A stretch of 36,984 bases of DNA, taken from NCBI RefSeq assembly GCF_022770205.1, contig NZ_JALEIK010000030.1, positions 1 through 36,984 on the forward strand. The letters run 5' to 3'. Shown one piece after another: positions 1 through 36,984 of the stretch. Within the stretch, counting starts at the first letter, position 1, and each line of letters begins with the position of its first letter. The position numbers were made by a program, and so were the translations under genes. The notes under the pieces were generated by a model that saw nothing but the letters and a program-made list of their open reading frames with translations, was not told where the DNA came from and made no database searches. This DNA is from Helicobacter sp. (GTDB lineage: Bacteria > Campylobacterota > Campylobacteria > Campylobacterales > Helicobacteraceae).

Positions 1-2
1 TT

Positions 3-110
3 GGGCAAGATGATGTTATCTTTTGCGATAGCTTGGAAGAAGCACAAGAAAACTCTAAGGAGATAGAAGAACAAGGCTATCCAACTAAAATCTTTAAAGA
101 AGTGCAATAA
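3..110 (+). CDS. C-terminal end of an unrecognised protein (cut by window edge)
   Basis: An open frame enters from the left edge and gives 35 residues rich in Glu, Lys and Gln before a TAA at 108-110. The start lies outside the window. The next ATG (110-112) overlaps the stop in a TAATG arrangement, so the two reading frames were probably translated together. The acidic, hydrophilic tail resembles small accessory or phage proteins in composition only. I do not recognise a family. The neighbours suggest it belongs to a decaying mobile element. Confidence 0.45.
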   Translation, partial: GQDDVIFCDSLEEAQENSKEIEEQGYPTKIFKEVQ

Positions 111-278
111 TGGGAAAATGGGTAAGCAGCAAAGAGTTTGCAAAGAAATATTATTTCAGATAGAGCTATTAGAGCACAAGCTTCAAAGAAAAAAATTTTA
201 ACTATACATAGGAAATATTTTTCCTATATCTATAGGAATAAACCTATTAAATGTTTAACAGCCCTTTGTTTTATTTAG
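110..278 (+). pseudogene. Frameshifted N-terminal fragment, possibly Mu-like transposase DNA-binding domain
   Basis: An ATG at 110 opens a frame beginning MGKWVSSKEFAKKYY and stops at 161-163. Shifting by one base near 155 restores another 40 codons (SDRAIRAQASKKKILTI and onward) to a TAG at 276-278. The composite reads like a winged-helix DNA-binding domain of the sort at the N-terminus of Mu-type transposases: a W-V-S-S-K-E-F-A helix, then S-x-R-A-I-x-x-x-A, then a strand ending in F-S-Y-I-Y. The rest of any transposase is absent. The frameshift and truncation are seen directly. The Mu assignment is a judgement by resemblance and could be wrong; a MerR- or excisionase-like protein is the main alternative. 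Confidence 0.4.
208..247 (+). repeat. Alternating ATAGG/CCTAT hairpin cluster
   Basis: Four short complementary blocks alternate here. ATAGGAAA (208-215) pairs perfectly with TTTCCTAT (220-227) over a 4-nt loop. ATAGG (232-236) pairs with CCTAT (243-247) over 6 nt. The middle blocks can instead pair with each other as CCTATA-TC-TATAGG (223-236). The alternatives are mutually exclusive, like an attenuator, but no T-run follows and no leader gene is recognisable. They lie inside the decayed 110-278 fragment, so chance in AT-rich DNA remains possible. Confidence 0.4.
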
Positions 279-415
279 CGGACGTTTGCGCTGTATTTAC
301 GAACGGAATAATAACCTTTAAGCCCGATTAACATTTTTTCTTGAAACTCTGCTTTATTTTTTGAAAGCCTTGCAATACGCTTAATTGCGTATATCCACTT
401 ATTTAGTAGATTCAT
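275..415 (-). CDS. Small basic hypothetical protein, 46 aa
   Basis: ATG at 415-413 on the minus strand follows a strong AAGGAGG Shine-Dalgarno sequence at ordinary spacing, and an AT-rich stretch resembling a -10 box lies just upstream (about 430-445). The product begins MNLLNKWIYAIKRIARL and is strongly basic (about a quarter Lys/Arg), with an amphipathic first half; there is no cysteine or obvious signal peptide. It overlaps the end of the frameshifted fragment at 110-278 by 4 nt on the opposite strand. The ribosome-binding site is the best evidence that it is translated. I do not recognise a family. A cargo gene or small regulator of a mobile element is possible; so is a toxic basic amphipathic peptide. 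Confidence 0.45.
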   Translation of the reverse strand: MNLLNKWIYAIKRIARLSKNKAEFQEKMLIGLKGYYSVRKYSANVR

Positions 416-512
416 TTTTCAACCTCCTTACATAATTTATAATGACGGCTACAACATTTGCCGACGTTGTGATGCCTAAGATACCCTTTGTGAAAAAATT
501 GCAGAGGGCGGC

Positions 513-1100
513 TTGTATGCAATGAATAAAAATCATCTTTACGATTATCTTTTGTATTTACTTAATAAATACGATGAGAATCACTTTTTTGACAACAATA
601 CAAATGCACAAAATGAGCGTTTATTAAAAATAACAGCTAGTAAAATAAAAAATGCAAAAAAGAATATTTCTGTGCAATTTATGAATGATGAAGAATATGA
701 AAATATTTTTGAACAATTTATCAGAGAGATTTTTCATAAAAATATTTTACGCTATTCCAATGGTAAAATTAAAATAACCTTAGAAAATCCAAGTATGCAA
801 TCTATGTTGGAATCCAAACTGAAAGTTTACGCAGGAGAAGGGTTTGAATATAACTTAAATAGAGAAAGCGTAGAAGTTTCTGTTGTCGCTTTTATGGTAA
901 TGCTAGATTCCACACAAAATCAACTCAATGATGAAAAACTAAAAAATAAAATCCAAGAGTTGATTAAAGAAATTAAGAAAAAACTTCATATAGAACAGAG
1001 TGCAGATTTATTACAAGCACTACTCAAAGCCCCAAAAGACTTTGGAGTCTCACTTATAGATGTAATAAAAACCAAAATTAATGCAGCCATAAAACTTTAA
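513..1100 (+). CDS. Hypothetical protein, 195 aa, helical
   Basis: Lysine- and asparagine-rich protein with no signal peptide or membrane segment and no motif I recognise. Residues about 145-165 (IQELIKEIKKKLHIEQ) look like a charged amphipathic helix or short coiled coil, and the C-terminus is a second amphipathic helix. GAGGG at 504-508 is well placed for the TTG at 513; an ATG at 522 (MNKNHLYDYLL) is the alternative start. In the same frame upstream, before a TAA at 477-479, 13 codons read YNDGYNICRRCDA, a C-x2-C knuckle that may be the broken end of another gene. It converges on the methyltransferase gene with a 4-nt overlap. Strong A/T bias and no household neighbours on its left suggest accessory DNA. 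Confidence 0.6.
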   Translation: MYAMNKNHLYDYLLYLLNKYDENHFFDNNTNAQNERLLKITASKIKNAKKNISVQFMNDEEYENIFEQFIREIFHKNILRYSNGKIKITLENPSMQSMLESKLKVYAGEGFEYNLNRESVEVSVVAFMVMLDSTQNQLNDEKLKNKIQELIKEIKKKLHIEQSADLLQALLKAPKDFGVSLIDVIKTKINAAIKL

Positions 1101-1882
1101 TCATACAAGCCTTTTAGTTTAGAATTTACTCTAATCTTATGCTCTATGTCAATCTTAACGACTTTTTCTACAAACTCTAAATCAAGCCTTGGTGTGTCTT
1201 TCGTTTTTGTTAAAACCACAGAATCACGCACATTTTTTTGCACCACTTTAAACGCATAAAATCCCGCTAAAAACGCAGAATATAGCATACAAGAGTTACA
1301 GCTATAAGTTGTTACCACCACATCATCACTGCTTAGCGCATAGAGCATTTTAAAGTATTCATAAGTCCATAGATAATGATTTTTAAGTGGGCTAAAGGGA
1401 TCTTGAAACACCACATTAAACTTCTCTTTACTACTCTTTTGAATCTCTGCTAAAAAACCTTTTAAAATCTCCCTTGCATCGCCTAAGTGCAACTTAATGC
1501 TAAAATTCCCCTTTTTAAATGCACGCTTCTTTTCTAAAGCGCATAGCACTTCTTTCGCGCTTGCTAATTCTTTAGGATATGGATGTTCTTTTAAGTTTTC
1601 TAAAAGCTCTAACTCCGGGGAATCCACGCACACCACTCCGTTAAATCCACGCTTTTTAAGCACAGAATACAAACTTAGCGTGTTAAACCCAAGCCCAAAG
1701 CAAATATCAAGCACATTTAACATTTTGGATTCCAACTTTTTGGAATCTAACTTCAAAGCAACCGCCGGTAAAATATGCTTATGGAGTGTTTCTTGTAATG
1801 CACCATCATTAATACTATGATACGCTTCATTAAAATACGCACTATAAAGCGTTATGCTTGCATCTTTTGTGAGAATCTGCAT
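1097..1882 (-). CDS. MnmC-like SAM-dependent methyltransferase
   Basis: Predicted SAM-dependent methyltransferase of the MnmC2/Methyltransf_30 family. In E. coli the corresponding MnmC domain methylates aminomethyl-uridine at tRNA wobble position 34. Visible signs are the SAM-binding loop LDICFGLGFNTLS (residues 58-70), the LGDARE strand (133-138) and the family signature FQDPFSPLKNHYLW (159-172), equivalent to D-x-F-S/A-P-x-K-N-P-x-x-W in MnmC. At 261 aa it is a stand-alone methyltransferase; the FAD-dependent oxidase half of E. coli MnmC is absent, as in many bacteria. Cys194 and Cys197 lie close together in a Y-S-C-N-S-C stretch, which is unusual but unexplained. It is transcribed divergently from accD. 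The family call is firm; the exact tRNA substrate is inferred. Confidence 0.8.
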   Translation of the reverse strand: MQILTKDASITLYSAYFNEAYHSINDGALQETLHKHILPAVALKLDSKKLESKMLNVLDICFGLGFNTLSLYSVLKKRGFNGVVCVDSPELELLENLKEHPYPKELASAKEVLCALEKKRAFKKGNFSIKLHLGDAREILKGFLAEIQKSSKEKFNVVFQDPFSPLKNHYLWTYEYFKMLYALSSDDVVVTTYSCNSCMLYSAFLAGFYAFKVVQKNVRDSVVLTKTKDTPRLDLEFVEKVVKIDIEHKIRVNSKLKGLYD

Positions 1883-1993
1883 TTTTTGTCTTTTTTAGTG
1901 AAAATTAATGGATAATTTTATACAATATTTAGCCGTTTTACAAAATCATCCAAAAGCATTAGATTAGGATAGTTGCTTATACGAGGGAGTGCA

Positions 1994-2842
1994 ATGGGGT
2001 TTGCAGATTTTTTTAAGAACTTTACTAAAGAAGAAAGAGCCTTGCCAAAGGAAGCTCCAAGCCATTGGGTGAAATGTCCAAGCTGTAATGCACTAATGTA
2101 TTACAAAGAAATCATAGCCCAACACCACACCTGTCCAAAATGCAATTTTCATATGCGCATAGGACTGCAAGATAGAATCGCATTGATGTGCGATGAAGAT
2201 AGCTTTGTAGAATACGATAAAACATTAAGTCCAAACGATCCCTTAGATTTCGTGGATAAAAAAAGTTATAAAAAACGCATTGAAGAGTATGCTAGCAAAT
2301 GCGGGCGTCCAAGCTCCATTATAAGCGGAGAATGCACAATTAATGGCATAAAAGCGCAAATCGCCCTTTTTGATTTTAATTTTATGGGTGGCTCGCTTGC
2401 TTCTGTGGAGGGTGAAAAGATTGTGCGCTCTATTGCAAGAGCCATAGAAAAAAAACAAGGGCTTATCATCGTTAGTGCTAGTGGTGGTGCTAGAATGCAA
2501 GAATCCACTTATTCTTTAATGCAAATGGCAAAGACTTCTGCTGCACTTAATGCACTCAGTCAAGCGGGATTACCTTTCATTTCCGTGTTAAGCGATCCTA
2601 CTATGGGGGGAGTTAGCGCATCCTTTGCATTTTTAGGTGATATCATTATGGCAGAGCCGGGTGCTATGATTGGCTTTGCAGGAGCAAGAGTAATTAAGCA
2701 AACTATCGGCACAGATTTGCCACAAGGATTCCAAACTGCAGAATTCCTACTTGAGCACGGGCTAATTGATATGATTGTCCAACGCAGGGATATGAAAAAA
2801 ACCATTGCGCAAATCTTGGAGTATTTTACAGCGCAAGTCTAA
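1994..2842 (+). CDS. accD: Acetyl-CoA carboxylase carboxyltransferase subunit beta
   Basis: AccD pairs with AccA to transfer the carboxyl group from biotin carrier protein to acetyl-CoA, making malonyl-CoA for fatty-acid synthesis in the cytoplasm. The N-terminal zinc ribbon has Cys28, Cys31, Cys47 and Cys50 (CPSCN and CPKCNF). The crotonase-fold core carries SASGGARMQES and a DPTMGGVSASFA stretch, both typical of the family. I place the start at ATG 1994 (MGFADFFKNF), with GAGGGAG at 1983-1989; an upstream in-frame codon would add 7 residues without a better ribosome-binding site. Length 282 aa matches the family. It leads a run with rlmH (6-nt gap) and dksA. Confidence 0.95.
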   Translation: MGFADFFKNFTKEERALPKEAPSHWVKCPSCNALMYYKEIIAQHHTCPKCNFHMRIGLQDRIALMCDEDSFVEYDKTLSPNDPLDFVDKKSYKKRIEEYASKCGRPSSIISGECTINGIKAQIALFDFNFMGGSLASVEGEKIVRSIARAIEKKQGLIIVSASGGARMQESTYSLMQMAKTSAALNALSQAGLPFISVLSDPTMGGVSASFAFLGDIIMAEPGAMIGFAGARVIKQTIGTDLPQGFQTAEFLLEHGLIDMIVQRRDMKKTIAQILEYFTAQV

Positions 2843-2848
2843 AATCCT

Positions 2849-3316
2849 ATGATAAAAATCAATATTTATTCTATCGCCAAAAACAACAAAAGCTTAAGCG
2901 ATACACTTTGCGATGAATTTGTCGCACTTTGTGGAACTTTTGGAGTCAAGTTAGAATTCATCAATCTCTTCTCTAAACAAATCAAAGAAGGGCAAAAACA
3001 AGCAGTGTATGAAGCGCAAAAATCCTACACACAAGCCTTTTTAAAAGTCTTAAACCCAAACGCTTACAAAATTGCACTCACGCCTAATGCTAAAACTTTG
3101 GATTCCTTTACTTTTGCAAAAAATTTGCAAGATAGAGGGCAGATTGCATTTTTTATTGGCGGGGCTTATGGGCTTGAAAATTGCTTTATCCAAAATTGCA
3201 ATGCACAATTCTCACTCTCACCGCTAACTTTTAGTCATAAAGTTGCCAAAATCGTTTTAAGCGAACAGATATATCGTGCTTTTTGCCTACTTAATAATCA
3301 TCCCTATCACAAATAA
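2849..3316 (+). CDS. rlmH: 23S rRNA pseudouridine-1915 N3-methyltransferase
   Basis: RlmH (formerly YbeA) is a SPOUT-class enzyme that methylates pseudouridine 1915 in helix 69 of 23S rRNA on assembled 70S ribosomes. At 155 aa it matches the family. The knotted SAM-binding site is visible as FFIGGAYGLE (residues 101-110), and the C-terminal signature SPLTFSHKVAKIVLSEQIYRA (about 124-144) ending in HPYHK is diagnostic; the usual form is T-x-P-H...E-Q-x-Y-R-A...x-Y-H. It starts 6 nt after accD and ends 11 nt before dksA, so all three are probably co-transcribed. Confidence 0.93.
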   Translation: MIKINIYSIAKNNKSLSDTLCDEFVALCGTFGVKLEFINLFSKQIKEGQKQAVYEAQKSYTQAFLKVLNPNAYKIALTPNAKTLDSFTFAKNLQDRGQIAFFIGGAYGLENCFIQNCNAQFSLSPLTFSHKVAKIVLSEQIYRAFCLLNNHPYHK

Positions 3317-3327
3317 AAAGAGGAAAA

Positions 3328-3678
3328 ATGCGACAAGAGGAATTGGATAATTTTAAAAAGATACTACTACAAAAGCGTCAAGCAATTTTAGACAATAACT
3401 TAGAGCACCGCAAATCAATGGAGAATTATGATTTATCCCTTGATGAAGCCGATCAAGTTGCAATGCATATGAAAAACACATTGGATGGTTCAATTTTTAC
3501 GCGCCATAACACAGAGCTTAAATACATTGATTCCGCACTTACAAAGATTGAACAAGGCGTTTATGGAATCTGTGAAATGTGCGATGAACCCATCGCAAAA
3601 GAGCGACTAAAAGCAAAACCACATGCAAAATATTGTATAGTATGCAGAGAAATTGTAGAAAAAAGCTTAAAGGATTAG
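3328..3678 (+). CDS. dksA: DksA/TraR-type RNA polymerase-binding regulator
   Basis: DksA-family proteins insert a coiled coil into the RNA polymerase secondary channel and, with ppGpp, adjust rRNA and amino-acid promoters. Here residues 1-35 and 55-75 can form the coiled coil, with an acidic tip DEADQV at 39-44. A four-cysteine zinc finger follows: Cys82, Cys85, Cys103, Cys106. At 116 aa it is shorter than E. coli DksA (151 aa), the normal size in this bacterial group. AGAGG lies just before the ATG. The same window holds spoT and rpoZ, which act with DksA in the stringent response. Confidence 0.9.
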   Translation: MRQEELDNFKKILLQKRQAILDNNLEHRKSMENYDLSLDEADQVAMHMKNTLDGSIFTRHNTELKYIDSALTKIEQGVYGICEMCDEPIAKERLKAKPHAKYCIVCREIVEKSLKD

Positions 3679-3679
3679 T

Positions 3680-4696
3680 ATGAAATTTAAATATTACATT
3701 AGCGCACTCTTCATTTTTATCGTGCTTTTAGGTCTTTATGTTTATAGCTTAAGCGGAGAAAGTTATACTTTTGTGTTCCCATTTAGCACAAAAAGCATCA
3801 CTTTACCTGTGGCGGTTTGGTATGTTTTGCCTGTTGTTGCATTTTTCATTGTTGTCGTGTTTTTAGAAGTGGGCGGCGCATATAGAATGTGGCGCAAACG
3901 CACAAAATACAAAAATGACTACAAAATATTGCTTGAACAGCTAGAAAATCAACTTTTAGGAAAGGATTCCACACTACAACCCACAATGAACCGCTACAAA
4001 TCCCTATCCATCTTACTCAGCAATCTAACTCTTGATGTTAAAGAAGGAATCGCACTAAAAAGCGGTGAAGCTAGAATGGATGAACTCATTGAGCTTTTAG
4101 GAAATTTAAAGCGTGGAGAATATGTGCATTTAAAAAAATTTAATCCCAATGACAAATCCCCTTTTGTTCGCCAAAATACACTTAACCAAATCCAACACGA
4201 TGAAAAATTCGCCACAGAAGTGCTAAAGTGCACGAACTTTGATGAAACATACAAGCGCGCAGCCTTTAAAAAACTTCTTGATGGAGATAATCTAAAAGAT
4301 ATCAAGCGTTTCGTTGGAGAAGTAAAGTTCAACAAAGACTTAGCAAACACTATTCTTGGAATGTGCTATGCTAGAAAAATGGACTTTAGCAATACAGAAA
4401 TTGCACAACTTTGCTCAGAGGTTGGGTATAGCAAACAAGATTATCTCTTGCTTGCCCAAAAAATGAAAGAATGTTATGAGCCTACAAGCTGGATAAGTTT
4501 ATTTGAAGAGTTAGCAAATCAAGATGAAAATGCTGAACTTGCGTATTTTTATGTATTACTAGAACTTGAAATGCTAGAAGAGGCAAAAGAGCGATTAAAA
4601 ATGCACCCGGATAATGAACTATTAAAAGTGCGTGCATATTTGGATTTAAAAAACTTAGGCAAAAAATATCCCCTTGAGTTATTCTTATTAGACTAA
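3680..4696 (+). CDS. Membrane-anchored hypothetical protein, 338 aa
   Basis: The N-terminus has two hydrophobic segments (about residues 5-24 and 43-64), the second followed by a basic RMWRKRTKYK stretch, so the bulk of the protein should be cytoplasmic. The remainder is hydrophilic and helical, with repeated Leu/Glu/Lys pairs that look like TPR- or HEAT-like helices (for example NAELAYFYVLLELEMLEEAKERL near residue 285), but I cannot name a domain. The start is 1 nt after the dksA stop, indicating coupling. As I recall, a gene of this kind follows dksA in Campylobacter too, which suggests a conserved but uncharacterised protein. It ends inside a terminator hairpin. Confidence 0.75.
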   Translation: MKFKYYISALFIFIVLLGLYVYSLSGESYTFVFPFSTKSITLPVAVWYVLPVVAFFIVVVFLEVGGAYRMWRKRTKYKNDYKILLEQLENQLLGKDSTLQPTMNRYKSLSILLSNLTLDVKEGIALKSGEARMDELIELLGNLKRGEYVHLKKFNPNDKSPFVRQNTLNQIQHDEKFATEVLKCTNFDETYKRAAFKKLLDGDNLKDIKRFVGEVKFNKDLANTILGMCYARKMDFSNTEIAQLCSEVGYSKQDYLLLAQKMKECYEPTSWISLFEELANQDENAELAYFYVLLELEMLEEAKERLKMHPDNELLKVRAYLDLKNLGKKYPLELFLLD

Positions 4697-4715
4697 AAGG
4701 CTTTTAGCCTTTTTT
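4696..4715. terminator. Bidirectional intrinsic terminator between convergent genes
   Basis: AAAGGCT (4696-4702) and AGCCTTT (4706-4712) form a perfect 7-bp stem over a TTT loop, followed by a T-run on the plus strand; an A-run before the stem supplies the U-run for the minus strand. It overlaps the stop of the 3680 gene and abuts the trpB stop (4714-4716), so it should end both convergent transcripts. Confidence 0.8.
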
Positions 4716-5922
4716 AACCTTCACCATACCCATATTTTTCTACAACAAAATCAATATCCTTATCGCCTCTTCCGCTAAGATTGACTAAAATCTTCTTACC
4801 CTTTAATTCTGAAGCAATTTTTAGTGCGTAAGCAACAGCGTGGCTAGATTCAATTGCTGGAATAATCCCTTCATTTTTACTTAATTCAAAAAATGCACTA
4901 ATGGCTTCTTTATCTAAAATAGTTTCTGTTTTGGTGCGCGCAATGCTGTTTAAATATGCGTGCTCAGGTCCAACACTGGGATAATCAAGCCCACTTGCTA
5001 CACTATGCACAGGTGCGGGATTACCATTTTCATCTTTTAGCATTATAGAATTAAATCCGTGCATTACACCTTCACTTCCATAAGTAAGACTTGCTGCGTG
5101 CTGCCCTAACTTACTACCTAATCCTAAGGGTTCAACCCCTATAAGTTCCACATAATCTTCAATAAAACCACTAAAAATTCCCATTGCATTACTACCGCCA
5201 CCCACACAAGCCACTACAATATCTGGCAACTCTCCTGTCATCTCCAAAAATTGCTCTCTGGATTCCACTCCAACAATTGCTTGAAAATCACGCACCATCT
5301 TAGGAAAAGGATGGGGACCAACCACAGAACCAATGGCATACATAGAATGATCCAAATCCTTCAAATATGCTTCAAATGCAGAATCCACAGCCTCTTTTAA
5401 TGTTTTTGCACCAAAGCTAACAGGAATCACCTTTGCGCCTAAAATTTTCATTCTAATCACATTAGGATGCTCTTTTGCAATATCCACTTCACCCATATGA
5501 ATTTCACACTCTAGCCCAAAATACGCTGCAGCCGTTGCAAGCGCCACTCCGTGCTGTCCTGCTCCCGTTTCTGCAATGAGTTTCTTTTTACCCATAAATT
5601 TTGCCAAGAGTGCCTCACCCATACAATGATTTAACTTATGCGCTCCTGTGTGGTTTAAATCCTCTCTTTTTAAATAAATCCCTGCCCCACCATATTTTCT
5701 TGTCAAATTATGCGCATAATAAATTGGCGTCGGACGCCCTTGAAAATGCTTTCTAATCTTACGCAACTCTGCAATAAAATCACTATTTTGCGCAATTAAA
5801 TCATAGGCTACATTAATTTCTTCCATTGCCTTTTTTACTACATCTGGGACAAAACTCCCACCAAAACGCCCAAAAAATCCCTCCGTATTTGGAAATTCCT
5901 TTAAATAAGGCTTTTTTTGCAT
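4714..5922 (-). CDS. trpB: Tryptophan synthase beta chain, stand-alone
   Basis: TrpB condenses indole with serine using pyridoxal phosphate. The PLP lysine is Lys96 in HTGAHK, the phosphate loop is GGGSNAMG (241-248), and GAGQHGVA (120-127) is the family loop. Length 402 aa matches TrpB. I choose ATG 5922 ([10 protein letters not shown]) because AAAGGAGAG precedes it and it starts 11 nt after the upstream gene stops; a longer in-frame start would overlap that gene. No trpA, trpC or other trp gene is nearby, so this copy may work with a distant TrpA or salvage free indole. It is the last gene of a nine-gene minus-strand run that starts at pyrH. Confidence 0.93.
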
Positions 5923-5933
5923 TTTCTCTCCTT

Positions 5934-6437
5934 TTATACTTTTTTCTTTATTGTTAGCTTCATCATCCAACCATTACTCCAACCAAACAATGCCAAGATA
6001 TAAAACACTTTACGCACTTCAAAATACGATTCTCCATTGACAAACTTAAAATTCCCAAAAAGCATTACAAAACACACCACAAACAATAAAAAAATATTAA
6101 AATATTCATAAGAATCCACAGCTCCATAACGCTTAAAGCAATAATATCCCACAAAACAAAGCCCAAAACAAAGAAGTCCTAAATCCACATAACCATAGAT
6201 TCCAATTTTAAAAAATGGCACCATTGCAAACCCAAAAAGCACACAAATCATAACACTAAAATTTGGTTGCATTAATTGCAAAAGCTTTCCAATAGTACTT
6301 TTATCAAAACTTAGATTTGTCAAATAGGCAACAGAAGGAAGTAGCATAAAAAGACAATAAAACACATAATCTGTGATGATTTGATAAACATTTTTATTAA
6401 AGATATCATTTCTACTTAAAACTATGGAATCCTCCAA
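5934..6437 (-). CDS. Integral membrane protein, 167 aa
   Basis: Four or five hydrophobic segments are visible (about residues 22-40, 60-78, 82-100, 112-130 and 142-158), with aromatic-rich helices and a short basic C-terminus (KLTIKKKV). There is no recognisable transport or enzymatic motif. Its start overlaps the end of the next upstream gene by 16 nt and its stop is 11 nt before trpB, so it belongs to the pyrH-to-trpB run. Function unknown; the pairing with a second small membrane protein suggests the two may form a complex. Confidence 0.65.
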
Positions 6438-6769
6438 TGAAAAACATCTAAAAATGTGCGCTCCAATAAAAATATCTCACTATAAAGCAGAAATAAAAAC
6501 ACGCATAGCACAATTCCGATTGCAAAACTATACAATTTTGGCAAAGGACCAATAGCAATACGCACAATATTAAAAATTGCCACAATAACACCACAAATTA
6601 GCAAAATAATTCCAATATTAAAATACACTCCACTAGGTTGCGTTGTCAAACGAAACATTTGCCCAAACTCATCAAAATAACTCGCTAAAACCAACATTAG
6701 AATCGTAAAAAGTGCGAACACAAAATAAAGCGAAGCAAACACGAGATAAGGAATGGTAATCTTACGCAT
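6422..6769 (-). CDS. Small integral membrane protein, 115 aa
   Basis: Three hydrophobic helices (about residues 8-30, 48-70 and 78-103) separated by short polar loops; no signal cleavage site and no motif I recognise. It lies 9 nt after amiA and overlaps the following membrane-protein gene by 16 nt. Its position directly behind a cell-wall amidase raises, without proving, a role in the envelope. Confidence 0.65.
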   Translation of the reverse strand: MRKITIPYLVFASLYFVFALFTILMLVLASYFDEFGQMFRLTTQPSGVYFNIGIILLICGVIVAIFNIVRIAIGPLPKLYSFAIGIVLCVFLFLLYSEIFLLERTFLDVFHWRIP

Positions 6770-6778
6770 TTTTAACCC

Positions 6779-7897
6779 TTAAGGATTCTTTTGAAAATAT
6801 CCATCCACACCATCAGCAATCCCTAAAGCAAGAGCTTTTTGGTAAGCACCTTGATTAATGCGCTTGCCCTCTTTTGGATGTGTAAGATACCCAACTTCTA
6901 ACAAAACAGAAGGCATCAATGCGCCCACAAGCACCCAAAAAGGACCTTCACGCACTCCTCCATCAACAACCCCCTTATACTTTTGGCGTAGCCCTTGCAG
7001 CATTCCATATTGAATGTCAATCGCAAGTTTATTAGAAGCCACAATCCTTTGTTTATTTAATGTGTTTAAAAAAGATTGTTTAGAAAAATAATTCATAACC
7101 CCCGTATCGTCTTTGTTTTCTATCGCAGCAACTTTCTTAGCACGCTCACTTCTAGCAGTGGATAAAAAATAACTTTCCACACCCTCTAACTTCTCCTTAT
7201 TTTGAGCGATTGCATTTGCGTGGACTGAAATAAATAAATCCGCATTCTTATTATTTGCAAAAGTTGTTCGCTCTCGCAATCCAATAAACACATCATTTTC
7301 ACGCGTCATATAAACCTTGTAACCACGCTTTTTAAGCTCATCTCGTAAATATTTAGCAATATGCAACGCTATCACCTTCTCACAAACCTTCTCAACACTA
7401 ACTGCCCCACAATCCTTGCCACCATGTCCGGGATCCACAACAACAATCCTACCCTTGCCTATCTCCTTACCCACAACTGCATTTTTTTGCACCATTTTCC
7501 CATCAAAAAGTGCTGCAATGGAAATACTCTCTGTTTGCTTCTTTAAATTTGGAATCCTAAAACTTGCCCGCTTATTCTTAATATCCAAATCAATCTTAGC
7601 ATTCTTTGGAAGCGCAATCACAAGGCGAACCTTTTCCTTAGAATTCTGCGCAACTTTAATATTCACACCATCTTGAAAATCAAATACCCTAGCAGAGCCT
7701 AACAACTCCGCATTAATATCATACACATAACGCACCACGCCCTTATTTTCTAACACAAAAGATTTAAAAGCACCCTCCTTCACATTCGCATTAAAATCTA
7801 GTGCGATTCCATCTTCTAGCTGTTTTGCAGCTGTAATTTTTAAATCTGCTAAAAGCAAGGCAGAAAATAAACACAATGCAACAATTAGACGCATCAT
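6779..7897 (-). CDS. amiA: N-acetylmuramoyl-L-alanine amidase, periplasmic
   Basis: Zinc amidase that cuts the bond between N-acetylmuramic acid and the stem peptide during cell separation. Residues 1-17 are a signal peptide (MMRLIVALCLFSALLLA). An AMIN-like beta domain spans about 18-115, and the Amidase_3 catalytic domain about 150-368. Zinc ligands by family are His158 (VDPGHGG), Glu173 and His226 (SVHAN); the catalytic glutamate is Glu334 (LLEVGYLTH). Length 372 aa is normal for an AmiC-like enzyme. It starts with ATGATG at 7897; the first ATG overlaps the ancestral TGA of the upstream nitronate monooxygenase (7894-7896), which points to translational coupling in the intact operon. Confidence 0.92.
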   Translation of the reverse strand: MMRLIVALCLFSALLLADLKITAAKQLEDGIALDFNANVKEGAFKSFVLENKGVVRYVYDINAELLGSARVFDFQDGVNIKVAQNSKEKVRLVIALPKNAKIDLDIKNKRASFRIPNLKKQTESISIAALFDGKMVQKNAVVGKEIGKGRIVVVDPGHGGKDCGAVSVEKVCEKVIALHIAKYLRDELKKRGYKVYMTRENDVFIGLRERTTFANNKNADLFISVHANAIAQNKEKLEGVESYFLSTARSERAKKVAAIENKDDTGVMNYFSKQSFLNTLNKQRIVASNKLAIDIQYGMLQGLRQKYKGVVDGGVREGPFWVLVGALMPSVLLEVGYLTHPKEGKRINQGAYQKALALGIADGVDGYFQKNP

Positions 7898-7947
7898 TGG
7901 CTTAATTCGTTAATGATTTCTTGCACGCTTTGGATTTTTTCTATTCT
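7894..7947 (-). pseudogene. Displaced last 17 codons of the nitronate monooxygenase gene
   Basis: Directly after the TAG at 7950-7948, the same frame continues for 17 codons (RIEKIQSVQEIINELSQ) and ends in TGA at 7896-7894. That TGA overlaps the amiA start as ATGA. The peptide is typical of the C-terminal helix of this enzyme family as I recall it, and the perfect operon-style junction shows that the gene once ended here. The TAG therefore looks like a point mutation of a Tyr, Trp or similar codon. Confidence 0.75.
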
Positions 7948-8985
7948 CTACCCATTTGCTCCGGTAAAATACAAACCATTTTCTGCATCCCCCAAATATC
8001 CATCGCCCAAACCATCTGCAATGCAATAGCCAACTTTCTTTGCCTCTTCTCCCCTATTACAAGGTGCAACACAATTGCTAATGCAAGCAACCTTAGGAGC
8101 CCCCCCCTCTCTTAAACGCTTAATCACTCCTGTAACAATTGCACGCGCAGGATAACCCACAGGAGATTTGATTAGCTCAATATCCTCTTTTTTAACCTTT
8201 GGCATTAAGACATTATAATAACTAGCATCGCATTCCTTAGCACCTAAAAATCTCGTCCCCATTTGCACACCACTTGCGCCAAGCTGCATAATATTATCAA
8301 TATCTTTCCTATCCCAAATTCCCCCAGCAGCAACAAGCGGAATCTCTCCCCACTTCTTACTTTCCTCTAAAACCTCAGGAACAATCGCTTCTAATTGATG
8401 CTCTGGCTTAAAACAATCTTCATAGCTAACCCCTTGATGCCCTCCACTTAAAGGACCCTCTACAATCACTGCATCAGGGATTCTTTTATATCTCCCCTCC
8501 CATCGCTTACACAAAATCTTTAATGCCTTAGCCGATGAAACAATGGGGATTAAGGCAACATTTGGAAAATTGCTTGTAAATTCTGGCATATTAGTTGGTA
8601 ATCCAGCCCCCGTGATTATCATATTTGCACCCGCTTCACACGCATCTCTTACCACACGCCCATACTCATTAATCGCATAAAGAATATTTGCCCCCAAAGG
8701 GTTTTCTCCACAAATTTTTCTAGCATTTTTAAAAATCTCAAACAAAGATTCCTTAGAGTAAAAATTTAGCGTATCAAAGGGGCGACTTTTGATTGCCTTT
8801 TGGATAAATGCACTTTTTTGGTAATACCCAGTTCCCACGCACGATATAATCCCCATTGCACCCGTTTTTGAAACGCTTCCTGCAAGTTTATCCCAGCTAA
8901 TCCCAACTCCCATTCCTCCTTGAAAAATAGGAATCTCAATTGTATATTTACCGATTTTTATGGGTTTTAGCGTTGTCTTTGGCAT
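7948..8985 (-). CDS. Nitronate monooxygenase (2-nitropropane dioxygenase family), C-terminus cut by TAG
   Basis: FMN-dependent TIM-barrel enzyme that oxidises alkyl nitronates; relatives include the enoyl reductase FabK. FMN-binding elements are FQGGMGVGIS (21-30), ITGAGLP (124-130), GGHQG (181-185) and VAAGGIWD (218-225) with GTRF (243-246). His183 is the family catalytic base. A Cys-rich stretch CISNCVAPCNR (301-311) is also seen. The present stop gives 345 aa; 17 further codons lie behind it. A G8 tract spans residues 293-296, so both slippage and the stop may affect the product. It sits 9 nt after tyrS. The truncated protein probably folds, since the barrel is complete. Confidence 0.85.
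   Translation of the reverse strand: MPKTTLKPIKIGKYTIEIPIFQGGMGVGISWDKLAGSVSKTGAMGIISCVGTGYYQKSAFIQKAIKSRPFDTLNFYSKESLFEIFKNARKICGENPLGANILYAINEYGRVVRDACEAGANMIITGAGLPTNMPEFTSNFPNVALIPIVSSAKALKILCKRWEGRYKRIPDAVIVEGPLSGGHQGVSYEDCFKPEHQLEAIVPEVLEESKKWGEIPLVAAGGIWDRKDIDNIMQLGASGVQMGTRFLGAKECDASYYNVLMPKVKKEDIELIKSPVGYPARAIVTGVIKRLREGGAPKVACISNCVAPCNRGEEAKKVGYCIADGLGDGYLGDAENGLYFTGANG
8100..8107 (-). repeat. G8 homopolymer inside the nitronate monooxygenase gene
   Basis: Eight consecutive C on the plus strand read as GAG GGG GGG GCT (Glu-Gly-Gly-Ala, residues 293-296) on the coding strand. Tracts of eight or more G in Helicobacter and Campylobacter coding regions commonly slip. Loss or gain of one G here would change the frame about 50 residues before the current stop. 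Confidence 0.85.
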
Positions 8986-8994
8986 AAATTTCCT

Positions 8995-10209
8995 TTATTT
9001 AATAATCACTTTTGCAAATTTGCGCTTTCCAATCTGCAAAATATACTCACCCTCTTGCAAATGCAACTTAGAGTCCTCTACCTTCTTGCTATTAAGCTTT
9101 AAAGCACCTTGTTGTATCGCACGCAATGCTTCGGAATTAGAAACGCACAATCCGCAATCTTGTGCCAATTGTGCTATCCAAATCCCCTTTTGCTTTGTAA
9201 AAGTTGGCATATCACTTGGCAGCTCCTCTTTGCTAAATACTCTTACAAACTCCTCTTTTGCTGCATTTGCCACTTTTTCATCATAATAACGCGTAATAAT
9301 TTCTAGGGCTAAATTCTCTTTTACAACCTTTGGGTGTAACTCCCCTTTTTCAACACCTTGTTTTAATCCTGCAATTTCTTGCAAGCTCTTTGTGCTTAAA
9401 AGCACATAATACCGCCACATTAAGGAATCTGAAATGCTTAAAAGCCTCCCAAACATCTCCTTTGGTTCTTGCGTGATTCCCACATAATTCCCTAAGCTCT
9501 TACTCATTTTTTGCACACCATCTAAGCCTTCTAATAGGGGCACCATTACGACAGATTGCTCCTTCTCTAACCCATAAGCACGCTGTAAGTGTCGCCCCAT
9601 AAGCAAATTAAACTTCTGATCCGTGCCACCAAATTCAATATCACAATTTAATGCCACAGAATCATAACCCTGCAAAAGCGGATAAAAAAATTCCACAATG
9701 CTAATGGGATTTTGATTCTTAAAGCGTTTTTCAAAATCATCACGCTCTAACATTCTAGCGACAGAAAACTTCGCTGCAAGCTCAAGCATTCCACGCGTCC
9801 CTAAAGAGTCTAACCATTTAGAATTAAACACAATCTCCATTTTAGACGCATCTAGCACCTTATAAACCTGCTCTGCATAAGTCTTTGCATTTTGTAAAAC
9901 TTGCTCTTTACTTAGCGGCTTTCTTGTCTCGCTTTTACCTGAGGGATCACCTATCATTCCTGTAAAATCTCCAATGAGAAAAAACACCTTTGCGCCATAT
10001 TTTTGAAAAGTTGCTAGTTTTTGCAAAAGCACAGCGTGTCCTAAATGTAAATCCGGTGCTGTTGGATCAAATCCTGCTTTAATCGTGTAAGTTTTGCCCT
10101 CTTTTAAATACTTTGTTACAAGCTCTTTAATAGAATCAAAACCAATAATCTCCTGCACTCCGCGTTCAAGCTCTATAAGAGCATCTTGAACTTGGGATTC
10201 CACACTCAT
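8995..10209 (-). CDS. tyrS: Tyrosyl-tRNA synthetase
   Basis: Class I synthetase that charges tRNA-Tyr. The HIGH motif is HLGH at 55-58 and the KMSKS loop is present exactly at 234-238. An S4-like RNA-binding domain occupies about 335-404 and is preceded by the usual helical anticodon-recognition region. Length 404 aa fits. The ATG at 10209 is 9 nt after the spoT stop, and AAGGAG lies within that gap. Part of the pyrH-rpoZ-spoT-tyrS run. Confidence 0.95.
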   Translation of the reverse strand: MSVESQVQDALIELERGVQEIIGFDSIKELVTKYLKEGKTYTIKAGFDPTAPDLHLGHAVLLQKLATFQKYGAKVFFLIGDFTGMIGDPSGKSETRKPLSKEQVLQNAKTYAEQVYKVLDASKMEIVFNSKWLDSLGTRGMLELAAKFSVARMLERDDFEKRFKNQNPISIVEFFYPLLQGYDSVALNCDIEFGGTDQKFNLLMGRHLQRAYGLEKEQSVVMVPLLEGLDGVQKMSKSLGNYVGITQEPKEMFGRLLSISDSLMWRYYVLLSTKSLQEIAGLKQGVEKGELHPKVVKENLALEIITRYYDEKVANAAKEEFVRVFSKEELPSDMPTFTKQKGIWIAQLAQDCGLCVSNSEALRAIQQGALKLNSKKVEDSKLHLQEGEYILQIGKRKFAKVIIK

Positions 10210-10218
10210 CTTTTCTCC

Positions 10219-12366
10219 TTAGTCCGCATACGCATCTTTTAGCGCATACACATCAATGATTTTATAATTATTTCCCAACAAGCTTCTAATAACCTTTAAC
10301 TCCGAAACACTACTCTCAAAACGCACTTCACAATGCGTTGCATAAGTGCTTTTTTGCGAACCAAGCTCCACACCTAACACATTAATATCCTGCTTTGCAA
10401 GAAAAGTTAAGAAATTTGCAAGCACACCTTTTTGATTCTCTAATGCCACAATTAGCTTATAAGTCTGCAATTTATCCTCTAACCAATCCACATAAAGCAT
10501 TTTCACGCCTTTTTGAATCTCTAAATATGCTCTATCGCAAAGCTTATGATGCACAAAGGCTTTAGAACCACTTTTAAAAGCAATGATGGAATCGCCAAAT
10601 TTTGGATGGCAACAATAATCAAACACTGCCTGATTTATCGTATGATTTGTTTGAATCACAAGATTATCAAAATGCAACTCTTTTAACTTTAAAATTCTAA
10701 TTTTAATCTGTTCTAAAAATCCAGCATTTTTACGATAGTTATTCTTAATACGATTCTTAATATCCTTAAGATAATTAATATCCGTCGTTGCACGATACAC
10801 CATATCTTCAAGATTATTTTGCACAATATAATTCTCAATTTCTTCTGCACTTTTACCAAAAATTGTAGCGATAATATTAATCGCACTTTTGCGCTCAATC
10901 TCCTTAATTCTGCTTGCACAATTCATCTTTAATTGACTTTTTGCGCGTGAAGTTTTCACAGCATCCATCCAAGAACAACGCAAAATCGTGTCCTTTGCGG
11001 TAATGATTTTCACAATATCACCACTCTTAAGCGTAGTTAAAAGCGAAGTTTTTTGATTATTCACATAGGCTTCTTTTGCACGATTCCCAACTTCTGTATG
11101 CACTGCATAGGCAAAATCAAGCACCACAGCACCAATAGGCAAGGAATAATTATCCCCATCTGGGGAAAACACTACAATATCCTCTCTATACAAATCATTT
11201 TTAACAAGCTCATAAAACTCTTCAATAGAATTGTTATGAAACTGCAATTTATTAAGCCAATCAAGACTTGGACCACTATTTCCACCTGTTTTATACTTCC
11301 AATGCGCAGCGATTCCATATTCTGCACTTTTGTGCATATCCTCTGTACGAATTTGCACTTCAAAAATTGCAGAATCATCAAAAAGCGTACTATGGATTGT
11401 TTGGTAACCATTCTCTTTAGGCAGTGCAATATAATCTTTAAAACGCGACATAATAGGTTTGAAGCGCAAATGCAAAATCCCAAGTGCGCGGTAACAATCA
11501 AGATGTGTTTTGACAATCACACGAATGGCTAACAAATCCAATACCTCATCAATAGAAATCCCCTTGCGCTGCATTTTTAAATAAATAGAATAATGCCTTT
11601 TTACACGGCTAGCAATTGTAAAATCTCCCTCTGGAATACCCCCTTGAATCAAGCTCTTTTTTGCTTTTTGAATGAAAGCGTTAAGTTTTAGTTGAATTGT
11701 CTGTTTATGGCTTTGAAAATATGTATCAATCTTACGATAATCTTGGGGAAAAATATAATAAAAGCTCCTATCCTCCAACTCATTTTTAAGCGAAGAAATC
11801 CCAAGCCTATGAGCAATTGGTGCATACACCACAAGTGTTTCCTCAGAGATTCTGCGTTGTTTATTAGGAGCAAGCGCATCAAGCGTTAACATATTATGCA
11901 GCCTATCACAAAGCTTTACAACAAGCACACGCACATCTTTAACAGAAGTAATGAGCATTTTTCTAAAACTTAAAGCTGCTACAACTAATTTTTCATTAGA
12001 ATGTGAAGCAGGAAACTCTTCTGCTCGGATTGCCACAATCTTTGTAAGCCCATCCACTAAAGACGCCACATCTTCACCATAATCACGCACCACATCTTCA
12101 AGCGTATAATCCGTATCCTCCACCACATCGTGCAACAACGCCGCACACACCATCACCTCATCACCACCAAAATGCAAAACAATACACGCCACAAGCAAAG
12201 GATGCACAATATAAGGCTCTCCACTCTTGCGCTTTTGTAGCTTATGGGCTTCTGTAGCAAAAGCAATGGCATTTTGGATATTTGGCGTCATCTCCACCAT
12301 AGAATACAATAACTCCAATGCCACTTTCGGACTAGAAATTTGCGCAATTTGTTCTAAAAACTTCAC
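10219..12366 (-). CDS. spoT: Bifunctional (p)ppGpp synthetase/hydrolase SpoT/RelA
   Basis: Single RelA/SpoT-type protein that makes and degrades the alarmone (p)ppGpp. The N-terminal HD hydrolase domain (about 25-180) keeps LLHDVVEDT with His79-Asp80, so hydrolysis should be active. The synthetase domain (about 235-365) has the RVKRHYSIYLKM strand and the segment from ENGYQTIHST to EVQIRT. A TGS domain follows (about 395-455), then a conserved Cys/His helical region and a C-terminal ACT domain (about 640-715). This is the long ribosome-responsive architecture, usual where one Rsh protein serves the cell. It lies between rpoZ and tyrS, an association that keeps omega and the ppGpp enzyme together. 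Confidence 0.95.
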   Translation of the reverse strand: MKFLEQIAQISSPKVALELLYSMVEMTPNIQNAIAFATEAHKLQKRKSGEPYIVHPLLVACIVLHFGGDEVMVCAALLHDVVEDTDYTLEDVVRDYGEDVASLVDGLTKIVAIRAEEFPASHSNEKLVVAALSFRKMLITSVKDVRVLVVKLCDRLHNMLTLDALAPNKQRRISEETLVVYAPIAHRLGISSLKNELEDRSFYYIFPQDYRKIDTYFQSHKQTIQLKLNAFIQKAKKSLIQGGIPEGDFTIASRVKRHYSIYLKMQRKGISIDEVLDLLAIRVIVKTHLDCYRALGILHLRFKPIMSRFKDYIALPKENGYQTIHSTLFDDSAIFEVQIRTEDMHKSAEYGIAAHWKYKTGGNSGPSLDWLNKLQFHNNSIEEFYELVKNDLYREDIVVFSPDGDNYSLPIGAVVLDFAYAVHTEVGNRAKEAYVNNQKTSLLTTLKSGDIVKIITAKDTILRCSWMDAVKTSRAKSQLKMNCASRIKEIERKSAINIIATIFGKSAEEIENYIVQNNLEDMVYRATTDINYLKDIKNRIKNNYRKNAGFLEQIKIRILKLKELHFDNLVIQTNHTINQAVFDYCCHPKFGDSIIAFKSGSKAFVHHKLCDRAYLEIQKGVKMLYVDWLEDKLQTYKLIVALENQKGVLANFLTFLAKQDINVLGVELGSQKSTYATHCEVRFESSVSELKVIRSLLGNNYKIIDVYALKDAYAD

Positions 12367-12391
12367 TCTACCTTACTCTATTTTTAAATTT

Positions 12392-12619
12392 TTAAAAATC
12401 CTTAGTCTGTATTTCTTCAATCTTGTCCAAACCAATTTTTCCTTCTGCCACTTCAAGCAATGCAATATCAGAAAGCTTATTGATTTTAACATCTTTATTA
12501 ACAAGCGGCTTTGCACCACGACTTAACTCATCAATTCTTGTAAATAAAATATTTGACAATAAATATTTATCGCCATTGACTCTTTCTAACGCTACTGAAG
12601 TAATTTGTTCAATTCTCAT
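12392..12619 (-). CDS. rpoZ: RNA polymerase omega subunit
   Basis: 75-aa protein beginning MRIEQITSVALERVNGDKYL. Omega folds around the C-terminus of beta-prime, helps assemble the polymerase and forms part of a ppGpp site. The conserved N-terminal R-x-E-x-I/T and the segment SRGAKPLV, followed by K-x-x-D-I-A-L-x-E-V-A-x-G-K, match the omega signature. AAAGGAAAAAG precedes the ATG. It sits between pyrH (18 nt) and spoT (25 nt). Confidence 0.93.
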   Translation of the reverse strand: MRIEQITSVALERVNGDKYLLSNILFTRIDELSRGAKPLVNKDVKINKLSDIALLEVAEGKIGLDKIEEIQTKDF

Positions 12620-12637
12620 CTTTTTCCTTTTTTAATG

Positions 12638-13354
<717 letters not shown>

Positions 13355-13460
13355 TTACTTCGCCTTTATTGCAACAATACTTAAAGTCTGAAATTCTAAT
13401 AAAAACTTACTTAAAGAATCGTGTAAATTTCTTATTTCTTAATTTTCAGGATTTTTAAGT

Positions 13461-13466
13461 TATATT
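13461..13466 (+). promoter_or_regulatory. Candidate -10 box for the R-M locus
   Basis: TATATT lies 38 nt before the R-M start codon and would start a short leader. The ribosome-binding site contains six G in a row (13496-13501), six bases before the ATG. A -35 box is not evident, as is usual in this group. Confidence 0.35.
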
Positions 13467-13504
13467 ACAAAGCACAAAAAAGGGCTAAAACAAAAGGGGG
13501 GCAA

Positions 13505-15205
13505 ATGTATTCTCCAAACATATCTGAAGAAGAGTTAAAAGCAAAAGTTAAAGAAGACTTTTTCAGCTCAAATCCACAAAATGAAAACATCAAGCTAGAC
13601 AAAGCACAAAAAGCCATTTTAAAAAACCTAGATTCCACGCAGATTATAGGGCGCATTGATTTTTGTGTAAGTTATGATTCAAAAACACTTTTTCAGCCTA
13701 TAAACTTCCTATGGGCTGAAGCTAAAAAGGGCAATACAAACGATATTATAGAATCTTTTATCCAGCTCATTTTTACGATTAAAAAGCAAAACATTTTAGC
13801 CGATAAGCCCCTTTTCTTAGGTGCGTTTGATTGTGAGAAAATCGCCTTTATTTATTATGGAGAAGTAGCAGATATTATTGAAAGACAAACAGATTTTAAT
13901 TGGAATGTTACACCAAGTAACCACAACACAAAAGAATTTAAACAACTCTACACTAAAACAAAAGAACTTTTAGAATCCAAAAAATTGCAATTTAGATTCA
14001 AAGAAGATTGCAAAGCTTTACAAAGTTTTATCCAAGAAAATTTCACACTCGCTAACACAAAACTACACAAAGTCCAAGTAGAGCAGACAAATTTTATCCA
14101 CATTTATTACCGATGGTTAAATGAAGTTGCACCAAGTATTGATATACAATGGCATAAATGGGAAAAAAATTTTTTAAATGCAGATTTTTTCTTAGCGGAT
14201 TTACTCAGTGAAAATAATCATACAGAATCCATTAGAGAAAACCTAAGAGTGCTTTTACAAAACAATTTCTATGAAGCAAAACTAGCAACAACACAAGAAC
14301 AACTAGAAGACTTCTACTATAAATTCCGCTTTAACGATAAGCAAAAAGCCCACACAGCCTTTTGGAATCTCTATGAAAGACCGCCGAAAAAAGAGTATTG
14401 GAGCTTTTTTACAGGGCGTAGAGATTTACTAGTGCCAAGCAACATACGGGAGAGAAAGGGAGAGTTTTTCACCCCAGATATTTGGGTAAGAAAAGCCCAA
14501 AATTACCTAGAACAAGCACTAGGAAAAGAGTTTTACGAAGATTACTGCATATGGGATTGTGCAGCAGGCACAGGCAATCTACTCAAAGGCTTAAGCATAA
14601 ACCCAGCTAAAATCTATGCTTCCACACTTAATCCACAAGATGTAGCAGATATGCAAACAAGTTTTTCAATGCAGAATCATATTTTTCAATTTGATTTTTT
14701 AAATGATAATTTATTTGATAAACCTTGTAATACTCACAAAAAAGGTGGATTAGATTCCGAATGTCAAAACTGCCAAAAATCTAAATTACCAAAATCTCTA
14801 CAAGAGATTCTAAAAGATGAAGCAAAATGCAAAAAGCTAATCATCTTTATTAATCCACCCTACGCAGAAGCCACAACTGCTACAACACCAGCAGGCACAG
14901 GTGAAAACAAAGCAGCAGTTAGCACAGGCAACGCCACCTATGAACGCTATAAAGATTCTATGGGAAAAGCTAGCAATGAACTTTTCGCACAATTTTTCTT
15001 TAGAATCTACAAAGAGATTCCACATTGTATTCTAGCAGGCTTTTCAACGCTGAAATATGTCAATTCTAGCAACTTTATAAAATTTAGGGAAACTTTTCAA
15101 GCAAAGTTTCTCAAAGGCTTTATCGCTCCAGCTTTCACCTTTGATAATGTCAATGGAAACTTCCCCATAGGCTTTTTAATATGGGATTTAAGCCAAAAGG
15201 AATGA
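13505..15205 (+). CDS. Type IIG restriction-modification enzyme, nuclease-methyltransferase half
   Basis: N-terminal and catalytic half of an Eco57I-like enzyme that both cuts and N6-adenine-methylates DNA. The front carries a PD-(D/E)xK nuclease pattern: Asp52 (RIDFCVSY) and Glu72-Ala-Lys74 (WAEAKKG). Next come a helical linker with EYWSFFTGRRDLLVP and ERKGEFFTPDIWV, the SAM-binding motif WDCAAGTGNLLKG and the catalytic NPPYAEA (motif IV). Between the last two, a Cys/His patch (C-N-T-H then C-Q-N-C) resembles a small zinc knuckle. The product ends GFLIWDLSQKE, where one-piece relatives, as I recall them, continue directly into the target-recognition part. That part is encoded 44 nt downstream in another frame. 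The gene lies between two housekeeping blocks, as acquired R-M genes often do. Confidence 0.85.
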   Translation: MYSPNISEEELKAKVKEDFFSSNPQNENIKLDKAQKAILKNLDSTQIIGRIDFCVSYDSKTLFQPINFLWAEAKKGNTNDIIESFIQLIFTIKKQNILADKPLFLGAFDCEKIAFIYYGEVADIIERQTDFNWNVTPSNHNTKEFKQLYTKTKELLESKKLQFRFKEDCKALQSFIQENFTLANTKLHKVQVEQTNFIHIYYRWLNEVAPSIDIQWHKWEKNFLNADFFLADLLSENNHTESIRENLRVLLQNNFYEAKLATTQEQLEDFYYKFRFNDKQKAHTAFWNLYERPPKKEYWSFFTGRRDLLVPSNIRERKGEFFTPDIWVRKAQNYLEQALGKEFYEDYCIWDCAAGTGNLLKGLSINPAKIYASTLNPQDVADMQTSFSMQNHIFQFDFLNDNLFDKPCNTHKKGGLDSECQNCQKSKLPKSLQEILKDEAKCKKLIIFINPPYAEATTATTPAGTGENKAAVSTGNATYERYKDSMGKASNELFAQFFFRIYKEIPHCILAGFSTLKYVNSSNFIKFRETFQAKFLKGFIAPAFTFDNVNGNFPIGFLIWDLSQKE

Positions 15206-15246
15206 AATATAAAATTTCGCTAAAATTCAAACAAAATGGAAACTAA
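15203..15246 (+). other. 44-nt spacer interrupting the type IIG gene
   Basis: The segment starts with the TGA of the first half and ends immediately before the ATG of the second. It is AT-rich and holds a TATAAAAT-like -10 sequence (about 15209-15216). Removing exactly these 44 nt would fuse Q-K-E to M-K-K-S in frame and give one uninterrupted protein. AATGAAA occurs at both ends (15201-15207 and 15246-15252), suggesting slippage or recombination. Confidence 0.6.
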
Positions 15247-16188
15247 ATGAAAAAGAGCATAACCTTAGATATTTTTAATGAAAAAGGGGAGAGTTTAGGG
15301 AAAAAGAAATTCTACACAACGCTTGATAATAAGAAAAGTATTAACCAATGGATTAAGCGATATGATGATAAGAGTAATTTCAGGACAGGATTGCTTGACA
15401 CAAGGGGTAATGATTTTCAAAACCAACAATACATAAACATAAAAAGCCAAGATTTCATCATCACCGCACACAGCACGGGCTTCTATCTAACGCCAAACAA
15501 TCTAATCCCTATGGCTATCTATTTCTCCGTCCGCTATTGTATCAAAGCCACTTGGATAAATAATGGCGACCAGTTTTACCGCCCAAATAAAAAATGGGAA
15601 AAAGATATAGAGTTTCAAAATGATTGCCTTGCTTTTATGCTCTTTCACGGAAAAAATAGAATCACTGCTAAAGAAGGCATCAATCACTTTATCCCCTTTA
15701 GCGAATTAGAAATCAACGCACAAGAAGCCTTTAGCTCACACTTTATGCTAGACTTCATACAAGGCAAAATAAAATTGCAAAATTACAAAAAGTTGGAATC
15801 CAAAACCACACAACATAAACAAACAACAATAAATTTCTCAAACCAAACCCCACCTGCAAAAACCGATTCCAACTTTATCCCCACAAAACCACTCATTTTT
15901 AGCAAAGAAGCACAAGCTGTACTAAACGCAGGAAAAGTTCTTTTCAAGCATTATCACACGCAAACTAAAGATTCTAAAACCTACAATGCAAATGCTGCAC
16001 TCTATGATATAAAAGCGCATTTTCAAGGCTTTAGCAGTAATAGCAAGAGCAAGCCTAAGATGAACCTACCCAAAAAAGCAAAAGATGAAGCCTATAAAGA
16101 CAAGCTAGGTAATCTTAACTACGCCTTAAAAGACTTAGCAAAAAAACTAGAATCTAAAGTCTATGAATACGAATTTCTACTCCCATAA
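15247..16188 (+). CDS. Type IIG restriction-modification enzyme, target-recognition half
   Basis: 313 aa that match the C-terminal part of one-piece type IIG enzymes as I know them: GNDFQNQQYINI, the segment IYFSVRYCIKATWINNGDQF, EFQNDCLAFMLFHGKNRI, NHFIPF, and the ending YNANAALYDIKAHFQGF followed by L-A-K-K-L-E-S-K-V-Y-E-Y. This region selects the DNA target and helps position the flipped base. ATG at 15247 has only a weak ribosome site (TGGA), so expression may depend on reinitiation from the first half or on the spacer promoter. Whether the halves assemble in trans is unknown. Stop lies 8 nt before nnr. Confidence 0.8.
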   Translation: MKKSITLDIFNEKGESLGKKKFYTTLDNKKSINQWIKRYDDKSNFRTGLLDTRGNDFQNQQYINIKSQDFIITAHSTGFYLTPNNLIPMAIYFSVRYCIKATWINNGDQFYRPNKKWEKDIEFQNDCLAFMLFHGKNRITAKEGINHFIPFSELEINAQEAFSSHFMLDFIQGKIKLQNYKKLESKTTQHKQTTINFSNQTPPAKTDSNFIPTKPLIFSKEAQAVLNAGKVLFKHYHTQTKDSKTYNANAALYDIKAHFQGFSSNSKSKPKMNLPKKAKDEAYKDKLGNLNYALKDLAKKLESKVYEYEFLLP

Positions 16189-16196
16189 GGATTGCT

Positions 16197-17618
16197 ATGA
16201 AAAATCTCTTTTTAGACACACGCCCGCTTGATAAGCGCGCAAGCACAGAATTTAAGCTCTCAAGTGAAATTCTAATGGAAAATGCCGCAAGGGGAATGCT
16301 AGAGTTTTTGCTCCCAAAACTTAACTCTAAAAGCAGAATCCTACTTGTTTGTGGAAGCGGTGATAATGGCGCAGATTGCCTAGCACTTGCTAGAATGCTT
16401 TATGGAACTTGCCCTTTAAGCGTGCTTTTACCACTTGGCGCAAAAAGCCCCCTGTGCACCACACAACTAGAACGCTTAAAAGCACTTGCTAGCAGTGATT
16501 ATCCTGCGCAACTTAATTTTTTAAACCAACTTGAAGGAGAGTTTGACATTATCCTTGATGGACTCTTTGGTGCAGGATTTAAAGGCGCATTAAATGCAGA
16601 ACTTTGCGCCCTTTTAGAAAGTCTTAACCAAACAGAAGCCTTAAAAATCGCTTGTGATATTCCAAGCGGAATCCAAAACAATGGAACAATCCCAAACCTA
16701 GCTTTTAAGGCGGATTTCACACTTACAATGGGTGCGCTAAAGTTTGCTTTATACCTTGATCACACAAAGGATTTTGTAGGGGAAGTGCATCTGCTTCATC
16801 TAGGAATCCAAGAACACATTTTTACTTTAGAATCCCCCATTAAGCTTTTAGAAAGCAGTGATTTTAAGCCTCCTTTAAGAGAGAAACAAAACACAAACAA
16901 AGGCGACTTTGGACATTTATGCGTGCTTTTAGGGGAAAAACAAGGAGCTGGAATCCTATGCGCCTTAAGTGCGTTTAGAAGCGGTTGCGGACTTGTAAGT
17001 GCGCTAGGAAAAACACAAAGCAATCTCCCTTTTGAGCTAATGCACACAGAAAAGATTCCACATAACACAACTGCTATCGCTCTTGGGATGGGATTGGGTA
17101 GAGATTTTAAGCTAGAAAACCATCTCTTGCAACTTCAAAACACACCCTTAGTCTTAGATGCGGATATTTTTTATAACCCTTCTTTTAAAGACTTGTTACA
17201 AAGGCATTCAAATTGCATTTTAACCCCACACCCAAAGGAATTTACACAAATTCTAAACGCCTTAAATCTCTGTAAAATCTCCCCACAAGATCTACAAAAA
17301 GACAGAATCCCTTTTGCCCTAGAATTTTCACGCGCCTATCCTAATGCAATACTTGTTCTAAAAGGCGCAAACACAATCATAGCCCACAAAGCAAGCATTT
17401 ACATCAACCCCTTTGGCGACAACGCCCTAGCTAAAGGGGGAAGCGGCGATGTGCTTGCAGGAATGATTAGCGGACTTTTAGCACAGGGTTATAGCCCGCT
17501 AGATTCCGCAATCAATGGTGTTTTAATGCATAGCTTTTGTGTCAAAGCCTTTTTAAAGACTTCTAATAATTTTTCGCTAACCCCCCTTGATTTAATTGAG
17601 CAAATCCGCTACATTTAA
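16197..17618 (+). CDS. nnr: Bifunctional NAD(P)H-hydrate epimerase/dehydratase
   Basis: Repairs hydrated NADH and NADPH. The N-terminal YjeF_N domain (about 1-210) epimerises R-NAD(P)HX and shows VCGSGDNGADCLALAR (51-66) and LDGLFGAGFKG (about 119-129). The C-terminal dehydratase (about 215-473), related to ribokinase, shows LTPHPKEF and GDNALAKGGSGDVLAGMI, holding the catalytic Asp and nucleotide loop. Length 473 aa is as expected of the fused form. AAGGA lies just upstream of the ATG. Confidence 0.93.
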   Translation: MKNLFLDTRPLDKRASTEFKLSSEILMENAARGMLEFLLPKLNSKSRILLVCGSGDNGADCLALARMLYGTCPLSVLLPLGAKSPLCTTQLERLKALASSDYPAQLNFLNQLEGEFDIILDGLFGAGFKGALNAELCALLESLNQTEALKIACDIPSGIQNNGTIPNLAFKADFTLTMGALKFALYLDHTKDFVGEVHLLHLGIQEHIFTLESPIKLLESSDFKPPLREKQNTNKGDFGHLCVLLGEKQGAGILCALSAFRSGCGLVSALGKTQSNLPFELMHTEKIPHNTTAIALGMGLGRDFKLENHLLQLQNTPLVLDADIFYNPSFKDLLQRHSNCILTPHPKEFTQILNALNLCKISPQDLQKDRIPFALEFSRAYPNAILVLKGANTIIAHKASIYINPFGDNALAKGGSGDVLAGMISGLLAQGYSPLDSAINGVLMHSFCVKAFLKTSNNFSLTPLDLIEQIRYI

Positions 17619-17643
17619 GCTTTAAAATTCAAAAAGGATTCCT

Positions 17644-18432
17644 ATGCAAACTCTTGATAATCCGCTAAAAATCGGCGATAAAACATTTAAAAGCCGTTTA
17701 ATTGTTGGCAGTGGTAAATACAAGGATTTTCAAACCACTTATGACGCCACAATCGCTTCAGAAGCAGAAATGATAACCGTTGCTGTGCGCCGTGTAAATA
17801 TCACAAATCCTAAGGAAGAAAATCTGCTAGATTATTTTAAAGATAGCAGCATTCAATTTCTCCCAAACTCCGCAGGCTGCACAAAGGCAGAAGAAGCAAT
17901 CACGCTTTTTAGGCTAACTAAAGAAGCAACAGGGATTAACTTTATCAAGCTAGAAATCATCGGCGATACGCAAAAAACGCTTTATCCTGATGTGATTGAA
18001 ACACTAAAAGCTTGTGAAGTGCTAGCAAAAGAGGGCTTTTGTGTGCTTGCATACACAAGCGATGATCCTATTGTTGCAAAAGGACTTGAAAATGCAGGGG
18101 CTAGTGCAGTGATGCCCCTTGCCGCTCCCATTGGTAGCGGTCTTGGAATCCAAAATCGCTACAACATCGCCTTTATTAAAGACGCAATCAAAGTGCCTGT
18201 GATTGTAGATGCAGGCGTGGGTTGTGCTTCTGATGCAGCTATTGCAATGGAATTGGGAGCCGATGGAGTGCTAACAAACACCGCCATAGCACAGGCTAAA
18301 AACCCCCTTCTAATGGCACAGGCAATGCGTGATGCAGTGCGTGCAGGCAGAGCAAGCTATCTTGCAGGAAGAATCCCTAAAAAACCCTACGCCACAGCAA
18401 GCTCTCCTACAATTGGGATGGTAGAGTTTTAG
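17644..18432 (+). CDS. thiG: Thiazole synthase
   Basis: ThiG joins deoxyxylulose 5-phosphate, a glycine or tyrosine imine and ThiS-thiocarboxylate into the thiazole ring of thiamine. [11 protein letters not shown] (19-29) and the Schiff-base lysine Lys102 in FIKLEIIGD are visible, as are [14 protein letters not shown] and [11 protein letters not shown] phosphate-binding loops. Length 262 aa is normal. AAGGA precedes the ATG. No thiS, thiF or thiH is adjacent, so partners must lie elsewhere. Confidence 0.95.
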
Positions 18433-18468
18433 CTCCACATTCTTTAAAAAATTCTACCCTATCAACTG

Positions 18469-18567
18469 CTAAAATTTTTGCAATTTATAGAAATACTCTA
18501 AATTAAAATGAATCTTCTTATAACCCAACAACAAACTAAGCTCTAATTGTGAAATTTTATTTTCCAC
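18469..18567 (-). pseudogene. Remnant of an XRE-type helix-turn-helix regulator
   Basis: GTG at 18567 opens 32 codons reading MENKISQLELSLLLGYKKI and then HFNLEYFYKLQKF before TAG at 18471-18469. The first part matches helix 1-2 of an XRE/Cro domain (I-S-Q-x-E-L-x-x-L-L-G-Y), and HFNLE-x-x-Y-K-L matches its helix 4-5. The recognition helix normally between them, about a dozen residues, is missing, and the protein ends abruptly. This looks like an internal deletion plus truncation. A perfect dyad lies just before the start codon, where such regulators bind their own promoter. Identification rests on short motifs. Confidence 0.5.
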
Positions 18568-18571
18568 TTAT

Positions 18572-18589
18572 ACTCTATTATGATAGAGT
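18572..18589. promoter_or_regulatory. Perfect 6+6 dyad, candidate operator
   Basis: ACTCTA (18572-18577) and TAGAGT (18584-18589) are exact inverted copies around TTATGA. The site separates the divergent XRE-like remnant (start 18567) from the small ORF at 18609 and overlaps a TATTATGATAG-like -10 region. That placement is typical of a regulator binding between divergent genes. Confidence 0.5.
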
Positions 18590-18608
18590 GAAATAAAAGG
18601 AGGCAAAA

Positions 18609-18716
18609 ATGCGCGCGGAGCGTCCGCAGTGTTTATTTATGCTAAAATTTCACAAATATTTAAGCTTCAAGGTTTCATTTGCAGGGCTACATTCTAAGCA
18701 CAACACGCGTGCGTGA
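18609..18716 (+). CDS. Small ORF (35 aa) leading into recO
   Basis: ATG at 18609 follows a strong AAGGAGG at 18597-18603. The product starts MRAERPQCLFMLKFHKYL and ends at 18716, overlapping the recO start (18679) in another frame. The first seven codons are unusually GC-rich for this DNA and contain a GCGGA-GCG-TCCGC hairpin (18615-18627). It may be the 5' end of a lost gene fused to the recO leader, or a leader peptide coupling translation to recO. I recognise no family. Confidence 0.35.
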   Translation: MRAERPQCLFMLKFHKYLSFKVSFAGLHSKHNTRA

Positions 18717-19290
18717 TGAAGATTTGCTTGTTAGGATTCTAACAAATAAGCATATTTACACGTTCTATCGCTTCTATGGTGCTAGGCATAGCGTGGTGCA
18801 TTTAGGGCATAAGATTGATTTTTCTATTGAAAAAGATTTAAGAGAAATTGGCAAATTAAAAGAGCCTTTGCATTTAGCATTCTCTTGGGAAAAAGAAGCA
18901 CAAATCCGCTACTTTTGGCAGCAATACTTACACTTACTCAATGCGCATTTAAGGGATATTACAACACTAGATAGCTTTTATTTTGAACACTTAGAAGAAG
19001 GCGCAAAACGCCTTGAAATTGAAAACCCAAAACGCTGTATTTTAAATCTTTATGCAAAACTCTTAAATTTTGAAGGGCGCAAAAACACACTTCAAACTTG
19101 CTTAATTTGCGAGCAGCCCTTAGACGATAACATTGTTTTAGGGCGTGGCTTAGTGTGCGGACACAAGGGCTGTATGGAAGGCACGCTTTTTCTTAGGGAG
19201 CAAATTTTAGCTTGGTTAGACTTTCAAGGAGAATTTTTAGATTCTGCTAGCGTAGATAGCCTTTGGAATCTCTTAATGCAAGGGCTTTAA
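18679..19290 (+). CDS. recO: DNA repair protein RecO, short form
   Basis: RecO loads RecA on SSB-coated DNA together with RecR and anneals strands. The N-terminus (MQGYILSTTRVRDEDLLVRI) gives the OB-fold start G-x-I-L-x-x-x-x-x-x-D-E-D-L; Tyr/Phe-rich TFYRFYGARHS follows. Cys141, Cys144, Cys160 and Cys165 form a zinc site. At 203 aa it is shorter than E. coli RecO (242 aa), as expected in this group. The only sensible start is TTG at 18679, with AAGG 6 nt upstream and an in-frame stop at 18661-18663. The unusual start plus an overlapping ORF upstream may keep expression low. Confidence 0.85.
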   Translation: MQGYILSTTRVRDEDLLVRILTNKHIYTFYRFYGARHSVVHLGHKIDFSIEKDLREIGKLKEPLHLAFSWEKEAQIRYFWQQYLHLLNAHLRDITTLDSFYFEHLEEGAKRLEIENPKRCILNLYAKLLNFEGRKNTLQTCLICEQPLDDNIVLGRGLVCGHKGCMEGTLFLREQILAWLDFQGEFLDSASVDSLWNLLMQGL

Positions 19291-19291
19291 T

Positions 19292-20692
19292 TTATAATTC
19301 CGCATCAAAATCATTCTTGCCCCTAGCAATAAAAATCACACGCACTCCGCTAAAATCAAATTTCTCTCTTAAAACATTCACTAAATACCGCTTATAACTA
19401 AAATGCAAAGAATTAGGACGATTCATTATTAAAGCAATTTGCGGTGGCTTAGTTTCAAATTGTGTGGCGTAATAAACTTTCACAATCTTTCCTTTATCAC
19501 TTGGCAAGGGATGGCGCATTGTAGCTTCTTTAAGAATAGCATTAAGTTTTGCAGTTGGAATCCTAAAGCTAAAATTTGCATACACCTTTAGAATTTCTTC
19601 TTCAAGCTTTTGGATGTGGCGTCCGTTTTTAGCAGAAATTGTAAGGATTGGCGCATATTCTAAAAATTTAAAGCGCATTTTAAAATCCTCAATAATTTCC
19701 TTAAAATCCTTATGCGCAATATCCCATTTATTCAAAACCACAACCACGCCAAGTTTAAATGTATCAATTAATCCGGCAATTTTCTCATCAAGCTCCACAA
19801 AAGGCTTTGAAGCATCAAGAACTAAAAGCGCAATGTCTGTGCGTTCTAAAATTACACGCGTGCGATTGAGTGCGAACTTCTCTAGCCCTTCAATCTTTCC
19901 ACGCCTTCTAATCCCAGCAGTATCCACAAAATTCACCCTTTGCCCCTTAATCTCTCCGATTTCATCAACAGGATCAATGGTAGTTCCCGCCACATTGGAC
20001 ACTACAGAACGCTCCTCTTTTAAAAGTGCATTCAAAAGCGAGCTTTTCCCCACATTCACACGCCCTATGATTCCAATATTAATAATCTCTCCTCCTCTCT
20101 CTAAACCATTGCGCACAACACCCTCACAATTTTCTAAAAAGTCCTCTAAAGATTCATCATTAAATTCCACATTTATCAAACTCTCTATCTCTTCTTTTTT
20201 TAATACTTTTACAATAGCTTTTTCTAATTCTAAGATTCCACGATTATGTGCCACAGAAATGTAAAACACATTTTTTGCGCCAAACTCCACAAACTCCCAC
20301 GCATTTTGCTTCTCTTTGTCATTGTCTATTTTGTTAATCACTAAAAAAATATTTGGATTCTTTTTTTCTAAGGCGTAAAACATCTCTTTATCCGCTTGTT
20401 CTGGGGGAGTTTTACCATCTACAAGGTATAAGATTAAATCTGCACTCTCCCCTGCCCTTTGAGAATGCCTTGAAACGCTTTGAAACAATGCGTCCTTATC
20501 ATCTAAACCACCCGTATCCAAAAGCAAAAAAGGTAAATCCTGTAATAAGATTCTTGCCTTCTTGACATCACGCGTTGTGCCTGCAATCTCTGAAGTAATC
20601 GCAATGCGTTGCTTACAAAATCGGTTAAATAATGAGCTTTTTCCAGCATTTGGACGCCCAATAATTGCGATACTTCCATACACTTTATCCAT
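19292..20692 (-). CDS. der: GTPase Der (EngA), ribosome assembly
   Basis: Double GTPase needed for 50S subunit maturation. The first G domain has GRPNAGKSS (12-20) with LLDTGG and NKID; the second has GRVNVGKSS (about 209-217), VDTAG and NKWD. A KH-like domain ends the protein (about 375-466). Length 466 aa is typical. AAGGGAG precedes the ATG. It converges with recO, the two stops only 1 nt apart. Confidence 0.95.
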   Translation of the reverse strand: MDKVYGSIAIIGRPNAGKSSLFNRFCKQRIAITSEIAGTTRDVKKARILLQDLPFLLLDTGGLDDKDALFQSVSRHSQRAGESADLILYLVDGKTPPEQADKEMFYALEKKNPNIFLVINKIDNDKEKQNAWEFVEFGAKNVFYISVAHNRGILELEKAIVKVLKKEEIESLINVEFNDESLEDFLENCEGVVRNGLERGGEIINIGIIGRVNVGKSSLLNALLKEERSVVSNVAGTTIDPVDEIGEIKGQRVNFVDTAGIRRRGKIEGLEKFALNRTRVILERTDIALLVLDASKPFVELDEKIAGLIDTFKLGVVVVLNKWDIAHKDFKEIIEDFKMRFKFLEYAPILTISAKNGRHIQKLEEEILKVYANFSFRIPTAKLNAILKEATMRHPLPSDKGKIVKVYYATQFETKPPQIALIMNRPNSLHFSYKRYLVNVLREKFDFSGVRVIFIARGKNDFDAEL

Positions 20693-20811
20693 TATCTCCC
20701 TTAATGATTATATGGGAATATTTTACTTGATTATTTATCAATTCCTTATAAAATTAACCACACTTTTAAAGATAAGATTCTAAGATTTCAAAAACATTTT
20801 AAGGAATCCAA

Positions 20812-21687
20812 ATGGGCAATCAACAAGCAATTATCGCCATTTTTCTTGCAGCAATTCTTTTTACCGCTATGGGAATATTTGTCAAGGTTTTAACGCCTGC
20901 CTTGCCTGCTATGGAGGTAGTTTTTGCTAGGAATCTTTTTGGGCTGATATGGATTTTAGGAGCATTACTCCTAAAGCCCCCTAAGCAAACAGGAGGAAAG
21001 CCCTTTGTGTTAGCATTGCGCGGTTTTGCTGGAGGAAGTGCTATGCTTGCTTATTTTTACAACATTTCTGTAATGCCACTTGGAACTGCTTATGCTTTTT
21101 CCTACACCTCTCCTATTTTTATAGCACTCTTTAGCGTGCTTTTTATCCGCGATAAAGTTACATTAAAAACTTGGGTTGCAATTCTGCTTGGATTTAGCGG
21201 AATCTTGTTAATCTCAAACCCTAAAGGCACAGATTTAACTTTTTTAGGTTTATGCATTGGAGTGTATAGCGGGATTGGTGCAGCACTTGCTTATCTCTCC
21301 ATAGCTAAACTTGCAAAACTCTACGACTCTCGCGTGATTATTCTTTCCTTAATGCTTATTGGCTCACTCTTGCCACTTCTGACACAAATTGTTCCCTACA
21401 CAAGCTATCCCATTGCCCTTTTTGAACCCTTTGTAATGCCAAACTTAAAAGAATTTTTACTCATACTAGCTTTAGGGCTTGTTTCTACCTACGCACAAAT
21501 CTATCTTACCAAAGCATATAGCATAGGAAATCCACCCATCATTGGTGCACTCTCTTATAGTGCGATTTTTCTAGCAACTCTTGCAGGAATCGCACTAGGA
21601 GATAAAACACCAAACGCCCTTGTCCTCTCTGGTATGCTTTTAATTATCTGTGGCGGAATCCTAGCAGTGCTACATAAACGCCATTAA
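20812..21687 (+). CDS. EamA-family (DMT) transporter
   Basis: About ten hydrophobic helices in two five-helix EamA repeats (about residues 8-130 and 148-288); the loop between helices 4 and 5 is short and the ending is basic (LHKRH). Drug/metabolite transporters of this type export amino acids, nucleotide sugars or other small molecules; the substrate cannot be read from sequence. AAGGAATCC precedes the ATG. Its stop overlaps that of the convergent DUF2130 gene by 4 nt. I recall an EamA gene beside der in Campylobacter as well. Confidence 0.85.
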   Translation: MGNQQAIIAIFLAAILFTAMGIFVKVLTPALPAMEVVFARNLFGLIWILGALLLKPPKQTGGKPFVLALRGFAGGSAMLAYFYNISVMPLGTAYAFSYTSPIFIALFSVLFIRDKVTLKTWVAILLGFSGILLISNPKGTDLTFLGLCIGVYSGIGAALAYLSIAKLAKLYDSRVIILSLMLIGSLLPLLTQIVPYTSYPIALFEPFVMPNLKEFLLILALGLVSTYAQIYLTKAYSIGNPPIIGALSYSAIFLATLAGIALGDKTPNALVLSGMLLIICGGILAVLHKRH

Positions 21688-22925
21688 TCCCCATCTAATT
21701 CTAAAGCCTTAATGTTAGAAATCGCATTGCCAGCAATTCCCTTTAGCGCACCATAAAGATTAATAGAACTCTCCAACACTTTTTGAATTTGCTTCTCACG
21801 CTGTTTCCATAGCTTTTGCATTGCATTTTTTTCCTTCTCTAAATCTGCTTGCATTTGCGTAAAACCCTCCACAATGGCTTCAATTTGTAATTTAAACTCC
21901 GAACTTGTAAGATAGCCATAAAGCATTTGCATTTTATCTTGCTTATTTTCCGTTGTTTTCTTTGCTAAAAAAACCTTAATCACACTCTCCCTTAAAACCA
22001 ACGCTAAGGCTTTAAACTCTTCAAAACGGCACACCCAAACCCCATCAAGCAATCCCATTCGCTCCCATTCCTTTGGCAAAGTTTCTGTTACCAAAACACC
22101 TATGTCTGCGCCATTTGCGCGCATATCATTTTTTAACTTTTCAATCCATTCTCTTTGGAAATGCTTTGTGCGTTTGCTTTCATAATAAAGTATTCCGCAA
22201 TTTTGCATCTCCCTTGTATGCACAATTTGCACACAATCCCCCCCACTTTGCCCCTTTTTAATCTCTGTAATACTATCAAAAGGAAATTGTGCTTGCAAAT
22301 ACTCTTCAATAGCAAGCTCTTGGACTTCCCCTTGGAGCTGCTGTGAGCCTAGCGTTGCTTTGCGTTGGGCACCTTGGAGTTGCTTTTGCAAATCCTCAAG
22401 TTGCTTATCCTTTTCTTTGAGCCGCAATAAATGTTGGGATTCCATTTCCTGCTGTGTTTTTTCCTTAAAAGCCTGCATCTGCAAAGTAAGCTGCTCTTGC
22501 GCTTGGGCTTTAATTTTGGATTCCATCTCACTCTTTTCACGCTTTAAACGCTCAATTTCTATTTTTGTTGCATTTAATTCTTTAACTTGATTAGATTTTT
22601 CTTGCAATTCTTTTTGTGTTATATTTAATGCTTCTTGATATTCCTTTGCAATCTCTTGCTTTAAAGATTCTTGCATTTTAATGCGCTCTTTCTGCAAACT
22701 TTCCTTCACCCCCTTATCAATATTAGCCTGTAAAGATTCCTTTTTATTTTCTAAATCCTTAAAAGCTTTTTGATACTCCTCACGCTTTTGTTGCACTTCA
22801 TTGTCAAATTTTTCTTTTTCTTTTTGTTGCTCTTGTTGAAGTTGCATATAAATCTGCTGATACACAACAGATTGCACATTAATCTCTGTTTTACAATTAG
22901 GACAATGGATTGCCTTTTCTTGCAT
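21684..22925 (-). CDS. DUF2130 coiled-coil protein with nuclease-like core
   Basis: Residues 8-11 form one CPNC knuckle at the start, about 30-215 form a long Glu/Gln/Lys coiled coil, and about 220-400 form the conserved DUF2130 region. That region includes SGGDCVQIV, YYESKRTKHFQREWIEKLK and ADIGVLVTETLPKEW. D-x(n)-E-x-K resembles the active site of PD-(D/E)xK nucleases (Asp in GGDC; Glu and Lys in YESKR), which I infer without structural proof. A G7 tract (plus-strand C7 at 22238-22244) encodes the Ser-Gly-Gly-Asp stretch. Role unknown; the architecture suggests an enzyme acting on DNA ends or a structural nucleoid protein. Confidence 0.75.
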   Translation of the reverse strand: MQEKAIHCPNCKTEINVQSVVYQQIYMQLQQEQQKEKEKFDNEVQQKREEYQKAFKDLENKKESLQANIDKGVKESLQKERIKMQESLKQEIAKEYQEALNITQKELQEKSNQVKELNATKIEIERLKREKSEMESKIKAQAQEQLTLQMQAFKEKTQQEMESQHLLRLKEKDKQLEDLQKQLQGAQRKATLGSQQLQGEVQELAIEEYLQAQFPFDSITEIKKGQSGGDCVQIVHTREMQNCGILYYESKRTKHFQREWIEKLKNDMRANGADIGVLVTETLPKEWERMGLLDGVWVCRFEEFKALALVLRESVIKVFLAKKTTENKQDKMQMLYGYLTSSEFKLQIEAIVEGFTQMQADLEKEKNAMQKLWKQREKQIQKVLESSINLYGALKGIAGNAISNIKALELDGD

Positions 22926-23015
22926 TTAAACTCCTTTTAAAAATAAAATTACCTTATTTAAAATTTGCGCGTGCGTGCCAAGATACACAAAATATCAGTT
23001 CCATTATTTGGTTCT

Positions 23016-23135
23016 CTATTTTAACTCAAAAGGCAGCCCATTGCAATTTATCACGGCTTTAGCAAAAAGATTAAAAGCACTACTTAAATTTAGTCCCAAG
23101 CCCTTATTCACTTCAAAAACTTTTTTATCCTTCAT
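23016..23135 (-). pseudogene. Remnant of a RelB/DinJ-family antitoxin
   Basis: 39 codons from ATG 23135 include LGLNLSSAFNLFAKAVI and end NCNGLPFELK. This is the second half of RelB/DinJ antitoxins (L-G-L-x-L-S-x-A-x-N-x-F-x-K-x-V...G-x-P-F-x-L). The ribbon-helix-helix N-terminus is missing, replaced by unrelated residues, and no toxin gene follows before the DUF2130 gene. The motif match is strong for its length. It was probably left by a degraded YafQ/RelE-type toxin-antitoxin pair. Confidence 0.65.
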
Positions 23136-23146
23136 CCCATAATCTT

Positions 23147-23179
23147 AATGTCAAAAATTTAGCTATAATTCTTGACATT
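23147..23179. promoter_or_regulatory. 8-bp inverted repeat around a TATAAT box
   Basis: AATGTCAA (23147-23154) and TTGACATT (23172-23179) are exact inverted copies with 17 nt between them. The spacer contains TATAAT (23164-23169), a -10 box for the plus-strand gene at 23201. The repeat also lies directly upstream of the antitoxin remnant on the minus strand, where a toxin-antitoxin operator would be. Confidence 0.5.
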
Positions 23180-23200
23180 TTACATTTAAAAAGGAAAAGA

Positions 23201-23701
23201 ATGCAAATGTTATTTAAAATTCAACCCTATTGCTTTATTTTGTATCTCTTATTCATCGGCGTTTGTCTTGGTGCTACCCTTGCTAGTGGCGCATTTAGCG
23301 CACCTGCAATCTTTCAAGCAAGTAGCATCGTGCCAAATTTAGAAATTTCCGTGTTTCAATCAGGGATTTTAATGACAAGTATTTTTACTAAACTCAATAC
23401 CCTTCTTAATGTTTTAGCAATTTTCATTCTTCTTTATGAAATCTTAGCCCTGCGCATTAGCGGCACAAAACTCGCTCCCTTATTAGGCTTTATTAGCGTC
23501 ATTTTAATTTTTCTTTTCACAATGTATTACACACCCTATGTTTTAGAAGCACAAAAATTAGGAGAGGAAGCAGTGGCAAATGCTACATTTGATGCGATGC
23601 ACACGCAATCTGTTTATGTCTTTAAAACACTAATGGCAAGCCTTTGTTTGCTCTTTATTGTGCGTCTTTTAAAAGCTGATAACGGTTACAAAGATAGATA
23701 A
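23201..23701 (+). CDS. DUF4149-type integral membrane protein
   Basis: 166 aa with four hydrophobic segments (about 10-30, 52-82, 92-112 and 138-158). The order, with G-A-T-L-A-S-G near the front and Y-Y-T-P-Y in the loop after the third helix, resembles the DUF4149/TMEM205-like family. AAGGA at 23191 fits the ATG at 23201. Its last 47 nt overlap the end of the convergent addB. Function unknown. Confidence 0.7.
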   Translation: MQMLFKIQPYCFILYLLFIGVCLGATLASGAFSAPAIFQASSIVPNLEISVFQSGILMTSIFTKLNTLLNVLAIFILLYEILALRISGTKLAPLLGFISVILIFLFTMYYTPYVLEAQKLGEEAVANATFDAMHTQSVYVFKTLMASLCLLFIVRLLKADNGYKDR

Positions 23702-25904
23702 AATCGCAATATTTACAGGCATCGCGTTTTTGAGTCAAGGAGAAATCCATCTCCCTAGCTTCCCTTTTTATCTCTTGTAGCTTGCTTTTTAGCGCATTTA
23801 CCTTTGCATTCAAATCCGCTTCTTTGACAATCTTTGCTGCATACAAATCATAAAACCCCGCATCCACACTGCAATGTGGATTTTGCTTTTTAATCGCAAG
23901 AGAATAAATGGGTAATTGAAAATCACAAGATTTTTCATAACTCTTTATGGAATCTATTTTTAAAGAATGCTTATATTTATAATCCAACACAAAGAGTTCA
24001 TTGCCCCTTTTATCAATCCTATCAATGCGTCCTTTTAATTCAAATCCTTCAAGAGTAAAACTAAAATCACACTCAAATAAAATAGGATTCCAACCCTCTT
24101 TTAATCGCTCTTGCTCCAAATCAAATACATTCCTTAAATATTTCTTAGCCAACTCACTCTCAAACCGCTCTCTTGCACTAGCACTCACATCTAAACGCCG
24201 ACAAAGCTCCCCATACAGAGCATTTGCATTCAATCCTTGCGCATACACTTCCTTTAAGGCTTCGTGTATCTTATTTCCCATATTCACACGCTCTTGTTCC
24301 TGTGCTTTTAACGCTAAAACATAGCGGTAATAGAATTTGCGCTTGCAAGTTAAAAAGCATTCCAAACTTGTTGCGCTAAAAGAATTTATGCTCAAAGGTG
24401 CGATGATTTGCTCTTCTTTATAGTTTAAAGCCTTGCCATTTACAAAATACTCACTATAAGACGGACTTGTTTTTTTAGGCTTTTGCATACCAAATAGGGA
24501 ATCTTCTAGCAAAAAGCGTGAGGGCTTTTCCATCGCATTATTCAAACATAAAATCCTAGATTCTTTAGCGTTGCTTAATAAAGCAGCATAATAATGCTTT
24601 TGTAAATTTTCTCTATTTTTGCGCGTTGGCAATCCCACACTTTCACGCATTTTCGTATTTAAAAAAATATCCTTATCGCTAAGAAAAGGCACATTGCTTG
24701 CATTAAATTCAGGAATAATGGCATATTCTAAATCCACACCACGCGTTTCTAAAATCCCCATAACACCAATGCGCCCACCACCTACATCATCTAAACTTTG
24801 CTGCTTTAACATCTCTAAAAACACCAAAATCTGCTCACGCACTTCTAAACCCTGCAAATAAGGTAAAGAAAATTTAAATTCACCCAAAGTTTCTTGCGCA
24901 ATTTGACAAATGCTAGCACTCTCGCCTTGCATCTCTTCTATCAAAAAAGTTTCAAAATCTAAGAAATCCTTAAAACCCTCTTGGGATTCCAACGCTCTTT
25001 TATAAATCTTAAGTGTGCCAAATTGCACACCCATAGCATAATTAAAATTCCTTGCCCTATCAAAAAGCCTTAAATACTCCGCAAAACTCTCATTAGGCAA
25101 TATCACACTAATTTGCTCTGGCAACACTCCTTGCTTTAACCAAATATCAATTTGAGAAAAGATTCCACCCACCTCTGCAATTCTATCTTGAAACTCTAAA
25201 ATCTCTAAATTTTTTACATTTAATGGAATCTCTTTATAATCTATAATTCTAAAATTATCATTCTCTAATATAATATTATATGCACCAAATTTTAAAAGAA
25301 ATCTAAAAATTTTTTGATAATAATCCTGATTAAATTTATCAATTTTAATAGAAAAATGAAATGGAATCTTTTTTGAAATTTCTTTAAAAACACCAATTTC
25401 AAACTGCGTTAAAAAGCCATCTACTTGCATCTTTATTTTTGAAAACTCTAACAAAAGTTCAAAAGTAATCGCATAATCTTGCAAAAAATAATGATCAAAA
25501 AAATGGTTCTTTTCTAAAAGTTTTTGATACGCATTAAAAACGGATTCCAACACTTGAAGATGATCGTCATAAAAGGCGTAAATATCAAGCTTTTCTAACT
25601 CCTTTATCTCTACACATTCCGCACATAACTCATCATAAAATTTCAAAAAAAAGCTAGAATTTTGCAAAAACTGCGTGAAATTTTTCGCAAACTCCCCTAG
25701 CCTTTGCGTATTTGTTACAGAAATTGCTTGATACAAATAATATCCTCTTAAATACTTTGGAATCTTACGCTTGCCCTCAACACGCAACACAAAGTCTAAA
25801 AATTCCCCTACACTCTTTGTAGCAGGCAAAAAACTATCGCTATAATTTTGCGCAAAAAAACGCTTCATAGAGCGCACACTAGAAAATAAATATAAAACTT
25901 CCAT
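23655..25904 (-). CDS. addB: AddB-type helicase-nuclease subunit
   Basis: Partner of AddA in the complex that resects double-strand breaks for RecA. The N-terminal and middle regions are a degenerate helicase without a Walker A motif, typical of the short epsilonproteobacterial AddB. The C-terminal nuclease is visible as ELKGRIDRIDKRGNELFVLDYKYK-type D...D-x-K (Asp in GRIDRID and DYKYK). One Cys near residue 515 (SLECFLTCKRKFYYRY) and Cys730, Cys733 and Cys739 (CKYCDFIYLC) fit the iron-sulfur staple of AddB. Length 749 aa. It follows tkt by 10 nt; addA is not in the window. Confidence 0.88.
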   Translation of the reverse strand: MEVLYLFSSVRSMKRFFAQNYSDSFLPATKSVGEFLDFVLRVEGKRKIPKYLRGYYLYQAISVTNTQRLGEFAKNFTQFLQNSSFFLKFYDELCAECVEIKELEKLDIYAFYDDHLQVLESVFNAYQKLLEKNHFFDHYFLQDYAITFELLLEFSKIKMQVDGFLTQFEIGVFKEISKKIPFHFSIKIDKFNQDYYQKIFRFLLKFGAYNIILENDNFRIIDYKEIPLNVKNLEILEFQDRIAEVGGIFSQIDIWLKQGVLPEQISVILPNESFAEYLRLFDRARNFNYAMGVQFGTLKIYKRALESQEGFKDFLDFETFLIEEMQGESASICQIAQETLGEFKFSLPYLQGLEVREQILVFLEMLKQQSLDDVGGGRIGVMGILETRGVDLEYAIIPEFNASNVPFLSDKDIFLNTKMRESVGLPTRKNRENLQKHYYAALLSNAKESRILCLNNAMEKPSRFLLEDSLFGMQKPKKTSPSYSEYFVNGKALNYKEEQIIAPLSINSFSATSLECFLTCKRKFYYRYVLALKAQEQERVNMGNKIHEALKEVYAQGLNANALYGELCRRLDVSASARERFESELAKKYLRNVFDLEQERLKEGWNPILFECDFSFTLEGFELKGRIDRIDKRGNELFVLDYKYKHSLKIDSIKSYEKSCDFQLPIYSLAIKKQNPHCSVDAGFYDLYAAKIVKEADLNAKVNALKSKLQEIKREAREMDFSLTQKRDACKYCDFIYLCNRYQLLKDAQ

Positions 25905-25914
25905 TCTTTAAGAC

Positions 25915-27837
25915 TTATTCTAGCAAGCCTTTAGCAACTTTAACGACATTTTCCACGCTAAAACCAAAATATTTAAAGAGAATATCCCCCTTACCACTTG
26001 CACCAAAACTTTGCATTCCAAGCACACAATCCGCAAAGACATACCATTCTAAGCCCCTGCCTGCTTCAATAGCTAGCGCCTTGCCTTGCAATAAGGAATC
26101 CTTATACGCTTTATCTTGCTGTAAAAACAAATCATAGCAAGGCACGCTCACAACACGCACAGCAATCCCTTCACTCTCTAAAGCCTCCGCACTTCTTAAT
26201 GCAAGTGCCACCTCACTGCCTGTGGCAAGTAGTGTGAGTTGCGCCTTTTTAATGGAATCCTTTTTAACATACGCCCCCCTTGACACGCTATTTTTATCCA
26301 CCTGCTCTAAAAGTGGCAAATCTTGACGACTTAGCACAAAAGCACTTGGCATTTCTAACTCTAAGGCAACCTGCCAACACGCAATGTTTTCAAAAGCATC
26401 ACAAGGGCGAAAAACATTCAAATTTGGCATTGCGCGGAAATGACTAAGCTGCTCAACAGGCTCGTGTGTTGCCCCATCCTCACCCACTCCAATGCTATCG
26501 TGCGTCCAGATATAAAACACTTTAGAGTGCATAAGGCTTGCTACGCGCACGCTAGGCGACATATAATCGCTAAAGACAAAAAATGTCGCACAAAAGGGTA
26601 AAAACAATCCATAATTTGCTAGCGCATTACTAATTGCACCCATTGCGTGTTCACGGATTCCAAAATGCAAATTGCGCCCCTTTGGAAAATCGCCCAAATC
26701 TTTTAATTCTGTATTATTAGAAGGTGCTAAATCCGCACTTCCTCCAATAAATCCGGGCAATGCCTTAGCAATTGCATTTAAAATCATTCCATTGCTTGTG
26801 CGTGTTGCCATTGTCCCTTGCGCAAAACTTGGATACACAATCTTAGAAAAATCAGGGTTTAACATTTGCTCCAAAAGCTCTTTTTTATCGCTTTGCTCCA
26901 GTACTTTTTGCCAAGTGTGATTTGCTAATACACCAAGCTCAGCAGTGTTTTTAAAGCGTAATGCAGAAGCATTTGGGATAAAAAACTTTGCCTCCGGATT
27001 AAAACCTAACTTCTCTTTAGAAAGCGCAATCTCTTCTTCTCCTAATGGTGCACCGTGCGCTTTGTGCGAGCCACAAAGACTTTGTGCACCTTTTGCAATC
27101 TGTGTTTTTGCGATGATTAACACAGGCTTGCTTGAAGCTTTTGCTTGCTCTAAAGCCCTATCAATCTCTAAAAAATTATGCCCATCAACACTTAAAACTT
27201 CCCAACCTTGCGCTTTAAAACGCTCTTTAACATCCTCACTCCACGCAATCTCACATTCACCTTCAATCGTAATATTATTAGAATCATAAATCACAATCAA
27301 ATTATCTAGCTTGTGATGCCCAGCAAGCGAGCAAGCCTCATAGGAAATCCCCTCTTGCAAATCCCCATCACCACAAAAACAATACACCTTATGATTGATT
27401 AAATCCTTGCCTAAAAGATTGCAAGAGAGCTTTCCTGCCATCGCAAAGCCCACTGCATTTGCCACACCCTGCCCTAACGGACCTGTGGTAATCTCAACAC
27501 CCGGAGTGTGCTTGTATTCGGGGTGTCCGGGAGTTTTAGAACCAAGCTTTCTAAAACCTTTTAAATCCTCCAAACTCACATCAAAGCCCCATAAGTGTAG
27601 CAAAGAATACACAAGCGCACTTGCGTGTCCTCCGCTAAAAACCAATCTATCGCGATTAATCCATTGCGGATTGTTTGGATTTAGTCTAATATGGAATCCC
27701 AAAACCACTGCAATATCTGCTAATCCCATAGGAGCACCCGGATGCCCGCTATTTGCATTTTGCACCATATCTGCACACAAAAATCGCAAAGAATTAGCCA
27801 TTAAAGTGTATGCGCTAAGCTCTTTTTCATCTAACAT
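25915..27837 (-). CDS. tkt: Transketolase
   Basis: Thiamine-diphosphate enzyme of the pentose phosphate pathway that moves two-carbon units between sugar phosphates. The cofactor motif runs from GDGDLQEGISYEA to SNNITIEG (about 155-200), with TGPLGQGVANAVG upstream. The pyrimidine-binding domain holds GIREHAMGA (about 400) with its catalytic Glu, and THDSIGVGEDGATHEPVEQL. Length 640 aa is close to the usual 650-660. It leads addB; thiamine synthesis by thiG is 8 kb away. Confidence 0.95.
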   Translation of the reverse strand: MLDEKELSAYTLMANSLRFLCADMVQNANSGHPGAPMGLADIAVVLGFHIRLNPNNPQWINRDRLVFSGGHASALVYSLLHLWGFDVSLEDLKGFRKLGSKTPGHPEYKHTPGVEITTGPLGQGVANAVGFAMAGKLSCNLLGKDLINHKVYCFCGDGDLQEGISYEACSLAGHHKLDNLIVIYDSNNITIEGECEIAWSEDVKERFKAQGWEVLSVDGHNFLEIDRALEQAKASSKPVLIIAKTQIAKGAQSLCGSHKAHGAPLGEEEIALSKEKLGFNPEAKFFIPNASALRFKNTAELGVLANHTWQKVLEQSDKKELLEQMLNPDFSKIVYPSFAQGTMATRTSNGMILNAIAKALPGFIGGSADLAPSNNTELKDLGDFPKGRNLHFGIREHAMGAISNALANYGLFLPFCATFFVFSDYMSPSVRVASLMHSKVFYIWTHDSIGVGEDGATHEPVEQLSHFRAMPNLNVFRPCDAFENIACWQVALELEMPSAFVLSRQDLPLLEQVDKNSVSRGAYVKKDSIKKAQLTLLATGSEVALALRSAEALESEGIAVRVVSVPCYDLFLQQDKAYKDSLLQGKALAIEAGRGLEWYVFADCVLGMQSFGASGKGDILFKYFGFSVENVVKVAKGLLE

Positions 27838-27950
27838 TTAATCCCTTTATTTGCGATGACAAAGCGTATCGCACATTAAATTTGAGCAAGGATTCTACTA
27901 CAAAATCTCTTAGAATCTTTTCAATCACTATCACTCTTTTTGCAATTGTA

Positions 27951-28649
27951 TTAATTCCTAACTTTCAAAAACTCACTATACAATTCATCTAGCCTTCTTA
28001 ACTCCTCTATATGCTCGCTAGTTTTTTGTGCTTGCGATTCCAATAAATCCAATCTCTTTTTTAAATAAGTAAAGAGTTGGTAAGAAACATCTGGAATCTT
28101 GTTTAAATCATCGCTCATACCCTTAATAATATTTCTTGCTGGAATCCCAACAGCAGTAGAGTTTGGTGGAACAGAACGGATGACCACAGAATTTGCTCCA
28201 ATCTTTGAATGCGCACCTATGACAATATTTCCTAATATTTTTGCTCCTGCCCCCAAAATAACATAATCCTCAATAGTCGGATGGCGTTTCACTCTCTCTA
28301 AACTCACCCCCCCTAAACTCACACCTTGATAAATCGTAACTTCATTGCCTATTTCTGCTGTTTCACCAATCACCACTCCAATCCCGTGATCAATAAACAC
28401 GCGATGTCCAATCTTACAAGCTGGATGAATGTCAATATTTGTCATCCATTGCGTAATCCCCATAATCGCCCTTGCTAAAACCCTAAAACCTCTCAAATAT
28501 AATTTATGTGCGATTCTATAATGCACCAAAGCAATAAGCCCGGGATAATTAAACAATAACTCCACTTTAGAATTAATTGCAGGATCTTTTTCTAAAATCA
28601 CTGCACAATCCTCTTTAATTGTCCCAAAAAGCGTTGTTGCATACTTCAA
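27951..28649 (-). CDS. cysE: Serine O-acetyltransferase
   Basis: Makes O-acetylserine from serine and acetyl-CoA, the first step to cysteine. Residues about 60-170 form a left-handed beta helix of hexapeptide repeats (for example GVVIGETAEIGNEVTIYQG, ILGAGAKILGNIVIGAHSKIG), with catalytic IDHGIG at about 88-93 and HPT at about 123. The C-terminal tail, where cysteine feedback acts in relatives, is long and charged. A G7 tract (plus-strand C7 at 28307-28313) encodes Leu-Gly-Gly-Val. Its ATG overlaps the speA stop (ATGA). Confidence 0.93.
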   Translation of the reverse strand: MKYATTLFGTIKEDCAVILEKDPAINSKVELLFNYPGLIALVHYRIAHKLYLRGFRVLARAIMGITQWMTNIDIHPACKIGHRVFIDHGIGVVIGETAEIGNEVTIYQGVSLGGVSLERVKRHPTIEDYVILGAGAKILGNIVIGAHSKIGANSVVIRSVPPNSTAVGIPARNIIKGMSDDLNKIPDVSYQLFTYLKKRLDLLESQAQKTSEHIEELRRLDELYSEFLKVRN

Positions 28650-30502
28650 GGCATTTCCCCTTCGCTTTTAAACACCGTTCTTAAATACCCATTTTCACTA
28701 AGCATTACATACAATTGCCCCAAAACCTCCTTTTTTGCCTCCTCTGGAATCTCCTCGCTTTCATCTAAGCGTTGCTTTAAGAAACGCTCAATCTCTTTTG
28801 TGTCATAGTCTAAATCATCTAACACATCTAAAATCGTTTGTGCTTCCAAAAGATTTTCAATGCTATAACCCCCCTCTTCCTCATCAAAAACCACACTAAA
28901 TTCTGTCGGATGCGTAAAAAGATTATGGCGCATTCCAAGCACTTCTTGATACGCTCCTACTAAAAAGAATCCTAAAAAATACTCCTCCTTATTCACATCA
29001 ATGTCGTGTAAAAACAAGGGCGCATTTTTATCAAAAGCAATTTCTCCATCGCTATCACAAGTAATATCCCAAAGGCTTGCACTTCTTGTTGGACGCTTGT
29101 TTAATCTATCCAATGGAATCACTGGAAAATTCTGCATAAGCCCCCAATAATCTGGCAAACTTTGAAAAAAACTACAATTTAGCAAATACCGCTCTTGCAC
29201 CTGCTCTTGGATTCTAATAATATCGCTATGGTTTTTGTGCTTTAAAATCTTAATCACTTTTTTAATGATTAAATACACAAGCACTTCTGTATTACTTCTA
29301 TCTTGCAAATCAATATAACCCAAATCAAAAAGCGTCAAAAGCGATTCCATATGCTCTAAGCTATCGTGCAAATATTCAATCGCATAGCGTTCATTAATCG
29401 TGTGATACAAATCCAATAATTCCTCAACAAGTGGCGGATTTTTCTCTTTTAAATGCAGTGCCTTCTCATCATACTCTTGCGAAAAGAGTTCTAAAACTGG
29501 AGAGATGAGCACAGCGTGGCTTGCAGAAACATAACGCCCAGATTCTATAAAAATATCTGGCTCTGGCTCTTGTTTATTCTTTGCAATCTCCTTGAGCGTA
29601 AAAACAACATTTCCGCTAAACTCTGCTAGCGTGTAGTTACGATTCTGCTGATTTTCGTGTTGCGCATACTCCACTGCTAACCCACCACCAATATTCACGC
29701 TATTTAGATTCTTTGCTCCCATTTTACGCAACTCTGCATAGATATTCCCAGCCTCACGCAGAGCTTTTTTCAAAGGAGAAATATCGCTAATTTGACTCCC
29801 AATATGAAAATGAATCATTGTAAATTTATCTAAAAGCTTATTTTTTTGTAAAAGAGAAATGGCTTCTACAAGCTCTGTTGCGGTTAAACCAAACTTAGAA
29901 TTAATCCCCCCGCTCTTTGCCCAGATTCCAACTCCCGTGCTATGCAATCTTATTCTAAGTCCAATACACGGATAAGGCTTACCAAGCGTTTTTGCCACTT
30001 CAATAATCGTTTCAAGCTCGTTTAAGCCTTCAATGGTTAGCGTAATATCGTGTCCCATTTTTGCAGCAATAAAGCCTAAAGAAATCATCTCCTTATCTTT
30101 AAACCCATTCACCATAATGGGCGCATTGTCATTGGTATAAGCCATTGCAATAATAAGCTCAGATTTGCTCCCAGCTTCTAACCCATAGCAACGCTCAATA
30201 TTTTGCTCCATTAGTGGCAAAATAAAATTTGGATAATGATTAACCTTGATAGGAAAAACTGCCTTAAAACAGCCTTTGTAATGGTGTTCCTTAATAGAAG
30301 ATTCAAAATTTGTAAAAATTTTCTCCACTTGCTTTTTAATCAAATGTGGAAAACGCATAAGCAAAGGACCACGATAACCATCCTCACGCACTTGCTTAAC
30401 AATATCAATCAAAGCAGGCTTGCATTTATGATTAACCTTTACTTGTCCATCTTCTATAATAAAATCATCTTTTCCCCAATAATCAATCCCATAATCCACC
30501 AT
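28646..30502 (-). CDS. speA: Biosynthetic arginine decarboxylase
   Basis: PLP enzyme that turns arginine into agmatine for polyamine synthesis. The N-terminal alanine-racemase-like barrel holds the cofactor lysine in FPIKVN (about residue 87-92), the HFHIGSQ strand (about 233-239) and SVNIGGGLAVEY (about 266-277). The C-terminal domain carries the Cys near D-I-T-C-D-S-D-G-E that completes the active site in trans. I start at ATG 30502 (618 aa); a TTG two codons upstream (30508) has no room for a ribosome site. Translationally coupled to cysE and 9 nt downstream of the mini-protein gene. Confidence 0.92.
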   Translation of the reverse strand: MVDYGIDYWGKDDFIIEDGQVKVNHKCKPALIDIVKQVREDGYRGPLLMRFPHLIKKQVEKIFTNFESSIKEHHYKGCFKAVFPIKVNHYPNFILPLMEQNIERCYGLEAGSKSELIIAMAYTNDNAPIMVNGFKDKEMISLGFIAAKMGHDITLTIEGLNELETIIEVAKTLGKPYPCIGLRIRLHSTGVGIWAKSGGINSKFGLTATELVEAISLLQKNKLLDKFTMIHFHIGSQISDISPLKKALREAGNIYAELRKMGAKNLNSVNIGGGLAVEYAQHENQQNRNYTLAEFSGNVVFTLKEIAKNKQEPEPDIFIESGRYVSASHAVLISPVLELFSQEYDEKALHLKEKNPPLVEELLDLYHTINERYAIEYLHDSLEHMESLLTLFDLGYIDLQDRSNTEVLVYLIIKKVIKILKHKNHSDIIRIQEQVQERYLLNCSFFQSLPDYWGLMQNFPVIPLDRLNKRPTRSASLWDITCDSDGEIAFDKNAPLFLHDIDVNKEEYFLGFFLVGAYQEVLGMRHNLFTHPTEFSVVFDEEEGGYSIENLLEAQTILDVLDDLDYDTKEIERFLKQRLDESEEIPEEAKKEVLGQLYVMLSENGYLRTVFKSEGEMP

Positions 30503-30511
30503 AGCCAATCT

Positions 30512-30724
30512 TTAAGCTTTAATGTCCAACAAAGTTTGCATCATAGAATCTGAAGTTTTAATAGTTTGCGCATTTGCTTCTGTTCCATTTTGCTCTGCCA
30601 TTTGTTCTACCATTTGTTCTGTTAAATCTGTATTAGAAGTTTCTAAAGTTCCATTTTGCACATTTGCGCCCATTCCGCCTTGTCCCACAAACACATCATA
30701 TCCATAATTTCCGCCAATTGTCAT
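30512..30724 (-). CDS. 70-aa protein with a flagellar rod/hook C-terminal motif
   Basis: Residues 26-70 (beginning LETSNTDLTEQMVEQM, ending in A-N-A-Q-T-I-K-T-S-D-S-M-M-Q-T-L-L) match the C-terminal helix of flagellar rod/hook proteins such as FlgG and FlgE: S-N-V-D-L-x-x-x-x-x-x-M-I-x-x-Q-R-x-x-x-A-N-x-K-x-I-x-T-x-D-x-M-L-x-x-L. In place of Q-R-x-Y/F it has Q-N-G-T-E. Residues 1-25 are glycine-rich without a domain. AAGGAGA precedes the ATG. Possibly a rod cap, anti-assembly or export-signal peptide; or a stand-alone D0-like helix with another job. Confidence in its being translated is high, in function low. Confidence 0.75.
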   Translation of the reverse strand: MTIGGNYGYDVFVGQGGMGANVQNGTLETSNTDLTEQMVEQMAEQNGTEANAQTIKTSDSMMQTLLDIKA

Positions 30725-30756
30725 AATTATCTCCTTAAATAAAAATGCAAAAACTA

Positions 30757-30795
30757 TAACTAAAAATAACTAAAAATAACTAAAAATAACTAAAA
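30757..30795 (-). repeat. 10-bp tandem repeat upstream of a -10 box
   Basis: TAAAAATAAC is repeated three times perfectly (30761-30790) with partial units on both sides. On the minus strand this gives T-tracts every 10 bp immediately upstream of TATAGT (30758-30753), 29 nt before the ATG at 30724. T-tracts spaced by a helical turn act as upstream promoter elements in Campylobacter and Helicobacter. Repeat slippage could alter promoter strength. Confidence 0.7.
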
Positions 30796-30844
30796 GCGAC
30801 GCAGTAAATCTTTAGAATTGTAAAATTTTAAGCAATCTTGTAGA

Positions 30845-30869
30845 ATTCAAGCCCCAAAAAGGCTTGAAT
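30845..30869 (-). terminator. 9-bp stem-loop after the flavoprotein gene
   Basis: ATTCAAGCC (30845-30853) and GGCTTGAAT (30861-30869) are perfectly complementary with a CCAAAAA loop. It lies 8 nt beyond the stop of the minus-strand flavoprotein gene. There is no T-run after the stem, so it is a weak terminator or an mRNA-stabilising end. Confidence 0.6.
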
Positions 30870-30876
30870 CAGAGCA

Positions 30877-31476
30877 TTATCTTGAACCCTTAAAATCGTG
30901 GATAACTACAACACTTCCTGCAATATCACTTAAAATTGCGCAAGCCGTTTCTGTCGCACTTCCCATAGCGCAAGCTACCATCGTTGTAACTCCAGACACG
31001 ATTCCAGCAGCATAAATCCCTTCTTTAACCACATTGCGCCCACTAACCTCTAAGCGGATTTTTCCCGGTTTTGGCATAAGCGTATGGGGCTTTACAAAAG
31101 ATTCTAAGCCCTTGATATTGCACGCATTTGCTCCTGTTGCCACAATCACATAATCTGCCTTTTTAGCAAATCCTGCGCCAATGACTTCAAAATTTCCTTT
31201 CTCACCACGGATTTCTGTTACTTCACTTTCTACAAACTCCACTTTTGCAAGCTTGCTTAATTGTTCTTTTGTGGAAGAAATAATTTCCTCGCCATTAATC
31301 CCCGCCCTAAACAAAGGCACATTATACACATCAGCCTTGTATAAATCTGCCTCTTTGCCACCTTTTTCAATGATGCTTAACTCAAAGTCAAGCTCCCCTT
31401 TAATCGCACTTGCAAGCACCAATGCCGCACTTAATCCTGCAACTGATCCACCAATGATTACAACTTTTTTTGCCAT
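30877..31476 (-). CDS. Short FAD-dependent oxidoreductase (thioredoxin reductase-like fold)
   Basis: 199 aa with the Rossmann FAD motif IIGGSVAGLSAAL (residues 7-19), an ATGANA second strand (about 114-119) and a C-terminal GIYAAGIVSG (about 152-161) typical of the FAD-binding half of pyridine-nucleotide-disulfide reductases. It lacks the NAD(P)H-binding domain and any C-x-x-C, so it is not a thioredoxin reductase; a partner protein might supply electrons. The first strand is intact (start after AAGGAAAA). Substrate unknown. Confidence 0.75.
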   Translation of the reverse strand: MAKKVVIIGGSVAGLSAALVLASAIKGELDFELSIIEKGGKEADLYKADVYNVPLFRAGINGEEIISSTKEQLSKLAKVEFVESEVTEIRGEKGNFEVIGAGFAKKADYVIVATGANACNIKGLESFVKPHTLMPKPGKIRLEVSGRNVVKEGIYAAGIVSGVTTMVACAMGSATETACAILSDIAGSVVVIHDFKGSR

Positions 31477-31525
31477 AGTTTTCCTTTATTTTTAAATTGA
31501 CTCCACCCACCCTTCCACCTTGAAG

Positions 31526-31765
31526 CTAATATCCTTTCATATTTAGGATTTTATACCCTTCACAACCCTCTTCCAACCCTAAATCACAAACCTTGCCAAA
31601 ATATTCCTTAGCAATTTTAAGATTCTGCCTTACGCCTTCCCCTTCAACATACATTAATCCAAGATTAGAGCGACCTTGAGCTACTTCACAAGCCTTTTTA
31701 AAATCTTTAATATCTATTGCAAACAGCATTCCACACAATGCTACTAAAGCCACAAAAATTCTCAT
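31526..31765 (-). CDS. Short secreted Sel1/Hcp-like protein, 79 aa
   Basis: Signal peptide at residues 1-16 (MRIFVALVALCGMLFA), then a single Sel1-like repeat: LGLMYVEGEGVRQN followed by AKEYFGKVCDLGLEEGC. Helicobacter cysteine-rich (Hcp) proteins carry several such 36-residue units with paired Cys. Here the first unit is compressed (KACEVAQGRSNLG) and has lost residues, so the protein looks like a shortened Hcp paralogue, though it is open and well placed 8 nt after pyrF. Periplasmic or secreted by inference. Confidence 0.6.
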   Translation of the reverse strand: MRIFVALVALCGMLFAIDIKDFKKACEVAQGRSNLGLMYVEGEGVRQNLKIAKEYFGKVCDLGLEEGCEGYKILNMKGY

Positions 31766-31773
31766 AATAACCC

Positions 31774-32463
31774 TTATTCTAAATTCTCTAAAATCGTTTC
31801 TATAACTTTTTTAGGATTTTCCGCTTGGTAAATAGGGCGTCCAACAACAATAAAATCGCTTTTAGCATCCTTTGCATCTTGCAAGGTTGCCACACGCTTT
31901 TGATCCCCAACACTCTGCCCAAAGGGACGGATTGCAGGAGTGAGTGTTAAAAACGCATCGCCTAACTGCTCTTTTACCGCCAAAGATTCCGCACAAGAGC
32001 AAACCACACCATTTACTCCACATTCCTTAGCCATCTTAGCAAACTCTAGCACCTGCGTTGCAAGCCCTGTGTGATAGATTGCAAAAAAACTTTCCACATC
32101 AAAACTAGTAAGTGCCGTTACCGCCATTACAAGTGGTGGATTAGGAATCTTTTTTAAGCGTGCCATTACCTCTAGCATTGCCTCCTTCCCACTGCTTGCG
32201 TGAATGGTAAGCATATCCACATTAAGTGCAGCTATGGATTCCACACCATCACCCATTGTGTTTGGAATGTCATACAACTTTAAATCTAAAAAAATCTTAA
32301 ATTGTGGATTGAATGCTTTAATTTCTTCTAAAAAAGGCGCACCATCGCGGATAAAACTTCTTAACCCAACCTTTACCCAAAGAGAATGTATATCCTTTAG
32401 CGACTCTAAAAGTGCTAGATTCTCTCTCTTGCTTGGTAAATCTAAGGCTATACAAAGTTTCAT
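31774..32463 (-). CDS. pyrF: Orotidine 5'-phosphate decarboxylase
   Basis: Last step of UMP synthesis. ALDLPSKRENL at the start gives the first catalytic Asp, and DLKLYDIPNTM (about 60-70) is the diagnostic D-x-K-x-x-D-I-P-x-T active site. PAIRPFG near the end binds phosphate, followed by VVGRPI. Length 229 aa. Its ATG overlaps the nusB stop (ATGA). Confidence 0.95.
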   Translation of the reverse strand: MKLCIALDLPSKRENLALLESLKDIHSLWVKVGLRSFIRDGAPFLEEIKAFNPQFKIFLDLKLYDIPNTMGDGVESIAALNVDMLTIHASSGKEAMLEVMARLKKIPNPPLVMAVTALTSFDVESFFAIYHTGLATQVLEFAKMAKECGVNGVVCSCAESLAVKEQLGDAFLTLTPAIRPFGQSVGDQKRVATLQDAKDAKSDFIVVGRPIYQAENPKKVIETILENLE

Positions 32464-33059
32464 TTTCCTGTCTTTTTAATTGTAAAATGTTTTTTAGCAG
32501 ACACAGCCTTTACAGAAGGGGTATTTTGCCTTCTAGCCCCAGTTTTATAATCCTTTCTGTTTTTAAAAAACTTCTCTTTAGGGGCATTGTTTACACTCCT
32601 AACAACCTGCTCTTCTTTTTGTGATTCCTGCAATGCTTCTTTTATGTCCTCCAAACTCATTGTCGCATTATTTGCGATTCCATCTAAGATTCCATTAATA
32701 AACTTTGTAGAGGCTTCATTGCTAAAGTTTTTAGTAATTTCTAATGCCTCATTAATCACAATTGCCCTCTCCGTTTTGCTAAAAATTATCTCATACGCCC
32801 CAAGACGCAAAATTGCACGCTCCATATCACCAATGCGCTCAAAATCCCAATTTTTAATCTGATGCTTAATGCGCAAATCAAGTGCATCTAATTCTTCTAA
32901 AACACCATTAAACAAAGACTTTGCAAACGCACTTTGTGCATTTTTAATCTTTTGTTCACTTAAAATTTCATCTACAAACTTCGCAATTCCATCATTGCCA
33001 CTTCCATAAGCATACAAAAGTTGCGCTACAACCTCTCTTGCCTGTGTGCGTGTTGCCAT
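32460..33059 (-). CDS. nusB: Transcription antitermination factor NusB with a basic C-terminal tail
   Basis: NusB binds boxA RNA with ribosomal protein S10 (NusE) for rRNA antitermination. The conserved helical core (residues 1-135) includes TRTQAREVVAQLLYAYG, ERAILRLGAYEI and the VINEALEITKNFSN turn before KFINGILD. The family is usually 130-150 aa, so the last ~60 residues are an extension. Residues 160-199 contain 14 Lys/Arg and end FTIKKTGK; this could add nonspecific RNA binding. The tail is in frame and runs directly into the pyrF overlap, so it is not a sequencing artefact of a missed stop. Confidence 0.88.
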   Translation of the reverse strand: MATRTQAREVVAQLLYAYGSGNDGIAKFVDEILSEQKIKNAQSAFAKSLFNGVLEELDALDLRIKHQIKNWDFERIGDMERAILRLGAYEIIFSKTERAIVINEALEITKNFSNEASTKFINGILDGIANNATMSLEDIKEALQESQKEEQVVRSVNNAPKEKFFKNRKDYKTGARRQNTPSVKAVSAKKHFTIKKTGK

Positions 33060-33530
33060 TTACACGCCAAGCTTTCTATAAAGATTAACAAGCTCAATCA
33101 AACCCGCCATTGATTCAAAGCCCTTATTACCAGCCTTTGTTCCCGCACGCTCAATTGCTTGTTCAATACTATCTGTTGTTAGCACACCAAAAGTTACTGC
33201 CGCTCCATAGCGCACCGTTACATTTGCGATTCCTTTTGTTGCCTCTGCACTCACATAATCAAAATGCGGTGTAGAACCCCGAATAATCGCTCCTAGACAA
33301 CAAACCCCATCAAAATCACCCTGTGAAAGCACTTTTTCTAAAGCAAAAGGAATCTCAAACGCCCCGGGCACTAGAATATGCGAAAGATTCTCATCCCTTC
33401 CTCCGTGCCGTAAGAAACAATCCCTAGCACCCTCTACCAATCTATCTGTAATTAAATGATTAAAACGGCTTGAAATGACTGCAATTTTCTCATCACCCAT
33501 TAACGCTAAACTTCCTTCAATAACCTGCAT
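33060..33530 (-). CDS. ribH: 6,7-dimethyl-8-ribityllumazine synthase
   Basis: Penultimate step of riboflavin synthesis. [16 protein letters not shown] (about 20-35), [13 protein letters not shown] and [15 protein letters not shown] contain the substrate-binding loops, with the catalytic His in P-H-F-D-Y. Length 156 aa. Directly adjacent to nusB (no spacer), a linkage kept in many bacteria. Confidence 0.95.
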
Positions 33531-33539
33531 TGCTATCCT

Positions 33540-34343
33540 TTATTTAATAATTGCGTTGATTGCTAAAATCTCTTGTGTAAGCCCTAAAAGCTCCTTTGGC
33601 GTTAGCATATTAGGACCATCACTTAGAGCTACACTAGGATTTGTATGCACTTCAGCAAACAATCCATCTATCCCAACAGCAGCTGCTGCACGCGCTAAAA
33701 TCGGAGCAAAAGAACTCTCTCCTCCACTTTTCCCCTTTAATCCCCCAGGCATTTGCACAGCGTGTGTTGCATCAAAAATCACCGGCGCAAAGGCACGCAT
33801 AATCGCCAAAGAGCGCATATCCACAACCAAATTCCCATAGCCAAAGCTATTGCCACGCTCTGTTAGGCAAATCCTATAATCTTGTGCGCTTTTAAAATCT
33901 GCATTTTGCACATTTGGATTCCGTATTTTTAGAGCCTTTAGCACGGAGTATTGCATATCTTGAGGACTCATAAATTGCCCCTTTTTAATATTAACCATCG
34001 CTTGCGTTTGCGCTGCTGCGACAATTAAATCCGTCTGCCGACACAAAAATGCTGGAATCTGCACAATATCAACAACTTCTGCCACAGACTTTGCTTGATG
34101 GCTTTCGTGAATATCAGTAAGAAGCTTATAACCAAACTTCTTTTTAATTTGCGCTAAAGATTCTAAACCCTTCTCCAAGCCCGGTCCGCGATAGGATTCT
34201 AAACTTGTGCGGTTAGCCTTATCAAAACTCGCTTTGAAGTAAAAATCAATCTTAGGATTTTTTGCTAAAGGCTGTAAAGATTCCGCAATTTCTTCTAAAA
34301 TTTCTTGATTTTCAATCACACAAGGTCCTGCAACAATAATCAT
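33540..34343 (-). CDS. kdsA: 3-deoxy-D-manno-octulosonate 8-phosphate synthase
   Basis: Condenses PEP with arabinose 5-phosphate to make KDO-8-P for lipopolysaccharide. GPCVIENQE (5-13) includes Cys7, a metal ligand in the metal-dependent class. [11 protein letters not shown] and RGPGLEKGL bind substrates, and [11 protein letters not shown] near residue 215 is typical. Length 267 aa. It ends 9 nt before ribH. Confidence 0.95.
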
Positions 34344-34345
34344 TT

Positions 34346-35005
34346 CTAACCCTTCAATAAATTAAACTCTTGCATTTTAAAGTCATAGCTATACACTTCT
34401 CCACACTCAATAATATAATACCAACCATAAATTTTAAGTGTGCGTGCAAGATATTTTTCCTTAACCTGCGGATAAGTAAAAAGATTCCTAATTTGTCTTT
34501 CAATATTAATCTGCTCCGTCAAATATGCACGCATTGCATCATTCTTTGGTTTTAGAGCTAAAACCTGCTCTTTTACAGGCGCAATCAATTTTAACCAATT
34601 TTGAACATTTGGCATACCCTGAAAATTCCCTTCCTCATACAATGCAGCACAACCCCCACAATGCGAATGCCCACAAATAATAATATTCTCAACTTGAAGT
34701 TCCTCAAGCGCATATTCTATGGCTGAAGTTGTTGCTAAATATTCCTTAGATTTACGATAAGGTGGCACGATATTTGCAATATTACGCACAACAAAAAGTT
34801 CTCCGGGCAATGTATTGGTAATAAGATTTGGCACAACCCTAGAATCTGCACAACCTACAAAAAGCGTATGGGGATTTTGCCCATCTTTTAGATTTTCAAA
34901 CAACTCCTTATAAGCCAAGAAATTCTCTTCTTTAAACTTGATTGCCCCTTTAAAAAGCAAATCTATTGAATTTGTTACATTCTTAGATTCTATATTTTCT
35001 TGCAT
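34346..35005 (-). CDS. can: Beta-class carbonic anhydrase
   Basis: Interconverts CO2 and bicarbonate; useful in CO2-rich, acid-exposed habitats. Zinc ligands are Cys52, His113 and Cys116, with the Asp54-Arg56 dyad in [17 protein letters not shown] (111-119) is diagnostic. No signal peptide, so cytoplasmic. Length 219 aa. Stop 2 nt before kdsA. Bicarbonate from this enzyme can feed acetyl-CoA carboxylase. Confidence 0.93.
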
Positions 35006-35014
35006 TATTATTCT

Positions 35015-35791
35015 TTAAGGCTTAATCTTACTCACATCGCCAATCACACTAGATAAATCCTCGCCAATACTATACACATACAAGTCCACACGACGATTTT
35101 TAGCGCGCAATGCAGGAATGTCATTATTAGCAATCGGTGAAAACTCACCCTCACCCCCTCCTAAAATACGATTTTTCTCTAGCCCCTGCTTAAAGAGTAA
35201 ATCCGCCACATTCACTCCACGCGCCACAGAAAGCTCTAAATTATCTGCAAACACAGAGTTTTCACGCATTGGCGTATTATCTGTATGTCCAATCGCTTTA
35301 ACTAGCACTGCTTTTGGCATTCTTAAAAGCTCTAAACTCAAACGCTTTAAAAATGCGATTCCGCTAGGATTTGTAAGTTCTGCACTCCCCATAACAAAAA
35401 GCAACTCCTCTGGAATGCGGATAATCACACCTCTCTCAGCCTCTTCAAGCTCTACACTAGGACCATTTGAAATCCGATTAACTTCATTATAATCTGTAAT
35501 CAAACTTCCAAAAATATTCACAACATTATCCATCTCTACTTGCGTTTCAATGGGTGTAGCTTTGATGGGGGCTGGGGGATTAATTTGGCTTTGTGAGCCT
35601 TTTTCAAGCACTGCGAGAGAACCTTCTAGTGAGCCTACTGCTTGGGCAATTCTTTGCGTGTCAAAAGTCGCCATTGAAAGCAATAGAATAAAAAATGTCA
35701 AAATCAGCGTAACCATATCGCCATAAGTCCCAAGCCACAAAGGCACACCCTTTGGACAATCACAAGCTGGACATTTCTTTTCTTTTGCCAC
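35015..35791 (-). CDS. MotB/PomB-like flagellar stator or OmpA-type protein
   Basis: One membrane helix (about 26-43) begins with Asp25 in L-G-T-Y-G-D-M-V-T-L-I-L-T-F-F-I-L-L, which matches the ion-binding Asp of MotB/PomB; the L-W-L-x-T-Y-G-D form is closer to PomB. The C-terminal OmpA domain (about 125-245) with GHTDNTPMR and the later NRRVDLYV binds peptidoglycan. Cys7, Cys10 and Cys12 precede the helix. GTG start at 35791 with AAAGGA 6 nt upstream. No motA/pomA partner is adjacent; the gene leads the carbonic anhydrase-to-pyrF run. Confidence 0.85.
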   Translation of the reverse strand: MAKEKKCPACDCPKGVPLWLGTYGDMVTLILTFFILLLSMATFDTQRIAQAVGSLEGSLAVLEKGSQSQINPPAPIKATPIETQVEMDNVVNIFGSLITDYNEVNRISNGPSVELEEAERGVIIRIPEELLFVMGSAELTNPSGIAFLKRLSLELLRMPKAVLVKAIGHTDNTPMRENSVFADNLELSVARGVNVADLLFKQGLEKNRILGGGEGEFSPIANNDIPALRAKNRRVDLYVYSIGEDLSSVIGDVSKIKP

Positions 35792-35817
35792 TGCTTTCCT
35801 TTTTCCAAAATTTCAGG

Positions 35818-35842
35818 ATTATAGCCTATATTTGGTTATAAT
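35818..35842. promoter_or_regulatory. Divergent -10 boxes for the MotB-like gene and dedA
   Basis: TATAAT occurs on the minus strand at 35823-35818 (27 nt before the GTG at 35791) and on the plus strand at 35837-35842 (32 nt before the TTG at 35875). The boxes are only 13 bp apart, so transcription of the two genes probably competes. Confidence 0.6.
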
Positions 35843-35874
35843 ATTGTTTAATTTTTAAATTTTGTGAGGAAATT

Positions 35875-36486
35875 TTGCACGCAATTCTTAACTTTATTGT
35901 GGAATCCATAAGTGCTTTAGGCTATTTTGGAATCTTTTTTATGATGTTTTTAGAAAGCAGTTTCATCCCTTTTCCTAGTGAAATTGTTATGATTCCAGCA
36001 GGATATTTAGCGCACCAAGGGGAGATGCACCTCTTTTTAGTCATTCTTTGTGGAATCTTAGGATCACTTAGTGGCGCACTTTTAAATTATTATTTAGCAC
36101 TACATTTTGGGCGTGAGTTACTTATAAAATGGGGTAAATATTTCTTTTTTGACGCAACAACAATGGCGAAAATGGAAAACTTTTTTGCAAAACACGGACA
36201 TATCTCTACATTAAGCGGGCGTTTAATACCAGTGATTAGACAATACATTTCTTTGCCCGCTGGAATTGGAAAAATGCCTTTATCCCTTTTTTGCTTCTAC
36301 ACAAGCTTAGGGGCTGGAATTTGGGTAGCAATCCTAACAACTCTTGGTTATTTTCTAGGACAAAATGCAACAATCTTAAAAGACTATCTCCACAGCATTA
36401 CAATCATTCTAATTCTCCTTGTGTGCGGCGGAATTGGGGTGTATGTTGTTTGGCATAAAAAACAAAAAGCCAAAACTTCAAAATAA
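35875..36486 (+). CDS. DedA-family membrane protein
   Basis: Five or six hydrophobic segments in 203 aa. FFMMFLESSFIPFPSEIVM and GAGIWVAILTTLGYFLGQ carry the DedA/VTT signatures, with Glu27 in L-E-S-S-F-I-P-F-P-S-E and SGRLIPVIRQYISLPAGIG in the second re-entrant region. DedA proteins act in lipid-carrier or proton-linked membrane homeostasis; relatives flip undecaprenyl phosphate or phosphatidylethanolamine. TTG start with GAGGA 6 nt upstream. Confidence 0.88.
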   Translation: MHAILNFIVESISALGYFGIFFMMFLESSFIPFPSEIVMIPAGYLAHQGEMHLFLVILCGILGSLSGALLNYYLALHFGRELLIKWGKYFFFDATTMAKMENFFAKHGHISTLSGRLIPVIRQYISLPAGIGKMPLSLFCFYTSLGAGIWVAILTTLGYFLGQNATILKDYLHSITIILILLVCGGIGVYVVWHKKQKAKTSK

Positions 36487-36536
36487 TTACTTAAAAGATT
36501 TTAGATTCCATAATGCGCAAGTAAAATGCGTTAATA

Positions 36537-36614
36537 TGGGGTGGGCGATGGGGATCGAACCCACGACCCTCAGGACCACAATCTGATGCTCTAACCAACT
36601 GAGCTACGCCCACC
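36537..36614 (-). tRNA. tRNA-His (GTG anticodon)
   Basis: Minus-strand cloverleaf with acceptor stem GTGGGCG/CGCCCAC, anticodon loop TTGTGGT and T-loop TTCGATC. An extra G at -1 (36614) faces discriminator C73 (36540), the identity pair of histidine tRNA. CCA is encoded (36539-36537). Confidence 0.95.
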
Positions 36615-36629
36615 ATAGAAGTTAAAAAG

Positions 36630-36707
36630 TGGTCGGGGCGAAAGGATTCGAACCTTCGACCCCTTGGTCCCAAACCAAGTGCGCTAACCAGGCTGCGCTA
36701 CGCCCCG
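36630..36707 (-). tRNA. tRNA-Pro (TGG anticodon)
   Basis: Minus-strand cloverleaf with acceptor stem CGGGGCG/CGCCCCG, D-arm GTAGCGCAGCCTGG, anticodon loop TTTGGGA and T-loop TTCGAATC. CCA is encoded (36632-36630). It is transcribed first, 15 nt before the histidine tRNA. Confidence 0.95.
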
Positions 36708-36721
36708 ACTAAAAAGCAGTA

Positions 36722-36750
36722 ATTATACTTTTAAAATCCCTATTTGTCAA
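36722..36750 (-). promoter_or_regulatory. Perfect sigma-70 consensus promoter of the tRNA pair
   Basis: TTGACA (36750-36745), 17 nt, then TATAAT (36727-36722), ending 14 bases before the tRNA-Pro 5' end. Both hexamers match the E. coli consensus exactly, rare for this bacterial group where -35 boxes are poorly conserved; it suggests strong constitutive tRNA transcription. Confidence 0.9.
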
Positions 36751-36787
36751 GAAAACCCCTAAAAACAGAAGCCTTGCAATAATAACT

Positions 36788-36984
36788 TTAATTGTGCTTT
36801 TTAAAATCTTTGATTGATGCATTCTCACCAGCCACTAATTTAGCACTACTACCATCATCTCCGATTATTCCGTTGTTTTCAAATTTTTCAATGGAGCCTT
36901 TATTTTCAATTGTGATGGAACCACTCCCTTTTGTAAATTTTAATGTTCCATTGTTTGTGAAATTTGTAATAGTTCCTGAGTTTG
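36788..36984 (-). CDS. C-terminus of a repetitive beta-helix surface protein (cut by window edge)
   Basis: The frame enters from the right edge; the last 64 residues before TAA (36790-36788) contain NSGTITNFTNNGTL and further I-x-N/K-F-x-N-N-G-x-I units, as in the passenger repeats of Helicobacter autotransporters. The usual C-terminal membrane barrel, which ends in an aromatic residue, is not at this end: the protein stops in KDFKKHN. It may be a barrel-less repeat protein, a secreted partner, or a truncated autotransporter. Only the tail is visible. Confidence 0.65.
   Translation of the reverse strand, partial: NSGTITNFTNNGTLKFTKGSGSITIENKGSIEKFENNGIIGDDGSSAKLVAGENASIKDFKKHN

Follow-up and report, generated by a model that had tools for sequence, protein, structure and literature searches.

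A split Type IIG/IIL restriction-modification enzyme in Helicobacter and the probable toxin-antitoxin scar at its methyltransferase-recognition boundary

Two neighbouring genes of Helicobacter sp., g1 and g2, are consecutive parts of one Type IIG/IIL restriction-modification enzyme, HpyAXVI/Hpy99XIV-like and related to MmeI, and the 41-nt spacer that separates them is very probably the scar of a toxin-antitoxin (TA) module that has since been lost. The genes lie in a stretch of 36,984 nucleotides (contig NZ_JALEIK010000030.1, positions 1 to 36,984), referred to below as the window. The parts of the enzyme are as follows.

13505–15205, + strand: g1, nuclease and N6-adenine methyltransferase half (RM subunit) of the split Type IIG/IIL enzyme, 566 aa (from ORF, motifs, and predicted fold).
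15247–16188, + strand: g2, target-recognition half (specificity subunit) with its own ATG, 313 aa, with additional C-terminal helices (from ORF, kept residues, and predicted fold).
~15380–15530, + strand: variable stretch of the target-recognition domain (TRD) inside g2, with allelic blocks swapped among relatives (alignment A2).

The initial annotation had read the two genes as one Type IIG enzyme divided between methyltransferase and TRD, and this reading is borne out by relatives that encode g1 and g2 as a single chain. The two ORFs lie in different frames and, as had also been stated, contain no internal stops, giving 879 stop-free codons in total. The motifs that had been named for g1 are all present: PD-ExK residues D52, E72, and K74 and the motif N450-P-P-Y453 are invariant in an alignment of 24 sequences, and the SAM motif D351-C-A-A-G-T-G-N358 is invariant there except for A354. 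Motif I precedes NPPY, the order of gamma-class N6-adenine methyltransferases, and the structural matches are N6-adenine methyltransferases. The AlphaFold model of g1 has a mean pLDDT of 75 and a pTM of 0.54, with a weak C-terminal part; the best matches to this predicted fold are DrdV, LlaGI, LlaBIII, MmeI, and BpuSI (Z 8.3–10.5), a chain of BsaXI is also among the matches (Z 7.3), and DrdV and BpuSI align with predicted g1 from residue 1, with a high whole-chain rmsd. In one-piece relatives the C-terminal third is the counterpart of the entire g2 product (40–67% identity), and the predicted fold of g2 opens with a strand at residues 4–10. A fold search with g2 alone gave only weak, unrelated helical matches (Z at most 3.0), a result compatible with a TRD fold. 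Because neither g1 nor g2 gave a relevant match in Pfam, NCBIfam, or PADLOC, their identity rests on motifs, relatives, and fold; a PDB profile search by sequence (alignment A1) gave no match.

The N-terminal PD-(D/E)xK nuclease, the gamma-class N6-adenine methyltransferase, and a C-terminal TRD of the same family are those of a Type IIG/IIL enzyme, a class also marked by SAM-stimulated cleavage and m6A methylation of one strand. The usual union of all domains in one polypeptide is not found, the enzyme being encoded by two ORFs in different frames across the 41-nt spacer, and the gene arrangement is that of Type IIB systems, in which RM and S polypeptides are separate.

The relatives of g1 surveyed in 121 genomes of the family (one genome per species, draft assemblies) are either one-piece ORFs of ~750–1000 aa or ORFs that stop where g1 stops. 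Outside Helicobacter the enzyme is one-piece: in 69 loci from Bacteroidota, Spirochaetota, and others, g2 homology begins close after the end of g1 and no locus has a gene between the parts (0/69), a distribution indicating that the one-piece form is ancestral. Point disruptions occur in a few of these non-Helicobacter relatives (L139, L143, L156). Between W560 and the first TRD strand, one-piece relatives have a linker of 10 residues; the window has 6 + 4 = 10, so the break cost no residues. Some one-piece enzymes outside Helicobacter are adjoined by extra g2-like genes (L141:9263–10099, L157:3745–4602, L174:5149–5991 and 10079–10942), possibly spare specificity cassettes.

Within Helicobacter the methyltransferase/TRD boundary has been opened repeatedly. 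On the g1 tree the split alleles are scattered among the one-piece ones, with at least 6 changes, and recombination at the junction leaves the number of TA insertions without a firm count. The g2 alignment contains a single variable TRD stretch, in which one block (alignment A2) is common to L032 and L040 and another to the split L037 and the one-piece H. canis allele L036, so that the same recognition part is found in both forms.

What the initial annotation missed is the cause of the split: in relatives a TA module separates the two halves, and the spacer corresponds to its leader. Exactly between g1 and g2 sits a type II TA module at 12 loci of the family (L031, L032, L033, L037, L039, L040, L041, L044, L045, L047, L048, and L050), where the gap between the halves is ~330–1160 nt. 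The gap mostly contains an antitoxin-like ORF of 62–64 aa and a Doc of 126–130 aa with the motif HPFxDGNKR; some loci have YafQ/RelE-type or other small gene pairs. The Doc of the relatives (HPFADGNKR) scores 57.2 bits against Pfam Fic (cut-off 24) and 40.2 against NCBIfam DOC_P1 (cut-off 38.65), and the YafQ-like protein passes the Pfam YafQ cut-off. In several loci (e.g., L033, L037) ATGA overlaps join antitoxin, Doc, and g2, which suggests that translation of g2 is coupled there to that of the TA operon. Doc is truncated in L039 and L050; L039 retains both g1 and g2 intact and is an intermediate towards the state of the window. In L043 (G038) g1 is followed by YafQ-type TA genes, and g2 is absent from the 12-kb stretch.

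The same kind of module also occurs beyond these loci. G274, from another family of the same order, has an intact g1-antitoxin-Doc-g2 unit (L241, reverse complement 4490–7730) whose Doc is 93% identical to Helicobacter Doc, pointing to a recent horizontal transfer in which the unit travelled whole. Type I loci of G040 and G037 (L186:4465–8354 and L187:3240–7187, respectively) also have this antitoxin-Doc module, flanked by hsdM (640 aa) on one side and hsdS (446 aa) on the other, and in L245 (G115) hsdM is followed by the antitoxin and then a broken doc. Nearly all close Doc relatives (at least 58% identity) adjoin such restriction genes, and none of 12 more distant ones does (L088, L090–L100). 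Arrays of antitoxin-like genes surround Doc in L194:515–2318, L084, and L086, 3' of g2 or of g2 remnants, which suggests that TA genes have repeatedly accumulated and specificity genes been lost. TA genes inside restriction-modification genes, or between hsdM and hsdS, were not found as an arrangement in the open-access literature.

The features at and beside the junction of the window are given below.

15206–15246, + strand: 41-nt spacer, very probably the scar of a lost TA module; leader/promoter at ~15206–15236 and apparent last doc codons at ~15238–15246, GGAAACTAA.
15208–15215, + strand: TATAAAAT, promoter-like and AT-rich (from the sequence).
15219–15226, + strand: GCTAAAAT, a TA leader core conserved in relatives (TTTTGCTAAAATTC) and candidate -10 element directly 5' of g2 (from the leaders of L037, L048, L039, and L241).
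15113–15202, + strand: last 90 nt of g1; DNA identity of 94–97% to TA-split L031/L033 and 64–79% to one-piece L034–L036/L038.
15247–15306, + strand: first 60 nt of g2; 90–95% to TA-split L037/L031/L033 and 57–78% to one-piece L034–L036/L038.

A spacer of 44 nt with a promoter-like element had originally been described; the element TATAAAAT is present, but the true gap is 41 nt, the larger figure counting the TGA of g1. Deletion of 15203–15246 does join the frames as had been noted, although this is arithmetic for any two ORFs so separated and is not evidence. A consensus promoter scan of 15000–15400 found no promoter on the + strand, and a promoter at the spacer is proposed by similarity only. 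From the g1 stop onwards the spacer is collinear with the TA leader of G082 (TATAAAATTTCGCTAAAATTCAAACAAAA versus TAAAAAATTTTTGCTAAAATTCAAGCAAAA, score 38), a score that none of 2000 dinucleotide shuffles and none of 366 other upstream 41-mers attains. The last 15 nt of the spacer agree at 12 of 15 positions with the end of the doc gene that precedes hsdS in G040, a short match that none of 359 controls equals. Leader and doc end were scored separately, and the sum of the two scores tops all 1004 controls, the next-ranked of which include the doc ends of G040 and G037 themselves. No Doc match was found in the whole genome (G000), and the module is absent from the window, where only the leader and a possible doc 3' end are left. 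The leader match, the doc-like end, and flanks resembling those of TA-split alleles together indicate a TA scar as opposed to a simple frameshift.

The same evidence makes it scarcely credible that the gene is in fact one-piece and the break an artefact of sequencing or assembly. The genome is a draft of 38 contigs, but the break consists of 41 nt homologous to TA leaders followed by an in-register ATG, with no homopolymer indel, and the same split recurs in independent genomes, including those of the two nearest congeners. These, G082 and G076 (nearest by pyrH, 92% identity), both carry the order rpoZ-pyrH-[g1-TA-g2]-nnr-thiG, the same site as the enzyme of the window. In most other congeners pyrH adjoins nnr, with ~600 nt between them and no enzyme; the window has its enzyme between pyrH and nnr (13355–16196), where most congeners have an empty site. 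Its presence at the pyrH-nnr site would reflect either an insertion in a common ancestor of G076, G082, and the window or repeated insertions.

The order of events might also be reversed, with a leader-bearing split arising first, without TA genes in the lineage of the window, and the TA module inserted later behind the existing promoter in sister lineages. The 5' part of the spacer taken alone is compatible with a plain promoter, and the body of g1 groups with the one-piece allele L038 of G118 (support 99/91), which means that the TA-split-like junction must derive from recombination. This order is nevertheless improbable, since a similar leader (GCTAAAATT...ACAAAAGGAG) stands 5' of the TA genes between hsdM and hsdS in G040, indicating that the leader travels with the TA module, the end of the spacer resembles the end of doc, and TA genes occupy the same site in both nearest congeners.

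A further possibility is a reversible off state, with the frames joined and parted by phase variation or by a recombinational switch. Relatives in the H. pylori-like clade have a tract of 7–11 C in the linker at the g1/g2 junction, in frame in L053, L055, and L059 and out of frame in L056, L057, and L068; this is apparently the first homopolymeric tract described for JHP1272/HP1353-1354, and apparently a known ON/OFF switch (PMC3936762). The junction of the window contains no homopolymer, tandem repeat, or other switch, and a deletion is irreversible. Recombination between the AATGAAA copies at 15201–15207 and 15246–15252, which the initial annotation had put forward as the switch, is refuted for those copies: they are 45 nt apart, and their collapse removes 45 nt and gives ...GAA TGA AAA, in which the stop is kept. 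Such an off state is accordingly very unlikely for the window. Two other changes are seen at this junction, a 13-nt tandem duplication (AGGCTTTTTAGTT) that breaks the one-piece frame in H. labetoulli (L049:5060–5110, oriented copy) and a 510-nt insertion exactly at the methyltransferase/TRD boundary in L061 (5462–5971, oriented copy), which contains repeated ENLKYNPLKE-like motifs and leaves an open frame of 998 aa.

Present-day activity of the two-chain enzyme is a separate matter from its history and is favoured to a lesser degree. Among pairs of split alleles dN/dS is 0.08–0.24 for g1 and 0.15–0.26 for g2 after the TRD (neutrality ~1), and both ORFs of split alleles are under purifying selection. 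The window keeps 129 of 133 residues (g1) and 43 of 43 residues (g2) that are invariant in the others, the other rows of this set of 24 relatives missing 0–4. A two-subunit system, as initially suggested, is thus plausible and would be the favoured form given the conserved split alleles, the purifying selection, and the same split in sister species. The intact split unit of G274 and the TRD block common to split L037 and one-piece L036 also speak for it. Full restriction-modification activity of a covalent M-S fusion of EcoKI (PMC6158711) indicates that this boundary tolerates fused and separate chains. Frame-broken HP1353-HP1354 of H. pylori 26695 lacks activity unless its first tract is repaired (PMC3936762), so that two ORFs need not give an enzyme. 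The frameshift there appears to be at the same junction as the g1/g2 break, although the g2 part of HP1353-HP1354 may be without a start comparable to that of g2 in the window.

The inactivity of HP1353-HP1354 is also an argument that the locus is a decaying relic, with the enzyme inactivated long ago by the TA insertion and stops yet to accumulate in both ORFs. Damaged alleles are common in the family, g1 being broken in L047, L048, L050, and L060, and L043 has g1 without g2. This reading is a serious one but rather unlikely: the dN/dS values of both halves are unlike neutral drift, split and one-piece alleles are intact at similar rates (8/12 versus roughly 11–12/18), and the window retains its full length of stop-free codons and nearly all invariant residues.

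The history that we propose would begin with g1 and g2 as one Type IIG/IIL chain. An antitoxin-Doc module would have inserted in Helicobacter exactly in the linker between methyltransferase and recognition domain, dividing the coding sequence into separate RM and specificity genes, of which the specificity gene starts at the stop codon of doc. The TA genes would later have been deleted in the lineage of the window, leaving a 41-nt scar of TA leader and apparently the last doc codons and placing g2, with its own start, directly 3' of the leader. The two polypeptides may associate as HsdM does with HsdS, or a Type IIB RM with its S subunit, to form an active N6-adenine methyltransferase/nuclease. 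Taken as a whole, this history together with a working two-chain enzyme is the explanation that we consider probable. For the TA genes themselves we infer their function and any role in guarding the locus. It is conceivable, and put forward tentatively, that a Doc-type TA subfamily is dedicated to Helicobacter restriction loci. In Type IIG and Type I systems alike it would be sited exactly where the catalytic module meets the specificity module, coupled in translation to the specificity gene. It could serve there for addiction or to guard the locus, and it could be the evolutionary wedge by which one-piece enzymes become RM + S pairs that go on working as two-subunit enzymes once the TA genes are lost, with the window as an example.

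Fused Type IIG enzymes have been proposed to derive from Type I systems in which M and S are separate (PMC6158711). The g1/g2 locus would be a natural case of the reverse step, from fused to separate, with TA insertion as the agent, and the intermediates are at hand, with TA genes present, decaying, or gone and sister species at one chromosomal site. Both Type IIG function in two chains and the reason why TA genes settle between methylation and specificity genes are thereby opened to direct test, and such loci are not to be labelled frameshifted pseudogenes in annotation.

Among known systems, the H. pylori Type IIG/IIL enzymes HpyAXVI/Hpy99XIV (HP1353-HP1354, JHP1272) have the same domain order and a break at what seems to be the same junction and are apparently of the same family; relatives of this type, with a PPP linker and poly-C, are 44–52% identical to g1, HP1353-1354 being likened via these relatives and its description. 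Their break is a reversible poly-C frameshift, whereas the window has a scar that is free of repeats, and its g2 starts at a codon of its own. The solved structures of MmeI, DrdV, and BpuSI share with predicted g1 an N-terminal nuclease, a helical part, and a gamma-class N6-adenine methyltransferase, but these enzymes are single chains, and the TRD half of the window is a separate gene. BsaXI and BcgI (Type IIB) resemble g1/g2 in having an RM polypeptide and a separate specificity polypeptide. Type IIB S subunits complete a two-TRD enzyme that cleaves on both sides of its site; g2 appears to carry a single TRD region, its alignment having one variable stretch. Extra genes between methyltransferase and specificity genes are likewise found in Type I hsdM-hsdS loci and in the hsd loci of Campylobacter jejuni, which reportedly contain intervening rlo and mlo ORFs (Miller et al. 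2005). Type I loci have M and S genes that are separate to begin with, whereas a Type IIG gene had to be split by the module. PrrC, embedded in the Type IC system EcoPrrI, is a toxin that arrests growth and whose gene likewise lies inside a restriction locus (PMC12707154). The Doc module resembles it in being a toxin gene within a restriction locus. To our knowledge, no link to restriction inhibition has been described for the Doc module; PrrC, in contrast, senses restriction inhibition, and the window has lost its Doc module.
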